From: Streptomyces sp. NBC_01237
GTDB taxonomy: Bacteria; Actinomycetota; Actinomycetes; Streptomycetales; Streptomycetaceae
Assembly: GCF_035917275.1 (NCBI RefSeq)
Contig: NZ_CP108508.1
Span: forward strand, 1 to 64,000
Length of the DNA: 64,000 nt
Direction of reading: 5' to 3'
Shown: positions 1 through 64,000 of the stretch, one piece after another
Numbering within the stretch: position 1 is the first letter of the stretch
Layout: each line of letters opens with the position of its first letter
Notes under the pieces: generated by a model
Told to the model about the DNA's origin: nothing
The model's database searches: none
The model's input: the letters and a program-made list of their open reading frames with translations, nothing else
Position numbers and translations under genes: made by a program

Positions 1-143
1 CGGGCCGTGCCCCGGTCACCGTTAGTGCCTGTTTGCAAAGTTCTACTGAGCATTTGCCCAGCTCAGAATTCGAACGGTGGCAAGGAGACTGGGACGCAGG
101 CCCGCTTGCCTGTGTATCCGTAAGCGATGGATAGGCTCCCGGT

Positions 144-581
144 ATGGATGTCCGCGTAGAGATCATTCGGGAAGCTCGTGAGGAGCTCGTCGAAGCCTTC
201 AGCCGGCTGCTGCCGCAGCTGTCGTCGACGGCCAAGCCCCTCGACTATGACGCAATCAGCCGTATGGTGACGTGCGACGCCAGCAGCGTGCTTGTCGCCC
301 GGACGCCGGAGGCGATCATCGGCTCCCTGACCCTGGTGCTACTGCCTGTGCCGTCTGGATTGCGGGCCCGTATCGAAGACGTGGTTGTCGACGTTGGAGC
401 ACGAGGCAAGGGGGTCGCGGCCCTTCTTACCGAGGAAGCTTTGCGTATCGCTCGGGAGGCCGGTGCTCGCACGGTGGATCTTACTTCTCGGCCGGATCGC
501 GCCGCGGCGAACCGGCTTTATGAACGACTCGGCTTTGCGGTTCGGGAGTCGACGGTCTATCGCTTCCCCATCGACAAGTGA
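144..581 (+). CDS. GNAT-family N-acetyltransferase
   Basis: Encodes 145 aa with the GNAT fold pattern. The acetyl-CoA binding signature is visible as VVDVGARGKGVAALLTEEAL (about residues 78-97), followed by the C-terminal NRLYERLGF segment typical of the family. Such enzymes move an acetyl group from acetyl-CoA to an amine; the substrate cannot be read from sequence. Length is normal for a one-domain GNAT. The gene stands alone and a perfect palindrome at 663-686 can end its transcript before the IS5 copy downstream. Family assignment is firm, function unknown. Confidence 0.88.
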   Translation: MDVRVEIIREAREELVEAFSRLLPQLSSTAKPLDYDAISRMVTCDASSVLVARTPEAIIGSLTLVLLPVPSGLRARIEDVVVDVGARGKGVAALLTEEALRIAREAGARTVDLTSRPDRAAANRLYERLGFAVRESTVYRFPIDK

Positions 582-662
582 CCTGAGTAGTCCGGGTTCC
601 CGGGTGGAAGCCCGGCGGACATGGGAGAGTGGGCCAGAAGCTCGGCCCCAGGGGAACGAAGG

Positions 663-686
663 TGGCGGGGCTGGCCAGCCCCGCCA
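663..686. terminator. 24-bp perfect palindrome, probable bidirectional terminator
   Basis: TGGCGGGGCTGG is followed directly by its reverse complement. It lies between the convergent 3' ends of the acetyltransferase gene and the IS5 transposase. Confidence 0.5.
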
Positions 687-692
687 TTCCGA

Positions 693-1547
693 TCAGTCCC
701 GGTGTGCTTCGCGGGACTCGGGTTGACCGCTGCGGCGGGATGACCTGCGAGTGATTCGCCTGGTCATCAAGGTGATTGCGGCCCAGGTGATCAACGATTC
801 CGAGTGCTGGATCAACCGCTCGTAGTCTCTGGCGTGTCGGCGTGCGTGCATGATCCAAGCCAGGGACCGCTCGACGACCCAGCGGCGGGGCAGGATCACG
901 AATCCCGGGGTGTTCTTCGGCCGACTCACCGTCTTCAGTGTGAGCCCGAGACGCTTCTTGGCCCAGGTCACGAGCTGTCCGGCATAGCCGGAGTCGGCCC
1001 AGGCGATCGTGATCTCGGGGTGCATTAGCCGCAGCCGGAACAGGACTTCTTTCGCGGCGTCGCGGTCGGTCATGTCGGCCGGGGTGACCATGACGAACAG
1101 GGGCAGGCCCTTGGTGTCGACCACGAGGTGGCGCTTGCGGCCGTTGATCTTCTTCGCGCCGTCATAGCCGCGGGAGTCGCGGCCGACGGTCTCGGCGGCC
1201 TTGACCGACTGGGAGTCGATCACGGTCGCGACCGCTCCGGGGGATCGGCCGAGCTCGCGGCGGATGCGTTTGCGGAGCTGGTCACGGATCTGTCCGACGA
1301 CGCCGGCGGCCGCCCAGCGGGCCATGAATCCGCAGCACGTCCGCCATGGCGGGAAGTCCTTCGGGAGGGCTCTCCATTTGCAGCCGGTGTCTACGACATA
1401 GCGGATGGCGTCGACGATCTCGCGCCGCGGGTGCTTTTCCGGGCGGCCGCCGGTGGGGGTGTCGCAGGCCGGGACGGGCAGCAGCGGTTCGATCAGCGAC
1501 CATTCGTCGTCCCAGGTGTCGGAGGGGTAGCAGCGTCCGCGCGGCAA
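693..1547 (-). CDS. IS5-family transposase, apparently intact
   Basis: Encodes 284 aa from a TTG start at 1547, chosen because GGAGGG lies 6 bases upstream and the protein begins right before the conserved SDTWDDEWSLIEPLLP motif; the frame open further upstream is not coding-like. Visible DDE-type landmarks are TVIDSQSVKAAETVG, GAKKINGRKRHLVVDT, AWADSGYAG and the C-terminal RRWVVERSLAWIMHARR. It catalyses cut-and-paste movement of its IS. A small unrelated gene (1607-1840) and a second IS5 remnant lie just upstream, suggesting repeated insertion here. Confidence 0.85.
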   Translation of the reverse strand: MPRGRCYPSDTWDDEWSLIEPLLPVPACDTPTGGRPEKHPRREIVDAIRYVVDTGCKWRALPKDFPPWRTCCGFMARWAAAGVVGQIRDQLRKRIRRELGRSPGAVATVIDSQSVKAAETVGRDSRGYDGAKKINGRKRHLVVDTKGLPLFVMVTPADMTDRDAAKEVLFRLRLMHPEITIAWADSGYAGQLVTWAKKRLGLTLKTVSRPKNTPGFVILPRRWVVERSLAWIMHARRHARDYERLIQHSESLITWAAITLMTRRITRRSSRRSGQPESREAHRD

Positions 1548-1571
1548 CGTGGTCCCTCCGGTTCGAAACGG

Positions 1572-1604
1572 GGTGGTCCCGGCAGCTTCGCGGCCGGGAC
1601 CACC
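1572..1604 (-). terminator. Stem-loop terminator of the 77-aa gene
   Basis: GGTGGTCCCGGC pairs perfectly with GCCGGGACCACC around a 9-base loop. It starts 3 bases past the stop codon of the gene at 1607-1840, which supports that gene being real. Confidence 0.6.
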
Positions 1605-1606
1605 GG

Positions 1607-1840
1607 TCAGGCGTCGATGTAGTCGGCGATGACGTCGAGCGTCGATTCGACGCTGCTGAGCTGGGTGTTGAGGTGCTTGATCCGCCGTCCTTTCGGCTGG
1701 AGGGTCGCGTGGGGGATGACGACGCCGGTGATGAACCGGCGGATCTCGGTGAGCTTGGCGCAGATGACCGCGACCTCGTATGCCTGGAGCTCGGTGGTGT
1801 CGGAGCAGCAGATCAGAGCGACGGGCCGCGATCCAGTCAA
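1607..1840 (-). CDS. Small hypothetical protein, perhaps 5'-truncated
   Basis: A 77-aa frame with high-GC third positions, a hydrophobic start (PVALICC) and a helical C-terminus. I do not recognise the family. The only start is a TTG at 1840 without a good ribosome site, and an in-frame stop lies a few codons upstream. IS5 debris begins about 45 bases away, so the original 5' end may be lost. A strong terminator follows the stop codon. Confidence 0.45.
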   Translation of the reverse strand: MTGSRPVALICCSDTTELQAYEVAVICAKLTEIRRFITGVVIPHATLQPKGRRIKHLNTQLSSVESTLDVIADYIDA

Positions 1841-1885
1841 GCTGACCGTGTGGGTTCAAGAGTGCAATTCGCGGATTCCAGGTTC

Positions 1886-2085
1886 AGCCCAAGAGGTGGG
1901 CGGTCGAGCGCACCTTCTCGTGGCTCACCGCCCATCGCCGCCTCGCGCGTGACTACGAGACCAGCCCGGCCCGCTCTGAGACCATGATCCGGTGGGCGAT
2001 GATCGGCATCATGGTCCGTCGGCTCGCCCGTGGCCGACCGGCGACACGTCCGGGTCCGCGCGTGTTCCTGCGAGACGTTTCGTAG
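1886..2085 (+). pseudogene. IS5-family transposase C-terminal remnant
   Basis: One frame reads KRWAVERTFSWLTAHRRLAR then YET...SETMIRWAMIGIMVRRLARG, the conserved C-terminal block of IS5-type transposases. The stop is TAG at 2083-2085. The N-terminal two thirds, including the first catalytic residues, are absent, so it cannot encode a working enzyme. Confidence 0.8.
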
Positions 2086-2131
2086 TTACACGCCGACCGT
2101 CGCTTCGAGAGGGAGCGCCCTGCGGCGGTGC

Positions 2132-2527
2132 CTATGGAGCCAGGAAGAGCTCAATCTTCTGTTGCAGGTCAGGGGGCAGGTCAGTCAACTTCGAGGTGAT
2201 CACGCGAAGCTCTCTGCCGAGGTCGGGAAACTCGTCCCAGACTGATGGATTCCTGGCGAGGACTGCGGACAGTAGATCACCCTCGTACATGTGCCCCTCG
2301 GCCATTGGGTTCTCCCGAAGTACCTCCAGTGCCAGCGGCAGGAGGTAGGGCAGGCCCATGCCCTGCCCTATCAACAAGCGCAAGTCCTCGACGGCCAGTT
2401 CATCGATCGGCCGACGCCGCAAGGCGTGGGCAGTAGTGACAAGACGGGTGCCGTCGGCAGATGGGGCTGGCCAGCGGGTGCGTTCAAGCTCTTCAAGCGA
2501 GCGGTCACGATTCAAGGGGAGTGTCAC
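2132..2527 (-). CDS. CdiI_2-like contact-dependent inhibition immunity protein
   Basis: Encodes 131 aa. The core motif VEDLRLLIGQ...LPYLLPLALEVLREN...YEGDLLSAVL matches, from memory, Streptomyces proteins annotated as contact-dependent growth inhibition immunity proteins (CdiI_2-like). Such proteins bind and neutralise a toxin C-terminal domain in the cytoplasm. No toxin gene adjoins it, so it looks like an orphan immunity gene. The start is GTG at 2527 with a weak ribosome site. It is divergent from the zinc-ribbon gene at 2571, sharing a 43-bp intergenic region. Confidence 0.65.
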   Translation of the reverse strand: MTLPLNRDRSLEELERTRWPAPSADGTRLVTTAHALRRRPIDELAVEDLRLLIGQGMGLPYLLPLALEVLRENPMAEGHMYEGDLLSAVLARNPSVWDEFPDLGRELRVITSKLTDLPPDLQQKIELFLAP

Positions 2528-2570
2528 CGGTCGATTGTCCTACGAGCAGATCTCAAACGCGGTCTCAGGC

Positions 2571-3179
2571 ATGAGCAAGGAGAGCCTGCACGAGATTCTG
2601 GGCGACATCGAGAGGTCGGTCCGCGATTTAACCGGTGCCGAAGCCGTCCCCGCGGAAGCCGAGCAGCGGCGCGACCACACGCGGCAGAGCGTGCTGGAGC
2701 AGGTGGAGCGCCTGCGTGACGAGGTGGATGCCGTCCACGCCCCGGAGCTGATCGGGGTGCTCAGGCACCTGTACTGGCAGCAGCCCGGAATCCACGGCCG
2801 CCCCCTGGCAGAGGCCGCCGGCCTCCACCTCCACGAGATGCTCGCGGCGATCGGCCCGGCGCCGTCGGGGATCCAGTGCGCCGACTGCGGCACGGAGCTG
2901 CTGCGCACCAGCCGCTCGTGGAAGCCCCCGGCCCGGTACGGGCCGCCGCTGTGCCCGGACTGCCTGTCCCTGGAGCGTGACGCTCGCTCGCGTACATGGC
3001 GGGTGGCGAGCCTGCGGTCGCGGATCGTCGCGGAGGCCCAGGTGCAGGCGCGGGCCATGGACTGGCGCGCGCCTGCCGAGCTGGTGCTCGCCTTCCCGCC
3101 GCTGTCCCAGGGAGCCAGCCGCGGCAGCACGGCAGACCAGCAGGAGGGCGTCTGGCGCGGCTGGGAGAACGCCGGGTGA
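2571..3179 (+). CDS. Zinc-ribbon hypothetical protein
   Basis: About 202 aa from ATG 2571; a TTG at 2535 preceded by AAGGGGAG would add 12 residues that look like sequence from a helix-turn-helix. A four-cysteine motif, CADCG...CPDC, in the middle probably binds zinc; the N-terminus is acidic, Glu-rich and likely helical. I do not recognise a named family. The stop overlaps the GTG start of the next gene (GTGA), indicating translational coupling. Similar genes occur in plasmid-like regions of Streptomyces; function unknown. Confidence 0.65.
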   Translation: MSKESLHEILGDIERSVRDLTGAEAVPAEAEQRRDHTRQSVLEQVERLRDEVDAVHAPELIGVLRHLYWQQPGIHGRPLAEAAGLHLHEMLAAIGPAPSGIQCADCGTELLRTSRSWKPPARYGPPLCPDCLSLERDARSRTWRVASLRSRIVAEAQVQARAMDWRAPAELVLAFPPLSQGASRGSTADQQEGVWRGWENAG

Positions 3180-3478
3180 TCCGCAACCGCCTGATCGCGT
3201 CGGCCACCGCAGGCGGCGACACCATGGGCGTCGCCGTCGACGAGGCGCAGCTCCTGGTGGACACCGCGCTGCGGGTCGCCGACTGGGACACGGCCCGCAC
3301 CCGCGACATCGTCGACCCGGTCACCCACGAACCGGCGCTCGCCCTGCTCACCCGGCTCAGGCACGAGGTCCGCGCCACCGCTCAGGCCGCCCGGGAGCGC
3401 GCGGACGCCGCGTACCCGGAGGGCTACGAGCTGAGCGAGGACGAGGAATCCGAGGCGTGGCGCGGCACCGGCGGGTGA
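3176..3478 (+). CDS. Small hypothetical protein coupled to the zinc-ribbon gene
   Basis: 100 aa from a GTG that overlaps the upstream stop codon, so the two genes form one operon. The N-terminus is IRNRLIASATAGG; the rest is helical and acidic with conserved-looking WDTARTRDIVDPVTHEPALA and an acidic tail. No known domain is recognised. A longer frame upstream exists but overlaps the zinc-ribbon gene and is rejected as shadow. Confidence 0.6.
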   Translation: MIRNRLIASATAGGDTMGVAVDEAQLLVDTALRVADWDTARTRDIVDPVTHEPALALLTRLRHEVRATAQAARERADAAYPEGYELSEDEESEAWRGTGG

Positions 3479-3500
3479 GGGGATTTACGCAAGCGGCTGT

Positions 3501-4070
3501 TTAAGAAGGCTCAGTCGTACTCGTCATCGACAGGTACTGCTGGAGCAGAACGTCCGGGTGTTGAACGAGGTCCCTGATCTGCTCGAAGTCGTGGCCGTGA
3601 AACCACTCAAAGATCCGGCCGCCGAAGATGTAGCCGTTCAACACCATGTGCAGGTTCGTGAGGATGAATGTCTCCTGCTTGAACGCCTCCTTCCTCGTTC
3701 CAACGGGGGCGGAGACCCACCCGTCGACCAGCGCGTAACCGAGGTTCCGTGCCTGGGTCTCGTACTTCTCGAACTGTCGCTCCGGGTTCCCACTGGATCC
3801 CATTTTGACTACGGGCCGCAGGCCTTGAAACCCGAGTACGTACAGGCGCCCGCCTGCTTTCCCCGGCTCGGGCAACTTCCTACGCAGCCGTTCGCGCACC
3901 AGGCATGAAGTGAGGCGGATCTCCTTGTCCTCGTCCCTGTTCCACGGCGGTAAAGCCCCGGCCGCGAGGTCGGCTACTGCTTTCGCGCGGGCTGCCTCAG
4001 GGCCGGTCTCATCGACCCACTTCGCCAAGAGGATGTCGTCGTAGATTTGAGGTTTCGGGGTTCGTTGCAT
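3501..4070 (-). CDS. GIY-YIG-like (T5orf172/Mug113-type) protein
   Basis: Encodes 189 aa from ATG 4070. The segment RLYVLGFQGLRPVVKMGSSG followed by PERQFEKYETQA and DGWVS resembles the T5orf172 branch of the GIY-YIG nuclease superfamily (YVL, VKxG, R and later Glu). The preceding region is basic and helical. Activity cannot be asserted; many relatives are uncharacterised. The gene stands alone, convergent to the 100-aa gene. Confidence 0.5.
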   Translation of the reverse strand: MQRTPKPQIYDDILLAKWVDETGPEAARAKAVADLAAGALPPWNRDEDKEIRLTSCLVRERLRRKLPEPGKAGGRLYVLGFQGLRPVVKMGSSGNPERQFEKYETQARNLGYALVDGWVSAPVGTRKEAFKQETFILTNLHMVLNGYIFGGRIFEWFHGHDFEQIRDLVQHPDVLLQQYLSMTSTTEPS

Positions 4071-4312
4071 CCTGTCACCGTTTCATCCGACACTGACAGT
4101 TCGTCACGCGCAGCAAGCCGCCGCGTGGCGCCTGGGTCAACCGGACGGCCGGGACTACTGCGGGTCTGCCTCATCCAGGGCCATATCAAGGCCCGCAGCC
4201 CTCGTCGCGCCTCGCTGCTCATCCATCCCTACGTCTCCCCTCTTCGGTCATCAGGTCAGCTTGTCGTTTAACCCCGGCGAGTGAGCTGGTTGTGCTGAAG
4301 AGGCTTGCTGGT

Positions 4313-4843
4313 CTATGAATTGTCGGGGCAGTCAGCCGCGGTCCAGGTCGCGACGAGATCATGGCAGACGACGGTGAGTGAGCCGTTCCAGAACGCGATC
4401 TCGTGACTGCAACCGCTCTGGTGGGGCAGGACCTCGTCGAGGATTACCGTCCCGACGGTCGCCCAGTCGTTGTCCTCGATGCTTCCGCCATCGAAGCTGG
4501 AGACGCCTGTGTAGCGGATGACCAGGTCTTCGTCGTGCTTCCAGCAGTTGTGCCGGAACTGGATCTCCATCTGCTCGTCATCAGATCCGACACTTTTGAC
4601 GTGCTGGAGCTCCAGGTCCTTTACACACCGCTTGCTGGAGAAGTCGTAGTGCTCTGGCGCAGTGGCGAATGCCCGGGCCCCGGCCGGCAGATCGCCAGCG
4701 AGCAACGGCAGGTGTTCCAGGTATCGAGCAGGGGACAGGACGCCTGCCAGGTTGCCGACCTGTGCATCCAGATTGATGTATTCTATCGTCCTTCGTTCCC
4801 GCTCGTGGCTCTGTTGGCCAGCGAATCGTCGCACGACCTCCAT
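4313..4843 (-). CDS. Hypothetical protein next to an IS end
   Basis: 176 aa from ATG 4843 to TAA-region stop at 4313. It is acidic, rich in Asp/Glu and aromatic residues (EYINLDAQVGNLAGVLSPAR, later RHNCWKHDEDLVIRYTG), cytoplasmic, and has the look of a small immunity or binding protein, but no family is recognised. The transposase ORF ends only 18 bases upstream of its start, so the IS may have removed a native promoter or part of the N-terminus. Confidence 0.55.
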   Translation of the reverse strand: MEVVRRFAGQQSHERERRTIEYINLDAQVGNLAGVLSPARYLEHLPLLAGDLPAGARAFATAPEHYDFSSKRCVKDLELQHVKSVGSDDEQMEIQFRHNCWKHDEDLVIRYTGVSSFDGGSIEDNDWATVGTVILDEVLPHQSGCSHEIAFWNGSLTVVCHDLVATWTAADCPDNS

Positions 4844-4860
4844 GCTGTCGGCTCGGAGAT

Positions 4861-6345
4861 TCACGCTGCCGTACTCGGTTCTGAGCTGCGTCGAGGTTTG
4901 GTGCCGACCTGGTGGTGTGCGGGTCGGGTGTAGGACTCGCCGGTGGCGAGGACTCGTCCGACGTCGTAGCGGGTGGCGGGGTGTCGGTTCTTCGAGCCGA
5001 GCGGGCGGCCGGGGCCGGGCCTGGTGGGTTTCGGTGCACCGGCTGGCGTGCCCGTCTTCGCCCGTAGGTTCCTGAACCCCCGCCGGACCCGAGCCGGGGT
5101 GAGCCTGTTCGGTTCCGCCGGCCGCTCCCATGGCCGACGCAGATCCTGAGCGAGTGGGCGGGCGAGACGGGGCTGGGCATGTGCGGCCAGGACGAGCCAG
5201 GTCCAACGGTCTGCCGCCGCTGAGTCCCGCAGCTTCGGTCGGGTCCAGCCGAGAGTCTGCTTGAGCAGTCGGAAAGTGTGCTCCACGTCGAAGCGGCGGA
5301 GGAACGCCTGCCAGCACCGGTCGACGTCGGCGGGGCCTGCGCCGGTGCCCGACCACCACAGCCAGACGGGCTTGTTCACCCCGCCGCTGGGCAGTTTCGC
5401 GACCGTCAACCGGATCACGGTGCCCTCGATGATGGGCAACGGTCCCTCGTGCTCGAGCCACGCCGCCCTCCGGGTCAGCCGGGGGTGCAGTCGATCCCAT
5501 GCCTGCGCGGTCGCGGTCCCGTACCGGTCGGTGTTGGTGACGGTCACCGCGGTGACCTCTCCCCAGGTTTCGGGTCGGCCGAAGACGAACTCGCCGCCGT
5601 GCTTGGGCGGGCGGCCGCCTTGCGGCGGGCAGATCCACGGCACCGGGACGGACTTGCGCATCACCCGGTCCGAGCGGAGCCGACCCAGCACCTCGACCGG
5701 AAGATCGACCAAGAGGTGGGCGATGCGGGGTGCGTCGTAGCCGGCGTCGAGGACGACCAGGACATCCGGGTCACTCTGCCGCCGCTGGCCGGCTTCCACG
5801 AGACGTTCGATGACCTCTCGGACCTGGTCGGCGGTGACCGCGGCCAGGTCCGCACCGGGCTCCAGTCGGATCGCGTCCAGCAATGCGGTCCACGAGGTAC
5901 GGCCGGTCTCCAGGGCGGCGACGATCGAGTACGGCCAGCCGGGAACCATCTGATGCTTGCCCAGGCCGCGGCCGAAGGTATGGCAGAAGGAGCGGTCCGA
6001 GCACGTATCGGCGTCCGGCCGCAGCCACGGGGACACGTCCACCGCCAACACCAGGCGGCCGTCCCCGGCCCTGGGCAAAGGCACCCAAGCCAGGGCCCGC
6101 CGCAGCCGGGCAACGTCGATCCGGCCCCGGTTCAGACCGGAGTACAGGGCACCGTGGCCCCTCCGGTGCTCAGGCGCGAGGGCCAGGTCCACGAGAGTAC
6201 GGACCGGCCCATCGGAGCACAGCAGGGCATCGCACAGCTCAAACAGTGCGTCGCTTCTGGAGACCATGCATGCGTACAGCTCCGATCGAAACTCCATCAT
6301 CGTTGTGAACGCGCCCCGTTGAACCTTGGGCTCGACCAGTTCCAC
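4861..6345 (-). CDS. DDE transposase of the large NF041680 type (IS701/IS4-like)
   Basis: Encodes 494 aa. Landmarks are LVLAVDVSPWLRPDAD (first catalytic Asp region), DVLVVLDAGYDAPRIAHLL (second Asp), and FDVEHTFRLLKQTLGWTRPK (Glu block), followed by a Pro/Arg/Lys-rich tail. This architecture and the phrases GKHQMVPGWPYS and RRGHGALYSGLN fit a transposase family common in Streptomyces. It appears intact, with no internal stop. A frameshifted fragment of a near relative lies at 11127-11470. Confidence 0.85.
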   Translation of the reverse strand: MELVEPKVQRGAFTTMMEFRSELYACMVSRSDALFELCDALLCSDGPVRTLVDLALAPEHRRGHGALYSGLNRGRIDVARLRRALAWVPLPRAGDGRLVLAVDVSPWLRPDADTCSDRSFCHTFGRGLGKHQMVPGWPYSIVAALETGRTSWTALLDAIRLEPGADLAAVTADQVREVIERLVEAGQRRQSDPDVLVVLDAGYDAPRIAHLLVDLPVEVLGRLRSDRVMRKSVPVPWICPPQGGRPPKHGGEFVFGRPETWGEVTAVTVTNTDRYGTATAQAWDRLHPRLTRRAAWLEHEGPLPIIEGTVIRLTVAKLPSGGVNKPVWLWWSGTGAGPADVDRCWQAFLRRFDVEHTFRLLKQTLGWTRPKLRDSAAADRWTWLVLAAHAQPRLARPLAQDLRRPWERPAEPNRLTPARVRRGFRNLRAKTGTPAGAPKPTRPGPGRPLGSKNRHPATRYDVGRVLATGESYTRPAHHQVGTKPRRSSEPSTAA

Positions 6346-6741
6346 GATCCTGGCCTCCGTGCCGCAGCGACCCTGCCCACAGGATCAGGCCCTGACCCCC
6401 GACACGTCCGGTGAACTGGGAAGACGCCGGACAAGTTCGAGACCGTTCGATGCCCGGACGTTAAACGGCAAGGTCAGTGCCTGTTTCTGAACCCTGAATT
6501 AGCAGGTCAGGGGCTATCAGTGCGGGATAGGGGCGTTACATAAGCGTTCGGGGAGCGGTCACTGTGACCGTTCCTCGAACGGGATCTCTGCGGCTTACGT
6601 GGCGCGGTGGCGGTTCCCAGGCACATCAAGCCGTCCCGGATTCAGCCGTCTGCCCGGCCCTGCTCGGCCAGGGTCCGCGAACCGGCCCAGGGCCTGGGCT
6701 GGTAGCCGGAGCGTGTCTGACCTGAACCTTTGAGGTGTCAT
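6346..6741. other. Intergenic region with the outer end of the large IS
   Basis: No coding frame is convincing here. The stretch should hold the upstream terminal repeat of the transposon, but I could not pair it confidently with a partner near 4850. Confidence 0.4.
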
Positions 6742-6789
6742 ACCTGGAGGGGGGCCTGCGGATAGCCGTCCGCAGACCCCCCTCCAGGT
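6742..6789 (-). terminator. Strong stem-loop terminator of the YVTN gene
   Basis: ACCTGGAGGGGGGCCTGCGGA and its near-perfect reverse complement enclose a 6-base loop. It lies 10 bases beyond the stop codon of the beta-propeller gene. Confidence 0.75.
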
Positions 6790-6798
6790 GATCTGGGG

Positions 6799-8487
6799 TC
6801 AGGGGCAGGTGGCCAGGACGATGGAGATGACGGTGCAGGTCGCGGACGCGCTGTCGTTGGCGGCGTTGGGGTCGGCGGGTGCGGAGGCCGTGCGTACGCC
6901 GGTGACCGTCACATGGCCCAGGGACAGCAGGTTCAGGGGGATACGGAACGTCTTGTTCACCGCGGTGCCGTTGGCGATCGGCCCGTAGGTGCAGGTAACG
7001 GTGCCGGTGGCGGTGGTGCACCCGGTGGAGAGGTTCGTGGCGCTCGCGCCGGGCGGCAGGCTGGCGGTCACGGTGGCCGAGGTGGCTGCGCCGGGTCCCA
7101 GGTCGCGGGCGGTCAGGGTGTAGGTGAGGTAGGGCACCAGGATGCCCAGGTGCGGCTGTGCGGTGACGTCCACGTCGATGTCAGCGGCGGCGGCCACGTA
7201 GGTGAACTGGTCGGCGGCGGAGGTCGCGCTGGTGCCGCCGGGGGTGGTGACCTGGACGTCGACGGTCCCTGCGGCGTGGGCGGGGGAGGTGACGGTGCAG
7301 GAGGTCGCGGTGCAGGTCAGGCCGGTGCCGGGGGTGCCGCCGAAGGTGACGGCGGTCGCGCCGGTGAAGTTGGTGCCGGTCACCGTCACGACGGTGGAGC
7401 CGGTGGTCGGGCCGGAGGTGGGACTGATCGCGGTCACGACGGGAGCGGGCAGCGGCACCGGGTCCGGGGCGATGTCGTAGGGGCGGGTGCCGACGGTGAC
7501 GGTGGCGACGCTCGTCCGGGTATTGGTGTCGATGACCGACACGGTTCCGGCGTTGTAGTTGGTCACATAGGCGTAGGACCCGTTGGCGTTGAACGCGGCG
7601 GCGACCGGGCCGGTGCCGACCGCGATGGTCGCGGCGACGGTGTTGGTCGCGGCATTGATCACCGAGACGTTGTTGCTGGTCTGGTTGGTGACGTAGACCT
7701 CGCTGCCGTCCGGGGAGACCGCGACGCCCTGGGGAAGGGAGCCGACCGTGATCGTCGCGGCGATGGTGTTGGCCGGGGTGTTGATCACCGAGACCGTGTT
7801 GCCGACCTGGTTCGCCACGTACAGCAGAGTCCCGGCCGGGTTGCTCTTCAGGACCAGGGGGCCGCGGCCGACCGTGATGGTGTCGACCACGGTGGCGGTC
7901 GCGGTGCTGATCACCGAGATGGTGCCGTTGGCTGGGCTGACGCCCTGGTTGGCGACGTAGACGCGGGAGCCGTCGGGGCTGGCCGTGATCCGGAACGGTG
8001 CGGTGCCCACGGGGATCGCCGTGCCGGTGATCGTGTTGGTGGAGGTGTCGATCACCGAGACGGTCTGACTGGTGACGTTGACCACGTACACCCGCGTGCC
8101 GTCCGGACTGACCGCGATGCCCGCCGGTCGGGAGAACCCGCTGATCGTGGCGGTCACCGTGTTGGTGGAGGTGTCGATCACCGAGACGGTGCCGGCGCCG
8201 TTGTTGGTGACGTAGACCCGGGTCCCGGCCGCGTTCTCCGTCACCCCCTGCGGAGTGCTGCCCACCGGGATCGTCGCGGTCACCGAGTTGGTGGCCACGT
8301 CGATCACGGAGACGTTGTTGGACCCCGCATTGGCGGTGTAGGCCACATTGGGACCCGCGGCCCAGGCCGCCGGAGCGTCCACCACCGCCAGCCCGGTCAC
8401 AGCCAGTGCGGCGGAACAGGCCACGGCGATCAGCGGTCGGGATATCAGGCGTATAGGCCAGGTTCTTCGCATACGGGAGAACTTCAC
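6799..8487 (-). CDS. Secreted YVTN beta-propeller protein with IPT/TIG and DUF11 domains
   Basis: Encodes 562 aa from GTG 8487, preceded by GGAGA at good spacing. Residues 1-44 are a Sec signal peptide (basic start, hydrophobic core, AAWA). Residues about 45-340 contain seven or so repeats of the type VSVIDTxTNTVxATIxVG...VYVxN, the YVTN propeller signature. An IPT/TIG Ig-like domain follows (SPTSGPTTGSTVVTVTG) and a DUF11-like C-terminal domain (YTLTARDLGPGAATSATVT). Such proteins are extracellular and probably bind surface ligands; no enzymatic motif is visible. It stands alone. Confidence 0.85.
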   Translation of the reverse strand: MKFSRMRRTWPIRLISRPLIAVACSAALAVTGLAVVDAPAAWAAGPNVAYTANAGSNNVSVIDVATNSVTATIPVGSTPQGVTENAAGTRVYVTNNGAGTVSVIDTSTNTVTATISGFSRPAGIAVSPDGTRVYVVNVTSQTVSVIDTSTNTITGTAIPVGTAPFRITASPDGSRVYVANQGVSPANGTISVISTATATVVDTITVGRGPLVLKSNPAGTLLYVANQVGNTVSVINTPANTIAATITVGSLPQGVAVSPDGSEVYVTNQTSNNVSVINAATNTVAATIAVGTGPVAAAFNANGSYAYVTNYNAGTVSVIDTNTRTSVATVTVGTRPYDIAPDPVPLPAPVVTAISPTSGPTTGSTVVTVTGTNFTGATAVTFGGTPGTGLTCTATSCTVTSPAHAAGTVDVQVTTPGGTSATSAADQFTYVAAAADIDVDVTAQPHLGILVPYLTYTLTARDLGPGAATSATVTASLPPGASATNLSTGCTTATGTVTCTYGPIANGTAVNKTFRIPLNLLSLGHVTVTGVRTASAPADPNAANDSASATCTVISIVLATCP

Positions 8488-8863
8488 TGTCTCTCCTTCC
8501 AGTCCGCACCCCGCCGGCGGGAGCCGTCAGCCCTCGATGGACCGGCAGAGGCACGGTCGTACCGAACTCGGCTGGAATGCCCGGGACTTGCACCACACGG
8601 GCGACCCTCCGCAGCCAAGCTGGCACAGCGCGTACCCATCTGTATCCGAAATCGATGAACAAGCCGCGCCCTCAAGCACATTGGCCGCAAAACACCGCCC
8701 GCAGGCCGCCGGAAGAGACAGTATTCGCCGAACACGCGAAGGCCCAGGCGAACCCCGAAACCGTCGAATCACTCCTTAGCGGCCGTTGACGTGCAGCTAC
8801 CGGGTTCAGAAACAGGCACCCAGCGCGGCGACACCCGGTGGGCGACCACGAGACCTCAGCACC
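8488..8863. other. Gene-free intergenic region
   Basis: Apart from the ribosome site of the YVTN gene I see no coding sequence or repeat. Short frames here lack codon bias. Confidence 0.4.
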
Positions 8864-8898
8864 CACCCGGACACCGTGCCTGTCACCGTGTCCGGGTG
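8864..8898 (-). terminator. Stem-loop terminator
   Basis: CACCCGGACAC pairs with GTGTCCGGGTG across a 13-base loop. It follows the stop codon of the gene ending at 8946. Confidence 0.55.
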
Positions 8899-8945
8899 AC
8901 GGTCAGAGTGCCATGGCGGCCGCACCCGGTGCGGGCCCGACCGCC

Positions 8946-9284
8946 CTACCCCTCCACCAGACCCGTCTCCGGCCGGCAGATCCCGCACGCCTCGATGTCC
9001 GGCTCCGCCAACGCGATCATCGCCGACTGTCGGTCGAGGAACCCCAGCTCGGACTTGAAGAGGCCGCACCCGCCGCGGTGCAGCATCGCAGGCATCCCAC
9101 CGCGCTGCGGCTGGATCTTCCACGACTGCTCCGCCCGCGCCCGCTGCCGCGCCCGCTCCTCCTGCTGCTCCTTGACCTCCAGCTCACGGATCCGGGCGCG
9201 GACCTGCCGCAGCTGCCACTCCAGCCACTGCTCCAAGGCCCGGTTCTTGTCCAGGTCGGATATGCCACCGCCGGACACAGCCAC
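8946..9284 (-). CDS. Plasmid-type hypothetical protein with helical coil and Cys pairs
   Basis: 112 aa from GTG 9284. The N-terminal half is a charged Arg/Glu helix (LEWQLRQVRARIRELEVKEQ), likely a coiled coil; the C-terminal half holds HRGGCGLF and CGICRPE, possibly metal-binding. I recall similar small proteins from Streptomyces plasmid-like regions; function unknown. It overlaps the downstream end of the frame at 9017-9637, as expected for a coupled pair. A terminator follows. Confidence 0.65.
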   Translation of the reverse strand: MAVSGGGISDLDKNRALEQWLEWQLRQVRARIRELEVKEQQEERARQRARAEQSWKIQPQRGGMPAMLHRGGCGLFKSELGFLDRQSAMIALAEPDIEACGICRPETGLVEG

Positions 9285-9637
9285 ACCTCTGCCGGCGGCT
9301 CGTGGGCGTGCTTGAGCGCCATGCGCGCGGCCACCACGTCACCAGTGCCCACGGTCCCCCAGAACGGGTGCCTCGACACCGTGGTGGACAGCTCAAGCAG
9401 CCTCGCCCGGTAGCCGGCAATCCGCTGCGCCTGCCCGTCCAAGTAGCCAGGGCTCTCGGGCTTGGCGGAGACGTAGGTGCTGTGCAGCTGCTTGTCCGTC
9501 TCCCACCCAGACATCGGCTCCGCCGACCACGGCAGGGTCCGGGCGTACTCCTCACACTCCGCACGGGTCCGATGGAGAGCGAGCCGGGCATCCCGCAGGT
9601 CCTGCGGGAACGGGAACACGACACTGGCCTTCGGCAC
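9017..9637 (-). CDS. Hypothetical protein whose frame runs through the next gene
   Basis: The open frame is 206 aa, but coding quality ends near 9281 (after ALKHAHEPPAEV, about 120 aa). The remaining Ser/Arg/Gly-rich tail is a shadow of the 112-aa gene. The original stop was probably at the gene overlap: the sequence there reads GAG GTG TGG, one base from GTG TGA. The N-terminus (FPFPQDLRDARLALHRTRAECEEYARTLPWSAEP) is helical and forms an operon with 8946-9284. Family unknown. Confidence 0.5.
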   Translation of the reverse strand: MPKASVVFPFPQDLRDARLALHRTRAECEEYARTLPWSAEPMSGWETDKQLHSTYVSAKPESPGYLDGQAQRIAGYRARLLELSTTVSRHPFWGTVGTGDVVAARMALKHAHEPPAEVWLCPAVAYPTWTRTGPWSSGWSGSCGRSAPGSVSWRSRSSRRSGRGSGRGRSSRGRSSRSAVGCLRCCTAAGAASSSPSWGSSTDSRR

Positions 9638-9714
9638 GCACTAATGGTACTTCTGTTCGAATTCAAGACGCGAACAGGCACGTCGAAATATCCCAGAAGG
9701 CACTAACCGGGCGC

Positions 9715-10348
9715 TGCTGCCGTCCGGGCGGCGTCGTCTACGACGGTGACGACATCGGCACCTGGAGGTGGCGGCAGCAGGAACCGGGTACCTGGGCGCA
9801 GCTCCTGCCCGAGCAGCGCGAGCGACTGACCGCACTCGGCATCCGTGGCGCCGCCCTCGCCGTGACGGCCGCCGCCCCGAAGGAGCTCCCCCCGGCGCCG
9901 GTCGGCGCGGCCAAGGGGCCCAGGAAGGCTGGGGCCGAGGCAGCGTTCGAGCGGGGCCTGACCGCCCTCGCCCAGTGGGTGGAGAAAGAAGGACAGCAGC
10001 CCGTCCCGCGCAACACGGTCGGGGAGACCACGGTCGACGGCGAAGCAGAGCCGGTGCCCGTCAAGCTGGGGGTGTGGCTCTCGAACACCAATTCCAGGAG
10101 GGACCGTCTGGACGCCGACCAGCTCGCCGCGCTCGGCGTCGCCTGGGCGGGACCGGTACCGGACATCGAGGCCGCTCCGGCTCCCTTCGTACAGGCCGCG
10201 CCGCCGGCGGCCCCGCCGAAGCAGCCGGTGCGGGAACACCACGAGGAGTGCAACAAGATGCTGTACGAGGGCGGACTGCACCTGCGACCTCATCGAGCGG
10301 CTGGGACCGCCCTCCGAGCGTGAGGACCCCTACTGGGACAACCTCTGA
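9715..10348 (+). pseudogene. Helicase C-terminal (helicase-associated domain) remnant with a His/Cys tail
   Basis: Reads as the end of a DEAD-type helicase: a helicase-associated repeat DDIGTWRWRQQEPGTWAQLL...RLTALGI, then FERGLTALAQWVEKEG...LGVWLSNTNSRRDRLDADQL. All helicase motor motifs are missing. The same frame continues into a tail with HHEEC, and after a one-base shift near 10278 ends with CTCDLIERLG...WDNL and TGA at 10346. That tail resembles the tiny His/Cys proteins at 40004 and 43075. Truncated, hence nonfunctional as a helicase. Confidence 0.65.
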
Positions 10349-10370
10349 CCGCGCCCACGCACAGAGAACC

Positions 10371-10388
10371 CCGGACCTCAAGGTCCGG
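10371..10388. terminator. Short stem-loop
   Basis: CCGGACCT-CA-AGGTCCGG. A perfect 8-bp stem with a 2-base spacer, downstream of the helicase remnant. Confidence 0.4.
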
Positions 10389-10450
10389 CGTCCTCTTCCT
10401 GTAGCCATGGACACCCGTTTGAATGAGCACGTCGAGCATCGGGGGGCGCC

Positions 10451-11101
10451 ATGATGGCGGAAGAGTTCGGGTATCAGGTGTCGCCGAGACCGGCATCCGA
10501 AATGACTCCGACCGTCGGCGCGGTGGTGAACGCAGAGCTGGACAGGGCAAAAAGCGAACAGAACCAGATTCCCCCTGTCTTGGCGATACCGTGTGCACTG
10601 GTGGCCATCTTTGCAGCCCTCCTCACGAACGATGCCCCACTGATCGGGCGCCTCCTCCTTCCGGCTATCGGCATCGCCATGTGGACCTCGTCGGTACGTG
10701 ATGAAAACAAGATCAAAGCAAACAAGCAGGCTGCGGAGCGCAGGGCCGCTGTGGCGCTCTCGAGCCCCTGGCAGGCGTGGCCCTGCCGCTTGGAAGAATT
10801 ACCCGGGGGACAGGGCAAGGGGATGATGCTGCTCGCCCCGGACAAGGCGGTCGCGTGCACCTTCAGCTCTCCCGTACCGGAAAGTATCTGGGTCGGTACG
10901 CCGGACGGTCGCGGGGTGTTCTGGTTCGCAGGCGACCTGCGGTTCGGAGGGCTGATGTCCGCCCCCGGTGGAAGTCCCCTCTGGTGGGCTCATCCCGTAC
11001 CGACCCCGCAGACAGTCGCACCCACCGGCCGCAGACAGGAAGCGCTCGAAGGCGCGGTCATCGACGAAGCCGTCGGCTTCGCCTTCGACGAGTGGCTGTA
11101 G
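10451..11101 (+). CDS. Hypothetical two-helix membrane protein
   Basis: 216 aa from ATG 10451 (ATG 10454 is equally possible; GGGGGG precedes both). Two adjacent hydrophobic segments, about residues 42-60 (PPVLAIPCALVAIFAALLT) and 65-80, form a hairpin in the membrane; the rest is a soluble domain with Trp-rich strands (WVGTPDGRGVFWFAGDLRFGG). No family recognised. A transposase fragment begins 25 bases after the stop. Confidence 0.6.
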   Translation: MMAEEFGYQVSPRPASEMTPTVGAVVNAELDRAKSEQNQIPPVLAIPCALVAIFAALLTNDAPLIGRLLLPAIGIAMWTSSVRDENKIKANKQAAERRAAVALSSPWQAWPCRLEELPGGQGKGMMLLAPDKAVACTFSSPVPESIWVGTPDGRGVFWFAGDLRFGGLMSAPGGSPLWWAHPVPTPQTVAPTGRRQEALEGAVIDEAVGFAFDEWL

Positions 11102-11126
11102 GTCTTCCGGAACGTTCGCGTACGAC

Positions 11127-11470
11127 CGGTCTCCAGGGCGGCGACGAGCGAGTAGGGCCAGCCGGGCACCATCTGATGCTTGCCCAGGCCCCGACCGAAG
11201 GTGTGACAGAAGGAACGGTTCCGAGCAGGTATCAACGTCCGGCCGCAGCCACGGGGAGACGTCCACAGCCAGCACCAGGCGGCAGTCGCTCGCCCGGGGC
11301 AACGGCACGCCGGCCAGTGCACGACGTAGCCGAGCGACGTCGATACGACCCTGATTGATCCCTGAATACAAGGCCCCGTGCCCGCGCCGATGCTCGGGAG
11401 CCAGCGCCAGATCCACCAGGGTCCGGACCGGGCCGTCGGTGCACAGCAGCGCGTCACACAGGACCTCCCT
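11127..11470 (-). pseudogene. N-terminal fragment of the large DDE transposase
   Basis: Matches the 494-aa transposase from LCDALLC...DGPVRTLVDLALAPEHRRGHG through LVLAVDVSPWLRPD to ALETGR. One extra base near 11222 shifts the frame (CSEPFLL instead of CSDRSFCHTF). Both ends are cut: it abuts the 3' end of the cutinase gene on one side and the membrane-protein gene on the other. Confidence 0.8.
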
Positions 11471-11513
11471 GTCTGCGGCCGGAATGGATCGGTTGCAGGC
11501 AGGTGACGGGTGG

Positions 11514-12168
11514 CTACGCGGGGTACCAGGCGCCGTTGTACCAGACCTCGTTGGCGCTGTCGTTGTGGTGATCCATGTTGAAGTCGTTGGGGTAGTTGTT
11601 GATGTGGTTCTGCGGGTAGGTCCAGATGCCGGCGGACTCGTCGCAGACGTAGTCCCAGTGACAGATCGTCTTGACCGGCACGTTGCCGAAGAACTTGTCG
11701 GCGCCCGCGAGCGGAGCACCGATGACACCGCCGAACGGCACCGCGCCGCCGTTGGCGCCGGGAGGGCCCTGGCGCTTGGGGTCCGAGACGAGGACGGCGT
11801 TGACGTTGCCGAAGGTCTGCCAGTTCTCGGTGACCCAGATGTGCACCACTGCGGCGCCCAGGGAGTACCCGCCCATCTTGACGTGCTGGCCCGGACACGC
11901 GTTGCGCTGGTCGCGCACCAGCCGGTTCAGTTCGTTGACGCCCGCCCGGGCGCTCGCGCCGTTGGGGATCTGGGTCGGGTAGCCGACGTGCTGCTGGATG
12001 TTGCCGGTGAAGCGGTCGTTGTTCCACGAACTGCCGGTGCCGCCGACGACGATCGTGTAGGTGCCCTTCGCACGAAGCTGCCGCTTGTGCGGAGGACTCC
12101 AGTGCCACGGAAAGTCCGGCCGTCAGCAGAAGTCCGGCCAACACGGCCGTGGTCCTTTTGGCCCGCAT
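11514..12168 (-). pseudogene. Secreted cutinase-like esterase, frameshifted
   Basis: The start at 12168 follows GAGGAG and gives a signal peptide (KRTTAVLAGLLLTAGLSVAL...SSAQAAA). Just after it, near 12085, the frame must move by one base to continue with KGTYTIVVGGTGSS, PTQIPNGAS, and the cutinase nucleophile region VKMGGYSLGAAVVHIW, then CHWDYVCDES and a His-containing end (NDFNMDHHNDS). The GYSLG serine, the Asp and the His of an alpha/beta-hydrolase triad are therefore present. Cutinases cleave polyester or lipid esters outside the cell. Broken unless the indel is a sequencing error. Confidence 0.72.
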
Positions 12169-12260
12169 GGAATTCTCCTCATCTAGGTGGTACTCGATGC
12201 TGGATGCCCACTCGTGCCTGCTGCCCCGTCAGCGCCCACCAGCGCGGGCGCGGCGGATGA

Positions 12261-12408
12261 TCTGACGCGGATGTTCAGCGAAAACCGATTCCCCGGTGCT
12301 GAAGCGGCGGAAGGCCGCAAGCCCGCAGCGGACGAGATCACTTCCAGGGGCACGACGCCTGCGGGAGCGCCCCTACGGGCGCCCTCCGCTCCTTGCCCCC
12401 GCGGTCCC
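12261..12408. repeat. Direct repeat R1, copy a
   Basis: About 150 bases starting TCTGACGCGGATGTTCAGC and ending in CTCCTTGCCCCCGC recur at 12831-12987 with roughly 85-90% identity by eye. Both contain a GGGAGCGCC/GGGCGCCC stem-loop. Confidence 0.75.
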
Positions 12409-12802
12409 GTGCGACGGTGAGAGCGTGCTGATCGGCCAGAGCACGTACCGGTACCAGCTTCTCGTGCTCCTGGTGCACGTCGTGTTCCGTCTGGGCTTCG
12501 CCCACAGGCCCCCCCTCGCTCCGAGCCCTCCCCTGCTGTCCGGAGGCGGGCGGAACGAGTGTCGCGACAGCCGCACCGTCCCGCAGGATCTTGACGAAGG
12601 ATGGCGCGATCTCCTCGTCCCGAACCCGTGTTTGCACCCCCATTGGCGCGACTGCCGTGCTGACGTCGTCGGCCAGGACGGTGGTCCCGTCGTCGGCGCG
12701 GAGCAGGAGCCCGGCGTCGAGTGCGCATCTTGCGGGTGACGCCACCGCCACGGCTGGCTCCGGCCGGGCCAGAAGCCGTGGCGCGTCACTCGGCAGCGCC
12801 AA
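12338..12802 (-). CDS. Hypothetical protein of uncertain extent
   Basis: 154-aa frame with strong G/C third positions in its first half (LDAGLLLRADDGTTVLADDV...VRDEEIAPSFVKILRDGAAV), which argues for real coding. The second half is charged, low in hydrophobics and runs into repeat R1a, so the 3' end may be altered. No family recognised. Confidence 0.4.
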   Translation of the reverse strand: MALPSDAPRLLARPEPAVAVASPARCALDAGLLLRADDGTTVLADDVSTAVAPMGVQTRVRDEEIAPSFVKILRDGAAVATLVPPASGQQGRARSEGGPVGEAQTEHDVHQEHEKLVPVRALADQHALTVARDRGGKERRAPVGALPQASCPWK

Positions 12803-12830
12803 CAGCCCTCCACGCGGGCTTGGCGCATGG

Positions 12831-12987
12831 TCTGACGCGGATGTTCAGCAAGAACCTATTCCTCGGCACTGAAGCGGCGGAAGGCCGCAAGCCCGCAGCG
12901 GACGGGGCGGACGAGATCACTCCTAGGGGCACGACGCCTGCGGGAGCGCCCTCACGGGCGCCCTCCACTCCTTGCCCCCGCAGTCCC
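12831..12987. repeat. Direct repeat R1, copy b
   Basis: Second copy of the 12261-12408 repeat, with a 9-base insertion (GGGGCGGAC-type). It ends about 70 bases before repeat R2a. Confidence 0.75.
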
Positions 12988-13058
12988 AGGTCGCCGCCGC
13001 GCTCGTTCTCATCCATGTGCAACGTCAGCCGCATCGCCGGCCTCATCATGGACGGCAT

Positions 13059-13244
13059 CACCGACACCGAGACCACTGTCGCGTCCAGCGGGGAGTCCCG
13101 CCGTCTCCGTTACCGGATCTCGTCGCCGACCTGGTGGGGGCCTACATACATCCGGACTGGCCGGCGTCCTGACCTTGAGGCCGGACCCAGGCGGGCCTCC
13201 TTCTGGGTCCCCTGGGGCATTTGATGGAAACGCCGAATTTGACG
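13059..13244. repeat. Repeat R2, copy a
   Basis: A 186-base segment from CACCGACACCGAGACCAC to GAAACGCCGAATTTGACG recurs at 16630-16816 at about 93% identity by eye. At the second site it lies immediately upstream of a DciA-like pseudogene, so R2 is probably its leader or promoter region. Confidence 0.8.
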
Positions 13245-13377
13245 CCCGGTGGTTGGGCCGGCCCCGCGGGACGCGGAGTGGGCCCTCCCACCGGGCGCTG
13301 CGCGAGGGAACCAGTCTCGCTCAGTTCCTGTCCCTGCTGTTCATCCAGGGGGGACTGAGCAGCAGGACAGGAGATTG

Positions 13378-13752
13378 TCATCCAGTGCTGGGGCAACCAT
13401 TGGGACCCTGGGAAATGCTTTGATTGTCGACCCCGGCTTGCCACCCGGTATTGATGGTCTTGTCTTCGACGCCGCAGACGGACACCGTCTTCTTGTAGAT
13501 GCCGATCCTGATGGTGATGCGGCCGCCGCGTTCAGACATACCGGAAATCGTGCCAGTGATGCGTGTCTGCTGGGTGTCGCTGCTCTCGCAGATGGCCAGC
13601 GTTCCGCCGAAGTCGACGCCGGCGCCACCCACAGGGAACGTGAGGCAGTTGAGCTCGGTGGTTGAGGCGGAGGCAGGTACCGTCGTGGCGACGAAAGCTG
13701 CCACGACGACGGCGGCCGCGGTAGCTGCGGCACAGGGAGTGACTGTGCTCAT
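13378..13752 (-). CDS. Small secreted protein
   Basis: 124 aa from ATG 13752, which overlaps the stop of the upstream membrane-protein gene (ATGA). Residues 1-33 are a signal peptide (AAATAAAVVVAAFVATTVPASA). The mature part of about 90 aa has three or four Cys (NCLTFP, AICESS, VSVCGVED, NGCPSTG), probably two disulfides, and a beta-rich pattern (RITGTISGMSERGGRITIRIGIY). No family recognised. Confidence 0.7.
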   Translation of the reverse strand: MSTVTPCAAATAAAVVVAAFVATTVPASASTTELNCLTFPVGGAGVDFGGTLAICESSDTQQTRITGTISGMSERGGRITIRIGIYKKTVSVCGVEDKTINTGWQAGVDNQSISQGPNGCPSTG

Positions 13753-14045
13753 CTCACGTCTTTGATGACTGCTATGACGTGCCATGAGGCGAGGACGTGG
13801 GCCAGTGCGGCTGCCCAGAACCCCCAGAGTTCCGCGTTCCTTGCCTTGACGACTGTGCGCCAGTGGGTGACGAGCAGGCCGACGGTCCAGGCCCACAACG
13901 GCCAGGCCCCGTAGGCGGCATAGGAGCGTGCTCCGAATCCGTAGTCCAGGGCGAGGACGATGCCGAACATGACCGAGGTGACGATCCAGTCGAGGGTTCC
14001 GACGAACGTGTCGGGGTCTTTGCCTTCATGGCGCATGGTGAACAC
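13749..14045 (-). CDS. Small integral membrane protein
   Basis: 98 aa from GTG 14045, preferred over ATG 14036 because GGAG lies 6 bases upstream of the GTG. Three hydrophobic helices are visible (TLDWIVTSVMFGIVLALDYGF, AYGAWPLWAWTVGLLVTHW, AELWGFWAAALAHVLASWHVIA). It is translationally coupled to the secreted protein at 13378-13752. No family recognised. Confidence 0.65.
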   Translation of the reverse strand: MFTMRHEGKDPDTFVGTLDWIVTSVMFGIVLALDYGFGARSYAAYGAWPLWAWTVGLLVTHWRTVVKARNAELWGFWAAALAHVLASWHVIAVIKDVR

Positions 14046-14187
14046 GTGATTCTCCGGTCGGGGTAACTCGTCGGTCCTGGCGGGCCGGGGCTGCGGGCAC
14101 CGGTTCAGTCCCGGTGCGTGGGCGAACGGTACGGCGGCCGCAGGGCGCCCCGTGCAGAGGCGCCCTGCGGCCGCGGCACGAGTTGGA

Positions 14188-14655
14188 TCAGATCTGACTG
14201 CGGATGTACGCATAGATCGTGTACACGTCGGAAGCCCACGCGATGGCCCAGCGGATGGCACGCGGAACCTTGTCGTTGTACCAGACCTTGTAGGCGGTCC
14301 AGCCCTTCTTGACTGCGGCGACGCAGCCCTTGCCCTTCTTCACTGCCTTGTCCAGGGCGGAGAAGCGGCCCTGGACGACTGCTTCGGTGGTCACGTCGTC
14401 GGAGTGGAGAGCGGAGCGCTCTTCGGGAGTGAGTTCGGCCTCCGTGAGCATGGCCTGGCCCTCGATCGAGTCGAGGTAGTTGACGAAGGTAGCGTGGGAG
14501 TCGACGTCGATCTCGTTCGCGCTGACCGGGGAGCTCTGGGCCTGTCGCGCCTGCCTCGCAGCCAGGGCGGCGAGCCCAACAGTCCTTGCGGCGAAAACAG
14601 TTGCTACGCCGATGCCAACCTGGCGTCTGTTCTCCGTGCTTTCTCTCGGGTTGAG
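14188..14655 (-). CDS. Secreted cationic, Trp-rich protein (start unresolved)
   Basis: Coding quality is clear from about 14655 down to TGA 14188. A hydrophobic signal-like stretch (VGIGVATVFAARTVGLAALAA) precedes a soluble region, then a C-terminal cationic and aromatic segment: KKGKGCVAAVKKGWTAYKVW and PRAIRWAIAWASDVYTIYAY. No good start codon lies just upstream of the signal; a frameshift or non-standard start is possible. The C-terminus resembles membrane-active peptides in general character only. It lies upstream of and on the same strand as the membrane/secreted pair. Confidence 0.5.
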   Translation of the reverse strand, partial: LNPRESTENRRQVGIGVATVFAARTVGLAALAARQARQAQSSPVSANEIDVDSHATFVNYLDSIEGQAMLTEAELTPEERSALHSDDVTTEAVVQGRFSALDKAVKKGKGCVAAVKKGWTAYKVWYNDKVPRAIRWAIAWASDVYTIYAYIRSQI

Positions 14656-15070
14656 TGCGGGCGGCGCTCCGGCGCATGTGAATGGCCTGGAAACCAATGC
14701 GCTGAAGTGCCGTCCGCTGCCCGGGTGTTCCCGGTGCGTCGCCCAAAAAGGTACGGTCCAGTCGCCCTGCGTACAACAGACATCTACAGCGCTGGCCAAA
14801 AACGACTCCGGGCATATGCCGTGGTTTGGCCTCACAGCCGCTTTTACTCGCGCTCAGACACCGACGGACTGTCCGATTCCGCCCGGCCGGAGCACCGGAC
14901 TCCGCGTACCTGGCCCCAGACATCCGGGGCGCCATGCCGAATCAGGCACGTGAAAAAGAGACGAGCGCGACACAACCGCCCCCCGGTTTCCTACGTCTTG
15001 AACCGGGGGCTACCCGGTTCCCACTGTGCCCGTACACGCAGACCCAGCGCGTCGACCATGAAGGACACAC
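14656..15070. other. Intergenic region between divergent secreted-protein genes
   Basis: No convincing gene. It presumably carries promoters for the leftward cluster and for the rightward gene at 15071; no operator-like palindrome stood out. Confidence 0.35.
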
Positions 15071-15982
15071 ATGTCTCCGCGTATCGCCGCAGGCGTTGTC
15101 GCCAGCGCCCTTGCCTTGAGCCTGGCCTCCTCCGCCGGGGCCCACGCAGCAGATTCGTACAGCCGGAGCGTTCCTCTTGCTCAGACGGCAGTTGACTCGT
15201 CCGGATACTCGGCCCTGTCGGGCATGCCAGGCGTTCCGGCCGTGCTCAAGGCCGGCTTCTCCAAGATCAAGATCAACAAGGGCAAGCCGGTCTCCGTGAA
15301 ACCCAAAGCCAGTGCGGCCGTCCCCTACACGTTCACCGTCACGCACGACAGCACGGTCAACGTGCACGCCGACGACTTCCTGACCGGGATCGAGATCTAC
15401 ACCGGCTCCGCGGACAAGCCGAAGAACCCGGTAGCAAGCTGGACCGACCCCGAATGCGAAGACGCCACCACCACCGCCTATGTCTGCACCGGCACGATCA
15501 AGGTCAGTCCCGCGACGGATCTCGACAATGCCGCCGCGGGCCGGACCTGGCATGCAGCCGTATGGGCCTGGGTCCTCAACGGGCAGGACCCGAGCAGTAA
15601 GAACTTCAAGATCGGCAAAACTGCCTATGCCGACCACGTCGGCGCCACCGCGCCGACTGTCCTGCGACACGCAACACTCACCACCGACGCCAGCCCGGAG
15701 CGCGTGAAGAAGGGCAAGAACCTCACCGTCTCCGGCACCCTCAAACGCGCGAACTGGAACGTCGGAAACTACAGCGGCTACGCCAAGCAGAAGGCTCAGC
15801 TTCAGTTCCGTGCCAGCGGCAGCTCCAGCTACAAGACCGTCAAAACAGTGACCACCGACAAGTTCGGCCGTCTGAAGACGACAGTCAAGGCAGCCAAGGA
15901 CGGATCCTGGCGCTACATTTTCGCCGGAAACGCAACGACATCCAAGGCCACGTCTTCCTCGGATTTCGTCGACGTCAAGTAG
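15071..15982 (+). CDS. Secreted protein with C-terminal Ig-like domain
   Basis: 303 aa with a clear signal peptide (RIAAGVVASALALSLASSAGAHA). The N-terminal domain (KVKPKASAAVPYTFTVTHDS-like strands, one Cys pair ECED...YVCTG) precedes a C-terminal beta domain, RVKKGKNLTVSGTLKRANW...QLQFRASGSSSYKTVKTV, a type seen in many secreted Streptomyces proteins. Extracellular, role unknown. Start ATG 15071 directly follows the GAAGGACACAC ribosome region. Confidence 0.75.
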   Translation: MSPRIAAGVVASALALSLASSAGAHAADSYSRSVPLAQTAVDSSGYSALSGMPGVPAVLKAGFSKIKINKGKPVSVKPKASAAVPYTFTVTHDSTVNVHADDFLTGIEIYTGSADKPKNPVASWTDPECEDATTTAYVCTGTIKVSPATDLDNAAAGRTWHAAVWAWVLNGQDPSSKNFKIGKTAYADHVGATAPTVLRHATLTTDASPERVKKGKNLTVSGTLKRANWNVGNYSGYAKQKAQLQFRASGSSSYKTVKTVTTDKFGRLKTTVKAAKDGSWRYIFAGNATTSKATSSSDFVDVK

Positions 15983-16239
15983 ACACAGAAGTCGGAGCGC
16001 TGCAGCACTCATCGGTACGACAGACTGACACTGAGCCGTTCAGGCATCCGAGCCGTGTCCATCCTCCGAAGTACGGAGACCTGTTGTACTCGGCCAACCT
16101 CACGGTGAGGCCGACTGGGTGCTTGTGGTCGAGTCGGCGGAGGCAGAGCGACCCCGGCTGTTTGTGACCTGAGGGATTTCGCTCCCCCTTTGACCACTTC
16201 CATGGAATCCGGCACAACCGATGTTGTGGGAGCCCAAGG

Positions 16240-16624
16240 AGCCCAGGCTCCCGCAGCCTGGTGGTAGCCCTGTGGCGGATCCGCACGCTGTATCGGTGCC
16301 ACGGGTGCGGTCGGCTGAGGGGCCGGGGCGGTGGGCGCCGTGGCGGGGCCGGCCTTCACGGCTGCGGGCGCCAGGACGTGCAGGGCGCGGACGTTCGCGC
16401 CCTGCCCCCGCTCGTTGGCCGCCGCGATCAGCTTCGGCGTGCTCCAGCGCAGCTTCGTGCCGCAGGCCAGGGCGTCGGGGACGACGTCAGGGGGCCGGTG
16501 CCCGCGTCGAACGCCACCGCCCGGACCCGCCGGTGAGCTCGGGCACGACCGCCGCGAGGATGGTGTCGAAGTGCGCGAGGACGCTTTCGCCGGTGGCCGG
16601 GGCGGCCATGCCGCGCTCCGTCAT
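16240..16624 (-). pseudogene. DUF721/DciA-like protein, frameshifted and truncated
   Basis: From ATG 16624 the sequence reads MTERGMAAPATGESVLAHFD then VPELTG, shifts near 16505 to RAVAFDAGTG, and shifts again near 16490 to DVVPDALACGTKLRWSTPKL and NVRALHVLAP before a Pro/Ala-rich tail. This matches, from memory, DUF721 proteins of Streptomyces accessory regions; DciA relatives load replicative helicase. At least two indels and a lost 3' end make it nonfunctional. Repeat R2b lies just upstream. Confidence 0.5.
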
Positions 16625-16629
16625 CGTCT

Positions 16630-16816
16630 CACCGACACCGAGACCACCGTCGCGTCCAGCGGGGAGTCCCGCCGTCTCCGTTGCCGGATCTCGTCACCGA
16701 CCTGGTGAGGGCCTACATACATCCGGACCGGCCGGCGCCCTGGACCTTGACGCCGCACCCAGGCGGGCCTCCTTCTGGGCTCCCTGGGGCGTCTGATGGA
16801 AACGCCGAATTTGACG
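16630..16816. repeat. Repeat R2, copy b
   Basis: Second copy of 13059-13244. Read leftward it contains a short frame starting MYVGPHQVGDEIRQ that ends at TGA overlapping the DciA-like start, so it may be a leader peptide; in copy a this frame is cut by TAA after EIR. Confidence 0.75.
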
Positions 16817-17203
16817 GCACGTCGGCGAGTGCGGCGATGCGGTGGTGGATCAAGGCCCGGTGCGCGGCGTGCTCGATGCTGGCGCCGTAGACGCGTGGTG
16901 CGTCAGCGGCGACCTGGCCCGGCCAGGTGCCATCGCCGTGGCTGGCTTGCTGGAGCGGCCGGATAGAGGCTCATGCGTTCGGCTCCGGGCCGCAGTGGTG
17001 CTGGGCCGCTGGCCCGGAGCCGTTCTCGCACGCCGGACCGCCTTCACAACGGTCTGCGGTATGGGGCGCCGGCCGTGTGCGGTGCGGGAGCTGAGTGTTC
17101 CGCCCGGTGTGGCGGCCACTCCAGTTCGTGGATGTCCACATTGCCCAGGTCACGGTCAAGTGCATCGGGTGAGTACGTGGGTGGGTCCGGAGCACGAGCA
17201 CCC
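16817..17203. other. Degenerate region without an intact gene
   Basis: On the minus strand a frame reading PDALDRDLGNVDIHELEWPP has coding character but no usable start, so it is probably a gene remnant. Nothing else is supported. Confidence 0.3.
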
Positions 17204-17239
17204 GCGCAGCCGCATGTCCTTTAGAGCATGCGGCTGCGC
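17204..17239 (-). terminator. 13-bp perfect stem-loop terminator
   Basis: GCGCAGCCGCATG pairs with CATGCGGCTGCGC around a 10-base A/T-richer loop. It sits 15 bases beyond the lipoprotein stop codon. Confidence 0.75.
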
Positions 17240-17253
17240 AAATGGTTCCGCTG

Positions 17254-17826
17254 TCAGTTTGTCTGGAGGTCGAGTTCGCAGTCCAGGGTCTGACTGTACG
17301 AGCGCTTTTCTTGCGTGTAGTCGAACCGGCAGTACCGACTGGTTCCCTTCGGAGAAGAATTTATCTTCATCCGGGCCACGAAGAATATTTCGCTCTCTTT
17401 GTGGGCCTTTACCACGACCGGCTCGGTCGCATAGTTTTTCAGTTTTTTGAAGTCAGGAGCGTCCCCGGCTCCTTCAAGAGCCATGAGGGGGAGGCCTTCG
17501 GTATCCTCCAGATCATAAGCCCCGTATTCGAGAATTTTCATACCTTTTGCAGGTCTGACTATGGAGACGTCAGTTATTTCGATGTCTCCATTGCTGGTGT
17601 TCAGAGGAATCGGGAGGGCGAACCACCAGATCTGTCCAACTTTTGCATTTTCATTTCCGACTGTACCGCTTGATTGATTGCCAGATTCCTCGAGAGCGCT
17701 CCCTGAGCTGACTTGTGTTGTTTCCCGGGGGGCACTCTGCGGCGTGCATGCCGAAAGCGAGAGGGCTGCGGCCAGGAGGAGTGTATTCCTAATACGAGTA
17801 GAAGACGCCAGGCTTGCCTGAGACAC
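17254..17826 (-). CDS. Lipoprotein of unknown function
   Basis: 190 aa with a lipobox (LLLAAALSLSAC) so the mature protein is lipid-anchored outside the membrane. A Ser/Gly/Thr-rich linker precedes a beta-rich domain (GQIWWFALPIPLNTSNGDIEITDVSIV, later ATEPVVVKAHKESEIFFVARMKI). Codon use is clearly less GC-biased than the rest of the window. The GTG start lies inside the end of the upstream 746-aa gene (38-base overlap), so the two are an operon. Confidence 0.7.
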   Translation of the reverse strand: MSQASLASSTRIRNTLLLAAALSLSACTPQSAPRETTQVSSGSALEESGNQSSGTVGNENAKVGQIWWFALPIPLNTSNGDIEITDVSIVRPAKGMKILEYGAYDLEDTEGLPLMALEGAGDAPDFKKLKNYATEPVVVKAHKESEIFFVARMKINSSPKGTSRYCRFDYTQEKRSYSQTLDCELDLQTN

Positions 17827-20029
17827 CGTCCTTCGCCCCCCAAATGTAGTGCTTCATGTGCTTGAGGTTGCCTGCGGTGATCCGCTGACGATGGTCCTTG
17901 TCATAGCTGGTGGAGCCCCCGAGGGAGACGCCGAAGGCGCTGACGGCCCCTGACCACTTGACGCTCTTGTTCTTGCTGATCTGGAAATAGGATCCAGCAG
18001 TAACGTAGGCTCGGTTCTTTTTCGGGGATTTCAAGAACTTAGTCCCGTCGAGATGCCTGACGTCCTTGCCGTACTTTCCGGTTGCTCCTCCTGCAGGAAC
18101 CGTGTACTTTCCTGGCTTTATCACGTAGCGTGTCATGGGGCCGCCACCCCCGCATCGCCATGTTTCCTTGATCTTCGTGTACAGGAGAGGGATCTTCCAC
18201 TGCTTAGCGTAGTAGGAACCCTTGTTCGTGTAGCCGGTGGAGCTTCCGATGGAGGATCCGAGGGTCACTGATCCTGTGACAGTCCATTTCGACCCGACCT
18301 TGGCAGCTGTTTCCACCGTGGACGAGACCTTGTTGTCGTAGTCGAAAGACGCTTTTGCATCCCAAAATGCGTGGGCTTCTCCGACGGTGGTGTAGTAGAT
18401 CTTTTTATCGATAACCTCTGACTTTGTCCTGTCGCAGCCGCCGTCCTTCGCTTCGATGGGCATCGAAGCGGTATTCACACCATTGATGATGTAGGGATCT
18501 TCAGTGGGTACGTCCCCCGTGGCGCTCTGCCACTTCGGCAGAGGCGAGTCACCGTTCCGGTCAGCCAGAGTGGCGTCCAGCTTCGATCCCCAGCTCTGGG
18601 CGTACTGGGCGTCGCGCGGGTTGGCCGTGCTGTCGGCCAGGGACGTCGGCTCGTCGGACCCGCTGATGCTCGATGCCGGCTGCAATGCCGCGGGTACCAC
18701 CTCGGCGTCAGCGACACGGGCCTGCACCTCAGGTGCGGCGGCAACGGGGGCAGCGGAGAGATGCGAGACTCCGGCCATCTGGATACCACTGCTGGTCTGC
18801 CCGGCCACTGTAGCGACAGCGTTGACCACCCCGCCGTTCTCTGCGGCTGCCTGCTCGACATCGGCGGGCAGCGCGGACGGGAGCGGTATCGACCAGGTTC
18901 CATCCGCAGCAGTCACTGTTTTGCCGAGGGTGGGAAGTGTGATCGCCGATCCGTTCTCCGGCACTACATCAATGGCTTCCAACAGAACGGGAAGGCCGCT
19001 TGCGGGAGCGCCGTTGCCCAGGGTGAACTTGCCGGAGAAGACGGATGGACTGGTCAGTGGAAGGGGTTCAGCGCCTTCCGCAGGTACAGCCGGCACGTCG
19101 GGGTCTTCGGGAATGCTGGAGAACGGTTTGGCGCTGGGGTCGGCAGGTGCGAGACAGGAGGCCACATCTGCCATTGCACGCCCAGAAATTCCGGTTCTGA
19201 CTTCACCGTTGACCTGCGCGAAAGGAGACTCGGTATAGCTCTTGACCACACCCTCACTCTCTTCGTCGTTACTCATTGTGTAGAAAGTTCCGGGACCAGG
19301 ACTCCAGCCTTGAAGGGCGCCCGTCAGGCCTGTTGCGACGACTTTCACCGCCATCAGCCCGCCGCTGTAGCTGCGCCATTGACGTACGGTGCCATTTTTG
19401 AGTGTGTAGATGGAATTACCGACGGACCAGACATCGTCAGCCGATGCGATTTCCGATATTGTTTCTGCCCCGGGGGGAATTGCCATGTTGATTTTTGTGA
19501 TTGCGCCAGTACCGTTCACGGGATCGCTCTGTGAATACCGGTCGATCCCTCCTTCATTGTTCGCCACATGAATCAATGGGCCGTTGGACCAGATCTGCTT
19601 GAATCGCTTCCATGGAGCTGTGTGAGTTTTCACGAGCTTGAGTAGAGGTCCGCCAGAATCTGTCTGATCCTTGTAGACGTTCAACTTGCCGTCATTGGTT
19701 GTCTCATATATCAAGCCGTTACCGGCTGTGAATACTTTACTGAAAATGGGTATTTCTCCGACCGCATCCGGAGATTCGGCAAGCGGGGCTGCGGTGCCGC
19801 CACCTTGCGGATCCCAGTCCACATATTTCTGGATGGATCGTTTCAGCAAACCACCGGAACCAATGGGCCCCACCACATAGGTCGCAACGTTCGACTTGCA
19901 TTCATCAGCTGAAGCGTCCGTGGGGGCAATAACTTCCGGAACCACTGTCAAGCAACCAGCCATCACGATGACGGCAAACGCTGATTGGATGGCAGTCCCT
20001 CGAAATCTTCTTATTCGAGAAGCGGACAT
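17789..20029 (-). CDS. Large secreted protein, propeller-like N-terminus and toxin-like beta C-terminus
   Basis: 746 aa with a long signal peptide (AIQSAFAVIVMAGCLTVVP...TDASA). Residues about 45-300 look like a tachylectin/propeller-type domain (VDWDPQGGG, GNGLIYETTNDGKLNVYKDQ, WSPGPGTFYTMSNDE). A Pro-rich and Ig-like middle part follows (FSGKFTLGNGAPASGLPVLL). The last 200 residues are Ser/Thr/Gly and Lys/Tyr-rich beta sequence (GSKWTVTGSVTLGSSIGSST...), which recalls aerolysin-type or surface proteins in general pattern only. Lower GC than neighbours suggests acquisition. Function unknown. Confidence 0.6.
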   Translation of the reverse strand: MSASRIRRFRGTAIQSAFAVIVMAGCLTVVPEVIAPTDASADECKSNVATYVVGPIGSGGLLKRSIQKYVDWDPQGGGTAAPLAESPDAVGEIPIFSKVFTAGNGLIYETTNDGKLNVYKDQTDSGGPLLKLVKTHTAPWKRFKQIWSNGPLIHVANNEGGIDRYSQSDPVNGTGAITKINMAIPPGAETISEIASADDVWSVGNSIYTLKNGTVRQWRSYSGGLMAVKVVATGLTGALQGWSPGPGTFYTMSNDEESEGVVKSYTESPFAQVNGEVRTGISGRAMADVASCLAPADPSAKPFSSIPEDPDVPAVPAEGAEPLPLTSPSVFSGKFTLGNGAPASGLPVLLEAIDVVPENGSAITLPTLGKTVTAADGTWSIPLPSALPADVEQAAAENGGVVNAVATVAGQTSSGIQMAGVSHLSAAPVAAAPEVQARVADAEVVPAALQPASSISGSDEPTSLADSTANPRDAQYAQSWGSKLDATLADRNGDSPLPKWQSATGDVPTEDPYIINGVNTASMPIEAKDGGCDRTKSEVIDKKIYYTTVGEAHAFWDAKASFDYDNKVSSTVETAAKVGSKWTVTGSVTLGSSIGSSTGYTNKGSYYAKQWKIPLLYTKIKETWRCGGGGPMTRYVIKPGKYTVPAGGATGKYGKDVRHLDGTKFLKSPKKNRAYVTAGSYFQISKNKSVKWSGAVSAFGVSLGGSTSYDKDHRQRITAGNLKHMKHYIWGAKDGVSGKPGVFYSY

Positions 20030-20734
20030 AATCCCTCATTCTTTTTAGCTCTGGGCGAGTTCGATTCCGGCAAGTCTAAGCACAGATTGACTCGTGTCAC
20101 TGGGTACGGCCAGAGAGGGCCGAGTCAAGCGGAGTATCAAATTCCATTTGTATCGCTTCGGTGTGCACTTATGCACCTTTTGTATAGGCACTGCCGGGCC
20201 GCGGTCGAGGTTTCCTTCGGGGATTACCGCCCGGGGAGGGATTGTGGTGGCTGGGGCGCAGGCGACAGAAGGGCATGAATTTACTCAATCTTTACTCTAT
20301 GTAGGTGTAACAACGGCCATTGCAGTTGAACTCGTGGTGGTGGCTGGCCGTTGGCTGCGCTATCACCGCCCGGAGACATGCGGCATCCGCAAGGGGCGGG
20401 CTGACGGCAGCAGTTCGCGAGGAGTTACGGATCCAGGCAGCCGAGACGAGGAGCAATCCGAAGGTGATTTCATACTGATTCCTCGCGTGCCGACGGCATT
20501 CACCCAGTTCCAGGCGCGTCCGTCGGACTTGCCCCAGGGCGGGGCTCGGTTCCCGCGGCTCGATGAACTCCCGCTGCCCGCAGCGACGTTGCCGCCCGCC
20601 TGTTGCATGTGGAACTCGTGTCGTGAACGTCATCGGCCCAGACTCCATCTCGCGCCCGGTCGTCATACAGGACCGATCCCAGCACTGAAAGAACGTTTTG
20701 CCCTGGCGAAGGTGTTTGGGAATGCAGTGCTGCC
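20030..20734. other. Low-GC intergenic region, no supported gene
   Basis: The first 300 bases are AT-rich for this genome and likely hold the promoter of the leftward operon. Longer frames on both strands lack codon bias and Shine-Dalgarno sequences. Confidence 0.4.
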
Positions 20735-21151
20735 GTGGATGATTGCGGGGTGTTGGTCCAGGTGGAAGCGGTGGGGCAAGTCGCCGAAGGACGCGTGACG
20801 GTTCGGGTGCGCTCGGAGGCGGGTGCCGCTGTGGCGTTCTGGTGCGGCGATCCGACGGGGGTGGGCCGCGAACATCATGTGGAGTGGACTGTTGAAGGGG
20901 ATGTGGCCTGGGGCGTCAATACTCGACCGGCCACTTCATATTCACCCGGGGTGGATGAGGAGGAGGACGGTCGGATCGTCTTTCGGGGGCGGCTGAGCCT
21001 GACGGGTGATGGCGGAGCCGTGTTGGAAGTAGCTGGAACCCTCATCCTGTTCGACCTCGCCGACCCGCCGCCTTCGACTGCTGTCGATGGAACGTTTGTC
21101 GAGATCAGTGTGGAGCGGACCAGCGTCAGCCTTTGGCCCTACCTGCTGTGA
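20735..21151 (+). CDS. Hypothetical beta-rich protein
   Basis: 138 aa from GTG 20735 to TGA. It is acidic and strand-rich (GRVTVRVRSEAGAAVAFWCG, GRIVFRGRLSLTGDGGAVLE), with good third-position GC bias. No domain recognised. It lies between the low-GC island and an IS5 remnant. Confidence 0.55.
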   Translation: MDDCGVLVQVEAVGQVAEGRVTVRVRSEAGAAVAFWCGDPTGVGREHHVEWTVEGDVAWGVNTRPATSYSPGVDEEEDGRIVFRGRLSLTGDGGAVLEVAGTLILFDLADPPPSTAVDGTFVEISVERTSVSLWPYLL

Positions 21152-21237
21152 TTCGCAGGAACCCGACTCTGCGGCCGGTCAGCTGTCGCGCCAGTTGTGG
21201 GTTGATTCTCGGGTGAGTCTGCGGCTCACGAGGTCGA

Positions 21238-21466
21238 TCATCGCAGTTGGATCATGGCTTCGGAGCGGTGGGGGTGGGTTTCGTAGTCGCGGGCGAGGCT
21301 GCGGTGGTGCATGAGCCAGCCGAAGGTCCGCTCGACGACCCAGCGTCGCGGGATCACCTTGAAGCCCTTGCGGGCGGGGGCGCGGCGGGTGACTTCGACG
21401 TCGATGCCCAGGCGGGCGCCGTGGTCGATGGCCTTGGTGCGGTAGCCGCTGTCGGCCCACGCCTTC
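21238..21466 (-). pseudogene. IS5-family transposase C-terminal remnant
   Basis: Reads AWADSGYRTKAIDHGARLGI, then KVIPRRWVVERTFGWLMHHR and RSEAMIQLR before TGA. Only the last catalytic block remains. It is cut at 21466, directly at the 3' end of the small membrane-protein gene. Confidence 0.8.
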
Positions 21467-21694
21467 TCAGCGGTCGTTTGTTGAACCGCAACGCGCTCGG
21501 AGGAACTTGGTGCTTCCGACTGTCAGAAGCACCGCACCGAGCAGTACGACCCCAGCACAGAACCAGGCAAGTTCGTCCCATCCGACACTGGGCACCAGGA
21601 CCGCGAGCGACCCGACTCCGCCGACAAGGCAGAGTGCACCGCCAAGAACTGGTCCACCCGGCCCTGGTGTGGGTGTGTGCTCCCAATCGGTCAT
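21467..21694 (-). CDS. Small two-helix membrane protein
   Basis: 75 aa from ATG 21694. Two hydrophobic helices (GALCLVGGVGSLAVLVPSVG and LAWFCAGVVLLGAVLLTVG) separated by a short charged loop, with a basic C-terminus inside. Its stop lies next to the IS5 remnant, so the C-terminus could be trimmed. Function unknown. Confidence 0.6.
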   Translation of the reverse strand: MTDWEHTPTPGPGGPVLGGALCLVGGVGSLAVLVPSVGWDELAWFCAGVVLLGAVLLTVGSTKFLRARCGSTNDR

Positions 21695-21946
21695 GGGGCC
21701 AGTATCCCAATACGAACGAGAAGCCGTGAGAATCCGACAGCTTCAATGCGACAGGACAGCGACGACTCAGCTCAGGCGATCAACCCAGAGCCTCCGCCAC
21801 CCACCGCGAACAGCCGCCAACTCCACAGTGCGGCTGGGCCGTGGCTGCTCACCGTCGGTGTTCGGACCCTGTCCACAGGGCTGCGGTTCGAAGGTGTCTT
21901 CGAGGCCGCCGCACACAGCAGGGCGGCCCGAACGTGAGGAGCTGTC

Positions 21947-22396
21947 ATGCCCGAGAACACCGTCACCACCCCGCTCGCCCCTATGGAGCTGGACGACGTC
22001 GCCGACGCCTTCGCCTACATCCGGGCGTTGCAGGCCGGCGACATCGACACCGCTGGCGCGGTCGCCAACGACACGGGCCCCGAGATGCGCCGGCTGCTCC
22101 TGGACGTCGCCGCGCGCGTCATCATCCCGGTCACCGCCGTGGACGACTGCGAAGAGGAGCCGTGCGCGCACTCCTTCCTCGCGGCGGCGCTCGGGCGCCT
22201 ACTCCTGGAGGTCCTGTGCCACGCCGACGGCGCCTGTCTGGCCTTCCCGCCGGGCATCGCCCAGACCATCATCCGCTTCACCGAGAACATCCTCACCGAC
22301 GACCACGGCGACGTCGCCGACGTCCTGCGCCAACTGGAGGCCGCGGGGATGAAGCAGGCGATGGAGACGGACCCGGCGCACCGCACCACCGCGTAG
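21947..22396 (+). CDS. Hypothetical helical protein
   Basis: 149 aa from ATG 21947, preceded by GAGGAGC. All-helical acidic protein (MELDDVADAFAYIRALQAGD, AHSFLAAALGRLLLEVLCHA, IIRFTENILTDDHGDVADVL) with strong codon bias. I recall similar proteins from Streptomyces accessory regions but no function. An iteron-like repeat array follows 125 bases downstream. Confidence 0.6.
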   Translation: MPENTVTTPLAPMELDDVADAFAYIRALQAGDIDTAGAVANDTGPEMRRLLLDVAARVIIPVTAVDDCEEEPCAHSFLAAALGRLLLEVLCHADGACLAFPPGIAQTIIRFTENILTDDHGDVADVLRQLEAAGMKQAMETDPAHRTTA

Positions 22397-22520
22397 CCGC
22401 GCATCGGGGACGGCGGTGGTGCGGTGCGGGACATCGAGTGCGGTGCACCAGGTGCGGTGGCGGACATCGTGGTGCGCATCAGAGTGGCGTCCAGCGTCAT
22501 CCGGTGCGCACCACGGTGTC

Positions 22521-22590
22521 GTCCACTCGGTGGAGTCCACTCGGTGCGGCCCATCGGGTGGAGCCCACTGAGTGGAGCCCACTCGATGCC
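22521..22590. repeat. Five 14-bp tandem repeats with internal dyad
   Basis: Units of the form GTCCACTCGGTGGA, GTCCACTCGGTGCG, GCCCATCGGGTGGA, GCCCACTGAGTGGA, GCCCACTCGATGCC follow head to tail; each holds TCCAC...GTGGA-type arms. Related but more degenerate sequence extends on both sides (about 22415-22605). Resembles an array of protein-binding sites (iterons). Confidence 0.65.
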
Positions 22591-22989
22591 GTGCATCGCA
22601 CTGGATGCTGAACATCGTCTCCGGACGGGCGGCACGGGCGCGGGCCTTCTCGGCGTTGGGCTGTTCTTCCGGGGTGCTCACGCGTGGCTTTGATCACGAG
22701 TCTCGGTTCTGGCGCACATTTCGTGACGCGCGCTGTGAGCGACGGCCGGCATCTGACCGGCAGTGAACTGGGCCTCACCCCTTGCTGCTGGGCCTCGGGA
22801 TGGTGCTCGTCGGGCTTGCGCTGGCGACGGACCACCGCGGTATCGCCAAGCGGGCCGTGGACACGTATCTCAACCCTGCCCACGCCGACACCAGCCTCCT
22901 CCGGACCTCCAACCGACTGGGATTCGAGCATCCAGGGATGGACTTCCTCCACTACGCCGGGCGCCAGAGGCGGCTCGTACGAGTCTGGG

Positions 22990-23205
22990 CCCGTCAAGGA
23001 CGTGATCGGCGCCGGAGACGCGTTCGTCGCCGAGCCGATGAGCTGCACCTCGTCGGTGACGACCCGTCACTCGGCGAACAGGAGACCGCACCGCGCCACC
23101 GCCACCGGCGCATTCGCCGTCACCACGCGGGGCGACTGGGAAGGCCTGCCCACCCGAGCCGACCTCGCACTTCTCGACAGCCCTCCCGGCACGACCCTGC
23201 GCTGA
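22990..23205 (+). pseudogene. PfkB-family sugar (2-keto-3-deoxygluconate-type) kinase C-terminal remnant
   Basis: Contains the PfkB signature 2 core DVIGAGDAFVA and the conserved end ATATGAFAVTTRGDWEGLP. The segment between them is scrambled by indels, and the N-terminal two thirds are absent; upstream sequence is a fragment of an unrelated one-helix protein (LLLGLGMVLVGLALATDHRG). A working copy would phosphorylate a sugar acid. Confidence 0.65.
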
Positions 23206-23222
23206 CCCACCAAGGAGGACCC

Positions 23223-23740
23223 CATGCACCACAACCACCCCCCGGTGGTATCTGGGCCCAGGGCGACCACGAACTGGGTGAGGGCGCCCGCGTGGACGGC
23301 CGGCTGATCTCTGTGGACATCCTCACCGGACGCCTCCTCGAAGCCCGGGGCCCCTCCCCCGCCGCCGTACGCGAACTGCTGCGTCTCGATGTCCCGCTCG
23401 GCGCGGTCGCCCCCGTTCAGGGACGTCCGGGCCATTGGATCGCCGCCGCAGGAACCGGCATCGCCCTGATCGCCCCCGGCGGCCACACGGAGTGGCTGGC
23501 CCGACCCGAGGACCACACCCCCGCCCACACCCGGATAAACGACGGCGCGTGCGACCCCCAGGGCAGATTCTGGGCCGGCAGCATGCCCTACGACGGCACC
23601 CCCGGCGCCGGATCCCTCTACCGCACCGACCCGGACGGTTCCGTCCACCAGGTCCTCGACGGCCTCACCATCGCCAACGGACCCGCCTTCACCGCAGACG
23701 GCCGTAACGGCTGGGTTCGCTGTCAAACGCCTCGGTTGGA
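23223..23740 (+). pseudogene. SMP-30/gluconolactonase-family protein, frameshifted and truncated
   Basis: ATG 23223 follows AAGGAGGA at ideal spacing, but after HHNHPP the frame must shift by one base in a six-C run to give GIWAQGDHELGEGARVDGRL. The metal-site motifs RINDGACDPQGRFWAGSM and DGLTIANGPAFTADG follow. About the last 100 residues are missing after 23740. Together with the PfkB remnant this is a relic of a sugar-acid catabolic operon (lactone hydrolysis plus kinase). Confidence 0.75.
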
Positions 23741-23830
23741 TGGTAGAGGGCATCTGCCGAGTCCGCGCCTTGCCAGGACCACTCAGCTCTCATTATCTTG
23801 AAGTCAAGATTCTTTAGCAGGGGAGCAGAT

Positions 23831-24223
23831 GTGGCTCGGGGAACGCTCGGATATGCCTTGGACGGCCTGCATCACGTGCAGCTTGCGATCCCTCCAGGCG
23901 CTGAGGAAAGCTGCCGTAAGTTCTGGGGAGACGTTCTCGGTATGACAGAGCTCGAGAAGCCGCCGGTGCTGGCGGCTCGCGGTGGGTGCTGGTTCCGAGG
24001 CGGTGGCCTGGAGGTTCACTTGGGGGTTGAAGAGGACTTCCGCCCGAACAGGAAGGCGCATCCGGGCATCCTTGTGACCTCGCTCCAAGCGCTCGCCAAG
24101 CGGTTGGAAGACAAAGGAGTGAGCGTCACCTGGGATGACAACTTTCCTGGCCACGATCGCTTCTATGCGTTCGACGAACTGGGCAATCGGCTTGAGTTCC
24201 TCGAACCTGTCCGTGATTGCTGA
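23831..24223 (+). CDS. VOC-family (glyoxalase-like) protein
   Basis: 130 aa from GTG 23831, chosen because AGGGGAG precedes it; a longer frame upstream lacks a site. Motifs fit the vicinal oxygen chelate fold: LDGLHHVQLAIPPG...CRKFWGDVLGM at the start and DRFYAFDELGNRLEFLEPV at the end, with metal-ligand candidates His (HHVQ), His (VHLGV) and Glu (LEFLE). Such proteins are dioxygenases, isomerases or resistance proteins; substrate unknown. Confidence 0.8.
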   Translation: MARGTLGYALDGLHHVQLAIPPGAEESCRKFWGDVLGMTELEKPPVLAARGGCWFRGGGLEVHLGVEEDFRPNRKAHPGILVTSLQALAKRLEDKGVSVTWDDNFPGHDRFYAFDELGNRLEFLEPVRDC

Positions 24224-24233
24224 CGTCTCATGA

Positions 24234-24315
24234 TCAGGGCGTCTTTTTCGTCCAGTGGCTGGTGCGGGGGCTTTTGCGGGTGAGGCGTCGGGTCATCATG
24301 GTGATGAGTGCCCAG
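24234..24315 (-). pseudogene. Last ~27 codons of an IS5-type transposase
   Basis: Reads WALITMMTRRLTRKSPRTSH followed by WTKKTP and a stop; the same ending as intact IS5-type transposases (compare WAAITLMTRRITRR in the copy at 693-1547). Confidence 0.6.
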
Positions 24316-24406
24316 TTGAGGTGTGCTTCGGATTCTCTGAACTATGGATCGGATCTCGCGGGACCCCGCTTGTGGGGTTGCCTCCTTGGCAGGTCATGAT
24401 GCGGCG

Positions 24407-25021
24407 ATGAGCATGCAGCATCCCCGGGAAGTTGGCCACGAGTATGCCGTGGCCCGGTATGTCGCTGGTGAACGGCGATACCTCGAATTGCTGGGAGGTA
24501 ATTTCCTTCGCCTCGGGGAGGAGGCACGGGCTGCCTTCGTAGGCGCGCTGCAAGCCGACTCTCTCCAGGTGAGCGACCAGGAGATCAGAGCGCTCCTTGC
24601 GTATGAATGGCGTTCCCGACTGACCGCTGCGTGGTTGGTCGGCGTGGCTCGGCGGGTTGAGTGGCGTGAACGCATCGGTGGCCTTCTGCTGGCCAGTGAA
24701 CTCACCTATGCGGGTCAGGGTTACTGCTTTGCGCTCGCCCGGTTCGGCAGCCAAGATGATGCGGACATCCTTGTATCCTATTTGGACCGGTATCTTCCGC
24801 AGTTGGAGTGCCGGTATGACCAGGGACCCGCCCTTGGAGCTCTCATGAGGCTGGATTCCCAGCTGGGCACAAGTCACTCCGCGCGATTCGTTGCTCCGGA
24901 CGGCCTCTGGGAACGGTGGGTCGATGCGCTTCCGCATACGCGCGGGACCGCGACCGCGTGGGCGGACAGCTCCAGAGCAGCGATCGACGCATGGTGCGGG
25001 CCTTGGGACGCTTGCTCATGA
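24407..25021 (+). CDS. DUF6000 family protein
   Basis: 204 aa from ATG 24407 (an in-frame ATG 63 bases earlier is possible). Core motifs RYVAGERRYLELLGGNFLRL, YEWRSRLTAAWLVGVARR and GLLLASELTYAGQGYCFALA match DUF6000 as I know it from Streptomyces. The family is often found near polymorphic toxin and immunity genes, but its role is not established. Intact and with strong codon bias. Confidence 0.75.
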   Translation: MSMQHPREVGHEYAVARYVAGERRYLELLGGNFLRLGEEARAAFVGALQADSLQVSDQEIRALLAYEWRSRLTAAWLVGVARRVEWRERIGGLLLASELTYAGQGYCFALARFGSQDDADILVSYLDRYLPQLECRYDQGPALGALMRLDSQLGTSHSARFVAPDGLWERWVDALPHTRGTATAWADSSRAAIDAWCGPWDACS

Positions 25022-25042
25022 CGCGGAGAACTGTGTCGGCCG

Positions 25043-25770
25043 TCAGGTGTCGGTGGCGCGTCCCGCGATCTGGTTGAAGGTGGGCATCCCGAGATCGACC
25101 GCCGAAGCCGCGCGGGCTGTGGCGGCGCCCATCTGGACGAGCTTGTCGTTGGCGCCGGCGAGGCTGGTTTCGAGGCCTTCGCCTTCGCCGAGCCAGCCTT
25201 CCCGCTTGGCCTCGGCTATGCGGTCGATGAGGTTGTCGCGGATCTCGATGAGCCGGGGTCGTTCGGCAGGGTCTGGCCGGAGCGTGGCGCATCGCAAGCA
25301 GACGTGCTCATGAATGCAAGGAGTGGAGAATGCCCGGCCGCAGGTCCCGATGGAGAGTTTCCGCTTCTCGAAGTGGCCGAGAAAGGAGTCCCCCTCCTCA
25401 TCGGTGGGTGTGCGGTACTCCTCGCTGGGTCGGGAGGCCCGGCGGCGGGCGATGAAGGCGCGGTGGGCTTCAACGACCTCTCGGGGGTAGACCGCGAGAT
25501 ATCCCATGGTCGTGTCGATCACACGGTGGCCGGCGACGAGTTGTGCGATGTGGGGAGGCATTCCGTTCATCACCGCGTCGGTGATGAAGATTCGTCGGAA
25601 GTCGTGCGGCTGCATGGTCAGGGGCTCGCCGCTGGCGTCGGTCAGACCGGCGCTTGCAAGGGCCTGGACAATGTAGGTCCGGATGCAGGTCGGGTGCATG
25701 GCCCGGTTCTCGGTGCCGATACGGTGCTGGAACAGCAGTGGCATCGGCGGGTTCCAGACGCGTTCGTGGG
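25043..25770 (-). pseudogene. Tyrosine recombinase, N-terminus removed by IS110
   Basis: The surviving ~235 codons keep the second half of the catalytic domain: HDFRRIFITDAVMNGMPPHI (H-x-x-R box), LVAGHRVIDTTMGYLAVYP (His and Tyr nucleophile region), then a Cys-containing tail (CGRAFSTPCIHEHVCLRC). The frame continues upstream as HERVWNPPMPLLFQ until sequence typical of the IS110 end starts near 25774. The core-binding domain and first catalytic Arg are gone, so it is inactive. Confidence 0.75.
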
Positions 25771-25831
25771 GGGGGTGTCTCTATGTCCATCGTCAAGGAC
25801 GTGGTGCCGGGTATGAGGTTGTTTGGGATGG

Positions 25832-27042
25832 TCATGCGGTGAGGGTGGTGGTGGGGACTCTGGACTCGTAGAAGGTGCCGTCGCGGAGCATGGCGAACAG
25901 GACGCTGATGCGTAGGCGGGCGAGGCGGAGGAGTGCCTGGGTGTGGGTTTTGCCGCGTGCTCTTTGCCGGTCGTAGTAGGTGCGGGAGGCCGGGTCGGCA
26001 TTCATGCAGGCGAATGCGGAGAGGAACATGGCGCGTTTGAGCTGCCCGTTTCCGCCGCGTGGTGCGTGTTCGCCGTGGATCGAGGTCCCCGAGGATCTGG
26101 TGGTGGGGGCGAGGCCGGCGTAGGAGGCGAGGTGGGCGGCGCTGGGAAAGCTGGTGCCGTCGCCGACGGTGACCAGCAGGACAGCGGCGGTCCTGACACC
26201 GACTCCGGGCATCGAGGTCAGGACCGGGTGAAGAGGGTGGGCCCCCAGCAGGGTGCTGAAGTGCGTTTCCAAGGCCCGGCGCTGGTCGTGGACCGCTGCG
26301 GGGGAGGCGGCCAGGGACGGGATCACGATGTCGAGGGTGCCCGTGCCGGGACCATGACGGTCTGTTCGTCGAGAGCGTCGAAGACGTCGTCGATCAGCCG
26401 GACGGCCATCCGCGGGGCTTTCGGGCGGATGAGTTCGACGAGTCTGCGGCGGCCGGCTTCCGCAGGGCGGCCGGGGATCCGTAGCGTTCGAGGCCAGGTG
26501 ACGGCCGGGTGGTCCAGCCGGGGACCGAGAACGCGCTCCAGCGACGGGTGGAACTGGGTGAGCAGGCCGCGTATCCGGTTGGAGGTGCGGGTCGCCTCGG
26601 CCGCGAGGTCCTGGTCGAAGCCGGTCAGGACCGTGAGCTCGGCGGTGATCTCGTCGGTCAGCTCCAGCGAACGCAGGACGTGGGGCATCGTCCGGGCGGC
26701 GTCCGCGATCACCGCCGCGTCCTTCGCGTCCGTTTTCGCCTCGCCCGGATAAAGATCGGCGATCCGCCGCATCGCGAGTCCGGGCAGGTAGGCGACCTCG
26801 CAGCCCGCGTCGCGGGCCACGGTCAGCGGCAGAGCGCCGATCGAGGCGGGCTGGTCCACGATCACCAGCACCGTGCCGAACTTCGCGATCAGCTTGTCGA
26901 AGACGGCCCGCAGCCTGGGTTCGCTGTTGGGCATCGGCTTGTCGAAGACCTTCTTCCCGGCCGGGGTGAGCCCGTGGCCGTGGTGGGCGGTCTTGCCGAC
27001 GTCCATCCCGAGGAAGACGCCCACGTCTTCAATGTTGAACAT
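25832..27042 (-). pseudogene. IS110-family transposase, frameshifted
   Basis: N-terminal half (from 27042, FNIEDVGVFLGMDVGKTAHH with the DEDD-type Asp, then AKTDAKDAAVIADAARTMPH) and C-terminal half (SMPGVGVRTAAVLLVTVGDG, LAPTTRSSGTSIHGEHAPRG with the catalytic Ser region) lie in different frames; the shift is near 26330. A second compensated disturbance changes WLLERYGSPA to WPRTLRIPGRPA near 26480. Nearly full length but not translatable as one protein. Confidence 0.8.
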
Positions 27043-27459
27043 CGCACCCTCCCTGAGGTGTTGACCGTGCCGGCCTCGGCGTTGGCACCGTGCTCGCGCA
27101 TCCACGTTATGCAGACCTGCCGCCCACGTCTCTGCCCGGCATTGCGCCGGACCGGGCGGTGGCCGGGTCTCTCATCAGCGTCTCCGACAGCACCCCCCAG
27201 GCCCGGCGACACCACCCCCCAGGTCATCGGTTCAACAGAGGGGACACAGTCATACCGGGCCCGGAGGCCAGCGGCCCCATTGCAGGACCGCGTAGAACAT
27301 AACGGGGGTGGTGTCACCGGGCCCGAAGGCATCGACGGACCGCTGATGAGGGGCTTGAGCACCGGCTTCACCCAGGCCGGAAGAGCTCTCCGTAACGTGG
27401 ATGTGGCAGCTCGATGCCGAGGCAAGGCCGGACGAAAGCGTGACCGGAGGGGCCTGCAC
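27043..27459. ncRNA. IS110 noncoding ends, candidate bridge-RNA region
   Basis: A 417-base stretch between two divergent IS110 transposase genes with no supported ORF. In IS110 elements such as IS621 the noncoding end upstream of the transposase encodes a structured bridge RNA that guides recombination. That this stretch encodes one is inference from position only; I did not fold it or align it. Confidence 0.3.
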
Positions 27460-28659
27460 GTGATCGGCACCGGCGACATCGACGTCTTCCTCGGCTTGGA
27501 CGTCGGCAAGGGCGAACACCACGCCACCGCCGTCACCCCGGCCGGAAAGAAGGCGTTCGACAAGCGCCTGCCCAACACCGAGCCCAAGCTCCGCGAGCTG
27601 TTCGCGAAACTCCAGGCCAAGCACGGAACGGTGCTGGTCGTGGTCGATCAGCCGGTCTCGATCGGAGCCCTGCCGCTGGCGGTCGCGCGGGACATGGGCT
27701 GCCCGGTCGCCTATCTGCCGGGGCTGACGATGCGGCGGATCGCCGACCTCTATCCGGGTGAGGCGAAGACGGATGCGCGGGACGCGTTCATCATCGCGGA
27801 CGCGGCCCGCGCGATGCCCCACACGCTGCGGGTGATCGACGGCAAGGACGAGACGATCGCCGAGCTGGAGATGATCGTCGGCTACGACGACCTGGCCGGC
27901 GAGGCCACCCGCGTCGCGAACCGGCTGCATGGCCTGCTCACCCAGATCCACCCGTCGCTGGAACGGGTCTTGGGGCCGCGGTTGCAGCACCCGGCCGTCC
28001 TCACGCTGCTGGAACGGTTCGGTTCACCGGCACAGATACACAAGGCGGGCCGGCGGCGGTTGGCCACACTGATGCGGCCGAAGGCGCCGAGGATGGCCGA
28101 GCGACTGGTCGAGGAGATCTTCACCGCCCTGGACGAGCAGACCGTGACGGTCCCGGGCACCGAGGCGGCCGCGTTGATCGTCCCGAGCCTGGCCGGATCC
28201 CTGGCCGCCGTCCTCGACCAGCGCAAGCTGCTGGCCGGTCGGATCGAGGAACTGCTGGAGGCCCACCCTCTTTCGAAAGTCCTGAGGTCGATGACGGGGG
28301 TCGGCGTCAGGACCGGAGCCCGGATCCTGATCGAGGTCGGTGACGGCAGCACCTTCCCGACCGCCGGCCACCTTGCCGCCTACGCGGGTCTCGCCCCCGC
28401 GACCCGGAGCTCGGGCTCCTCGATCCGAGGCGAACAGCCCTCCAGGAGGGGAAACAAGCAGCTCAAACGGGCCTTCTTTCTCTCCGCATTCGCCGCACTC
28501 GGCGACCCGGCATCCCGGTCCTACTACGACAAGAAGATCGCCCAGGGCAAGCACCACACACAGGCCCTGCTCTGCCTCGCCCGACGCCGGGCCGACGTCC
28601 TCTTCGCGATGCTCCGCGACGGAACCTTCTACGAGCCCCAACCGGCTACGGCCAGATGA
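27460..28659 (+). CDS. IS110-family transposase, intact
   Basis: 399 aa from GTG 27460, preceded by GGAGG at 9 bases. The N-terminal RuvC-like DEDD domain shows DVFLGLDVGKGEHHATAV and KTDARDAFIIADAARAMPH; the C-terminal Transposase_20 domain shows RSMTGVGVRTGARILIEVGD and PATRSSGSSIRGEQPSRRGN with the conserved catalytic Ser. It catalyses RNA-guided site-specific recombination of its IS in known relatives. It is only about 65-70% like the other copies here by eye, so it is a separate IS species. Confidence 0.88.
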   Translation: MIGTGDIDVFLGLDVGKGEHHATAVTPAGKKAFDKRLPNTEPKLRELFAKLQAKHGTVLVVVDQPVSIGALPLAVARDMGCPVAYLPGLTMRRIADLYPGEAKTDARDAFIIADAARAMPHTLRVIDGKDETIAELEMIVGYDDLAGEATRVANRLHGLLTQIHPSLERVLGPRLQHPAVLTLLERFGSPAQIHKAGRRRLATLMRPKAPRMAERLVEEIFTALDEQTVTVPGTEAAALIVPSLAGSLAAVLDQRKLLAGRIEELLEAHPLSKVLRSMTGVGVRTGARILIEVGDGSTFPTAGHLAAYAGLAPATRSSGSSIRGEQPSRRGNKQLKRAFFLSAFAALGDPASRSYYDKKIAQGKHHTQALLCLARRRADVLFAMLRDGTFYEPQPATAR

Positions 28660-28677
28660 GAAGTCCGGACTGCTTGG

Positions 28678-28911
28678 TCAGTCCTCCGGCCGAAGCCGCT
28701 GCCGAGCGGCCGCAAGCCGCTGGTCATAGTTAGACGCGAACAGTTCCGGAAGGGTCTTGTCGAGTGTTGCGGCGATCCGATGGATCGGCGCCCAGACCGC
28801 TGGATCGTCGACAACTCGGCTGAGGTCCGTCATCTGGAGCTTCTCCAGCCAGCGCGACAGCACCAGTGCCTCGTCACTCGTGAGCTTGATCGTGACCTGG
28901 CTATCACTCAT
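28678..28911 (-). CDS. Small hypothetical protein
   Basis: 77 aa from ATG 28911. Acidic and helical (VTIKLTSDEALVLSRWLEKL, PIHRIAATLDKTLPELFA) with good codon bias. No family recognised; the first part looks like a short regulatory or antitoxin-like domain, which is only an impression. It ends 19 bases from the IS110 transposase stop, convergently. Confidence 0.6.
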   Translation of the reverse strand: MSDSQVTIKLTSDEALVLSRWLEKLQMTDLSRVVDDPAVWAPIHRIAATLDKTLPELFASNYDQRLAAARQRLRPED

Positions 28912-29188
28912 GCACACCCCTACCGCTCGGCCCGCCCCTGACCGCACGAACCTACTGGCCTTGGACCTTGACCAAACACATAGGGGCGCCCCCGCCCTCA
29001 GGGTGCTTTTCCTAGCGGGCCTTGGTCTGGCCCGCCCCCTGGTTCGCCTGCACAGGACCGTTCAACACGTTCACGCCCTTTTGGTTACCGAGTCCTTCCC
29101 TTCCTGGGGTGGGACTGGCTCTCTTGAAAGGAAAGGAACCGGCGGCCCGCTGCCCCGCCACTGTCAGGACAAGGACCAGGGAGTGATC

Positions 29189-30220
29189 ATGGATCTCGCA
29201 GTCCCTCAGCTCCGCCTTGATCTGCCGTCCAGGCTCCACCCCCACGAAGACCGCGCCCAGCAGCACACGCAGGCGTGGGTACAGGAAATGGGCATGATCG
29301 CCAACAGCCCGAAAGCGCGGGAGGTCTGCGACTCGTTCCTGCTCGGAAGGCTGGCCGCCCGGGTCTATCCCCACGCCTCCGTCGGCCGTTTATACGTCCT
29401 GGCGGACTGGATGAGCGCCTACTTCATCCTGGAGGACGTCCTGGACGACACGGTGGAGGCCCGCGACCCGGAGGTGGCCACCGAGATCGCCGACCAGTTC
29501 ATCGCCCCCTTCCTCGGCACCGCCCCGCAAACCGGGCCCCACCGGGTGGGCGACGTCCTCGCGGTGCCGAGGATCCGGGAAGGACTGGCCGACCTGTGGG
29601 CCCGCACCCGGCCGGGCATGACCGCCGCGTGGACCAACCGCCTCGTCCACGACATGACCGACTACCTCTACTCGCACGTCCGCCAGTCGGAGATCAACTC
29701 CTCCGAACCCCCCTTCGACGAGGACGCGTACTGCGCCCACCGGCTCCTGACCAGTGCCATGTACGTCTCCGCCGACCTCATCGAGGTCGCCACCGCCAGG
29801 CCGGTGCCCGAACACCTGATCCGCAACCCGGACGTCGCGACCATGCGCGAAGCCGCCTCCCACGTCGTGGCCTGGGTCAACGACCTGTACTCCGCGCCCA
29901 AGGAGATCCGCCTCAACGACCTCTGCAACTATGTCGTGGTCCTGACCAGCAAACTCGACGTCTCCTTGCAGGAAGCCGCCGATCTCGGCTGCCCAGCGGG
30001 CCGACGTCCAGGTCGGACGGTTCCTCGCCGCCGAGAGCCGCGCCGAGGCCGTCCTCTACCCCCACCTGCAGCCCGACGACCGCCAAGCCCTCACCAAAAT
30101 GGTCGAAGGACTCAAGACCTGGATGACCGGCAACGCCCTCTGGGCAGAGGAAACCGCCCGCTACACCGACCGCGCGACCCGGCGACCGGCCCCGTGCAGC
30201 ACCTCGCCACACTCATCTGA
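29189..30220 (+). pseudogene. Class I terpene synthase, frameshifted near the 3' end
   Basis: ATG 29189 follows AGGGAG at good spacing. The Asp-rich metal motif is DDTVE (residues 86-90, after YFILEDVL) and the NSE triad is NDLYSAPKE (231-239); Arg185 is a candidate diphosphate sensor. Near 29987 one extra base moves the frame: the true continuation is AAQRADVQVGRFLAAESRAE, then WMTGNALWAEETARYTDR, the conserved W...RY end. The original frame only reaches a stop at 30220 with an Arg/Pro-rich tail. Family-typical length (about 340 aa). Likely a sesqui- or related terpene cyclase; product not predictable. Functional only if the indel is an artefact. Confidence 0.82.
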
Positions 30221-30502
30221 CGACCCCGACAGCAACCGCGGCACAGGCCCCGCACAGAATCCCCGCCGGCCATGCCCGGCGCCGCCGAGGATGCCCCATG
30301 ACGGACAGCAGGTCACCGGGCAGTGCCGTTCCACGCCCGCACGCGCCAAGCCCCAAGCACCCAGGGCGCACCGGGTTGAACCGGCGGGGTCGCGGGATCC
30401 GCCTCCTCGGATCCGGCACCGGGCTCCACCCGCAGCAACCGGCCCCGCGCACCCCGCGTCCCCGCTTCATCCACCGCACCGCCGACCGGAGAGTGGACAG
30501 CT

Positions 30503-31849
30503 ATGACAACGAACATTCCGATCAGCCAGGCACCGGGAGCGCTGCCTCTCCTCGGCCACCTCCTGCCACTGGTACGCGACCCCCTGAAATTCCTCACCTC
30601 ACTGCCCGCCCGCGGAGACCTGGTCCACATCCGAATCGGCCCCATGAAGGCCCTTCTGGTGTGCGACCCGGGACTGACCCGCCACGTCCTGGTCAACGAC
30701 CGCACCTTCGACAAAGGCGGCCCGGCATTCGACCAGGGCAGGGAAGTCCTGGGCAACGGCCTGCCCCTCTGCCCCCATACCGACCACCGCCGCCAGCGAC
30801 GGCTGGTCCAGCCCGCCTTCCACCCTGCCCGCCTGCCCGCGTACGCCCGCCTGATGACCGAACAGACCGACACCGCCACCGGCTCGTGGACCGACGGCCA
30901 GACCATCGACGCCTATACCGAGATGCAGAACATCGTCGCCCAGGGCCTGGTGGCAACCATGTTCGCCGACACCCTCAACCCCACCGCCATCACCGGGGTA
31001 CTGGAGGACCTCGGCGCCATCACGGACGGCATCTTCCGGCGCATGATCACACCACCGCGCCTGAACACGCTCCCCACCCCCGGCAACCGCCGCTACTACC
31101 AGGCCCGATCCCGCCTGCGCCAGACCATGGCCCGCGCCACCGCAGACCGCCGCTCCGCCGCCACCGGCCACGACGACCTGCTGTCCGTACTCCTCGGCAG
31201 CCCCGATTCCCCCGAAGACGGCCATGACCAGAACCTTTCCGACGCCGAGGTCATCGACCAGCTGATGGCCTTCTTCTTCGCCGGCATCGAGACCGCGGCC
31301 GCCACCCTGGCATGGGCACTGCACGCACTGGCCCAGCATCCCCACATCGAAGAACAGCTCCACGCCGAGGCCGACAGCGTTCTCGCCGGCGCCGCAGCCA
31401 CACTCGACGACGTGCCCAGGCTGGAATACACACGCCGCGTCCTCATGGAATCCCTGCGATGCTATCCGCCAGCCTGGCTCGTCAGCCGCACCACCACCAC
31501 CGACACACACCTCGGCACGCACCCCGTCCGCGCCGGCACGGCCGTCTTCTTCAGCCCCTATCTCATCCACCACCGAACCGACCAGTACGACAACCCCGAG
31601 CAATTCGACCCCGACCGGTGGGGCAGCTCCCGCCACCTCAACCCACCGGACGGCTCCTTCATCCCGTTCGGCGGAGGCGCCCGCAAGTGCGTCGGCGACC
31701 AGTTCGGCATCACCGAAGCCGTCATCATCCTGGCCACGATCGCCGCACGATGGCGCCTGGAACCCCTGCCCGGCCGCCCCGTCCGCCCCGCCCTGGCCCT
31801 CACACTCAGCCCGCAACGGCTGCACATGCGCCTCAGGCCCCGCACATAG
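30503..31849 (+). CDS. Cytochrome P450, probable terpene-tailoring enzyme
   Basis: 448 aa from ATG 30503 with GGAGAG upstream. All P450 landmarks are present: HRRQRRLVQPAFHP (95-108, C-helix), AGIETA (260-265, oxygen-activating I-helix), ESLR (316-319, ExxR), FDPDRW (368-373) and heme loop FGGGARKCVG with ligand Cys396. The overall look (LPLLGH start, DPDRW) recalls the CYP170/CYP183 group of Streptomyces that oxidises sesquiterpenes. It lies on the same strand 282 bases after the terpene synthase, so oxidation of that enzyme's product is the obvious role, by inference. A ferredoxin partner is not encoded nearby. Confidence 0.88.
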   Translation: MTTNIPISQAPGALPLLGHLLPLVRDPLKFLTSLPARGDLVHIRIGPMKALLVCDPGLTRHVLVNDRTFDKGGPAFDQGREVLGNGLPLCPHTDHRRQRRLVQPAFHPARLPAYARLMTEQTDTATGSWTDGQTIDAYTEMQNIVAQGLVATMFADTLNPTAITGVLEDLGAITDGIFRRMITPPRLNTLPTPGNRRYYQARSRLRQTMARATADRRSAATGHDDLLSVLLGSPDSPEDGHDQNLSDAEVIDQLMAFFFAGIETAAATLAWALHALAQHPHIEEQLHAEADSVLAGAAATLDDVPRLEYTRRVLMESLRCYPPAWLVSRTTTTDTHLGTHPVRAGTAVFFSPYLIHHRTDQYDNPEQFDPDRWGSSRHLNPPDGSFIPFGGGARKCVGDQFGITEAVIILATIAARWRLEPLPGRPVRPALALTLSPQRLHMRLRPRT

Positions 31850-31869
31850 CACCGCCCGGGTCCCGAACC

Positions 31870-32107
31870 CTGCACACCCCGCGTCGGCTTCACTCAGCCC
31901 ACAACCGTCTTCCAGGCCCTGGCCGCCGCCGGGCTCTCGAACGAGCAGGCCGACGACATCGTCTCGAAGCTGGAGGCCGGGGCGGTGGCCGGCGCCCACA
32001 CCTGGATCTCCGAGAGCAGCCCCCCGCACGGGTCCGAGCCGCGGTTCGAGGACGGCTGGTTCGCCGGTGTCCGCGACGTCGCCAGCTACCCGGCCGCCAC
32101 CCGATGA
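31870..32107 (+). pseudogene. C-terminal remnant of a hypothetical plasmid-type protein
   Basis: Frame reads FTQPTTVFQALAAAGLSNEQ, DDIVSKLEAGAVAGAHTWIS, FEDGWFAGVRDVASYPAATR and stops at TGA 32105. Good codon bias but no start codon; it abuts the P450 stop, so its 5' part is gone. Not recognised. Confidence 0.45.
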
Positions 32108-32176
32108 TCATTCGCCGCCACCACCCCCACCGGATGGATCTCCCCCGATTGCAACCCTATGCAACCCCCACGCACC
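32091..32176. repeat. Repeat R5, copy a
   Basis: About 85 bases from GGCCGCCACCCGATGATCAT to CCCCACGCAC recur at 34040-34123 with about 90% identity by eye. It contains GCCGCCACCACCCCCACC and lies over the end of the upstream gene remnant. Confidence 0.75.
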
Positions 32177-32272
32177 GCTCCATGCCGGGACTGCCGGTGG
32201 GCGTTCGGGCCGGGGCCCCACTCGCCCCGCACAAGCAGCGAACTGCCGGAGCGGGCCCCGGCCCGCCCGCGT

Positions 32273-32361
32273 GCGTGACACCGGCCGTAGCAGGGTCGTT
32301 GAACTGGTAGAACGGCACTGCGCAGAGAGGCCCCGGGCATCATCACCCCGGGGTCTCGTGC
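32273..32361. repeat. Repeat R4, copy a, with stem-loop
   Basis: GTGACACCGGCCGT...TCGTTGAACTGG...GAACGGCACTGC is followed by a GCCCCGGG...CCCCGGGG stem-loop. The same arrangement occurs at 51859-51944, and the first part at 43299-43336. Function unknown; the hairpin could terminate transcription. Confidence 0.6.
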
Positions 32362-32494
32362 TGTCGGCGCCGTGCTCCTGGTCGTGGTCGCGCTCTACCG
32401 GCCCGGGACGAAGCGGCCAAAAGCCCGGACCGCCCCCGCCCGCCGCCGAGAGACTCGGCATCGTTGTGATCGCCGAGCACCGACGAAGGACACG

Positions 32495-32710
32495 TTGAGC
32501 CAGCCGGAGCAGCCCTGGCAGCCGGGCCCGAACGATCTGCCCTTCACCACCCACCTGATCAACCCCCACGGCGACCGGCACCTGGGATTCAACGATGCCG
32601 AGGGAGCTTCTACCGGCTGTGGGAGCACCGCGGGCCCGAGCCGCTCCACGCCGGCGACGCGATCCACTCGCTATCTCGCCTCTCCGCTGCCCGTTCACGC
32701 CCGCTACTGA
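32495..32710 (+). pseudogene. Frameshifted hypothetical plasmid gene
   Basis: TTG 32495 preceded by GAAGGAC starts SQPEQPWQPGPNDLPFTTHL and NPHGDRHLGFNDAEGA; near 32608 one base is missing or extra, after which FYRLWEHRGPEPLHAGDAIH continues in another frame. Family not recognised; clear coding bias in both halves. Confidence 0.5.
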
Positions 32711-33038
32711 CGCCGTAGGACCTCCTCAGTAGCCCTTGGGTTCTACGCTGGCGTGGTGTCCAAAGGCACCGGGCGGGCCGGGGAGAGGAACTGTCGGGCT
32801 TGTGGCGAACGGCTGAGGCCGGGTGCCCGGCCTGACGCTCTGTTTGTTCCTCAGCTTGTCGTGTGCCAGGCAGTACGGGATGGCGCTCAGCTCGCTGCCC
32901 TTCCTACCACCCAGGCACCGAAGCAGCGAGCGGCTGGACGGCTTGGCTACGAGTACCCAGTAGTACTGGGGTTGGTGTGGGCTGTCCGATCCGGGCCGTA
33001 GTGTGGGTGCCCTGGCCGAGATCGGGGAGGGGCGGGGC
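32711..33038. other. Intergenic region
   Basis: No supported gene or repeat seen, only the GGGGAGGGGCGGGG ribosome region of the next gene at its right end. Confidence 0.35.
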
Positions 33039-33392
33039 ATGGAGGCAGCCACTGCACGGTTTATTGAGGAGTCCACGGCTCTGCCGCCGTCGGCGCTCGC
33101 CGCGCTGTACGAGGAGTCCCTCGACCGCTGGAGCCGGGGCGGCCGCGATGCCAGCCGTGCGATCAGGGTCTCCGCGTCGGAGAACTCCGCGATCGAACGT
33201 GCCGTCCGCACCGCTCTCCTCCGCCGCACCCACGAACTGGACGCCTTCCGCGCGGAACTCTGCTTCGACATCGAACCTGCCTGCTCGATCGCCGCGTGCG
33301 CTGTCTGCAAGCGTACGAAACTGACGGAGGAGCAGTACAGGGTGCTGCTGGACCCGTTCGCGGCGGCAGGGGTCACAGTCCCAGAGTGGTGA
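33039..33392 (+). CDS. Hypothetical protein with Cys cluster
   Basis: 117 aa from ATG 33039, 7-8 bases after GGGGAGG; a GTG at 33003 would add 12 residues. Helical, with CSIAACAVCKR near the end, possibly binding metal. Last residues AGVTVPEW. No family recognised. Confidence 0.6.
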   Translation: MEAATARFIEESTALPPSALAALYEESLDRWSRGGRDASRAIRVSASENSAIERAVRTALLRRTHELDAFRAELCFDIEPACSIAACAVCKRTKLTEEQYRVLLDPFAAAGVTVPEW

Positions 33393-33627
33393 GCTTGTCC
33401 TACCTTTCAAGCGGGTCGGATCTGATCATTCGTAGGATCGGGGAGGCCGGCCCAGGGGTTCCGGGTATGACTGTGAGCTTGTCGCCGCTTGATGGCTCAA
33501 AGAACTCGGCCGCCCGGAGCCCCACGACGACTCGACCGCTAGTTGGGATACGCGACTTGATCGCTTCGTAGGACAACGTCGGCGAGGTCGTCTGCCGGGA
33601 CCAATGTGAGACGACGAGCTGGCGGAG

Positions 33628-33775
33628 GTGGCCGTGCCCCAGATATGGGCCGGAGTGGACATCGGCAAGGAACATCACCATTGTGTGGTGATCGACGACC
33701 GGGGCAAGCGCCTCCTGTCGCGACGGGTCCTGAACGACGAGCCGGTCCTGTTGGAGCTCATCGGCGATGTACTCA
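33628..33775 (+). pseudogene. IS110-family transposase, N-terminal fragment
   Basis: Reads VPQIWAGVDIGKEHHHCVVI then DDRGKRLLSRRVLNDEPVLL, the first strand-helix units of an IS110 RuvC-like domain including the first Asp. It is cut near 33775, where an oppositely oriented hypothetical gene begins. Different subtype from the other IS110 copies here. Confidence 0.75.
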
Positions 33776-34000
33776 CGCCCTCCGGGGATCCCCGTGACGC
33801 CGGACGTCGGTGGCTACGGCGCGGGCGTGGCCGGTCAGCTGCAGGGCGATCTGCTCGAAGTCGTGCGAGGTGAGAGTGGTCGGGTCGGTCCAGGACAGGA
33901 CCGCGGCGACCAACCGCTCGTAGGGGGCGCGGTCCAGGGGTAAGTCCGCTCCGAAGAACCCGTGCGGGTCGTGGAGAACGGTGTGCGTGTTCGGTTTCAT
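33773..34000 (-). CDS. Hypothetical protein, C-terminus cut by IS110 debris
   Basis: 75 codons from ATG 34000: KPNTHTVLHDPHGFFGADLP, APYERLVAAVLSWTD and SHDFEQIALQLTGHARAVAT. Coding bias is strong. Homologues I recall from Streptomyces are similar in size, but the stop falls exactly at the IS110 fragment junction, so the end is probably artificial. Function unknown. Confidence 0.55.
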   Translation of the reverse strand: MKPNTHTVLHDPHGFFGADLPLDRAPYERLVAAVLSWTDPTTLTSHDFEQIALQLTGHARAVATDVRRHGDPRRA

Positions 34001-34039
34001 CAGCCCTCACCCCGGGGGTTTCTCCCGGTCGCCGGCGGC

Positions 34040-34123
34040 CGGCCGCCACCCGATGATCATTCGCCGCCACCACCCCCACCAGATGGGTCTCCCCGGATTG
34101 CCACCCTATGCCCCCCACGCACG
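34040..34123. repeat. Repeat R5, copy b
   Basis: Second copy of 32091-32176, here upstream of the gene at 33773-34000 and between it and the TetR operators. Confidence 0.75.
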
Positions 34124-34248
34124 CGCTTCAGACCAGGACGCACCTTCCCGATCCACTCACAGCAGCCAGCGGTCTCAGCGACCTCCAGCCGTAGTTGTGC
34201 ATCTTGGTGGGCCGTCACCGACAAGCAGCCGAGTAAGGAAAGACAAAC

Positions 34249-34290
34249 GGAGTGAGCACTCACTCATTGACGGAGTGAGTACTCACTCCG
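34249..34290. promoter_or_regulatory. Twin TetR-type operator
   Basis: CGGAGTGAGTACTCACTCCG (34271-34290) is a perfect 20-bp palindrome. GGAGTGAGCACTCACTCA (34249-34266) is a near-copy differing at the centre and one end. They lie 14-55 bases before the TetR start, the expected place for autorepression. Confidence 0.85.
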
Positions 34291-34303
34291 CAGGCTGGTG
34301 GCC

Positions 34304-34915
34304 ATGACAACACCCAAGGACAACCAGACCACCCGCCGCCGCGCCCCCGCGATGACGCCGGAGGAGCGCCGCGCGATGGTCATCCAGACCGCGATCCCGC
34401 TGATCGCCGAGTACGGGGCGGCGGTGACGACCGCGAAGATCGCCCGTGCCGCGGGCATCGGTGAGGGCACGATCTTCCGGGTCTTCGCCGACAAGGACGA
34501 GTTGCTGCAGGCTTGCATCGCCGAGGCGCTCTCCCCCGAGCACGCGGTCCGCGAGCTCGACGCGATCGACGTGTCCCAGCCGCTGCCCGACCGGCTCGCG
34601 GAGGCGGCCGAGGCGCTGCAGGCGCATATGTCCAGGATGGGCGCGATCCTCGGCTCGCTGGGGCATCGCGGCGGCAAGCACCCCGGCACGGTGCGCGGCG
34701 CGGGCCGCGACGAGTCGACGGCCCGTATCCGCGCGGCCCTCGCGGAGCTGCTGGAGCCCGACAGGGCCGCCCTGCGCCGGCCGCCGGAGCAGATCGCGGC
34801 CCTTTTCTTCGGGCTGCTCTTCACCCAGCCGCGTACGGAGGACGAGCCCGACCTGGCCCCGCGAGAGCTGGTGGAGGTCTTCCTGCACGGGGCGCTCTCG
34901 GGGGGCGCCAAGTGA
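34304..34915 (+). CDS. TetR-family transcriptional regulator, autoregulated
   Basis: 203 aa from ATG 34304 (GTG 34298 is alternative). The N-terminal HTH is clear: VIQTAIPLIAEYGAAVTTAKI then ARAAGIGEGTIFRVFADKDE. The C-terminal ligand domain is helical. Two palindromes directly upstream indicate self-repression. Its stop overlaps the start of the DUF6069 gene (GTGA), so the regulator controls this membrane protein as part of one operon. The inducer is unknown. Confidence 0.9.
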   Translation: MTTPKDNQTTRRRAPAMTPEERRAMVIQTAIPLIAEYGAAVTTAKIARAAGIGEGTIFRVFADKDELLQACIAEALSPEHAVRELDAIDVSQPLPDRLAEAAEALQAHMSRMGAILGSLGHRGGKHPGTVRGAGRDESTARIRAALAELLEPDRAALRRPPEQIAALFFGLLFTQPRTEDEPDLAPRELVEVFLHGALSGGAK

Positions 34916-35322
34916 GCGCCCGGAGAAGGCGCCTGGGAGTGACGGCCCTGACTGTCCTGGCCCCCGTCCTGGTGTGGCTGGTCGCGGACCCTCTGCTGGG
35001 GCACCGGCTGCGGATCGCCGACGGCGAGCAGACACTCGACATCGGCGCCGTGCCCGTGGCGGTCGTCGCACTGCTCGCGTCGTTTGCCGGCTGGGGACTG
35101 CTGGCCGCCCTGGAGCGGTTCGGTGCGCGGCGCGCCCGCGCCATCTGGACCGGGGCGGCCGGAGCCGTACTGGCCGTGTCTTTCCTGCCGTTCATCGGCG
35201 ACGGCATGGACGGCGGCACCCGGGTCTCCCTCGCTCTGATGCACCTGGCGGTGGCGGCGGTGCTGGTCCCAGGGCTGGGCGGCAGGTCCCCCGGGGCGGG
35301 AACCGGTACCGCCAGGGGGTGA
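34912..35322 (+). CDS. DUF6069 family membrane protein
   Basis: 136 aa from GTG 34912, coupled to tetR. Four hydrophobic helices are visible (LGVTALTVLAPVLVWLVADP, GAVPVAVVALLASFAGWGLL, AGAVLAVSFLPFIG, SLALMHLAVAAVLVPGLGG). This layout is DUF6069 as I know it from actinomycetes; function unknown, often under a TetR regulator. Confidence 0.75.
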   Translation: MSARRRRLGVTALTVLAPVLVWLVADPLLGHRLRIADGEQTLDIGAVPVAVVALLASFAGWGLLAALERFGARRARAIWTGAAGAVLAVSFLPFIGDGMDGGTRVSLALMHLAVAAVLVPGLGGRSPGAGTGTARG

Positions 35323-35888
35323 CCGCCGGCACCAGGTACGCCGCGAACAGCACGGGATAAAGACAGCCCCGCCGAAGCGTCGCGCGGCCGGGGATAACCG
35401 TCAGAGTGCCGAATTCGCCTCGGATCAGAACTGGAAACACTTCAAGGGGATGCCGTTCCAGCTTCGAATCAGCTGGTCAGACGCTACGAACCCGGCTTCG
35501 GCCATACGCTTCAGGAAGCCATCCACCGCGCGGCACAGCTGATCTGACAGCTGTACGAGGCACCGGAAGAAATCGCGCAGGAACTCACCCTCTCCGCCGA
35601 ACTGGCCGAGTCGGCAGTAGGGCAGGGAACGTGTGTTCGGATAGAGCGGCGCCGCGCTCGCCCATAACATCGAGCGGGAGCAAAAGCTGGCCGTGCCCCG
35701 GCCAGCGCAGAAGGCCAACAGCGGGGCGGCGCGCTCCAGGACCGCGCCCAGGTCGGTAATGCGCCGGCCGCAGATCTCATCGCCCGGGGGGCGGCTGCGG
35801 TGAGGGGGGTGCCCCTACGTGTTTGGTCAAGCGTGGGCACGTTCGGTCCCGGCTCGATCTTCGCCGTGGGGCATGAGACTGTCTGGTC
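35323..35888 (+). other. Region with a decayed plasmid gene
   Basis: In the plus strand about 35460-35660 reads QLVRRYEPGFGHTLQEAIHR, AAQLI, TGA, QLYEAPEEIAQELTLSAELA and ESAVGQG, recognisable coding sequence interrupted by a stop and lacking a start. The rest, to the HEAT gene, holds nothing I can support. Confidence 0.4.
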
Positions 35889-36305
35889 GTGTCGGAGATG
35901 ATGAGTGGGGTGGAGGTGGCCTTGGATGGGGCCTCGTCTCCTTCCTGGTCGCAACGTGTTCGTGCTGGGCATGACCTCGCTTCCTTTTCTGATGTTCCTG
36001 AGGCTGCGGAAGCGCTGGTGGGGCTGCTGCTGGACGTCGAGGACACGGCAGTGACCCGTCAGACGGCAGAGGCCCTGGCCCGGGTGGGAACGGTGGCTGC
36101 GGTGCGACTCATCGCTCTGGCGCTCGCCGAAGCCGACGACAGCCATGCCGACTGGATGCAGACCGGGGTGCATGACGTCCTGGCGGGACCGGACAGTGTG
36201 CCTGACGTCGCGGCAGTCTGCGTGCAGCTCGCTCGGGACGGGGAGGCGGCTGTCCGTCAGGGCGCCGCGGAGATCTTGGCGTGGGCGGGCGGCGTAACAC
36301 ACTGA
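35889..36305 (+). CDS. HEAT-repeat protein
   Basis: 138 aa from GTG 35889. Helical repeats ARVGTVAAVRLIALALAEAD and CVQLARDGEAAVRQGAAEIL fit HEAT/armadillo units, with an N-terminal helix pair (SWSQRVRAGHDLASFSDVPE). Such small HEAT proteins in Streptomyces often sit among immunity genes; a role as immunity or scaffold protein is only a guess. Intact. Confidence 0.7.
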   Translation: MSEMMSGVEVALDGASSPSWSQRVRAGHDLASFSDVPEAAEALVGLLLDVEDTAVTRQTAEALARVGTVAAVRLIALALAEADDSHADWMQTGVHDVLAGPDSVPDVAAVCVQLARDGEAAVRQGAAEILAWAGGVTH

Positions 36306-36364
36306 CGACGGCTCCGACGGCTGCTGCATCGTTGTGCTGGCGAGTCGGGCTGTTGATGGGCTGG

Positions 36365-37293
36365 TCATGCGACGGCTGCTTCGGAGGCTCGTGATTCGTA
36401 GAAGGTGCCGTCGCGGAGCATGGCGAACAGGACGCTGATCCGTTGGCGTGCGAGGCGGAGGAGGGCTTGAGTGTGGGTCTTTCCTCGGGCGCGTTGTTTG
36501 TCGTAGCAGGTGCGGGAGGCCGGATCAGCGTTCATGCAGGCGAAGGCAGAGAGGAACATGGCACGTTTGAGCTGCCGGTTTCCGCCTCGGGGTGCGTGTT
36601 CGCCGTGGATCGAGGTGCCGGACTGTCTGGTGGTCGGGGCGAGTCCGGCGTAGGAGGCGAGGTGCGCGGCGCTCGGGAACGAGCTGCCGTCGCCGATGGT
36701 GGTCAGCAGGACTGCGGCGGTCCTGACTCCGACGCCGGGCATCAAGGTCAGGACCTGGGAAAGAGGGCGGGCCTCCAGCAGGGTGCTGATCTGGGCTTCC
36801 AGGGCCCGGCGTTGTTCGTGGACGGCTCCCAGCGAGCGGGCCAGGGATGGGATCACGGTGTCGAGGTGCCGGTCCCCGGGACGATGACGGATTGCTCGTC
36901 CAGTGCAGTAAAGACATCGTCGATCAGCCGGGCGGCCATGCGTGGCGCCTTGGGCCGGATCGCCTCGACGAGCCGGCGACGGCCCGCCTTCCGCAGCGAT
37001 GCCGGGGAGCCGTAGCGTTCGAGGAGCCAGGTGACGGCCGGGTGGTCCAGCCGGGGACCGAGAACGCGCTCCAGCGACGGGTGGAACTGGGTGAGCAGGC
37101 CGCGTATCCGGTTGGAGGTCCGGGTGGCCTCGGCGGCGAGGTCCTGGTCGAAGCCGGTCAGGACCGTGAGCTCGGCGGTGATCTCGTCGGTCAGCTCCAG
37201 CGAACGCAGGGTGTGAGGCATGGTGCGGGCGGTGTCCGCGATGACCGCGGCGTCCTTCGCGTCGGTCTTGGCCTCGCCCGGGTAGAGGTCCAG
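36365..37293 (-). pseudogene. IS110-family transposase, 5'-truncated and frameshifted
   Basis: Starts inside DLYPGEAKTDAKDAAVIADT (first catalytic Asp region missing) and runs through TRTSNRIRGLLTQFHPSLER to IVPGTGTSTP; near 36865 the frame changes to continue with DTVIPSLARSLGAVHEQRRA, LMPGVGVRTAAVLL and the Ser region TTRQSGTSIHGEHAPRGG. Very close to the copies at 25832 and 58890. Confidence 0.8.
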
Positions 37294-37474
37294 GCACCCC
37301 ATCGCCTGCCGTTCGTCCATGGGGCAATGGGAACACGAAGGGAGAGCCAGAGGGATCCCGGACATCGGTGCCCGGGATCCTCCGTTCGAATCAGGCACTT
37401 CCCCGGCCGCTCCGGACGTTGGGCGGGAAAGCCCCCGCACAAGAACACCCGCACCGACCGGAGGAACCACCCCC

Positions 37475-37750
37475 ATGCAGAACAGGGCCGAGCCCGCCGT
37501 CGCCCGCAGCGACCGGTACGTACGGGCCCGCGTCAGGATCATCCGCGACCACACCGCCGTCACCGCGGACCCGCCCGTCCACCGGCACTTCACCCAGGGC
37601 GAGGAACTGACCCTCACCCAGTGGGGCAGGGCCGGACATCCTGTCAGCGACGACTGGTGGACATCCCAGAACACCAACACGGCCCACACCGTCCCGGGCG
37701 ACCATGTCATCGTCCTGAGGATCATCGACGAGACATCACCCGCCGGGTAG
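37475..37750 (+). CDS. Small hypothetical protein
   Basis: 91 aa from ATG 37475, 9 bases after GGAGGA. Beta-rich (RYVRARVRIIRDHTAV, HFTQGEELTLTQWGRA, TVPGDHVIVLRIIDET), soluble. No family recognised; small size and context suggest a plasmid-borne accessory gene. Confidence 0.55.
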   Translation: MQNRAEPAVARSDRYVRARVRIIRDHTAVTADPPVHRHFTQGEELTLTQWGRAGHPVSDDWWTSQNTNTAHTVPGDHVIVLRIIDETSPAG

Positions 37751-38001
37751 ACCCGACAAAGCGGCTGCGTGCGGATCAGAAACACCGTTCCCATGACAGT
37801 CACATCTTGCAGGGTGTAGCGCCCCCTGGCAGCAGCACGAACAGCATCAGCTGACGCGCAAGACGCATGATCACGGTGGTGCCGGACCTGAACACTCCGC
37901 GCCCGTCCGACACCACCACACCCAACGGAACGGGCGACAGCCCCTCCCGCAACGACGAACTGCCCGCCAGGGGGTGCGGCCGACCATTTGTCCCTGCTGC
38001 G

Positions 38002-39141
38002 TTATGGAACCGGGGGCAGCCATATGGAAGGGAAGTGGATTTCCGCGGGGACAGGTGTGCCGACAGTAGCGAGAAGCCCGTTGGGAGCCGAACCTGACGC
38101 GTTCCTGAAGGAGACCCTGGCCCCGGAGAACGTAGCTCTGTCTGTCAGGTCATCGAAGTACACCGTCTCGCTGGAGAACGCCGCGCCGTTGAAGTCCACC
38201 GTGCCGCCAGAGAACACCGCGCCCCCGAAGAACACCGTCCCACCAGAGAACGTTGCGCCGCCGAAGTTCGTATAACCGCCCGAGAACGTTGCGCGGTCGA
38301 ATCGCACCATCGTGCCGGAGAATGTCGCGTCTTCGAAGTACACCGACGCGCCAGAGAACGTCGCTCCGCCGAAGAACACCATGCCGCCAGAGAACGTCGC
38401 TCCGCCGAAGGACACCAGTCCGTCGGAGAACGTCGCCCCGCCGAAGGACACCAGTCCGTCGGAGAACGTCGCCCCGCTGAAGTCCATGTCACAGTCGATG
38501 GTGACGCCGTCGAGGTCGAAGTCGCAGCCTTGCCAGGAACGGTGGGTTTCCCGGGGGCGTTGGTAGTGGTCGCTGATGAGGCGCAGGATGGTGTGGCGGA
38601 CCTTGCGGAGGGCCAGGTAGTGGTGGTGTTCGTCTTGGTGGGTGGGGTCGTTGCCGGGGTCGGGGGTGTAGGGGAGCTGGAGGTAGGCACACAGGACGTC
38701 GATGCAGGTCTGGCGCAGGTTGTTGTCGGGGGCGTCGTCGGCGAGGCCGGCCAGGGCGTGGACGCCGCCGAGCCGGACGGCGGGTGAGTCGGATCCGAGT
38801 TTGTCGACGGCCTGGGAGAAGCGTTCGGTGTGGAGGCGGGTGGCTTCGCGGTGGGCGCCGGCCTCGTCGACGCGTTGGCGGCGGTAGGCGACGACCAGGG
38901 CGACGAGTGCACCGGCCCCGGCGACCACGCCGAAGGAGAGCTTGACCAGGTCGAAGAGTGTCTTCGCGTCGAGCTTCGCGGTGGTATCGATCTCCTGGAA
39001 GTCCAGCAGCACTACCAGCCCGTAGAAGACGCCGCCCGCGACCAGGACCGCGGCGGCGAAGGTGAGGGCCAGCGTCCGGCCGACCCTCCACAGCCGCAGC
39101 TCCCGTTCATTCAGTGATCGTGACCTTCGCCTGGACGTCAT
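38002..39141 (-). CDS. Membrane-anchored pentapeptide-repeat-like protein
   Basis: 379 aa from ATG 39141. Two membrane helices (about residues 25-50 LALTFAAAVLVAGGVFYGLV and 68-88 LVKLSFGVVAGAGALVALVV) are followed by a helical region (RFSQAVDKLGSDSPAVRLGG, HALAGLADDAPDNNLRQTCI) and then a repeat domain of about ten units ATFSGGxVxFGG. The units are 11 residues, so the DNA shows 33-bp tandem repeats. Such domains form a right-handed quadrilateral beta-helix and usually bind proteins. The layout is common in Streptomyces; function unknown. Confidence 0.8.
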   Translation of the reverse strand: MTSRRRSRSLNERELRLWRVGRTLALTFAAAVLVAGGVFYGLVVLLDFQEIDTTAKLDAKTLFDLVKLSFGVVAGAGALVALVVAYRRQRVDEAGAHREATRLHTERFSQAVDKLGSDSPAVRLGGVHALAGLADDAPDNNLRQTCIDVLCAYLQLPYTPDPGNDPTHQDEHHHYLALRKVRHTILRLISDHYQRPRETHRSWQGCDFDLDGVTIDCDMDFSGATFSDGLVSFGGATFSDGLVSFGGATFSGGMVFFGGATFSGASVYFEDATFSGTMVRFDRATFSGGYTNFGGATFSGGTVFFGGAVFSGGTVDFNGAAFSSETVYFDDLTDRATFSGARVSFRNASGSAPNGLLATVGTPVPAEIHFPSIWLPPVP

Positions 39142-39557
39142 GACGATGAAGACAAAGCAATGAAGCCGACGGTTGCAGCCGTTGAACCTGCGGGATGGCC
39201 CACTTCCCCGGCCCGCACCGGGCGGTGTTCGCCGCCGAGCCCGGTCACCGGCCGGTCAGGCGTTCTGGACCTGCTGGGCGCGGCCGGGATTCCTCGTGCT
39301 GTCGGCGCCGCCGCCACTACGGGGCACTGTCCGGGGTGTCCGGGAGGTTCAGGCGGCCGAGTGTTTCCAGCAGGTGGGCGACGCGGCCGCCGGGCTCCGG
39401 GCTCCGGGCTCCGGGCTCCGGGCTCCGGGGCATCCTGGACCGCTGCGGCCGCGGTGAGGATGTCCTGCCGGATCTCCGGCGGTGCCTCCCTCCAGTGGGC
39501 CGCCAGCTGACCGAGGCGTGCGGTATCGCCCGGCTCCGGGGCGGGCTGCTCTCCCAT
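39138..39557 (-). CDS. Hypothetical protein with a frame-sensitive 7-bp repeat
   Basis: ATG 39557 overlaps the upstream stop (ATGA). The first ~45 residues are a real-looking acidic helical domain (LGQLAAHWREAPPEIRQDIL). Then five copies of a 7-base repeat lead, in the present frame, into a Pro/Arg-rich tail of doubtful coding value. The +1 frame after the repeat instead reads GGRVAHLLETLGRLNLPDTP and stops soon after; loss of one 7-base unit would select it. The native gene is probably about 78 aa. Confidence 0.5.
   Translation of the reverse strand: MGEQPAPEPGDTARLGQLAAHWREAPPEIRQDILTAAAAVQDAPEPGARSPEPGARRPRRPPAGNTRPPEPPGHPGQCPVVAAAPTARGIPAAPSRSRTPDRPVTGLGGEHRPVRAGEVGHPAGSTAATVGFIALSSSS
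39392..39426. repeat. Simple repeat, GGGCTCC x5
   Basis: Five perfect head-to-tail copies of a 7-base unit inside the reading frame at 39138-39557. Since 7 is not a multiple of 3, any change in copy number shifts the frame. Confidence 0.95.
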
Positions 39558-39781
39558 CAGATCTCCTCCGGCCGCAGGTCCCGGACCCAGCGCCACCGGC
39601 CAGTCGTCTCGGGTGCGTACAGGGACCGGCCGCCGGGGTGCTCTCCGTAGTCGCTGGTGATCGCGGTCCAGGGATCCGGATCACTGGTGCCCACCGGCAC
39701 CACCCACCCATCGAGCGGCCCGCCGTACAGCTCCACCTCGGCCGTCGTGTCGTCCACCACCTCACCGTACGAGGCAGACAC
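39557..39781 (-). CDS. Small hypothetical protein
   Basis: 74 aa from GTG 39781. Contains DTTAEVELYGGPLDGWVVPV and WTAITSDYGEHPGGRSLYAP, then WRWVRDLRPEEI; a pattern familiar from small Streptomyces hypotheticals. It is coupled to the next gene by an ATGA overlap. Function unknown. Confidence 0.6.
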   Translation of the reverse strand: MSASYGEVVDDTTAEVELYGGPLDGWVVPVGTSDPDPWTAITSDYGEHPGGRSLYAPETTGRWRWVRDLRPEEI

Positions 39782-39887
39782 CCCCACAGGTGAGCAATCC
39801 AGCCAGGAAGCGGGAGGACGATGAACCACGACTGTCCCGGAGCCTCCGGCCCGGCCCGCACCGCCCTCGGCGGCCACCCTCCCCCGG

Positions 39888-39962
39888 CACGTCACACCAG
39901 TCACCAGCCTCAACTCTGATGTCCTCCGCCCGGATCCGCCGCCTTCGGGAACCGGGTCGGTG
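39888..39962 (+). repeat. Repeat R3, copy a: leader of the tiny His/Cys gene
   Basis: CACGTCACACCAGTCACCAG ... CCCGGATCCGCCGCCTTCGG ... recurs upstream of the paralogous gene at 43075 (42955-43038) and as an orphan at 52930-53013. It contains direct GTCAC repeats and a CCG/CGG dyad. Likely promoter or 5' leader. Confidence 0.75.
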
Positions 39963-40003
39963 TACGGAAGTACCGCACCACGTCACCCACCAGGAGGACC
40001 CGC

Positions 40004-40126
40004 GTGATCGCTACCGTGCACGACGGCCAGGACCACCACGAGGACTGCGTGTACGCGCAGTCCATCACGGAGCCGTGCCGCTGCGAGGGTGTCCTCCTCT
40101 CGGAACGGGAGGAGGAGATCGCCTGA
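40004..40126 (+). CDS. Tiny His/Cys-rich protein, paralogue 1
   Basis: 40 aa from GTG 40004, 7 bases after AGGAGGA. Sequence has VHDGQDHHEDCVYAQ, then PCRCEG and an acidic end (SEREEEIA). The spacing HH-x2-C-x9-C-x-C is shared with the gene at 43075 and the tail at 10228-10348, arguing for selection on a metal site. Too short for routine gene callers. Function unknown. Confidence 0.65.
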   Translation: MIATVHDGQDHHEDCVYAQSITEPCRCEGVLLSEREEEIA

Positions 40127-40301
40127 CGGGGGCTCTGCTGCCCTGCGGCCGGTAAGGCGGGTCCGGAGCAAGTCGTCACCGCTGGAGCCGCCGCCGCTTC
40201 CGGAAACCCTCCACAGCGCGTGCCGCACCGGGGCCTCGGCTTCATAGAACCGAATCGCTGCCACGCCTTCTGGTGTTTGTTCAGCTAAATGATCGACAAA
40301 A

Positions 40302-40333
40302 GGAGCTACCCGCCGTTTCAGGCGGGTAGCTCC
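40302..40333 (-). terminator. 13-bp perfect stem-loop terminator
   Basis: GGAGCTACCCGCC-GTTTCA-GGCGGGTAGCTCC. It lies downstream of the interrupted secreted-protein gene on the minus strand. Confidence 0.75.
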
Positions 40334-40647
40334 CTAGCAGATTTTCCGCGAGATTCAGCTGAAGGGTTCGAGAATAGCTTCTCAGACCCAAATGAACAGA
40401 TAGTACATAGCTCCGTACGGGCTGCAGTACGATGGATGGTTCGCCGATCCCGGACGCCCTGCTCTCGCCACCTCGCATGCGGCAAAGGTCAAATAAGCAC
40501 CCGCAAAAGCATAGGCTGACTCTTTAGCCGGGCTCGTGGCTGATGTCAGGACGTTGGCCGATTGTGTGGCGGTCTGGGGCTGTGCTGCATGAGCGGGAAC
40601 GGTAATGGCGCCCATGGCGAGAACGACTCCGATGGCTGTCCCCGTAA

Positions 40648-41545
40648 GAGCTCGTAACACGATCTTGTTGAGATGCCCTGGTAGGCCGTGACCGGTGTGA
40701 TGATTCGGCCGTTCGTGAGGTGTGGGTACTCGACCGTGGATCGTGGACGATGGGTTGTGGGCGTTGATCGAGCCGTTGCTGCCTCCGTGGCCGGAACGGT
40801 CGCCGGGACCGAGGCCGGTGTCGGACCGGCTCTGCCTGCAGGGCGTCCTGTTCGTCCTCTACAACGACATAGCCTGGCAACTCCTGCCGATGGAGCTGGG
40901 GTTCGGCTCGGGGCAGACGTGCTGGCGCCGCCTGGAGCGATGGCAGAAAGCAGGGGTCTTCGACCGGCTGCACCGGGTCCTGCTCGCTGAGCTGAACGCG
41001 GCCGGCGAGCTCGACTGGTCGCGGGCATGCGTGGATGGTTCTCACATCCGCGCGAAAAGGGGGGCGCCGACACCGGTCCGTCGCCGGTCGACCGGCGGAA
41101 GACGGGCAGCAAACACCACCTGATCTGCGACGGACGTGGCACTCCGCTGAAGGTGATCACGACCGCGGCCAACGTCAACGACGTCACCCAGACCCTCGCC
41201 CTGGTCGACGGCATCCCACCCGTCGCAGGACGCCCCGGCCGGCCCCGCAGACGGCCCGAGGCTCTGCTCGGCGACAAGGGATACGACTCAAACCCCAACC
41301 GTGACGAGCTCCGTCGCCGGCGAATCCTGCCCGTCATCTCCCGCAAGGGATCACCGAACATCAAAGGCATCGGCAAGCTCCGCTACGTCGTGGAGCAGAC
41401 CTTCGCCCTGCTCCACCACTTCAAGCGCCTCGCAGTCCGCTGGGAACGCCGCACCGAACTCCACGACGCCTTCGTCTCCCTCGCCTGCAGCCTGATCTGC
41501 TTCAGACGCCTCAAGAAGACCCACTCATGATCGTGTTACGAGCTC
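40648..41545. mobile_element. Complete IS5-family (IS427-like) element, 898 bp
   Basis: Terminal inverted repeats GAGCTCGTAACACGATC start at both edges, and TAA is duplicated on both sides (40645-40647, 41546-41548), fitting the TNA target of IS427-group elements. It carries a two-frame transposase and is inserted in a secreted-protein gene. Confidence 0.92.
40722..41530 (+). CDS. IS5-family transposase in two overlapping frames
   Basis: OrfA from GTG 40722 reads WIVDDGLWALIEPLLPPWPE ... ELGFGSGQTCWRRLERWQKA ... CVDGSHIRAKRGAP. OrfB ends at 41530 and reads RKTGSKHHLICDGRGTPLKV ... LLGDKGYDSNPNRDEL ... KLRYVVEQTFALLHHFKRLA. They overlap around CGAAAAGGGGGGC near 41052, a classic slippery run, so the DDE enzyme is probably made by programmed frameshifting, as in other IS427-group elements. 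Confidence 0.88.
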
Positions 41546-41874
41546 TAAGGGCGCGACAGATTCGCATGATGTCTCCTTTCCAGCGCGGCCCAGAGTTTCC
41601 GGGTCGTCGCGTGATACCACATAGCTTGCCGCCAGCGGGAACGATCTCAGCTAGTTCCTCAACGCTGACTGGCGTTGCGTGTCTTGGTGACTGCGGCGGC
41701 CGGCCAGAACGAGAACACACCCTCTGATTGGTTGTCCGGTTGAGGCCTCAGCCGCAGCCCTTGTGCTTGCTAAGAATGACGTATGAGGCCGACCGGCTTC
41801 TTGTACGAAAGCGCACTTGTCCGCCCTGCTTCCCGGTGGCGGCCAGCGTGCCCGAGTGACGAGAGGACGGGCCG

Positions 41875-42896
41875 ATGGCGCTGGAGGACCGCGGAGAGAA
41901 CGCGGAGCAACGGCCACCAGCAGGGTTACGCAGCCAGCTGATCAGATACCGGGATACCGGACGCCCGGAGCGCAGCCGCCGAGGGTCACGCTTCCCGCTG
42001 CCAGGGTGACTCTTCTTCTCGGATGGGGGGAGCCGCTACATATCCACGGCGGCTCCAACCGGTCTGGGGCGGTGGAACATTGGTCTTCGATGCTTGCAGG
42101 CCCGCAGTCTGCTCCCTTCCTGGCTGGCTACCAGGGGGCCGGATACGCGATCGAAGTTGAATTCACCCCTCTCGGTGCGCACATGTGTCTGGGCCTGCCT
42201 CTGCACCACCTTGCCGACGCGGTACTGCACCCCGACGACGTCATGGGTGCGGGCTGGACTGCCAGGATCACTGAGCGGATCGCCGTCGCTCCGGACTGGC
42301 ACACTCGGTGGGCCATCATCAACAGCACCCTGACAAAGCAGCTGGTCGACAGCCCTCCCGTGCCGCCTGTTGTAATCGAGGCGTGGCATGCTCTGTGGTC
42401 CAACCACGGGGCCCTCACCACGAGAGAGTTGACTCAGAGATCCGGCCGGGGAAGTCGCCGCCTCCAGACCCTGTTCCGTGAGTACATAGGCATCCCGCCG
42501 CAGACTCTGTCCAGGATCATCCGCTTCCAGTACGCGCTCAAGATTCCGTCTCACGGCTACCAATCCCTGGCAGAGCTCGCGGCCATCAGCGGCTACCACG
42601 ATCAGGCGCACATGAACCGGGACTTCCGCGCGCTGGCCGGCCGCACTCCCGGACAACTGCGTCCCCTTGCCGATCGGGCGACGTTGGCTGGGGGCACCGG
42701 CCACGACAGCTGCTTCACCGACTTCTTCGCCGGCCGCACACAACTCCCTCGTGGATACGCATCGCCCGGTACACCACCTCCAAGGTGCGGACCCGCCGGG
42801 CAGGCGTCACCGCCCGTCCGTCCCGGAGCCGCGGGCCGGCACCGCCCTCCCCCACCACCGACACCGGGACCGGTGCGTCGCACCTCGACGCCCTGA
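41875..42896 (+). pseudogene. AraC-family transcriptional regulator, N-terminally frameshifted
   Basis: ATG 41875 after GAGAGGACG starts ALEDRGENAEQRPPAGLRSQ and LIRYR; near 41950 one G of a GGGG run seems missing and the frame changes to GYRTPGAQPPRVTLPAARVT. The C-terminal HTH is good: ELTQRSGRGSRRLQTLFREY, IRFQYALKI, SLAELAAISGYHDQAHMNRD, then FRALAGRTPGQLR. A C-terminal Pro/Arg tail after 42730 is probably non-native. Intact function is possible only if the indel is artefactual. Confidence 0.7.
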
Positions 42897-42954
42897 TCCC
42901 GGAAATCCGTCGCAGCCGGACCCGTCACCGCACTCCGATGCGGTAAACCCTCCG

Positions 42955-43038
42955 GCACGTCACACCCGTCACACCAGCTTCAACTTTGCTGTCTTCCGCC
43001 CGGATCCGCCCCCCTTCGGGCATCGGGGCGGTGTGCGG
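42955..43038 (+). repeat. Repeat R3, copy b: leader of the second His/Cys gene
   Basis: Diverged copy of 39888-39962; homology continues through the GTACCGCACCAC...GGAGGACCCGCGTG ribosome region into the gene. Leader and gene were therefore duplicated as a unit. Confidence 0.75.
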
Positions 43039-43074
43039 GAGTACCGCACCACTTCACCCACCGGGAGGACCCGC

Positions 43075-43209
43075 GTGACCGAGACCGTGCACGACGGCCA
43101 GGACCACCACGACGACTGCATGTACCCGACCTTCGCCAACCCGGAATCATGCAACTGCGCCGAACCCCTCCTAGACGAGGTCTGGCCCCAGGACGAGGAC
43201 GCGGCCTGA
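43075..43209 (+). CDS. Tiny His/Cys-rich protein, paralogue 2
   Basis: 44 aa from GTG 43075, preceded by GGGAGGA. It reads TETVHDGQDHHDDCMYPTFA, then SCNCAEPLLDEVW and an acidic end. The first 17 residues are nearly the same as in paralogue 1, but the middle diverged while HH, C and CxC stayed, as expected under selection. A 15-bp perfect stem-loop follows. Function unknown. Confidence 0.7.
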   Translation: MTETVHDGQDHHDDCMYPTFANPESCNCAEPLLDEVWPQDEDAA

Positions 43210-43262
43210 CGAGCGCTCTGCTGCCCTGCGGCTACCGCAGGGCACCCGGGTGCCACCGCCCG

Positions 43263-43297
43263 GCCCATTGCGCCCCGGGACCCGGGGCGCAATGGGC
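43263..43297 (+). terminator. 15-bp perfect stem-loop terminator
   Basis: GCCCATTGCGCCCCG-GGACC-CGGGGCGCAATGGGC, 53 bases after the tiny gene. Confidence 0.8.
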
Positions 43298-43298
43298 G

Positions 43299-43336
43299 TG
43301 ACACCAGGCATGGCCGGTCGTTGAACCCGGTCGGGA
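43299..43336. repeat. Repeat R4, copy b (short)
   Basis: GTGACACCAGGCATGGCCGG then TCGTTGAACCCGG, related to 32273-32361 and 51859-51944; here the strong hairpin lies on the other side. Confidence 0.45.
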
Positions 43337-43437
43337 TAGACGTCACGTCATGTCGCACGGAGTCCCTGGGCGCTCATCCGTCCAGGGTCTCCTGCTGTCC
43401 GACACCATGCCCGCCCTCACGCGAGAGGATCCGACCC

Positions 43438-43665
43438 ATGACCGAGACCGACCGCACCAACCGCGGCGAGCCCACCGCTTCCCTGCTCCAGCACATCGAG
43501 GAGCTACGGGGCGCACTCGCGCACGCAACCCGCCTGCTCTCCCACTCCGCCTGACGCGAGGCGGCCGACAACCCCGGCCACACGGAGCGGCTGATGACGG
43601 CTGCCGAGCACATGACGGATCTCCTGAACCGCACCGCACCGGCCACGGCCCCAGCCCGCCGCTGA
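43438..43665 (+). pseudogene. Small hypothetical gene with an in-frame TGA
   Basis: ATG 43438 starts TETDRTNRGEPTASLLQHIE then ELRGALAHATRLLSHSA and TGA at 43552. The same frame continues with REAADNPGHTERLMTAAEHM and DLLNRTAPATAPARR to TGA 43663. Coding bias persists on both sides, so a 75-aa helical protein was cut by a nonsense change (for example CGA or TGG to TGA). Confidence 0.6.
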
Positions 43666-44097
43666 CCCAAATCCTGACCCGACATCTCCTCCGGCTATCG
43701 CGGAGAAAGATGTGTCGGTCTGCGGAACCGGCTTGCCCGCACGGTCTGACCTGCGTGAACGGGCGGACAGCCGAAACAGGGGTTCACACCTCCGGCAGTA
43801 CCTCCGGTGCAACCCACGGTCCCCTGTGCAGACAACTGTGGAGCCATCCTTCTGCACCCCCTCCGGGCGCCCCTGACGGCTCCGAAAGGGCGCTGAGCAG
43901 CCGTCAGGGAGCCTGCGGAGCGAGGCATGCGCAACCGGGGCCGGACAAGCCCACCCTGCTTGATGGCTGATCACCAAGGTGGGGCCGTGGCTGGTGCCAG
44001 CTCTAGTGCCGCATCAGAGAGCCTTCGCCCTGTTGTGCGGTTGCGACCTGTACGGTCCTCGGATCGGGAGAGTAGGTCCGACTTGGGCGGTCGAGTC
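43666..44097. other. Intergenic region
   Basis: No gene I can support. A CTGACGGCT...AGCCGTCAG dyad occurs near 43875-43910. Confidence 0.35.
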
Positions 44098-44689
44098 CTA
44101 ACTGCTGGTTCCGTAGGCGGCCATGAACATGTCCAGCAGTCCGTCGACCGCGTGCTCGTCGATGGGGCGGGTTGACAGGAGGCTGCGGTAGTACAGCGTG
44201 CCGCACAGCACCTCGGCGGCGAATTCCAGATTCGCTTCCGCGGTCAGTTCACCGGTGCGCTGGGCGCGGGTGATTCGGTCGAGGGTGCTCTGTTCGGCGG
44301 TGACCAGGAATCGCTCGTGGAGGGTCGCCCGCAGCATTGAATCGGCCTGCGCCTCGGCGATGACTGCGCGGTAGACGGGGCCGATCGGCGGGCTGGAGAG
44401 GGCGAGGCCCGAGCGTAGGAACTGTTCGCGCAAATCTGCGCGGACGTTCCCGGTGTCGCGGTAGTCCAGGTCGCTGATCCACACGCGGCTGAGCGCATCC
44501 AGCAGCAGCGCCGACATGGACGGCCAGCGCCGGTAGATCGTGTGTTTTCCGACCCCGGCCTTTCGGCCGACCGCCTCGATGCTCAGACCCGCGTATCCGA
44601 CCTCCGCAGCCCAGATCGAGGGTTACCTGCAGCAGCGCTTCGGTGCGCGCGGCGCCTCGGCGCCTCGGCGTGGCGGGCGTGTCGGTCAT
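44098..44689 (-). pseudogene. TetR-family regulator, frameshifted in the HTH
   Basis: From ATG 44689: [20 protein letters not shown] then VTLDL; an extra base in a GGG run near 44612 shifts the frame, after which [20 protein letters not shown] and [20 protein letters not shown] complete a standard TetR HTH. The rest (to 44098) is an intact ligand-binding domain. Twin palindromes lie just upstream, so the native gene was self-regulated and divergent from the DUF1801 gene. Confidence 0.8.
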
Positions 44690-44700
44690 GCCGCCACCCT

Positions 44701-44778
44701 AACGGCACATGGCGTGCCGTTGACAATGTGGAGGGCTGCGCGCAGCATTCGGACTCGATCGGCACGTCGCGTGCCGAT
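44701..44778. promoter_or_regulatory. Two TetR-type operators in a divergent promoter
   Basis: AACGGCAC-N5-GTGCCGTT (44701-44721) and ATCGGCAC-N5-GTGCCGAT (44758-44778) share arms and spacer length. They lie between the TetR gene and the DUF1801 gene, centred 57 bp apart. Confidence 0.85.
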
Positions 44779-44850
44779 GTCGGATGTGGCGGCACGTCGC
44801 CACCCACGCGCCCTAGATCCAACACATCAGACCCCAGAGGGAGATCTGCC

Positions 44851-45303
44851 ATGAGCAGCACCGAAAGCGGCACGCACGAGGGATTCACGGCCGAGGAGCG
44901 GGCCGCGATGAAGGACCACGCCCAAGAGCTGAAGACGGCAGCCCGCCGCAGCCCGCGCGCGGACAAGGCGGCGGAGGCGAAGCGGGACGTGCTCGCGAAG
45001 ATCACCGAGATGCAGGACTCGGACCGGATCATGGCTGAGCGGGTCCATGCCGTCATCACGGCCAGCGCCCCGGCCCTCGCGCCGAAGCTCTGGTACGGGA
45101 TGCCCGCCTACGCACTGGACGGCAAGGTCGTGTGCTTCTTCCAGAGCGCGGAGAAGTTCAAGGCGCGCTATGCGACGCTCGGGTTCAGCGACCAGGCGAA
45201 GCTGGACGAGGGCACGATGTGGGCGGCCGGTTTCGCCCTCACCGAGGTGAGGGCCGAGGTGGAGGCGCGGATCGGTGCGCTCGTGAAGCAGGCCGTGAGT
45301 TGA
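44851..45303 (+). CDS. DUF1801 (iron-chaperone-like) protein
   Basis: 150 aa from ATG 44851 with AGGGAG upstream. Motifs [40 protein letters not shown] and [20 protein letters not shown] are DUF1801 (YdhG-like). The conserved WYGMPAY segment is intact. Cytoplasmic; biochemical role not settled. Regulated by the divergent TetR, judging from the shared operators. Confidence 0.85.
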
Positions 45304-45408
45304 GGTGCGCCCGATGAACGGGCTGGGCCTGCGGCGCCTTAGAACTCCTAACGAAATGATCTTCAAGGTGGTTGGATCACTCCAAGGCCGTTGATTTAGG
45401 GGTGCGCA

Positions 45409-46244
45409 GTGGCTCGGCGGAAGCCGTGGGATGTCGATGACGAGCTGTGGGCGGTGATCGAGCCGCTGCTGCCGATGGTTGAGCGTCGGTACCGGCATCC
45501 GGGGCGGAAGCGGCATCCGGACCGGCAGGTGTTTCAGGGCATCTTGTTCGTGCTGCACACCGGGATCGCCTGGGAACACCTGCCGCAGGAGCTCGGCTTC
45601 GGTTCGGGCATGACGTGCTGGCGCCGCCTGGCCGAGTGGACCGAGGTCGGCGTGTGGCCCCGGCTCCATGAAGCACTCTTGGCCAAACTCCGGAGCGCGG
45701 ACGCGCTGGACTTCTCGCGGGCGGCCGTCGACGGCTCCCACATCCGGGCGTTAAAGGGGGCTCCAAGACGGGACGAAGCCCTATTGACCGGGGCAAGACG
45801 GGCAGCATGCACCACCTGATCACGGACGCCACTGGCATCCCGCTCGCCGTCACCCTGACCGGCGGCAACCGCAACGACGTCACCCAGCTCATCCCACTGC
45901 TCCAGGCAGTGCCGCACGTACGGGGCAAGCGCGGCAGACCTCGACACCGCCCCGACGTCGTGCTCGGTGACCGCGGATACGACCACGACAAATACCGTCG
46001 CCTCGTCCGCGCGCTCGGTGTGAAGCCACTGATCGCAAGACGCGGCATCGAGCACGGCTGCGGACTCGGAACCCAACGCTGGGTCGTAGAGCGCGCCTTC
46101 GCCCACCTGCACTGGTTCCGCCGCCTGCGGATCCGCTGGGAGATCCGCGACGACATCCACGAAGCCTTCCTCACTCTCGGGTGCGCACTCATCTGCTGGC
46201 GACGCCTGTCACAGGCGGCCCGGGCCCTCCCCCTCCCGCAGTAG
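45409..46244 (+). CDS. IS5-family transposase in two overlapping frames
   Basis: OrfA from GTG 45409 (ARRKPWDVDDELWAVIEPLL ... ELGFGSGMTCWRRLAEWTEV ... AAVDGSHIRALKGAP) and OrfB ending 46244 (GKTGSMHHLITDATGIPLAV ... VLGDRGYDHDKYRRLVRAL ... QRWVVERAFAHLHWFRRLRI). The overlap contains TTAAAGGGGGC near 45752, a plausible frameshift site. DDE residues of the family are present across the two parts. Confidence 0.87.
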
Positions 46245-46613
46245 CCATTCCCGCACCGAAGGAGCACGGTCAAGGAGCCGCCTGACCTGCATGCCCTCTT
46301 CGCGTGAGGTCACTTTCGGCAGCGGGGCGAAGTCGTCGGGGATCACATCCAGCAGGCTCAGCACACGGTCTCCCGTACGCAGAGTGATCAGCAGTTCCCA
46401 CCGCACGTGACGTGGTACGTCCGGGCGGTGGGACAAGGTGTGCCACAGGGCCGGCCACAGATAGTGGGTGCCGTCAGGCGCCGCATTCGCGCGCACCCAC
46501 GCCGGGTCCAACCGTTGACTCAGACCGAGGTCACACGCCCGCTCCTCCAGCCTGAACAGCGAGGCCGAATCGACAGCCTTCAGCTCGCGAGGCAACGGCT
46601 GTTCGAAGTCCAT
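46209..46613 (-). CDS. Passenger gene inside the IS: hypothetical protein
   Basis: 134 aa from ATG 46613, ending inside the 3' end of the transposase gene (36-base convergent overlap). Sequence features: LFRLEERACDLGLSQRLDPA, THYLWPALWHTLSHRPDVPR, VRWELLITLRTGDRVLSLLD. Soluble, helical, good codon bias, no recognised family. Both IS ends lie outside it, so it moves with the element. Confidence 0.7.
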   Translation of the reverse strand: MDFEQPLPRELKAVDSASLFRLEERACDLGLSQRLDPAWVRANAAPDGTHYLWPALWHTLSHRPDVPRHVRWELLITLRTGDRVLSLLDVIPDDFAPLPKVTSREEGMQVRRLLDRAPSVREWLLREGEGPGRL

Positions 46614-46962
46614 CGCCCCATGCTGCCCGACGGCATCCCACGACGAGGAGCCGACCCCAAAATGTCATTCCGTTAGGAGTTCTTAGCGTGCCCGGCGGCC
46701 TGGCGCTGCTGGCACAGCATCTGCTGCGCGCCTTCACCCACGACGTCGAGGCGCCAGGCTGACCAGAGCAGGTGGCAAATCCTGCTGCTCAGTCGCAGAT
46801 GTGACGCGCCGTCCGGGCGCCGCTTCGGACGGCGCGCGCCGTCGCCGCGCCCCGGGCGGTGCTCGCCGCCAAGCGCCTGGGCGACGCCGTCGCCGTACCG
46901 CCCGTCGAACGGCCGGCCGGGCGGCGCACCCTGCGCACCGGCCCCACCCGCCGGGAGGGATC

Positions 46963-47154
46963 GTGAACCCCATGACGTGGCTGAAGCGGACCTGGGCGGA
47001 CTGGGCCGTGCTCGTCTACACGGCCGTCACTGCGGCCAGGTGCGAGAGCCCGTTCCTGATCGCCGTGGTCACGGCCGTCGCGCTGACCGCGGCGGTCGTC
47101 GGCGTCCGCAGGACCCGCCAGCTCATACGCGCCGGAACGGACGCGCGTCACTGA
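46963..47154 (+). CDS. Small membrane protein
   Basis: 63 aa from GTG 46963, 5 bases after GGGAGGG. Two hydrophobic helices (WADWAVLVYTAVTAARCESP, FLIAVVTAVALTAAVVGVRR) and a basic C-terminus. Similar small proteins occur in Streptomyces accessory regions. Function unknown. Confidence 0.6.
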   Translation: MNPMTWLKRTWADWAVLVYTAVTAARCESPFLIAVVTAVALTAAVVGVRRTRQLIRAGTDARH

Positions 47155-47333
47155 TCCCGCCCGGACAACGTCGTACTCCTGGTCCTCGTCCCCAACACCT
47201 CGCGCGCGGGCACACGGCACGCGGTGGCCGCCCCGGGCCCGCGTCAGAACACCATCAGGGGCAAGGCACGCAACCCGCGAATCAATCTGGCAGTGGGGGG
47301 CGGGCCCCGCGGCTCTCCGACCACCGCAGGCCG

Positions 47334-47654
47334 CTACGGCTTCGAGGTACCGCGGCGGTATTCGGCGTTGATCCGCTGGGCTTCCTCCAACTGGTCTTCC
47401 AGGATGACGATGCGGCAGGCCGACTCGATCGGGGTGCCCTGATCGACGAGCTCACGCGCGCGGGCCGCGATGCGCAGCTGGTAACGGGAGTAGCGGCGGT
47501 GGCCGCCCGCGGAGCGGAGTGGGGTGATCAGGCGGGCTTCACCGATGGCGCGGAGGAAGCCCTGGGTGGTGCCGAGCATTTCGGCGGCCCGGCCCATGGT
47601 GTAGGCGGGGTAGTCGTCGTCGTCGAGACGGCCGAACGAGTCGTCTGCTGTCAT
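47334..47654 (-). CDS. MerR-like (BldC-like) DNA-binding protein
   Basis: 106 aa from ATG 47654, right after AGAGAGGTGAC. One winged HTH of MerR type: AYTMGRAAEMLGTTQGFLRA, LITPLRSAGGHRRYSRYQL, then an amphipathic helix (ACRIVILEDQLEEAQRINAE). No metal-binding or sensor domain, as in BldC/HspR-like regulators. Upstream lie a strong hairpin and the 279-bp repeats, which could hold its targets (inference). Confidence 0.8.
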   Translation of the reverse strand: MTADDSFGRLDDDDYPAYTMGRAAEMLGTTQGFLRAIGEARLITPLRSAGGHRRYSRYQLRIAARARELVDQGTPIESACRIVILEDQLEEAQRINAEYRRGTSKP

Positions 47655-47682
47655 GTCACCTCTCTGTGTGGAACGCGTTGGA

Positions 47683-47714
47683 GGGGCCCGGGTGCCATGT
47701 GGCACCCGGGCCCC
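47683..47714 (-). terminator. 14-bp perfect stem-loop upstream of the MerR-like gene
   Basis: GGGGCCCGGGTGCC-ATGT-GGCACCCGGGCCCC, 28 bases before the start codon. Either ends transcription from the repeat side or acts as a 5' leader structure. Confidence 0.6.
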
Positions 47715-47982
47715 GAAGGAACTGCTACACCATCAGCCGGCCCTGATCGGCTACGCCGGCTCTGTGTTTCCGCATGCCCACCAGGAAGAGAAAGCGGGGT
47801 TGCGGGGATCGCGGTTGCTTGACCGGAGACCACCTCACTATCGATGTCCTGCGGTACCCGGGCTCAAGACTTCCGCCCGGGCGATCCTGATGGCGCCTGG
47901 CTCCTCCGTTCTTCCCTCTGGGACCACTCACTTACCTACTGCTGGTACTGCTCGGTGGCCTGCGGTAGCGCCACTCTTTCTT

Positions 47983-48860
47983 CGGCAGCCAGCCCCGTTG
48001 CCCGTCCTGCGTCTGCTCTGGCTTGGAACCCCACTGCCGAACCTCCCGGCACGCGCGCCCGCAGCCTGACGCCTTTTACCGAGGGACCACTGTTAATGCG
48101 GACTGCATTTACGGGTACTGCGGTACTGCTCACGGCGGCCCCTGACTCCTGCGGGCCACCCGGTCCGGTCGCCAGTCCCGTCGCCTTCCCGCAACAACCC
48201 TGGCTTCGGAACTCCACCACCGCACCGCACTGCTGGTGGCCTCAAACAGCGCCACACTCTCCGGCAGCCAGCCCCGTCGCCCGTCCTGCGTCTGCTCTGG
48301 CTTGGAACCCCACTGCCGAACCTCCCGGCACGCGCGCCCGCAGCCTGACGCCTTTTACCGAGGGACCACTGTTAATGCGGACTGCATTTACGGGTACTGC
48401 GGTACTGCTCACGGCGGCCCCTGACTCCTGCGGGCCACCCGGTCCGGTCGCCAGTCCCGTCGCCTTCCCGCAACAACCCTGGCTTCGGAACTCCACCACC
48501 GCACCGCACTGCTGGTGGCCTCAAACAGCGCCACACTCTCCGGCAGCCAGCCCCGTCGCCCGTCCTGCATCCGCTCTGGCTTGGAACCCCACTGCCGAAC
48601 CTCCCGGCACGCGCGCCGCAGTCTGACGCCTTCACCGAGGAACTACTCGTTTACTCCACTGCTGGGTACCGCGAACTGCACTTACGGATACTGCTACCTG
48701 CGGATACTGCGGTACTGCTCACGGCGGCCCCTGACAGCTGCGGGCCACCCGGTCCGGGGTCAGTCCCGTCGCCTTCCCGCAACAACCCTGGCTCCGGAAC
48801 TCCACCACCGCACCGCACTGCGAACTACAACTACGGGTACAACTGCCTGGCAGTTCGTTT
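47983..48860. repeat. Three 279-bp tandem repeats
   Basis: Copies begin CGGCAGCCAGCCCCGT at 47983, 48262 and 48541. Copies 1 and 2 are nearly identical; copy 3 diverges after about 100 bases, adding TACTGC-rich sequence. 279 is a multiple of 3, and one frame stays open through two copies, but codon use is not typical and no start is convincing. No gene is supported between 47655 and 49081. Confidence 0.9.
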
Positions 48861-49081
48861 CTGCCGGGCCCTGCTCGATCTCGGCTACGAGAGAAACCAT
48901 AACCACACCACCACCCGATGTCTACTCCGGCCACCACAGATTTTGGCGCGCACAGCGGGGAGGTAATCAGCCTCGAACGGTGAGGGAACGCGTGAGCGAG
49001 CCGGGTTAACGAGCCGCAGGCCGGGCACAAGCCCCGGACGGGCAGAACCGGACATGATGATCCAGAGACCGGGGTGACCTG

Positions 49082-49459
49082 ATGAACACCATGAGCATCG
49101 ACGCCGTAACCATCCACTCCGCGACATCCGTCGCCGACGCACGCGGGAAAGCCCGGGACTTCGTCGAGGATCTCGCACCGGCGATCGGAGCCGAGGCTGC
49201 CGACACCGTGGTCCTGGTCGTCTCCGAACTCGTCACCAACGCCCTGCGCCACGGCGGCGGCACCTGCACCCTGAACCTCACCACGCACCCCGACAGCATC
49301 GAAGTCGCCGTGCACGACCCCAGCCCACACACCCCGTGCATGCGCACCCCCGACCTGACCGGCAGCACCGGCGGATTCGGCTGGCCCATGATCAACCACC
49401 TCGCCCGCACCCGCCAGGCAGCCGGCGGCAAGACCGTCACCGCCTTCCTCCCCCGGTAA
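49082..49459 (+). CDS. RsbW-like ATP-binding (anti-sigma kinase fold) protein
   Basis: 125 aa from ATG 49082 (ATG 49091 also possible) with GGGGTGA upstream. GHKL motifs are VLVVSELVTNALRHGG (N-box), VAVHDPSP (G1-like) and GGFGWPMINHLA (G2). Streptomyces carry dozens of such single-domain proteins, usually antagonising a sigma factor or partnering with anti-anti-sigma factors; no partner adjoins it. Confidence 0.85.
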   Translation: MNTMSIDAVTIHSATSVADARGKARDFVEDLAPAIGAEAADTVVLVVSELVTNALRHGGGTCTLNLTTHPDSIEVAVHDPSPHTPCMRTPDLTGSTGGFGWPMINHLARTRQAAGGKTVTAFLPR

Positions 49460-50289
49460 CCCGCAACGGCGAACGCCCCGCCCTCACCGCACCGGGAATC
49501 AGCCACGCGCCGGGAGCCCACGCGGCAGCAGGAAACACCAGCCGCCCCGGCCGGTCAGCCGGTCAGGGAGGTGTCGGGTGCCCAGGCGTCACTGCGGTGA
49601 TGGTCCAACCGCAGCCCGGGCACCTTCATCGCCATCACCATGCGCGTCCCCGGCCGCGGAGCCTGAAGGGCAGCCCGAGAGTGGGCACGCCCACGAACCC
49701 GGTCCGGCGGGCCGGGCGCGGCCCGGCCGCCGGTTCGCAGAACCATGAGGACCACGCGCCGAGAGTGACGGCAGGCGGGTGGATTCAGGTGGTCCGGTCA
49801 CCGGGGCCGGTTGGAGGCAGTCGAGGCGTTCGTAGAGCGCGCGGACGAGGCGGGCCCGGTTCTGCACACAGCACAGGGTGCCCTTGCAGGACGTGTCCAG
49901 GCGGCGCTGTGCTTCGGCGAGGATGATCTGCCACGGTGCTCGACGGTCTCCCTTCGTAACGTGACTGAGTCGCAGAAGCGGCGGGGCAGCTGTAGAAGTG
50001 TGACCCGTGCGCACCCCCCGATTCACGCCAGGGGCGCACGCCCCCTTACTCCTATCGGGTGACCCTTTCGGGGCGCCGATTGCGGCAAGATCGAAATCAG
50101 TGATCTTGCCCCACGAGCTTCTCCCGCTCATGTCGTCGCCCGGATTGCGGCGATGGGCTCAGTCCTCGGGAACGGGCGCTCAGGGCCTTCTTGCCGAGCG
50201 CGGAGGGCGTCCCCTGTGGCGGGAGCGCGTCTGTGCGCAGGTAACACCTATCGCGTGGTCGATTACGTGAATACATGAGGAGTATTGAT
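49460..50289 (-). other. Region with a decayed minus-strand ORF
   Basis: Between about 49558 and 50030 on the minus strand a frame with high-GC third positions reads RAPWQIILAEAQRRLDTSCK and LVRALYERLDCLQPAP; another frame ends PGTRMVMAMKVPGLRLDHHR. They look like one gene broken by an indel near 49750. No start or family is clear. The rest up to 50289 is featureless apart from the oxygenase ribosome site. Confidence 0.35.
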
Positions 50290-51444
50290 ATGGCGTTGAC
50301 ATCGGCAACGGCTGCGGCTGAGTTGGAGGCCGCGAGCAGGGTCGGGGATCCTGCGGCTGACGCGCTTGTGTCCGATCTGCTCGGGAACGGGGAGGTCGAC
50401 GGGGTCAACGCGCTGTTCCGGACGATCGGAACGCTCAAGCCCGACACGGATATGTCACGGCTTCCCGATCGGCTGGCGCAGTTCCTGCGGGAGGCATCTG
50501 CCCCGCCGCCGGACTGGTGCGAGGCAGATGTCAAGGCTGCCGAGGGCTTCTTCGGCCACCATCACGGCACCGCGTCGATGCTGCAGGGCACCGTCGGGCT
50601 CATCGGCACCTACCTCTCCCCCACCGGAGCGTTCACCCTGCGCTCCACCGGCCGCCTGGGAGGTGTCGATGGACCGGGCCGACGGCTGTCGCAGTCCTCC
50701 CGGCTGTTCCTCGACATGGGCGACAAGAACGCCATGCGCGACGGGACCCTGGCCGCCAGCGTGACGAAGGTGCGCCTCGTGCACGCCTCGGTCAGGCAAC
50801 TGCACAAGCAGAGCGGCGAGTGGGACTACGACAAGTGGGGCGAGCCGGTCTCCCAGAAATACACCACCGGCGCCGCCTGCATCTTCAGCACTCAGATCCT
50901 GCAGGGCATGAGGAATCTCGGCATCGATGTCTCCGCCGACGACGCCCGCGGCTTCATGTGCGCCTGGCACTACGTCAACCACTACCTCGGCACGCCGGAG
51001 AAGTGGCAGCTGCCCAAGGACGCCGACGAGACCGAGCGGCTGTGGAACCAGGAGCGGGACAAGGAATGGCAGAAGACCGACGACGGAGTCTTCATGACCG
51101 CCCAGGCCCTCAAGTTCTACCGCGACCTTCTGAAGCCCGGGGCCAGTGACGCGTACATCGCGCTGACCCGCGTTGCGCTCACCGACAAGTACGCGGACAT
51201 GGCCGGCGTACCCAAGAGCACCCTCGATCTCGTGGGCAAGCCGCTTGCCGCGGGCCACGGCCTCGTCAGCGGAACGGCCGGCGGCCTCTTCGGCGGAGCC
51301 ACCCAGCGGACCCTCGGCGTCAACCCCTATAAGGACCTGCTGGGAGTCGCCTCGAAGGCGTTCAACGACATCGAAAGGTACGCACTCACCCACGACCAGG
51401 ACGACCAGCCCCAGATGCACCAGGAACTCAACGACAACCGCTGA
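50290..51444 (+). CDS. MpaB-family oxygenase-like protein (DUF2236)
   Basis: 384 aa from ATG 50290, 7 bases after GAGGAG. Features of the ER-bound oxygenase MpaB/rubber oxygenase (Lcp) family: GFFGHHHGTASMLQGTVGLI, KVRLVHASVRQLH (R...HAxVR) and CIFSTQILQGMRNLGI, with histidines that bind heme b in Lcp. Members oxidise polyisoprene or unknown substrates; whether this one does is open. No signal peptide is visible. Intact. Confidence 0.75.
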   Translation: MALTSATAAAELEAASRVGDPAADALVSDLLGNGEVDGVNALFRTIGTLKPDTDMSRLPDRLAQFLREASAPPPDWCEADVKAAEGFFGHHHGTASMLQGTVGLIGTYLSPTGAFTLRSTGRLGGVDGPGRRLSQSSRLFLDMGDKNAMRDGTLAASVTKVRLVHASVRQLHKQSGEWDYDKWGEPVSQKYTTGAACIFSTQILQGMRNLGIDVSADDARGFMCAWHYVNHYLGTPEKWQLPKDADETERLWNQERDKEWQKTDDGVFMTAQALKFYRDLLKPGASDAYIALTRVALTDKYADMAGVPKSTLDLVGKPLAAGHGLVSGTAGGLFGGATQRTLGVNPYKDLLGVASKAFNDIERYALTHDQDDQPQMHQELNDNR

Positions 51445-51492
51445 CCCCCGGTCCCACCGGCCTAAGCTTGCCGGTCTAATTTCGGCGTGCGA

Positions 51493-51862
51493 TGAGTCGG
51501 GCGAGTGACTCTGCCGGCCAGCAGGAACCCGACACATGGGCGCAACTGTCCACCGGGCAGCAGGACCGGCTGACCTCGCTGGGCATCAAGTCCTCTGACG
51601 CCCCGTCTCCGACCCCGGCGGCGACGGGTCCAGGCAAGGCGCAGCAGGCGTTCCATCGCGGCCTGCCGCCCTCGCACAGTGGATCGAGCGGGAAGGCAAC
51701 GTACGCCCGCTCCCCAGAAAGCACGAAGAGCCCGTCGGCATCGAGGGTCAGAAACACCTGGTGAGACTCGGTGCATTCATCAGCAACACCAAGAGCCGAC
51801 GCGACCGGCTCACCCCCGCGCAGCGCCCGGCCCTCGCGGAGCTCGGGATGGAGTGGGCGTGA
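51493..51862 (+). pseudogene. Second helicase-associated-domain remnant
   Basis: Reads QQEPDTWAQLSTGQQDRLTS LGI, then after a frame change near 51655 ALAQWIEREGN ... LGAFISNTKSRRDRLTPAQR and ELGMEWA before TGA. It is the same C-terminal part of a helicase as in 9715-10210, but only about half identical by eye, so two different helicase genes left their ends here. Confidence 0.65.
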
Positions 51863-51944
51863 CACCCGGCCGTCCCCGCTCGTTGAACCGGCGGAACGGC
51901 ACTGCACAGCACGAGACCCCGGGCATACCGCCCGGGGTCTCGTG
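51859..51944 (+). repeat. Repeat R4, copy c, with 15-bp terminator stem
   Basis: GTGACACCCGGCCGT...TCGTTGAACCGGCGGAACGG is followed by CACGAGACCCCGGGC-ATACC-GCCCGGGGTCTCGTG (51910-51944), a perfect stem. It directly follows the helicase remnant stop. The remaining sequence to 52262 has no supported gene. Confidence 0.75.
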
Positions 51945-52262
51945 CGGTCGGCGGGGTCTTGGTCAGGGGCTGGTAATCTGCCAGCTCCCTTGCACCAGTG
52001 CCCGGGTGGCGTCATACGCATCGAAATCCTCGTCCACACCAGTGCAGTAGCTCAGAGGGCCCTGGCCTGGGAGCGCAGTCGACCGATTCCGCCCCCGCAC
52101 TGTCGGATGGTTCGGCGGTTGGCCGTGAAGTATGGAGACGGTGCAGCCTGGCCCCCGCTGGCTGCGTTCGGGGGTGGGCAAGGCGCGGGCGTGGCATCCA
52201 CACCAGGATGGGGCAACGAGTGACACTCGTAGTTACGTGTAGTAACTACTCAGGGGGAGTCA

Positions 52263-52486
52263 TGCGTAACCGAGCTGCTCTAGTCACTGCCGGTTTGGCC
52301 CTGGCCTTTCTCTGGTCCGGCGCCAGTAGCGCCGCCGCCGACAAAGACACCCTCACGGTTGAAGGCGAAAACGCGTCCGTGGTCGCGTCTCCGTGCGGCA
52401 GCGACGTCGCCCACCCCGGCGGAGTGATCCAGGTGGGCAACCCGGACGCCCTGACATGTGAGGGCGCCGGGGACTCGCAGGGCTGA
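52263..52486 (+). CDS. Small secreted protein
   Basis: 74 aa from ATG 52263, with CAGGGGGAG upstream. Signal peptide RNRAALVTAGLALAFLWSGA SSAAA, then a short acidic mature part with two Cys (VASPCGSDVAHPG, DALTCEGAG), possibly disulfide-linked. Terminator follows. Function unknown. Confidence 0.65.
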
Positions 52487-52503
52487 CCTTGCTTCCGAGG
52501 GAG

Positions 52504-52536
52504 AGGCCCGGACTCCACAGGATGGAGTCCGGGCCT
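52504..52536 (+). terminator. 14-bp stem-loop terminator
   Basis: AGGCCCGGACTCCA pairs with TGGAGTCCGGGCCT around CAGGA; 18 bases after the secreted-protein stop codon. Confidence 0.85.
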
Positions 52537-52929
52537 CGTCGTGCCCTTACGACCTGGCTTCCAAGACGTACCTTGGCCAGGCTGTGGTCCCGGCCAGCCC
52601 CGGCCGGGACCTGCGGTCACGCCCTGGCGGCCGCCCCGCCTACCTCCGGCCGCCAGGGCTCCGACCGGCATCGCGCCCCTGATGCTCGCCGCCGTACGCC
52701 ACCCGTAGACATGCCTGGTGCCCAGGCGGGCGATCCGGCCCCCGGAGCGGGCCGGTCGCCCACTCCCCGGCAACGCCGCCGGTCAGCCTCCGAACAGCCC
52801 TGAACGAAAAAAGGCTGTGCCAGGCCCGCAGACGGCAGGGGGCTTGCCGCGCCCCCTCTCCCTCCTTCTCCACCAAGCCCGCCCCGAACCATCCGGCCCG
52901 GCCGGCGCAGTCCCCGGCGACCGCTGCCC

Positions 52930-53013
52930 CGGCGCGTCACACCAGTCGCACCAGCCTCAACTCTGATGCCCTCCACCCGGATCCACCGCCTTCGGGAACC
53001 GGGGCGGTGTACT
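52930..53013 (+). repeat. Repeat R3, copy c: orphan leader
   Basis: Same leader as at 39888 and 42955 (GTCACACCAGTCGCACCAGC, CCCGGATCCACCGCCTTCGG), but homology stops at GTGTAC near 53013, before the ribosome site. No His/Cys gene follows; instead the recombinase module begins. The stretch 52537-52929 holds no supported gene. Confidence 0.75.
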
Positions 53014-53169
53014 GTGCGACATCCCGTGAGTTCACCTGAGCTTTACTAAGTCCCCAGCCCTGCGGCCAGGGGGTTTTTCCTCCTTCGTGTGCTCTCCCGC
53101 CAGATGACGTAACTTCGAGATTCTTGAAGCGTTCTCATCTCGTCCGACCGATCTGCGGTTCGGCTGAAG

Positions 53170-54263
53170 GTGAGGGGGCTCGGGTTGGCGGCACTGGCGG
53201 TCGTGCGGGATCTCCGCGATGTGCGGGCTCCGGTCTCGGCGGAGGAGCTGGAGCAGTTCGAGACCGACGCGCTGGCCGGGTTTGTGCTCGCGCGGGCGTC
53301 GGCCGGTCTGACGGACGGCACCATCCGCGGGGACGTCGGTCACCTGGAACAGGTGCGGACGCGGTTCGGCCGCCGCTGTGGGACATGGAGCCCGGCGACG
53401 CGGACGCGTACTTCGGAAAGGTGCTGCGGAACTCGCCCAGCGGCACCCGGCTTGCCCGGTCGCAGGCGCTGACCACGTACTTCACGTTCCTGGAGTTATG
53501 GCACAAGGTCGAACTGCACCGGATGACCGGCCGGGTTGTCGAGTGCCCGATCGACGAGACGAACCGGCCGCGCGGGGCGAAGGACGCCCAACTACGGATC
53601 CCGCCGCAGGAGCCCGAAGTCGGGCAGCTGTTCACCGGCTGGGCCGGCGAGCTGGCCACCTGCCGGAAGTTCGCCCCGATGGCTAGGAACTACACCGCCT
53701 CGAAGCTGATGTCCGAGGTGGGGCTGAGGGTGAACGAGGCCCGCAGGCTGGACCTGGATGACATCAAGTGGAACCTCGGGCGGTTCGGCAAGCTCCAAGT
53801 CCGCTACGGCAAGGGCAAGCGCGGATCGGGCCCGCGCGAGCGGATGGTGCCACTGATCAACGGTGCGGGCCGGACCCTGCGGTAGTTCATCGAGGATGTG
53901 TGGGGCCAGTTCGGCGACGACCACACCCGCCCCGGTGCCCCGCTGCTGCCCTCCGAGCGCAAGAGCGCCGACGGCTCCTCACGGCGGGTCGGTGACGATG
54001 CCCTGCGCGATGGCCTCGCGGAGGCCATCAAGCTCCACCTGCCGAGCTGGACCGACAAGCTGACGCCGCACGTCCTGCGGCACTTCTGCGCGTCTCAGCT
54101 CTATCTGAACGGGCTCGACCTGATCTCGATCCAGGAGGTTTTGGGGCATTCCTGGATTGGCACGACGATGCGGTACGTCCATATGCAGCAGACCCGGGTC
54201 GAAGATGCTTGGCCGGCAGGGCAAAAGCGGGCCGCGAAGCGGCTGGAAGGGCTGATCCGATGA
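53170..54263 (+). pseudogene. Tyrosine recombinase with a frameshift and a TAG
   Basis: From GTG 53170 the core-binding part reads ALAVVRDLRDVRAPVSAEEL ... SAGLTDGTIRGDVGHLEQVR; near 53370 the frame shifts (PLWDMEPGDADAYFGKVLRN). The catalytic domain has EVGLRVNEARRLDLDDI (Arg), RYGKGKRGSG (Lys) and, after an in-frame TAG at 53883, HVLRHFCASQLYLNGLDLIS IQEVLGHSWIGTTMRYVH with H-x-x-R, H and Tyr. All catalytic residues survive, but two lesions break the gene. Its stop overlaps the Xre start. Confidence 0.8.
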
Positions 54264-54592
54264 GGTGGAACCTGCGGCTGACCGCCGCGAACAAGGGCAT
54301 CTGGAAGGCGTCCGAGCTCCAACGAAGCCTGGCCGAGCACGGGTTGGTCATCTCGGCGGGCAAGATGTCCGGGCTGTGGTCCGGGCAGCCGGTCTCCCTC
54401 AAACTGGAGGACCTGGACGTGATCTGCGTCGTCCTGGGCTGCGAGATCGGCGATCTGCTGATCCCCGAACCGCAGAAAGTCACCCGCCCCGGCCAGGACA
54501 CCGATGTCCAACAAGCGGCCACCGGCTCCTCAGGACCGGCCCCGGCGGTGGTTCCTCGCCGCCGTGATGGTCGGTCCCTTCCTCCGATGTAA
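54260..54592 (+). CDS. Xre/Cro-like helix-turn-helix protein
   Basis: 110 aa from ATG 54260, overlapping the recombinase stop (ATGA). HTH: ELQRSLAEHGLVISAGKMSG LWSGQPVSLKLEDLDVICV, then GCEIGDLLIPEP, typical of single-domain Xre proteins. It is the only intact gene of the recombinase trio and likely controls or assists the recombinases (inference from coupling). Confidence 0.8.
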   Translation: MRWNLRLTAANKGIWKASELQRSLAEHGLVISAGKMSGLWSGQPVSLKLEDLDVICVVLGCEIGDLLIPEPQKVTRPGQDTDVQQAATGSSGPAPAVVPRRRDGRSLPPM

Positions 54593-54595
54593 ACC

Positions 54596-55985
54596 ATGAA
54601 CCCAAGTTCCTGCCCGGACTGCCTGTCCTGGGGGCGATTCTTCGAGCCGCGATGCTCGACGTGTTCCTCGTTCGCACGCCGCTGGAGGGCAGGCCTGTGC
54701 GCCGGCTGCACGCGCCAAATGCCCCTGCGGGAGGAGTACTGCCGTCTGTGCTGGGTCCGGGCGAGAACGGAAGCCGCCGCGACTGGCGCCGAACCGGAGC
54801 CCTTCCTGCCTCACCTCCGCCACCAGCAGCTGTTCTTCTACGGACTGACGGCACTTTGGGACCGGCGTCCCAAGCCATCGGCGGTCAAGAACGGTCGCCG
54901 GGGCCGACCCCGGCGACCCGATCCGGCGGCCGCACCCCCTCCGTCCGCGGTCTGGTGCCAGCTCGCGTTGTTCGAGGCCCGCCGAGACCTCACGGGGCGG
55001 GCCAGCGATAGCGGACCACAGAGGTGCTCGACCATATCGGCGTGTTCCTCGACGACCGGCCGTCGTCGTTCGAGCTGTGGCTGGAGTCCAAGCTCGACGG
55101 TCTCGCCACCGGGATCGCCCGCGACGTCGGAGACTGGGGCCGGCTGCTGCACGATGGCGGCCCTCGCTCCCGGGCCCGCCATGCCGCGACGGTCTGGAAC
55201 TACCTCAACCGGATCCGGCCCGTGCTCCTGCAATGGTCAGCCCGTTACGACCACCTGCGCGAAGTCACCCGCGACGACGTGCTCACCCACCTCGAAACCG
55301 TGCAGGGCTCACAGCGGCAGACCACGATCATCGCCCTCCGGTCGCTGTTCGGCCGGGCCAAGAAGAACGGCACGATCTTTAAGAACCCGACCAGCCGCAT
55401 CCGGGTCGGCCAGCGCGAGGAAGGCGTCATTCAGCCCCTGGAGCCTGAGCACATCAACGGTTCCATTGCCTCCGTCACTCGCCCCGCCGACCGGCTGATC
55501 CTCGCCCTCGCCGCCGTCCACGCAGCACGACCTGCGGCGATCCGCGCCTCCAACTCGACGACCTCGACATCGGCAATCAGCGCCTGTCCGTCGACGGCCG
55601 CACCCGCCGACTGGATGAGCTCACCCTCCACATCGCCCGGGAATGGCTGGAGTTCGGGCGCCGCCGCTGGCCTGACACCGCCAACCCGCACCTCCTGATC
55701 AACAACACACCGCGCTGGGAACCGGCCCCATCGGCAAGAGCTCGGTCGCCGGGCCAGCACTGCATCGCCAGACCGCCACCCTGGAACGACTCCGCATGGA
55801 CCGCCAGCTCGAAGAAGCCCTCGCTCACGCCCCGACCCTCTCCACCTCGCTGAAGTCTTCGGCCTCAGCGAGAAGGCCGCGATCCGGTACGCGAACTCCG
55901 CCCGCGCTCTCCTGAAGCAGGACCTGGAATCCGCCCCGCGACTTCACCACGAACCGACGGGTCCAACCCCTACAATCCAGGCACC
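54596..55985 (+). pseudogene. Zinc-ribbon recombinase-like protein, multiply frameshifted
   Basis: Starts 3 bases after the Xre stop: SSCPDCLSWGRFFEPRCSTC SSF, CAGCTRQMPLREEYCRLCWV, a double zinc ribbon. Shifts near 55010, 55545 and 55835 then link LDHIGVFLDDRPSSFELWLE, NYLNRIRPVLLQWSARYDHL, ALRSLFGRAKKNGTIFKNPT (phage-integrase SAM-like fold), QLDDLDIGNQRLSVDGRTRR and HLAEVFGLSEKAAIRYANSA (C-terminal HTH). A tyrosine nucleophile region is not evident. Partner of the upstream recombinase in a three-gene module. Confidence 0.65.
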
Positions 55986-55987
55986 CG

Positions 55988-56074
55988 ACCCTCGGGTTCC
56001 GGCTGAGAACCCTTCAGTTTTCGCGAACTCGCGGAGGTCCCGGGGTATCGCCGAGGTGAGCCCAAAAGGAGCCA
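55988..56074 (+). repeat. Recombination-site-like repeat, copy A
   Basis: Contains the core GGGGTATCGCCGAGGTGAGC then CCAAAAGGAGCC (56042-56074). The upstream 55 bases (CTCGGGTTCC...TTCAG) match copy B. It closes the recombinase trio on its right side. Confidence 0.75.
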
Positions 56075-56141
56075 TGCCGGCCGACCCGGGACGGGACACC
56101 GTCGTGTCTGTTGTGGACAGCTTCGGGAGTCGTGGGCCGAC

Positions 56142-56714
56142 TCAGCGGGCCGTCGGAGCCGGCAGCGCGACCGCCTCACGCAGCTCGGCGGCGGCCTGGG
56201 CCATGAGCTGAGCGAGGGTGGTGTCCGGCTCGGCTAGCCAGCGGGGCATGGCGCGCCGGTGGATCGCCAGCACCACGTCGACGATGAAGCGTGACGTGCC
56301 GGGCTCGACGCCGCGGCGCTCGAGCGCCGGCGCCAGCGCGTCGGCGATGTCGGCGAGCTTGATCAGATCGCGCTCGGCCAGTGCCGGGTTGGCGGCGATC
56401 ACTCTTCCCCGGCGCAGCAGGAACTCGCGCGGGCGGAAGATCTCCTCGGCGGTTCCCAGCGCGGTCAGCAGCGCCTCGATCGGCGTGAGGCCCGGGTCGG
56501 TCGCCTCGACCTGGGCGACGAGGTGGGCCTCGAGTTCGTTACCGGCGAAGAGGACTTCCCGCTTGTCGGGGAAGTATCGGTAGAAGGAGCGCTCCTTCAG
56601 GCCGGCGGCGCCCGCGATCTGCGCGACCGAGGTGCGCTCGTACCCCTGTGTCTCGAACAGCTCGAGCGCCGCGCGCTCGAGCCGGCCCTGTGCATCGGAT
56701 TCCCATCTCGGCAT
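56142..56714 (-). CDS. TetR-family regulator
   Basis: 190 aa from ATG 56714 with GGTGGGT upstream. HTH: AALELFETQGYERTSVAQIA GAAGLKERSFYRYFPDKREV. The C-terminal domain (ALLTALGTAEEIFRPREFLL, LERRGVEP) resembles TetR_C groups controlling oxidoreductases. It faces the quinone-oxidoreductase gene over an 84-bp region with palindromes, so it most likely represses both genes. Confidence 0.92.
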   Translation of the reverse strand: MPRWESDAQGRLERAALELFETQGYERTSVAQIAGAAGLKERSFYRYFPDKREVLFAGNELEAHLVAQVEATDPGLTPIEALLTALGTAEEIFRPREFLLRRGRVIAANPALAERDLIKLADIADALAPALERRGVEPGTSRFIVDVVLAIHRRAMPRWLAEPDTTLAQLMAQAAAELREAVALPAPTAR

Positions 56715-56728
56715 ACCCACCAGGATAC

Positions 56729-56783
56729 GACAACAGCATCTGTTGTCACGATGATACTGTCGATGACAACAGATGCTGTCATC
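56729..56783. promoter_or_regulatory. Palindromic operators of the TetR/oxidoreductase pair
   Basis: GACAACAG-CAT-CTGTTGTC (56729-56747) is perfect. A second imperfect site spans 56762-56783 (GATGACAAC...TGTCATC). Both lie between the divergent starts. Confidence 0.88.
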
Positions 56784-56798
56784 ACTCGGGAGATCGTC

Positions 56799-57749
56799 AT
56801 GAAGGCTCTTCAGTTCGACCGGTTCGGGTCCCCAGACGTGATCGTGCTCCGCGACGTCCAACAGCCGGAGCCGGGACCCGGTCAAATCCGGATCGCCGTG
56901 CGGGCGTGCGGCCTGACACCGGCCGACTGGCACGTTGTCGACGGTCTCCTCGCCGACCATCTGCCGCCGCTGCCGCGCGGGCTCGGCCTCGAGATCGCGG
57001 GCACCGTCGACGCGCTCGGCGAGGGCGTCATCGGCGTCCGGACCGGCGACCGCGTGTTCGGCCCGGCCACCTTCGACGGTCCGACGGCCGGTGCTGCCGA
57101 GTACGCGCTGATGCCGGCCTGGGCACGTATCCCCGACGGCGTAACCGTCGAGCAGGCCGCCGCGCTGCCGATGGCGGCCGAGACGGCGTGGCGCGCGCTC
57201 GACGACCTCGGCATCCAGCCGGGTGAGCTGCTGCTCGTCCACGGCGCGGGCACCACCGTGGGTGAGGCGGCGGTGCGCTTCGCGCTGCACCGGGGTATTC
57301 GGGTGATAGCCACCGCCGGGCAGACCCGGGCAGCAGCTCTGGAAGGGATCGGCGCCCAGGTGGCTGCCTACGGCGAGGGCATGGCCGAACGCGTCATGGC
57401 ACTATCCGGAGGCCACATCGATCGTGCCCTCGACGCGGCGCCGACCGGCGGCCGGATCGACCGCGCCGACCAGCCCAGCCCGGCCGGCGGTTCACTGCCG
57501 ACGCTGATCGAGCTGACCGGGGACCCCGACCGTGTCCTCACCGTCTCGGACTTCGCCGCCGCGGCCGAGCTGGGCGTCCGGACCACCACCGAGATCCGCT
57601 ATGAGCAGATGGACGAGTTCGCCCGGCTCGCCAGCGAAGGCATCTTGGTCGTACCGGTCGCCCGCACCTACACGCTCGACCAGATCCAGGAAGCGGCCGA
57701 GCTCAGCCAGTCTCGCCGACCCGGCGGCAAGCTCATGCTCGTCCTGTGA
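56799..57749 (+). CDS. Zinc-independent MDR-family quinone oxidoreductase-like protein
   Basis: 316 aa from ATG 56799 (GGGAGATC upstream). Medium-chain dehydrogenase pattern: KALQFDRFGSPDVIVLRDVQ, ACGLTPADWHVVDG, GLEIAGTVDALGEGV and the nucleotide-binding ELLLVHGAGTTVGEAAVRFA. Catalytic-zinc cysteines are absent, as in NADPH:quinone reductases. Reduces quinones or enones with NADPH, substrate unknown. Regulated by the divergent TetR. Confidence 0.9.
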   Translation: MKALQFDRFGSPDVIVLRDVQQPEPGPGQIRIAVRACGLTPADWHVVDGLLADHLPPLPRGLGLEIAGTVDALGEGVIGVRTGDRVFGPATFDGPTAGAAEYALMPAWARIPDGVTVEQAAALPMAAETAWRALDDLGIQPGELLLVHGAGTTVGEAAVRFALHRGIRVIATAGQTRAAALEGIGAQVAAYGEGMAERVMALSGGHIDRALDAAPTGGRIDRADQPSPAGGSLPTLIELTGDPDRVLTVSDFAAAAELGVRTTTEIRYEQMDEFARLASEGILVVPVARTYTLDQIQEAAELSQSRRPGGKLMLVL

Positions 57750-57890
57750 TCGCTCTGCCGGCCTGACAAGGCGAGACCACATCGACAAGGAGCGGGGTCA
57801 GGCCTCTTTTCCAGGCCGACCTCGAAGCCGCACCCGTGTGTTCGCCGCGAACCCACGAGTCGACCCCCGAGAATGGCGTCCCTGGATCCT

Positions 57891-57973
57891 CGGGTTCCCG
57901 CTGAAGAGCCTTCAGTTTCCGCGAACTTACGGGGACCTTGGGGTATCGCCGAGGTAAGCCCAAAAGGGGCCAC
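57891..57973 (+). repeat. Recombination-site-like repeat, copy B
   Basis: Core GGGGTATCGCCGAGGTAAGC (57940-57959) plus the upstream flank shared with copy A and a downstream flank (GCCACGGGATGATCTT) shared with inverted copy C. Confidence 0.75.
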
Positions 57974-57989
57974 GGGATGATCTTTGGTC

Positions 57990-58510
57990 ACCACACGGTC
58001 TGCGGCTGCGTCCGGGGTCCGGGGAGTTCGCTGCCCTGGAGGGCGGCGAAGTCGGTGTGCGTGGCTTTGACGGCTTCGGTGTACACCTCCCCGCGTGGCG
58101 TGTTCGGCGAGTGCCCGGTAGATGCTGGCGACGGACGGGGTCTTCCCCGCGCGCTTGCCGGTGGCGATCCAGAGGTCGGGCTGGATCTGTTCGACGGACT
58201 CGCCGCCCGCGCGGCGCCGGAGCACGGTGTGGACCGTGTCGTCGGTGATGACCGGGGGCCGTCCGCCGTGCTTGCCCTTGCGGGCCGCGGTGTCGAGCCC
58301 TTCGAGGGTGGACTCGCGGATGTTCTCCCGCTCGGTCTCCGCCATCGCGGCGAAGAACGCGAACAGCGGCTTCCCCGGGCCGGTCGGGTCGTAGATGCCG
58401 GGCAGGGGCCCGGCGAGCATCTCCAGGATGAGGCCGTGGGCGGTGAGGTGGTCGGCGAGGGCGGTGAGTTCGGCGGCGTCGCGGCCGAGCCGCCCACCCC
58501 AGACCCCAGA
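57990..58510 (-). pseudogene. Serine recombinase (resolvase/invertase) remnant
   Basis: Pieces in three frames: TFVWGLGG, GRDAAELTALADHLTAHGLI, then LAGPLPGIYDPTGPGKPLFA FFAAMAETERENIRESTLEG (end of the catalytic domain and long E-helix), KHGGRPPVITDDTVHTVLRR and SVASIYRALAEH (C-terminal HTH). The N-terminus with the catalytic Ser is gone. It lies between copies B and C of the 33-bp repeat. Confidence 0.8.
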
Positions 58511-58584
58511 CGAAGGTCAACACCACCAACGACACTGCGCCGGATGGGTGACGGGCCAGGCGTTCAGGTTCCCAAGATCATCTC

Positions 58585-58617
58585 GTGGCCCCTTTGGGCT
58601 CACCTCGGCGATACCCC
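58585..58617 (-). repeat. Recombination-site-like repeat, copy C (inverted)
   Basis: On the minus strand it reads GGGGTATCGCCGAGGTGAGC then CCAAAGGGGCCACGAG, opposite to copy B. Copies B and C therefore form an inverted pair around the resolvase remnant. Confidence 0.8.
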
Positions 58618-58889
58618 TGACCGGGTGGCAGCTCGTCGACCTCCTCGGTGTCCACGAGCACCAGATCGGCCCGACGAACTTTCCGACCTGGGGACTCATA
58701 CCCGACAGGACAGATCGAGCGCCTGACCGGTTGCAGGGCAGGGCCCGGTACCGGTGGGAAACCGAGCCGGAACCGCCCGGCCCGCGCGCACATTCGTTCC
58801 AGCTTCGCGGGGGGGGGTGTCTCTATGTCGTTCGTCAAGGATGTGGTGCCGGGTATGAGGCTGTTTGGGATGGTTATGCGGCGAGGGTG

Positions 58890-59838
58890 ACGGTGGGGGC
58901 AAGGCTCGTAGAAGGTGCCGTCCCGGAGCATGGCGAAGAGGACACTGATGCGTTGACGGGCGAGGCGGAGGAGGGCTTGGGTGTGGGTTTCGCCGCGGGC
59001 GCGTTGCCGGTCGTAGTAGGTGCGGGAGGCCGGGTCGGCATTCATGCAGGCGAATGCGGAGAGGAACATGGCGCGTTTGAGCTGCCGGTTTCCGCCTCTG
59101 GGTGCGTGTTCGCCGTGGATCGAGGTCCCCGACGATCTTGTCGTCGGGGCGAGGCCGGCGTGAGAGGCGAGGTGGGCGGCGCTGGGGAAACCGGCGCCGT
59201 CGCCGACGGTGACCAGAAGGACAGCGGCGGTCCTGACTCCGACTCCGGGCATCGAGGTCAGGACCGGGTGAAGAGGGTGGGCCTCCAGCAGGGTGCTGAT
59301 CTGGGCTTTCAGTGCCCGGCGCTGGTCATGGACCGCGGCGAGCTAGGCGGCCAGCGACGGGATCACGCTGTCGAGGGTGCCCGTGCCGGGAACAACGACG
59401 GTCTGCTCGTCGAGAGCGTCGAAGACCTCGTCGGTCAGCCTCTGCGCCATCCGCGGGGCCTTGGGCCGGATCAGCTCGACAAGTCTGCGGCGGCCTGCTT
59501 TCCGCAGGGCGGCCGGAGATCCGTGGCGTTCCAGCAGCCAGGTGACGGCCGGGTGGTCCAGCCGGGGACCGAGAACGCGCTCCAGCGACGGGTGGAACTG
59601 GGTGAGCAGGCCGCGTATCCGGTTGGAGGTGCGGGTCGCCTCGGCCGCGAGGTCCTGGTCGAAGCCGGTCAGGACCGTGAGCTCGGCGGTGATCTCGTCG
59701 GTCAGCTCCAGCGACCGCAGCGTGTGAGGCATCGTCCGGGCCGCGTCCGCGATCACCGCCGCGTCCTTCGCGTCCGTTTTCGCCTCGCCCGGATAAAGAT
59801 CGGCGATTCGGCGCATCGCGAGTCCGGGCAGGTAACGA
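58890..59838 (-). pseudogene. IS110-family transposase, truncated with nonsense codon
   Basis: Starts inside YLPGLAMRRIADLYPGEAKT (N-terminus missing), has TAG at 59343-59345 within SLAA*LAAVHDQRR, and a shifted C-terminal end (LRDGTFYEPCPHRHP) instead of the usual DGTFYES ending. The outer end GGGGGTGTCTCTATGTCG near 58813 matches the end at 25774, identifying the IS boundary. Confidence 0.82.
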
Positions 59839-59907
59839 CTCGGTACGCGATAACCAGGGCCCTCGGAGCGACTCGATGGGCCCTGGCGATCCTGGGAGAC
59901 TGCCAGC

Positions 59908-60441
59908 ATGACTGGCATGATCGTGGTCAGCGACTACGACCCCCAATGGGCTGAGCAATTCCAGGATCTGCGGCAGCGACTTGCACCTCACGTCGCGGAT
60001 CTGGCTGTATCCATCGAGCATGTCGGAAGCACAGCCGTGCCCGGATGCGCGGCCAAGCCGATCATCGACCTTGACATTGTGGTGGCCGAGGACGCCGCCA
60101 TGCCCGAACTGATCTCCCGGCTCACCGGGCAGGGTTACCGGCCCGAAGGTGATCTGGGGATTCCGGGACGGGAGGCCTTTCAAGGCCCGTCTGCCGCTCC
60201 CGAACATCACCTGTACGGCGTGGTCTCAGGTTCCAAGCCCCACCTTGATCACATCCTGCTCCGTGACTACCTGTGTCAGCGGCCCGATGAAGTCCGGCGC
60301 TACAGGGCGTTGAAGGTGGCCCTCGCGCAGCGGTTCCGTGCCGACAGCGAGGGCAGGCAGGAGTACTCGGCGGCGAAGGGTGCTCTGGTGGAGGAACTGG
60401 TCGCGAAGTCCTACGCCGCTCGGGCCGCCGGAGAACCGTGA
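59908..60441 (+). CDS. GrpB/UPF0157 family protein
   Basis: 177 aa from ATG 59908. GrpB pattern: VVSDYDPQWAEQFQDLRQRL, SIEHVGSTAVPGCAAKPIID LDIVV (nucleotidyltransferase-like hG[ST] and D-x-D motifs), then HLYGVVSGSKPHLDHILLRD YL. The family belongs to the nucleotidyltransferase fold; its reaction is not established. Intact. Confidence 0.88.
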   Translation: MTGMIVVSDYDPQWAEQFQDLRQRLAPHVADLAVSIEHVGSTAVPGCAAKPIIDLDIVVAEDAAMPELISRLTGQGYRPEGDLGIPGREAFQGPSAAPEHHLYGVVSGSKPHLDHILLRDYLCQRPDEVRRYRALKVALAQRFRADSEGRQEYSAAKGALVEELVAKSYAARAAGEP

Positions 60442-60472
60442 CGTGGCGGCGGCCGCACGGGTTGGTGATGAT

Positions 60473-61451
60473 GTGACGCATTACCGAGCCCGTGCGGCCT
60501 TGACCCATCCTGCCTTCTGCGGCCTTGATCGTGCACATCTCGGCCTTTTGATCGAGGAGTTGGCCGACCCCTGGCTGAGGCGGTGCGAGTCCGGGCTGCG
60601 TGAACGTCGTGGCGGAGAGCGCAATCGGGCCGCCGGAGCCGGGCCGGACCACAAACTGGTCTTCAGCGACCGGGTCCTGGTCACCCTGGTTCACCTGCGC
60701 CTGCAACTGCCCCACGCGGCACTGGCCGAGCTCTACAGCGTCTCCCGCCCCACCGTCACCCCGCGCCATCCATGAGATCCGCCTGCTGCTGGCCTCCCGC
60801 GGCTTCGCCGTCCCCGACCGGCCCGGCCTCCGGCTGCACACCCTGGCCGACGTATTCGCCTACGCCAAGGCCGAAGGTGTCGAACTGTGCATCGACGGCA
60901 CCGAAACCCAGGTCCGCCGCCCCAAGGCCGGCCGCTCCGGCCGCAAGGCGTTCGTCTCCGGCAAGAAGAAGCAGAGCACAGCCAAGACCACCACCATCAG
61001 CGACGGCTCGGCACGCCTGCTGTGGTCCGGGGCCGACCGGCCAGGCCGGATGCACGACCAGACCGCGATGCGCACCGAGGGCATCGCCGAGCAACTGCGG
61101 CTGCATCCGCAGGTCAAGGCGAAGGTCGACGAGGGCTACCGGGGCCCGGCCAACGACTTCCCAGGCCAGGTCCAGGCACCGCCACGCAAGCCGAAGGACA
61201 AAGCGCCACTGGGCGAGAAGTACGCCTGGCGCGAGGCGCGCCGACGGCAGTCCTCCGCGCGGATCTGCGTGGAGCACACCATCGGCGAGGAAAAGAAGTG
61301 GCGGCCGCTCCAGCGATACCTCGGCCGTCGCGAGTCCTACACCGAAACACACGCTGCCATCGCCACACCGGTCTCAGACCGCGCGGCCCGCAGGCCCACC
61401 CGGCGGCGCACGAGCACCGAACTCGTGCTCGCCCACCAGACCGCCTGCTGA
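60473..61451 (+). pseudogene. IS5-family (DDE_Tnp_4-type) transposase in two frames
   Basis: From GTG 60473: THYRARAALTHPAFCGLDRA, DHKLVFSDRVLVTLVHLRLQ, ALAELYSVSRPTVT (HTH_Tnp_4-like). Near 60765 the frame changes to AIHEIRLLLASRGFAVPDRP, ELCIDGTETQVRRPKAGRSG (DDE Asp), SARLLWSGADRPGRMHDQTA, KVDEGYRGPANDFPG and SARICVEHTIGEEKKWRPL (Glu). No slippery run is obvious at the junction, so decay is more likely than programmed frameshifting. Confidence 0.72.
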
Positions 61452-61781
61452 TCACCCACCAGCCGAACGGCCAGGCCAGCACACCCCGACCTCAATCGCG
61501 TGCCGAGTCGTTACTGGCCTGACGGCCACCCGGCGCCTTGAAATGCAAGAACAGCTCATAGCCCTAGACCACCACAGCCACCGACGGGCCGAAGACCCAA
61601 GAACCGGATCGCCCTGAATGCCAACTATCCCACCCATAGCACGAGTTCAGTTCACGGACGGTCTCTCACAAGGTCGCAGAGCACACGAAGGAGGAAGAAC
61701 CCCCTGGCCCAGGGACAGAGGCTCAGCGGAGCTCAGGGGAACTCGCGGGATGTCGCACACACGGCCCGCGTCGAGCAGTGC
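61452..61781. other. Intergenic region
   Basis: Contains the outer flank of the IS5-type element and no supported gene. Confidence 0.35.
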
Positions 61782-62336
61782 TCAGCGCGTCGGGCGGTAG
61801 GTCGCGATGATCACTCCGCTGCTGGTCGGCTGAGCGCTGACCAGCTCCAGCTTCTTCATGGTGGCGTCGTCGGCGAACAGCTTCTTGCGGCCCTCGCCGG
61901 CCACCACCGGGTGGATCAGCAGTACCAGTTCGTCCAGCAGGTCCTGCTCCAGGAGCGAACGCACCAGTGTGGGGCTGCCCGCGACGGTGATGTCCTTCCC
62001 CTCGCCCGCCTTGAGCTCCTCGATCGCGGCCCCCAGATCACCGTTGATGAGCGTGCTGTTCGCCCAGTCCTCCACGCTGGACAGCGTGGAGGAGACGACG
62101 TACTTGGGCGAGTCATTGATCCACTTGGCGAAGCCGGCGTCCTCGCCGTCGGTCACTGTCGGCCAGTACCCGGCCCACTCGGTGAAGGTCGCCCGGCCCA
62201 GCAGAATGGTGTCGGCCGTCTCCAGCGTCTTTCCCAGTGCCGCGCCCATCTCCTCGTCGAAGGCGAACTGCCACTCGTTCGGCGACTGGGCGACACCATC
62301 GAGCGAGACGAACAGACCCGAAACGACCTTGCGCAT
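61782..62336 (-). CDS. Dihydrofolate reductase-like (RibD C-terminal) protein
   Basis: 184 aa from ATG 62336, preceded by GGAGGA. Fold signature: RKVVSGLFVSLDGVAQSPNE, ADTILLGRATFTEWAGYWPT, ITVAGSPTLVRSLLEQDLLD and LLIHPVVAGEGRKKLFAD. Such proteins bind NADPH; they are common stress or unknown reductases in Streptomyces, not the folate enzyme itself. Followed downstream in the same direction is debris; upstream lies an AraC gene on the same strand 95 bases away. Confidence 0.9.
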   Translation of the reverse strand: MRKVVSGLFVSLDGVAQSPNEWQFAFDEEMGAALGKTLETADTILLGRATFTEWAGYWPTVTDGEDAGFAKWINDSPKYVVSSTLSSVEDWANSTLINGDLGAAIEELKAGEGKDITVAGSPTLVRSLLEQDLLDELVLLIHPVVAGEGRKKLFADDATMKKLELVSAQPTSSGVIIATYRPTR

Positions 62337-62430
62337 GATTCCTCCGTAATGAGTTCGGGGCCTCTGCCCGGTCCCGGCCGCATAGCGCTCCGGCCAGGGC
62401 GGGCCGATCCCGTCGGCTGCGTCAGGAAGA

Positions 62431-63150
62431 CTATGCGGGCACCGGGGAGGTGGGCTTGTACAGAAGCGACAGCGGCTCCGCCCCGTCCGGAGCACTCAGC
62501 TGAGTGGCAGTCCGGCCGATGAACCGGGTCAGGGACCGCGCCAGGTGCGGCTGGTCGAAATAGCCAAGCTGGTGCACGACGTCCTGCGCCGGCACCCCAT
62601 CCTGGATCAGAACCGCCGCCTCGCGGGCACGGTGGATCTGCCGGATGGCACCCCGGGTGAGGCCCGTTGCCGCGACGAAACGCCGCTGGAGGGTCCGCTC
62701 GGAGACATCGGGGGCCGCGCCGCTGAGCACCGCGGGCACGATCGGGTCGTAGTCCACGATGCCCTCGCGCACCATGCGCCGCACGAACACCTCCGCGTTG
62801 TCGTAATCGGGCACGTGCCAGGCGGAACCCTTCAGCCACACGCAGCGCCGCGTCACGTCCGGGATCTCCACGCTGCCACCTACAAGCCGGCTGATCGGCA
62901 CGTGAGGCATCGAGGTGCCGAGAGCGAAGCTGATACCGAAGAACGTGGCGTCCTCGGGAACGGGAGCCGGACAGGCCCTGGGCTCCGGGCCCAGCACGGC
63001 CGCCTGCGTCTGGCCGTCGTGCTCCCAGAAGACAAGCTCCCAATGCGACGCCGCGATCGACGTCATCCGACGGCCCTCGATGCTGCGGCTGCGCCATACC
63101 CTCTCGATGTACGGCAACTCCGACGGCCGACTCTCGATCTCCAGACCCAA
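62431..63150 (-). CDS. AraC-family transcriptional regulator
   Basis: 239 aa from TTG 63150 (no better start near; N-terminus uncertain). N-terminal sensor part (SRPSELPYIERVWRSRSIEG, SIAASHWELVFWEHDG) and C-terminal HTH: SERTLQRRFVAATGLTRGAI, AREAAVLIQDGVPAQDVVHQ LGYFDQPHLARSLTRFIG. Likely regulates the adjacent DHFR-like gene (same direction, 95 bp apart), by inference. Confidence 0.85.
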   Translation of the reverse strand: MGLEIESRPSELPYIERVWRSRSIEGRRMTSIAASHWELVFWEHDGQTQAAVLGPEPRACPAPVPEDATFFGISFALGTSMPHVPISRLVGGSVEIPDVTRRCVWLKGSAWHVPDYDNAEVFVRRMVREGIVDYDPIVPAVLSGAAPDVSERTLQRRFVAATGLTRGAIRQIHRAREAAVLIQDGVPAQDVVHQLGYFDQPHLARSLTRFIGRTATQLSAPDGAEPLSLLYKPTSPVPA

Positions 63151-63219
63151 CCGGATCGCCCCCGTTCACCGCCGCCTGCACCGCCAGTGTGTCACGTCGC
63201 GCGGAAGCCCTTCCGGGAG

Positions 63220-63456
63220 TTAGCCGAACTCGGCGGGGTGTGTGGTCAGGCCGGTGTGCCCGCCTGGGAAGTGCTGGAGTTCCGTGCCGAGACGCTCGGC
63301 CATGAGAGCGGCCGGACGGCAGGACAACTCGCCGCGTGAGTCCTGGCCGCAGGCGAGTACGAGCCGGTCCGACAGCGCCTCCAGCCGGTGGATGTCCGGA
63401 GCGTAGGACATGAGGCTGGGCACGATGCGCCCGACGAAGTACGGCAGGTTGGCCAT
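63220..63456 (-). pseudogene. Alpha/beta-hydrolase C-terminal remnant
   Basis: Reads ANLPYFVGRIVPSLMSYAPD, LSDRLVLACGQDSRGELSCR and LGTELQHFPGGHTGLTTHPA, the last third of an alpha/beta hydrolase including the catalytic His region (GGH). The Ser nucleophile part is absent. Confidence 0.65.
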
Positions 63457-63469
63457 CGTCTGCTCGGCC

Positions 63470-64000
63470 CCGCGCCGTTGCGTGGGGCGGAAGCCTGATC
63501 CCGTTCTTCGGTTCGGTGGTGACGTCGGCCTCTTTCAGACCTGCGGCGAACACGGCCATCGTCGGCATGAGCCCCTGTGTGCGGGACGTTGCCTGCACGC
63601 GCGCGATGAGCGCGCGGTGTTCGGAGGCGGTCGCGCAAGGGGGTCGTTGTCGGTGAGGCCCGTCGGGGTCCAGGTGCCGCGTTCGCGTACTTGCTGGCGT
63701 GCGAGGCGGGGCACGCCGTATGCGGGAAGTTTGACCTCGCCGGTGCTGGGCGTTCTGGTGATGACGCCCTCTGTCCAGGTCACGGTCCTGCCCTTGCCCG
63801 CGGAGCGCCGGTGCTGCACAGTGCCGTCGCAGTCGGGCAGGAGCGGGATCCTGTGGCCTGGCAGCTGGGGCACTGGATCCGGCCGCGGCATGCGGCGCAT
63901 GCGGCGTCGAGGGCGCCGCACTGCCCGCACGGGACGCGCTCGCGCCGAAGCACTCCGGCCGTCTCCGCTCGGCGGGACCGGGGGCCGCAGGTTTCGCCGG
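63470..64000 (-). pseudogene. Decayed zinc-ribbon gene running off the window edge
   Basis: Minus-strand pieces in three frames: RERVPCGQCGALDAACAACR and IQCPSC (zinc ribbon), then GRTVTWTEGVITRTPSTGEV KLPAYGVPRLARQQV, then EHRALIARVQATSRTQGLMP TMAVFAAGLKEADVTTEP. Coding quality is good in each, so one gene of about 170 codons was broken by two or more indels. The 5' end lies beyond 64000. Family unknown. Confidence 0.45.

Follow-up and report, generated by a model that had tools for sequence, protein, structure and literature searches.

A narrow family of tiny His/Cys proteins spread among Streptomyces replicon ends, probably genuine and partly decaying

Introduction

When two very small reading frames share a set of histidines and cysteines and stand behind homologous leaders, are they genes whose products selection maintains, or passengers on a repeated piece of DNA? 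The question is raised by a locus in Streptomyces sp. NBC_01237. The window analysed here is the first 64,000 bases of a contig of 8,231,337 bases, in a genome of 10.19 Mb and 4 contigs. It is a chromosome arm, not a plasmid. Because the contig is 8.23 Mb long and a TtrA-like helicase remnant lies near its end, we infer that it is the arm of a linear chromosome.

The original prediction held that the two frames encode a family of tiny metal-site proteins tied to a repeated leader, with a third version in the tail of the helicase remnant, and that the family might be an undescribed regulator or accessory factor of Streptomyces plasmids. The answer developed here is more modest. The locus probably holds members of a clade-specific, partly decaying small-protein family that has spread among replicon ends, and that is real but minor. 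The features concerned are collected in Table 1.

Table 1. Features of the window discussed in the text (positions counted from the first base of the contig).
Feature	Positions	Strand	Remarks
C-terminal tail of TtrA-like helicase remnant	10228..10348	+	HHEEC and CTCD not in the same frame; left out of the family count
Leader of tiny gene 1	39884..40003	+	AGGAGGA ribosome site 39992-39998; homologous to the leader at 42950
Tiny gene 1	40004..40126	+	40 aa, GTG start, HHEDC-x9-CRC; GC at codon positions 0.71/0.40/0.90
Leader of tiny gene 2	42950..43074	+	GTCTTCC (42991-42997) can pair with ribosome site GGGAGGA (43063-43069)
Tiny gene 2	43075..43209	+	44 aa, GTG start, HHDDC-x10-CNC; GC at codon positions 0.69/0.36/0.90
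Hairpin directly 3' of tiny gene 2	43223..43243	+	GCCCTGCGG / CCGCAGGGC; terminator-like; partly kept in other copies (alignment)
Leader B, second dispersed leader-like repeat	43276..43409	+	11-bp stem with one mismatch, 43359-43369 / 43382-43392
85-aa-family gene	43438..43656	+	interrupted by in-frame TGA, 43552-43554
Truncated leader remnant	52929..53010	+	no ribosome site or gene; 83% over 82 nt

Two tiny genes with a common skeleton

The two reading frames are present exactly as proposed, each with its GTG 5 nt past the ribosome site. Their products, with GTG read as Met, are MIATVHDGQDHHEDCVYAQSITEPCRCEGVLLSEREEEIA and MTETVHDGQDHHDDCMYPTFANPESCNCAEPLLDEVWPQDEDAA. Both contain DGQDHH, a cysteine two residues later and then a C-x-C, and they differ in the length of the spacer. 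In all six frames of the window, the pattern HH-x2-C-x(8-11)-C-x-C is matched by these two frames only. It does not occur in 30 triplet-shuffled windows, nor in 143,427 bases of other loci (L033-L080).

The leaders are indeed homologous. The 75-85 bp assigned to that homology was too short: the two loci agree at 88% over 174 nt, a stretch that runs into the first 54 nt of the reading frame. The leader without a gene that had been placed near 52930 is likewise there; it ends before the ribosome site, and is therefore a truncated remnant.

Neither window protein matches Pfam or NCBIfam, no known zinc finger family among these entries being hit, and the family profile finds no relative in the PDB. 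The claim that the family is undescribed agrees with the portions of the literature that were searched, which contain no description of it. Here, then, is a new and narrow small-protein family, of an ordinary kind.

A dispersed unit and its copies

What is repeated is a unit, consisting of a leader of about 120 bp, a strong ribosome site and a reading frame of 40-47 codons. A DNA search with leader and gene together (E < 1e-15) gives 11 strong matches in the genome itself, 8 of them gene copies and 3 of them leader-only pieces. The gene copies lie on the contig of the window (C1) at 39884, 42950, 74220, 166376, 168244, 7941919 and 8175835 (the last on the minus strand) and on C2 at 705256; the leader-only pieces are at 52929 on C1, and on C2 and C3 (20254). 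None of the seven gene copies on C1 is farther than about 290 kb from an end of the contig. Six gene copies and two leader pieces are additional to those noted before in this DNA.

Outside this genome, four gene copies and one leader piece are found in a genome of the same species (G199), one gene copy in another Streptomyces (G227), and one on plasmid NZ_CP108263.1 of Streptomyces sp. NBC_00053, where no gene is listed. Of 91 candidate stretches in GTDB contigs, two are relatives, and both come from Streptomyces sp. TSRI0281. A protein database yields a single protein to a single-sequence search and nine to a profile search, at least two of these from the contig studied here. Homologues outside the window, on which the original prediction had staked itself, thus exist in the genome itself, in two further Streptomyces genomes, in GTDB contigs and among database proteins.

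The distribution is nevertheless narrow, and the attribution to Streptomyces plasmids as a general matter does not survive it. The family occurs in 1 of 72,556 plasmid records and, by profile search, in 3 of 392 Streptomyces genomes, this one included, and in the present genome it is located in the arms of an 8.23-Mb contig. Among 394 relatives of G227, a profile search finds it in G227 itself and in no other. A DNA search of 199 related genomes recovers full-length units from the genome under study only, with pieces of at most 79 nt in 39 others. None of 76 candidate stretches in viral contigs belongs to the family; phages give no DNA match, and protein matches that are weak only (E 6).

Several copies carry signs of decay. 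The substitution C15R is seen in 3 of 14 gene copies, and the tree, itself weakly resolved, forces at least two changes to account for it; in the copy at 168 kb of C1 it is joined by a frameshift at the C-x-C. The homologous stop codon is kept in 8 of the 14 and lost or moved in 6: the G227 copy stops early, and the ends are changed in the copies at 705, 166 and 168 kb of the own genome, in the G199 copy at 25 kb, and in NBC_00053. The motif is intact in six of the nine database proteins; P0007 has C-x-W (C28W), P0008 has C15R, and P0009 has NH for HH (H11N). In P0011, from Streptomyces sp. TE33382, the spacer is 8 residues long. Among motif-bearing copies the spacer changes length by whole codons. 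The His/Cys skeleton kept while the spacer diverges, behind a repeated leader, is what the original prediction described.

Neighbouring cassettes

No downstream gene is common to all 14 copies. An 85-aa gene follows the tiny gene in 4 of them (at 42950, at 7941 and 8175 kb in the own genome, and at 25 kb in G199). Between the tiny gene and the 85-aa gene lies leader B. A search of the own genome with it gives 16 matches, and 8 of these (itself included) span at least 100 nt; it also occurs on two plasmids. A pentapeptide-repeat gene stands upstream of the unit at 7941 and 8175 kb and upstream of the leader piece on C3; at 111 kb in G199 it is cut into. Because these neighbours (pentapeptide-repeat gene, leader B, 85-aa gene) are shared, some of the subtelomeric cassettes have moved together.

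In one respect, this resembles the repeats and terminal exchanges of linear Streptomyces replicons: the copies are confined to contig ends and to other replicons. It may differ in that, among the matches listed for the unit and in an alignment that leaves out three copies, no common ends, terminal repeats or transposase appear, and the point at which homology breaks off varies between copies.

Is the reading frame coding, and is it selected?

Two readings compete most seriously here. The one that we favour, while giving it about an even chance of being right, is a translated mini-protein with one putative metal site, weakly selected and present in many copies. The other, unlikely on balance and still a serious possibility, is a subtelomeric DNA repeat that carries an old small gene and is spread by recombination between replicon ends, its reading frame drifting without function. 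The narrow distribution, the truncated leaders (at 52929, on C2 and C3, and in G199), the 85-aa neighbour present in so few copies, and the C15R, frameshift and stop-codon losses all sit comfortably with such a drifting repeat.

The composition of the reading frame does not. Over the first 42 codons of the 14 copies, GC at the three codon positions is 0.57-0.74, 0.31-0.52 and 0.83-0.98, which is the codon composition of Streptomyces coding DNA; in the 120 nt preceding the reading frames GC is 0.65-0.72. Of the 13 copies that were aligned together with their leaders, 12 retain the ribosome site, the exception being G227.

Nor is the leader the part that is best preserved. When the 14 copies are compared in pairs, the motif block is the least diverse stretch (0.02-0.08), followed by the ribosome site (0.06) and the first codons (0.12); diversity reaches 0.15-0.31 in codons 17 to 41 or so, and 0.16-0.29 in the leader between -100 and -10. 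The five motif codons (H11, H12, C15, C26, C28) carry 2 changes, one of them synonymous, where five codons drawn at random from codons 2-36 average 10.0 (p 0.003; 13 of the 14 copies, the frameshifted C15R copy at 168 kb being dropped), and the codons for C26 and C28 are unchanged while the one between them takes five forms (p 0.006; 13 copies), although both p values are optimistic because paralogues are not independent.

Against this stands the behavior of the reading frame as a whole. Pairwise dN/dS is 1.09 for the 11 motif-bearing copies, 1.04 without gene 1, 0.99 for all 14 and 0.66 for the three C15R copies. The motif-bearing copies show 409, 409 and 312 differences at codon positions 1, 2 and 3. 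Equal rates at all codon positions had been named in advance as the result that would speak against the family, and equal rates are what the whole frame displays; the five His/Cys codons, for their part, are slower than random codons. A functional coding gene would have coding codon composition, a ribosome site and a dN/dS well below 1; the first two are found here, and the third is not.

The first block of the frame invites caution of its own. Q9, D10 and D14 show no more change than the motif residues do. With a mutation spectrum based on the leader, nonsynonymous and synonymous changes in codons 2-17 of the 14 copies run at 0.35 and 0.37 of expectation, and in codons 18-35 at 0.89 and 0.81, which is close to neutral; when gene 1 and the C15R copies are set aside, the figures are 0.19 and 0.15, and 0.61 and 0.59. 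Because both kinds of change are reduced equally in codons 2-17, and because those three residues are also unchanged, what preserves the first block could be constraint on the nucleotides themselves, or recent exchange. The types of third-position mutation do not differ from those in the leader, a comparison that is uninformative (p 0.81 and 0.79). The sum of these observations is weak selection, best visible on the His/Cys skeleton, with several copies decaying.

What the tiny proteins might do

If the mini-protein is made and selected, as we favour, each tiny protein (about 40-47 residues, acidic) would be translated from its own leader with its strong ribosome site. The unit has multiplied in the chromosome arms and in other replicons, partly along with neighboring cassettes. 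A metal site is probable. The five His/Cys residues would then be the ligands of a single metal ion, probably zinc, which would stabilise a mini-fold; the AlphaFold model is without confidence (mean pLDDT 55.6). The proteins are, as read from their sequences, acidic and poor in Lys and Arg, and the target of such a chain may be a protein partner and not DNA, or the chain may buffer metal. A role as a regulator or accessory factor is possible, and putative. Selection on any one copy would be weak as several copies share the work, leaving single copies to decay.

The nearest likeness in kind is to the one-domain zinc finger micro-proteins of prokaryotes (for example, of Haloferax), which are reported to have, likewise, fewer than 70 residues and a handful of putative metal ligands. 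They carry two C(P)xCG motifs, whereas the tiny family has HH-x2-C and C-x-C, and no sequence relation to them emerged from Pfam, NCBIfam or the PDB. Should the tiny proteins be translated, they would offer a compact and countable case of orphan mini-proteins with a bare metal skeleton arising, multiplying and decaying where linear chromosomes evolve fast, in their arms.

A possible RNA element in the leader

An alternative places the function in the leader. Here, the leader RNA would act in cis, masking the ribosome site by pairing its GTCCTCC stretch with GGAGGAC and opening on a signal; the tiny frame would be what this RNA controls, encoding for instance an autoregulated protein that responds to metal, or else a leader peptide for something downstream. 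We consider this improbable. An alignment of 13 gene copies covers about 110 nt of the leader, and at first sight the pairing is impressive: 97.8% of cells are paired in the anti-ribosome-site helix of the 13 leaders, with 5 of the 7 departures keeping a G-U, two further hairpins are 94% paired, and the whole proposed structure is 95.6% paired against 34-59% when it is slid, a control that favors any structure drawn from these same leaders. However, no pair has changed on both sides, column shuffles of the alignment do as well as the real structure, and, among 300 shuffled leaders, 26-296 contain an equally long match to the ribosome site. A search of 39500-43700 against Rfam gives nothing at E up to 5, and the lack of a common downstream gene also counts against such an element.

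The leader was accordingly rejected as a riboswitch, no covariation being found. Also rejected was the idea that leader-only copies regulate other genes: those at 52929 and on C3 (20254) end before the ribosome site, and the G199 piece keeps an SD-like stretch and lacks the GTG start. Regulation through the leader is a hypothesis only.

The helicase tail

Are the tiny proteins detached C-terminal tails of TtrA-like helicases, acting as free tails or as competitors? This is very unlikely. The residue order is the same, and the spacing nearly so: HH-x2-C-x9-C-x-C in the helicase tail, 8 to 11 residues in the corresponding spacer of the tiny proteins. Both are found near replicon ends, and hhalign of the tail against the tiny family returns a P of 0.0009, yet a probability of just 23%. 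A tail profile built from 29 of 30 tails (P0023 fell out) scores nine tiny proteins at -1.8 to 2.9 bits; at least 4% of full shuffles score as high, as do about half of the shuffles that hold His and Cys in place (442/1000 to 798/983). The scores lie within those of the shuffled controls despite the small hhalign P, and the tail is therefore not counted as the third member of the family that the original prediction saw in it. The two halves of its motif are in different frames, and it is the conserved C-terminus of another, widespread protein, the TtrA-like telomere helicase. That protein is about 810-960 residues long in annotated full-length cases, and the sequence that flanks its motif (DLIExYGPPSERDDY) differs from that in the tiny proteins. 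The HA domain (PF03457) is matched by two plasmid helicase pieces, and the two tiny frames have no Pfam match. Thirty small proteins found by the tail profile look like helicase tails or remnants, as judged on 20 of them.

A bolder combination can be imagined, in which a metal-binding mini-protein travels in many copies with the ends of linear Streptomyces replicons and is made only when its leader frees the ribosome site, metal status or the telomere-borne helicases setting or sensing its amount. We regard this as a long shot.

The conserved His/Cys tail on TtrA-like helicases may matter more, as a testable putative metal or partner site. According to one account, ttrA encodes a putative DEAD-box helicase, flanks most of the replicons studied and is transcribed inwards, and TtrA is required for SLP2 conjugation (PMC8743542); the helicase here is equated with ttrA by position and domain, not by direct comparison. 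A 104-residue piece of the remnant, ending near its frame break, has matches in 252 plasmid records, and 249 of these bear the name Streptomyces. Each of ten plasmid relatives is no more than about 27 kb away from an end of its plasmid and points inwards. A PDB search with the tail gave six weak matches (E 0.3 to 2.4), which were judged unrelated. HH, C and C-x-C are complete in 7 of the 10 plasmid tails; the exceptions are L107, in which the first Cys is missing, L111, with HY in place of HH, and L108, which stops short of the C-x-C. The consensus of the eight tails aligned, which leaves out L108 and L113, is HHDECDKTSYEGGTCTCDLIEEYGPPSERDDY.

Leader B and the 85-aa gene family

A second dispersed leader-like repeat, which we call leader B, precedes all four copies in this genome of the 85-aa gene that can lie downstream of a tiny His/Cys gene. 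The copy in the window is interrupted; an intact copy is found on the same contig (C1:8175253-8175507). Leader B also precedes a cold-shock gene near C1:74688.

Features downstream of the second tiny gene
Feature	Coordinates	Remark
Leader B, second dispersed leader-like repeat	43276-43409	11-bp stem
85-aa family gene	43438-43656	interrupted by in-frame TGA, 43552-43554

Other elements near the tiny genes

Between the two tiny genes sits an ORF for an AraC-type regulator (HTH_18; 41817-42896). Two split transposase-like gene pairs, assigned by eye to the IS5 type, lie on either side of the region (40722-41530 and 45409-46244). Long direct repeats at 47844-48626, which may be non-coding, translate to a repeated unit of ~93 residues.

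Replicon ends

TtrA-like helicases at Streptomyces replicon ends (10228-10348 here, and ten plasmid relatives, L105-L114) share a conserved C-terminal tail, HHDEC-x9-CTCD, complete in seven of the ten. A Pfam scan of two TtrA-like helicase pieces found no family reaching the cut-off in the tail region.

A gene-less piece of the tiny-gene leader stands at the same coordinate, 20254, in contigs C2 (1.6 Mb, locus L031) and C3 (316 kb, locus L030). Because the 420 bases compared there are also identical, the sequences suggest that these contigs have a common end.
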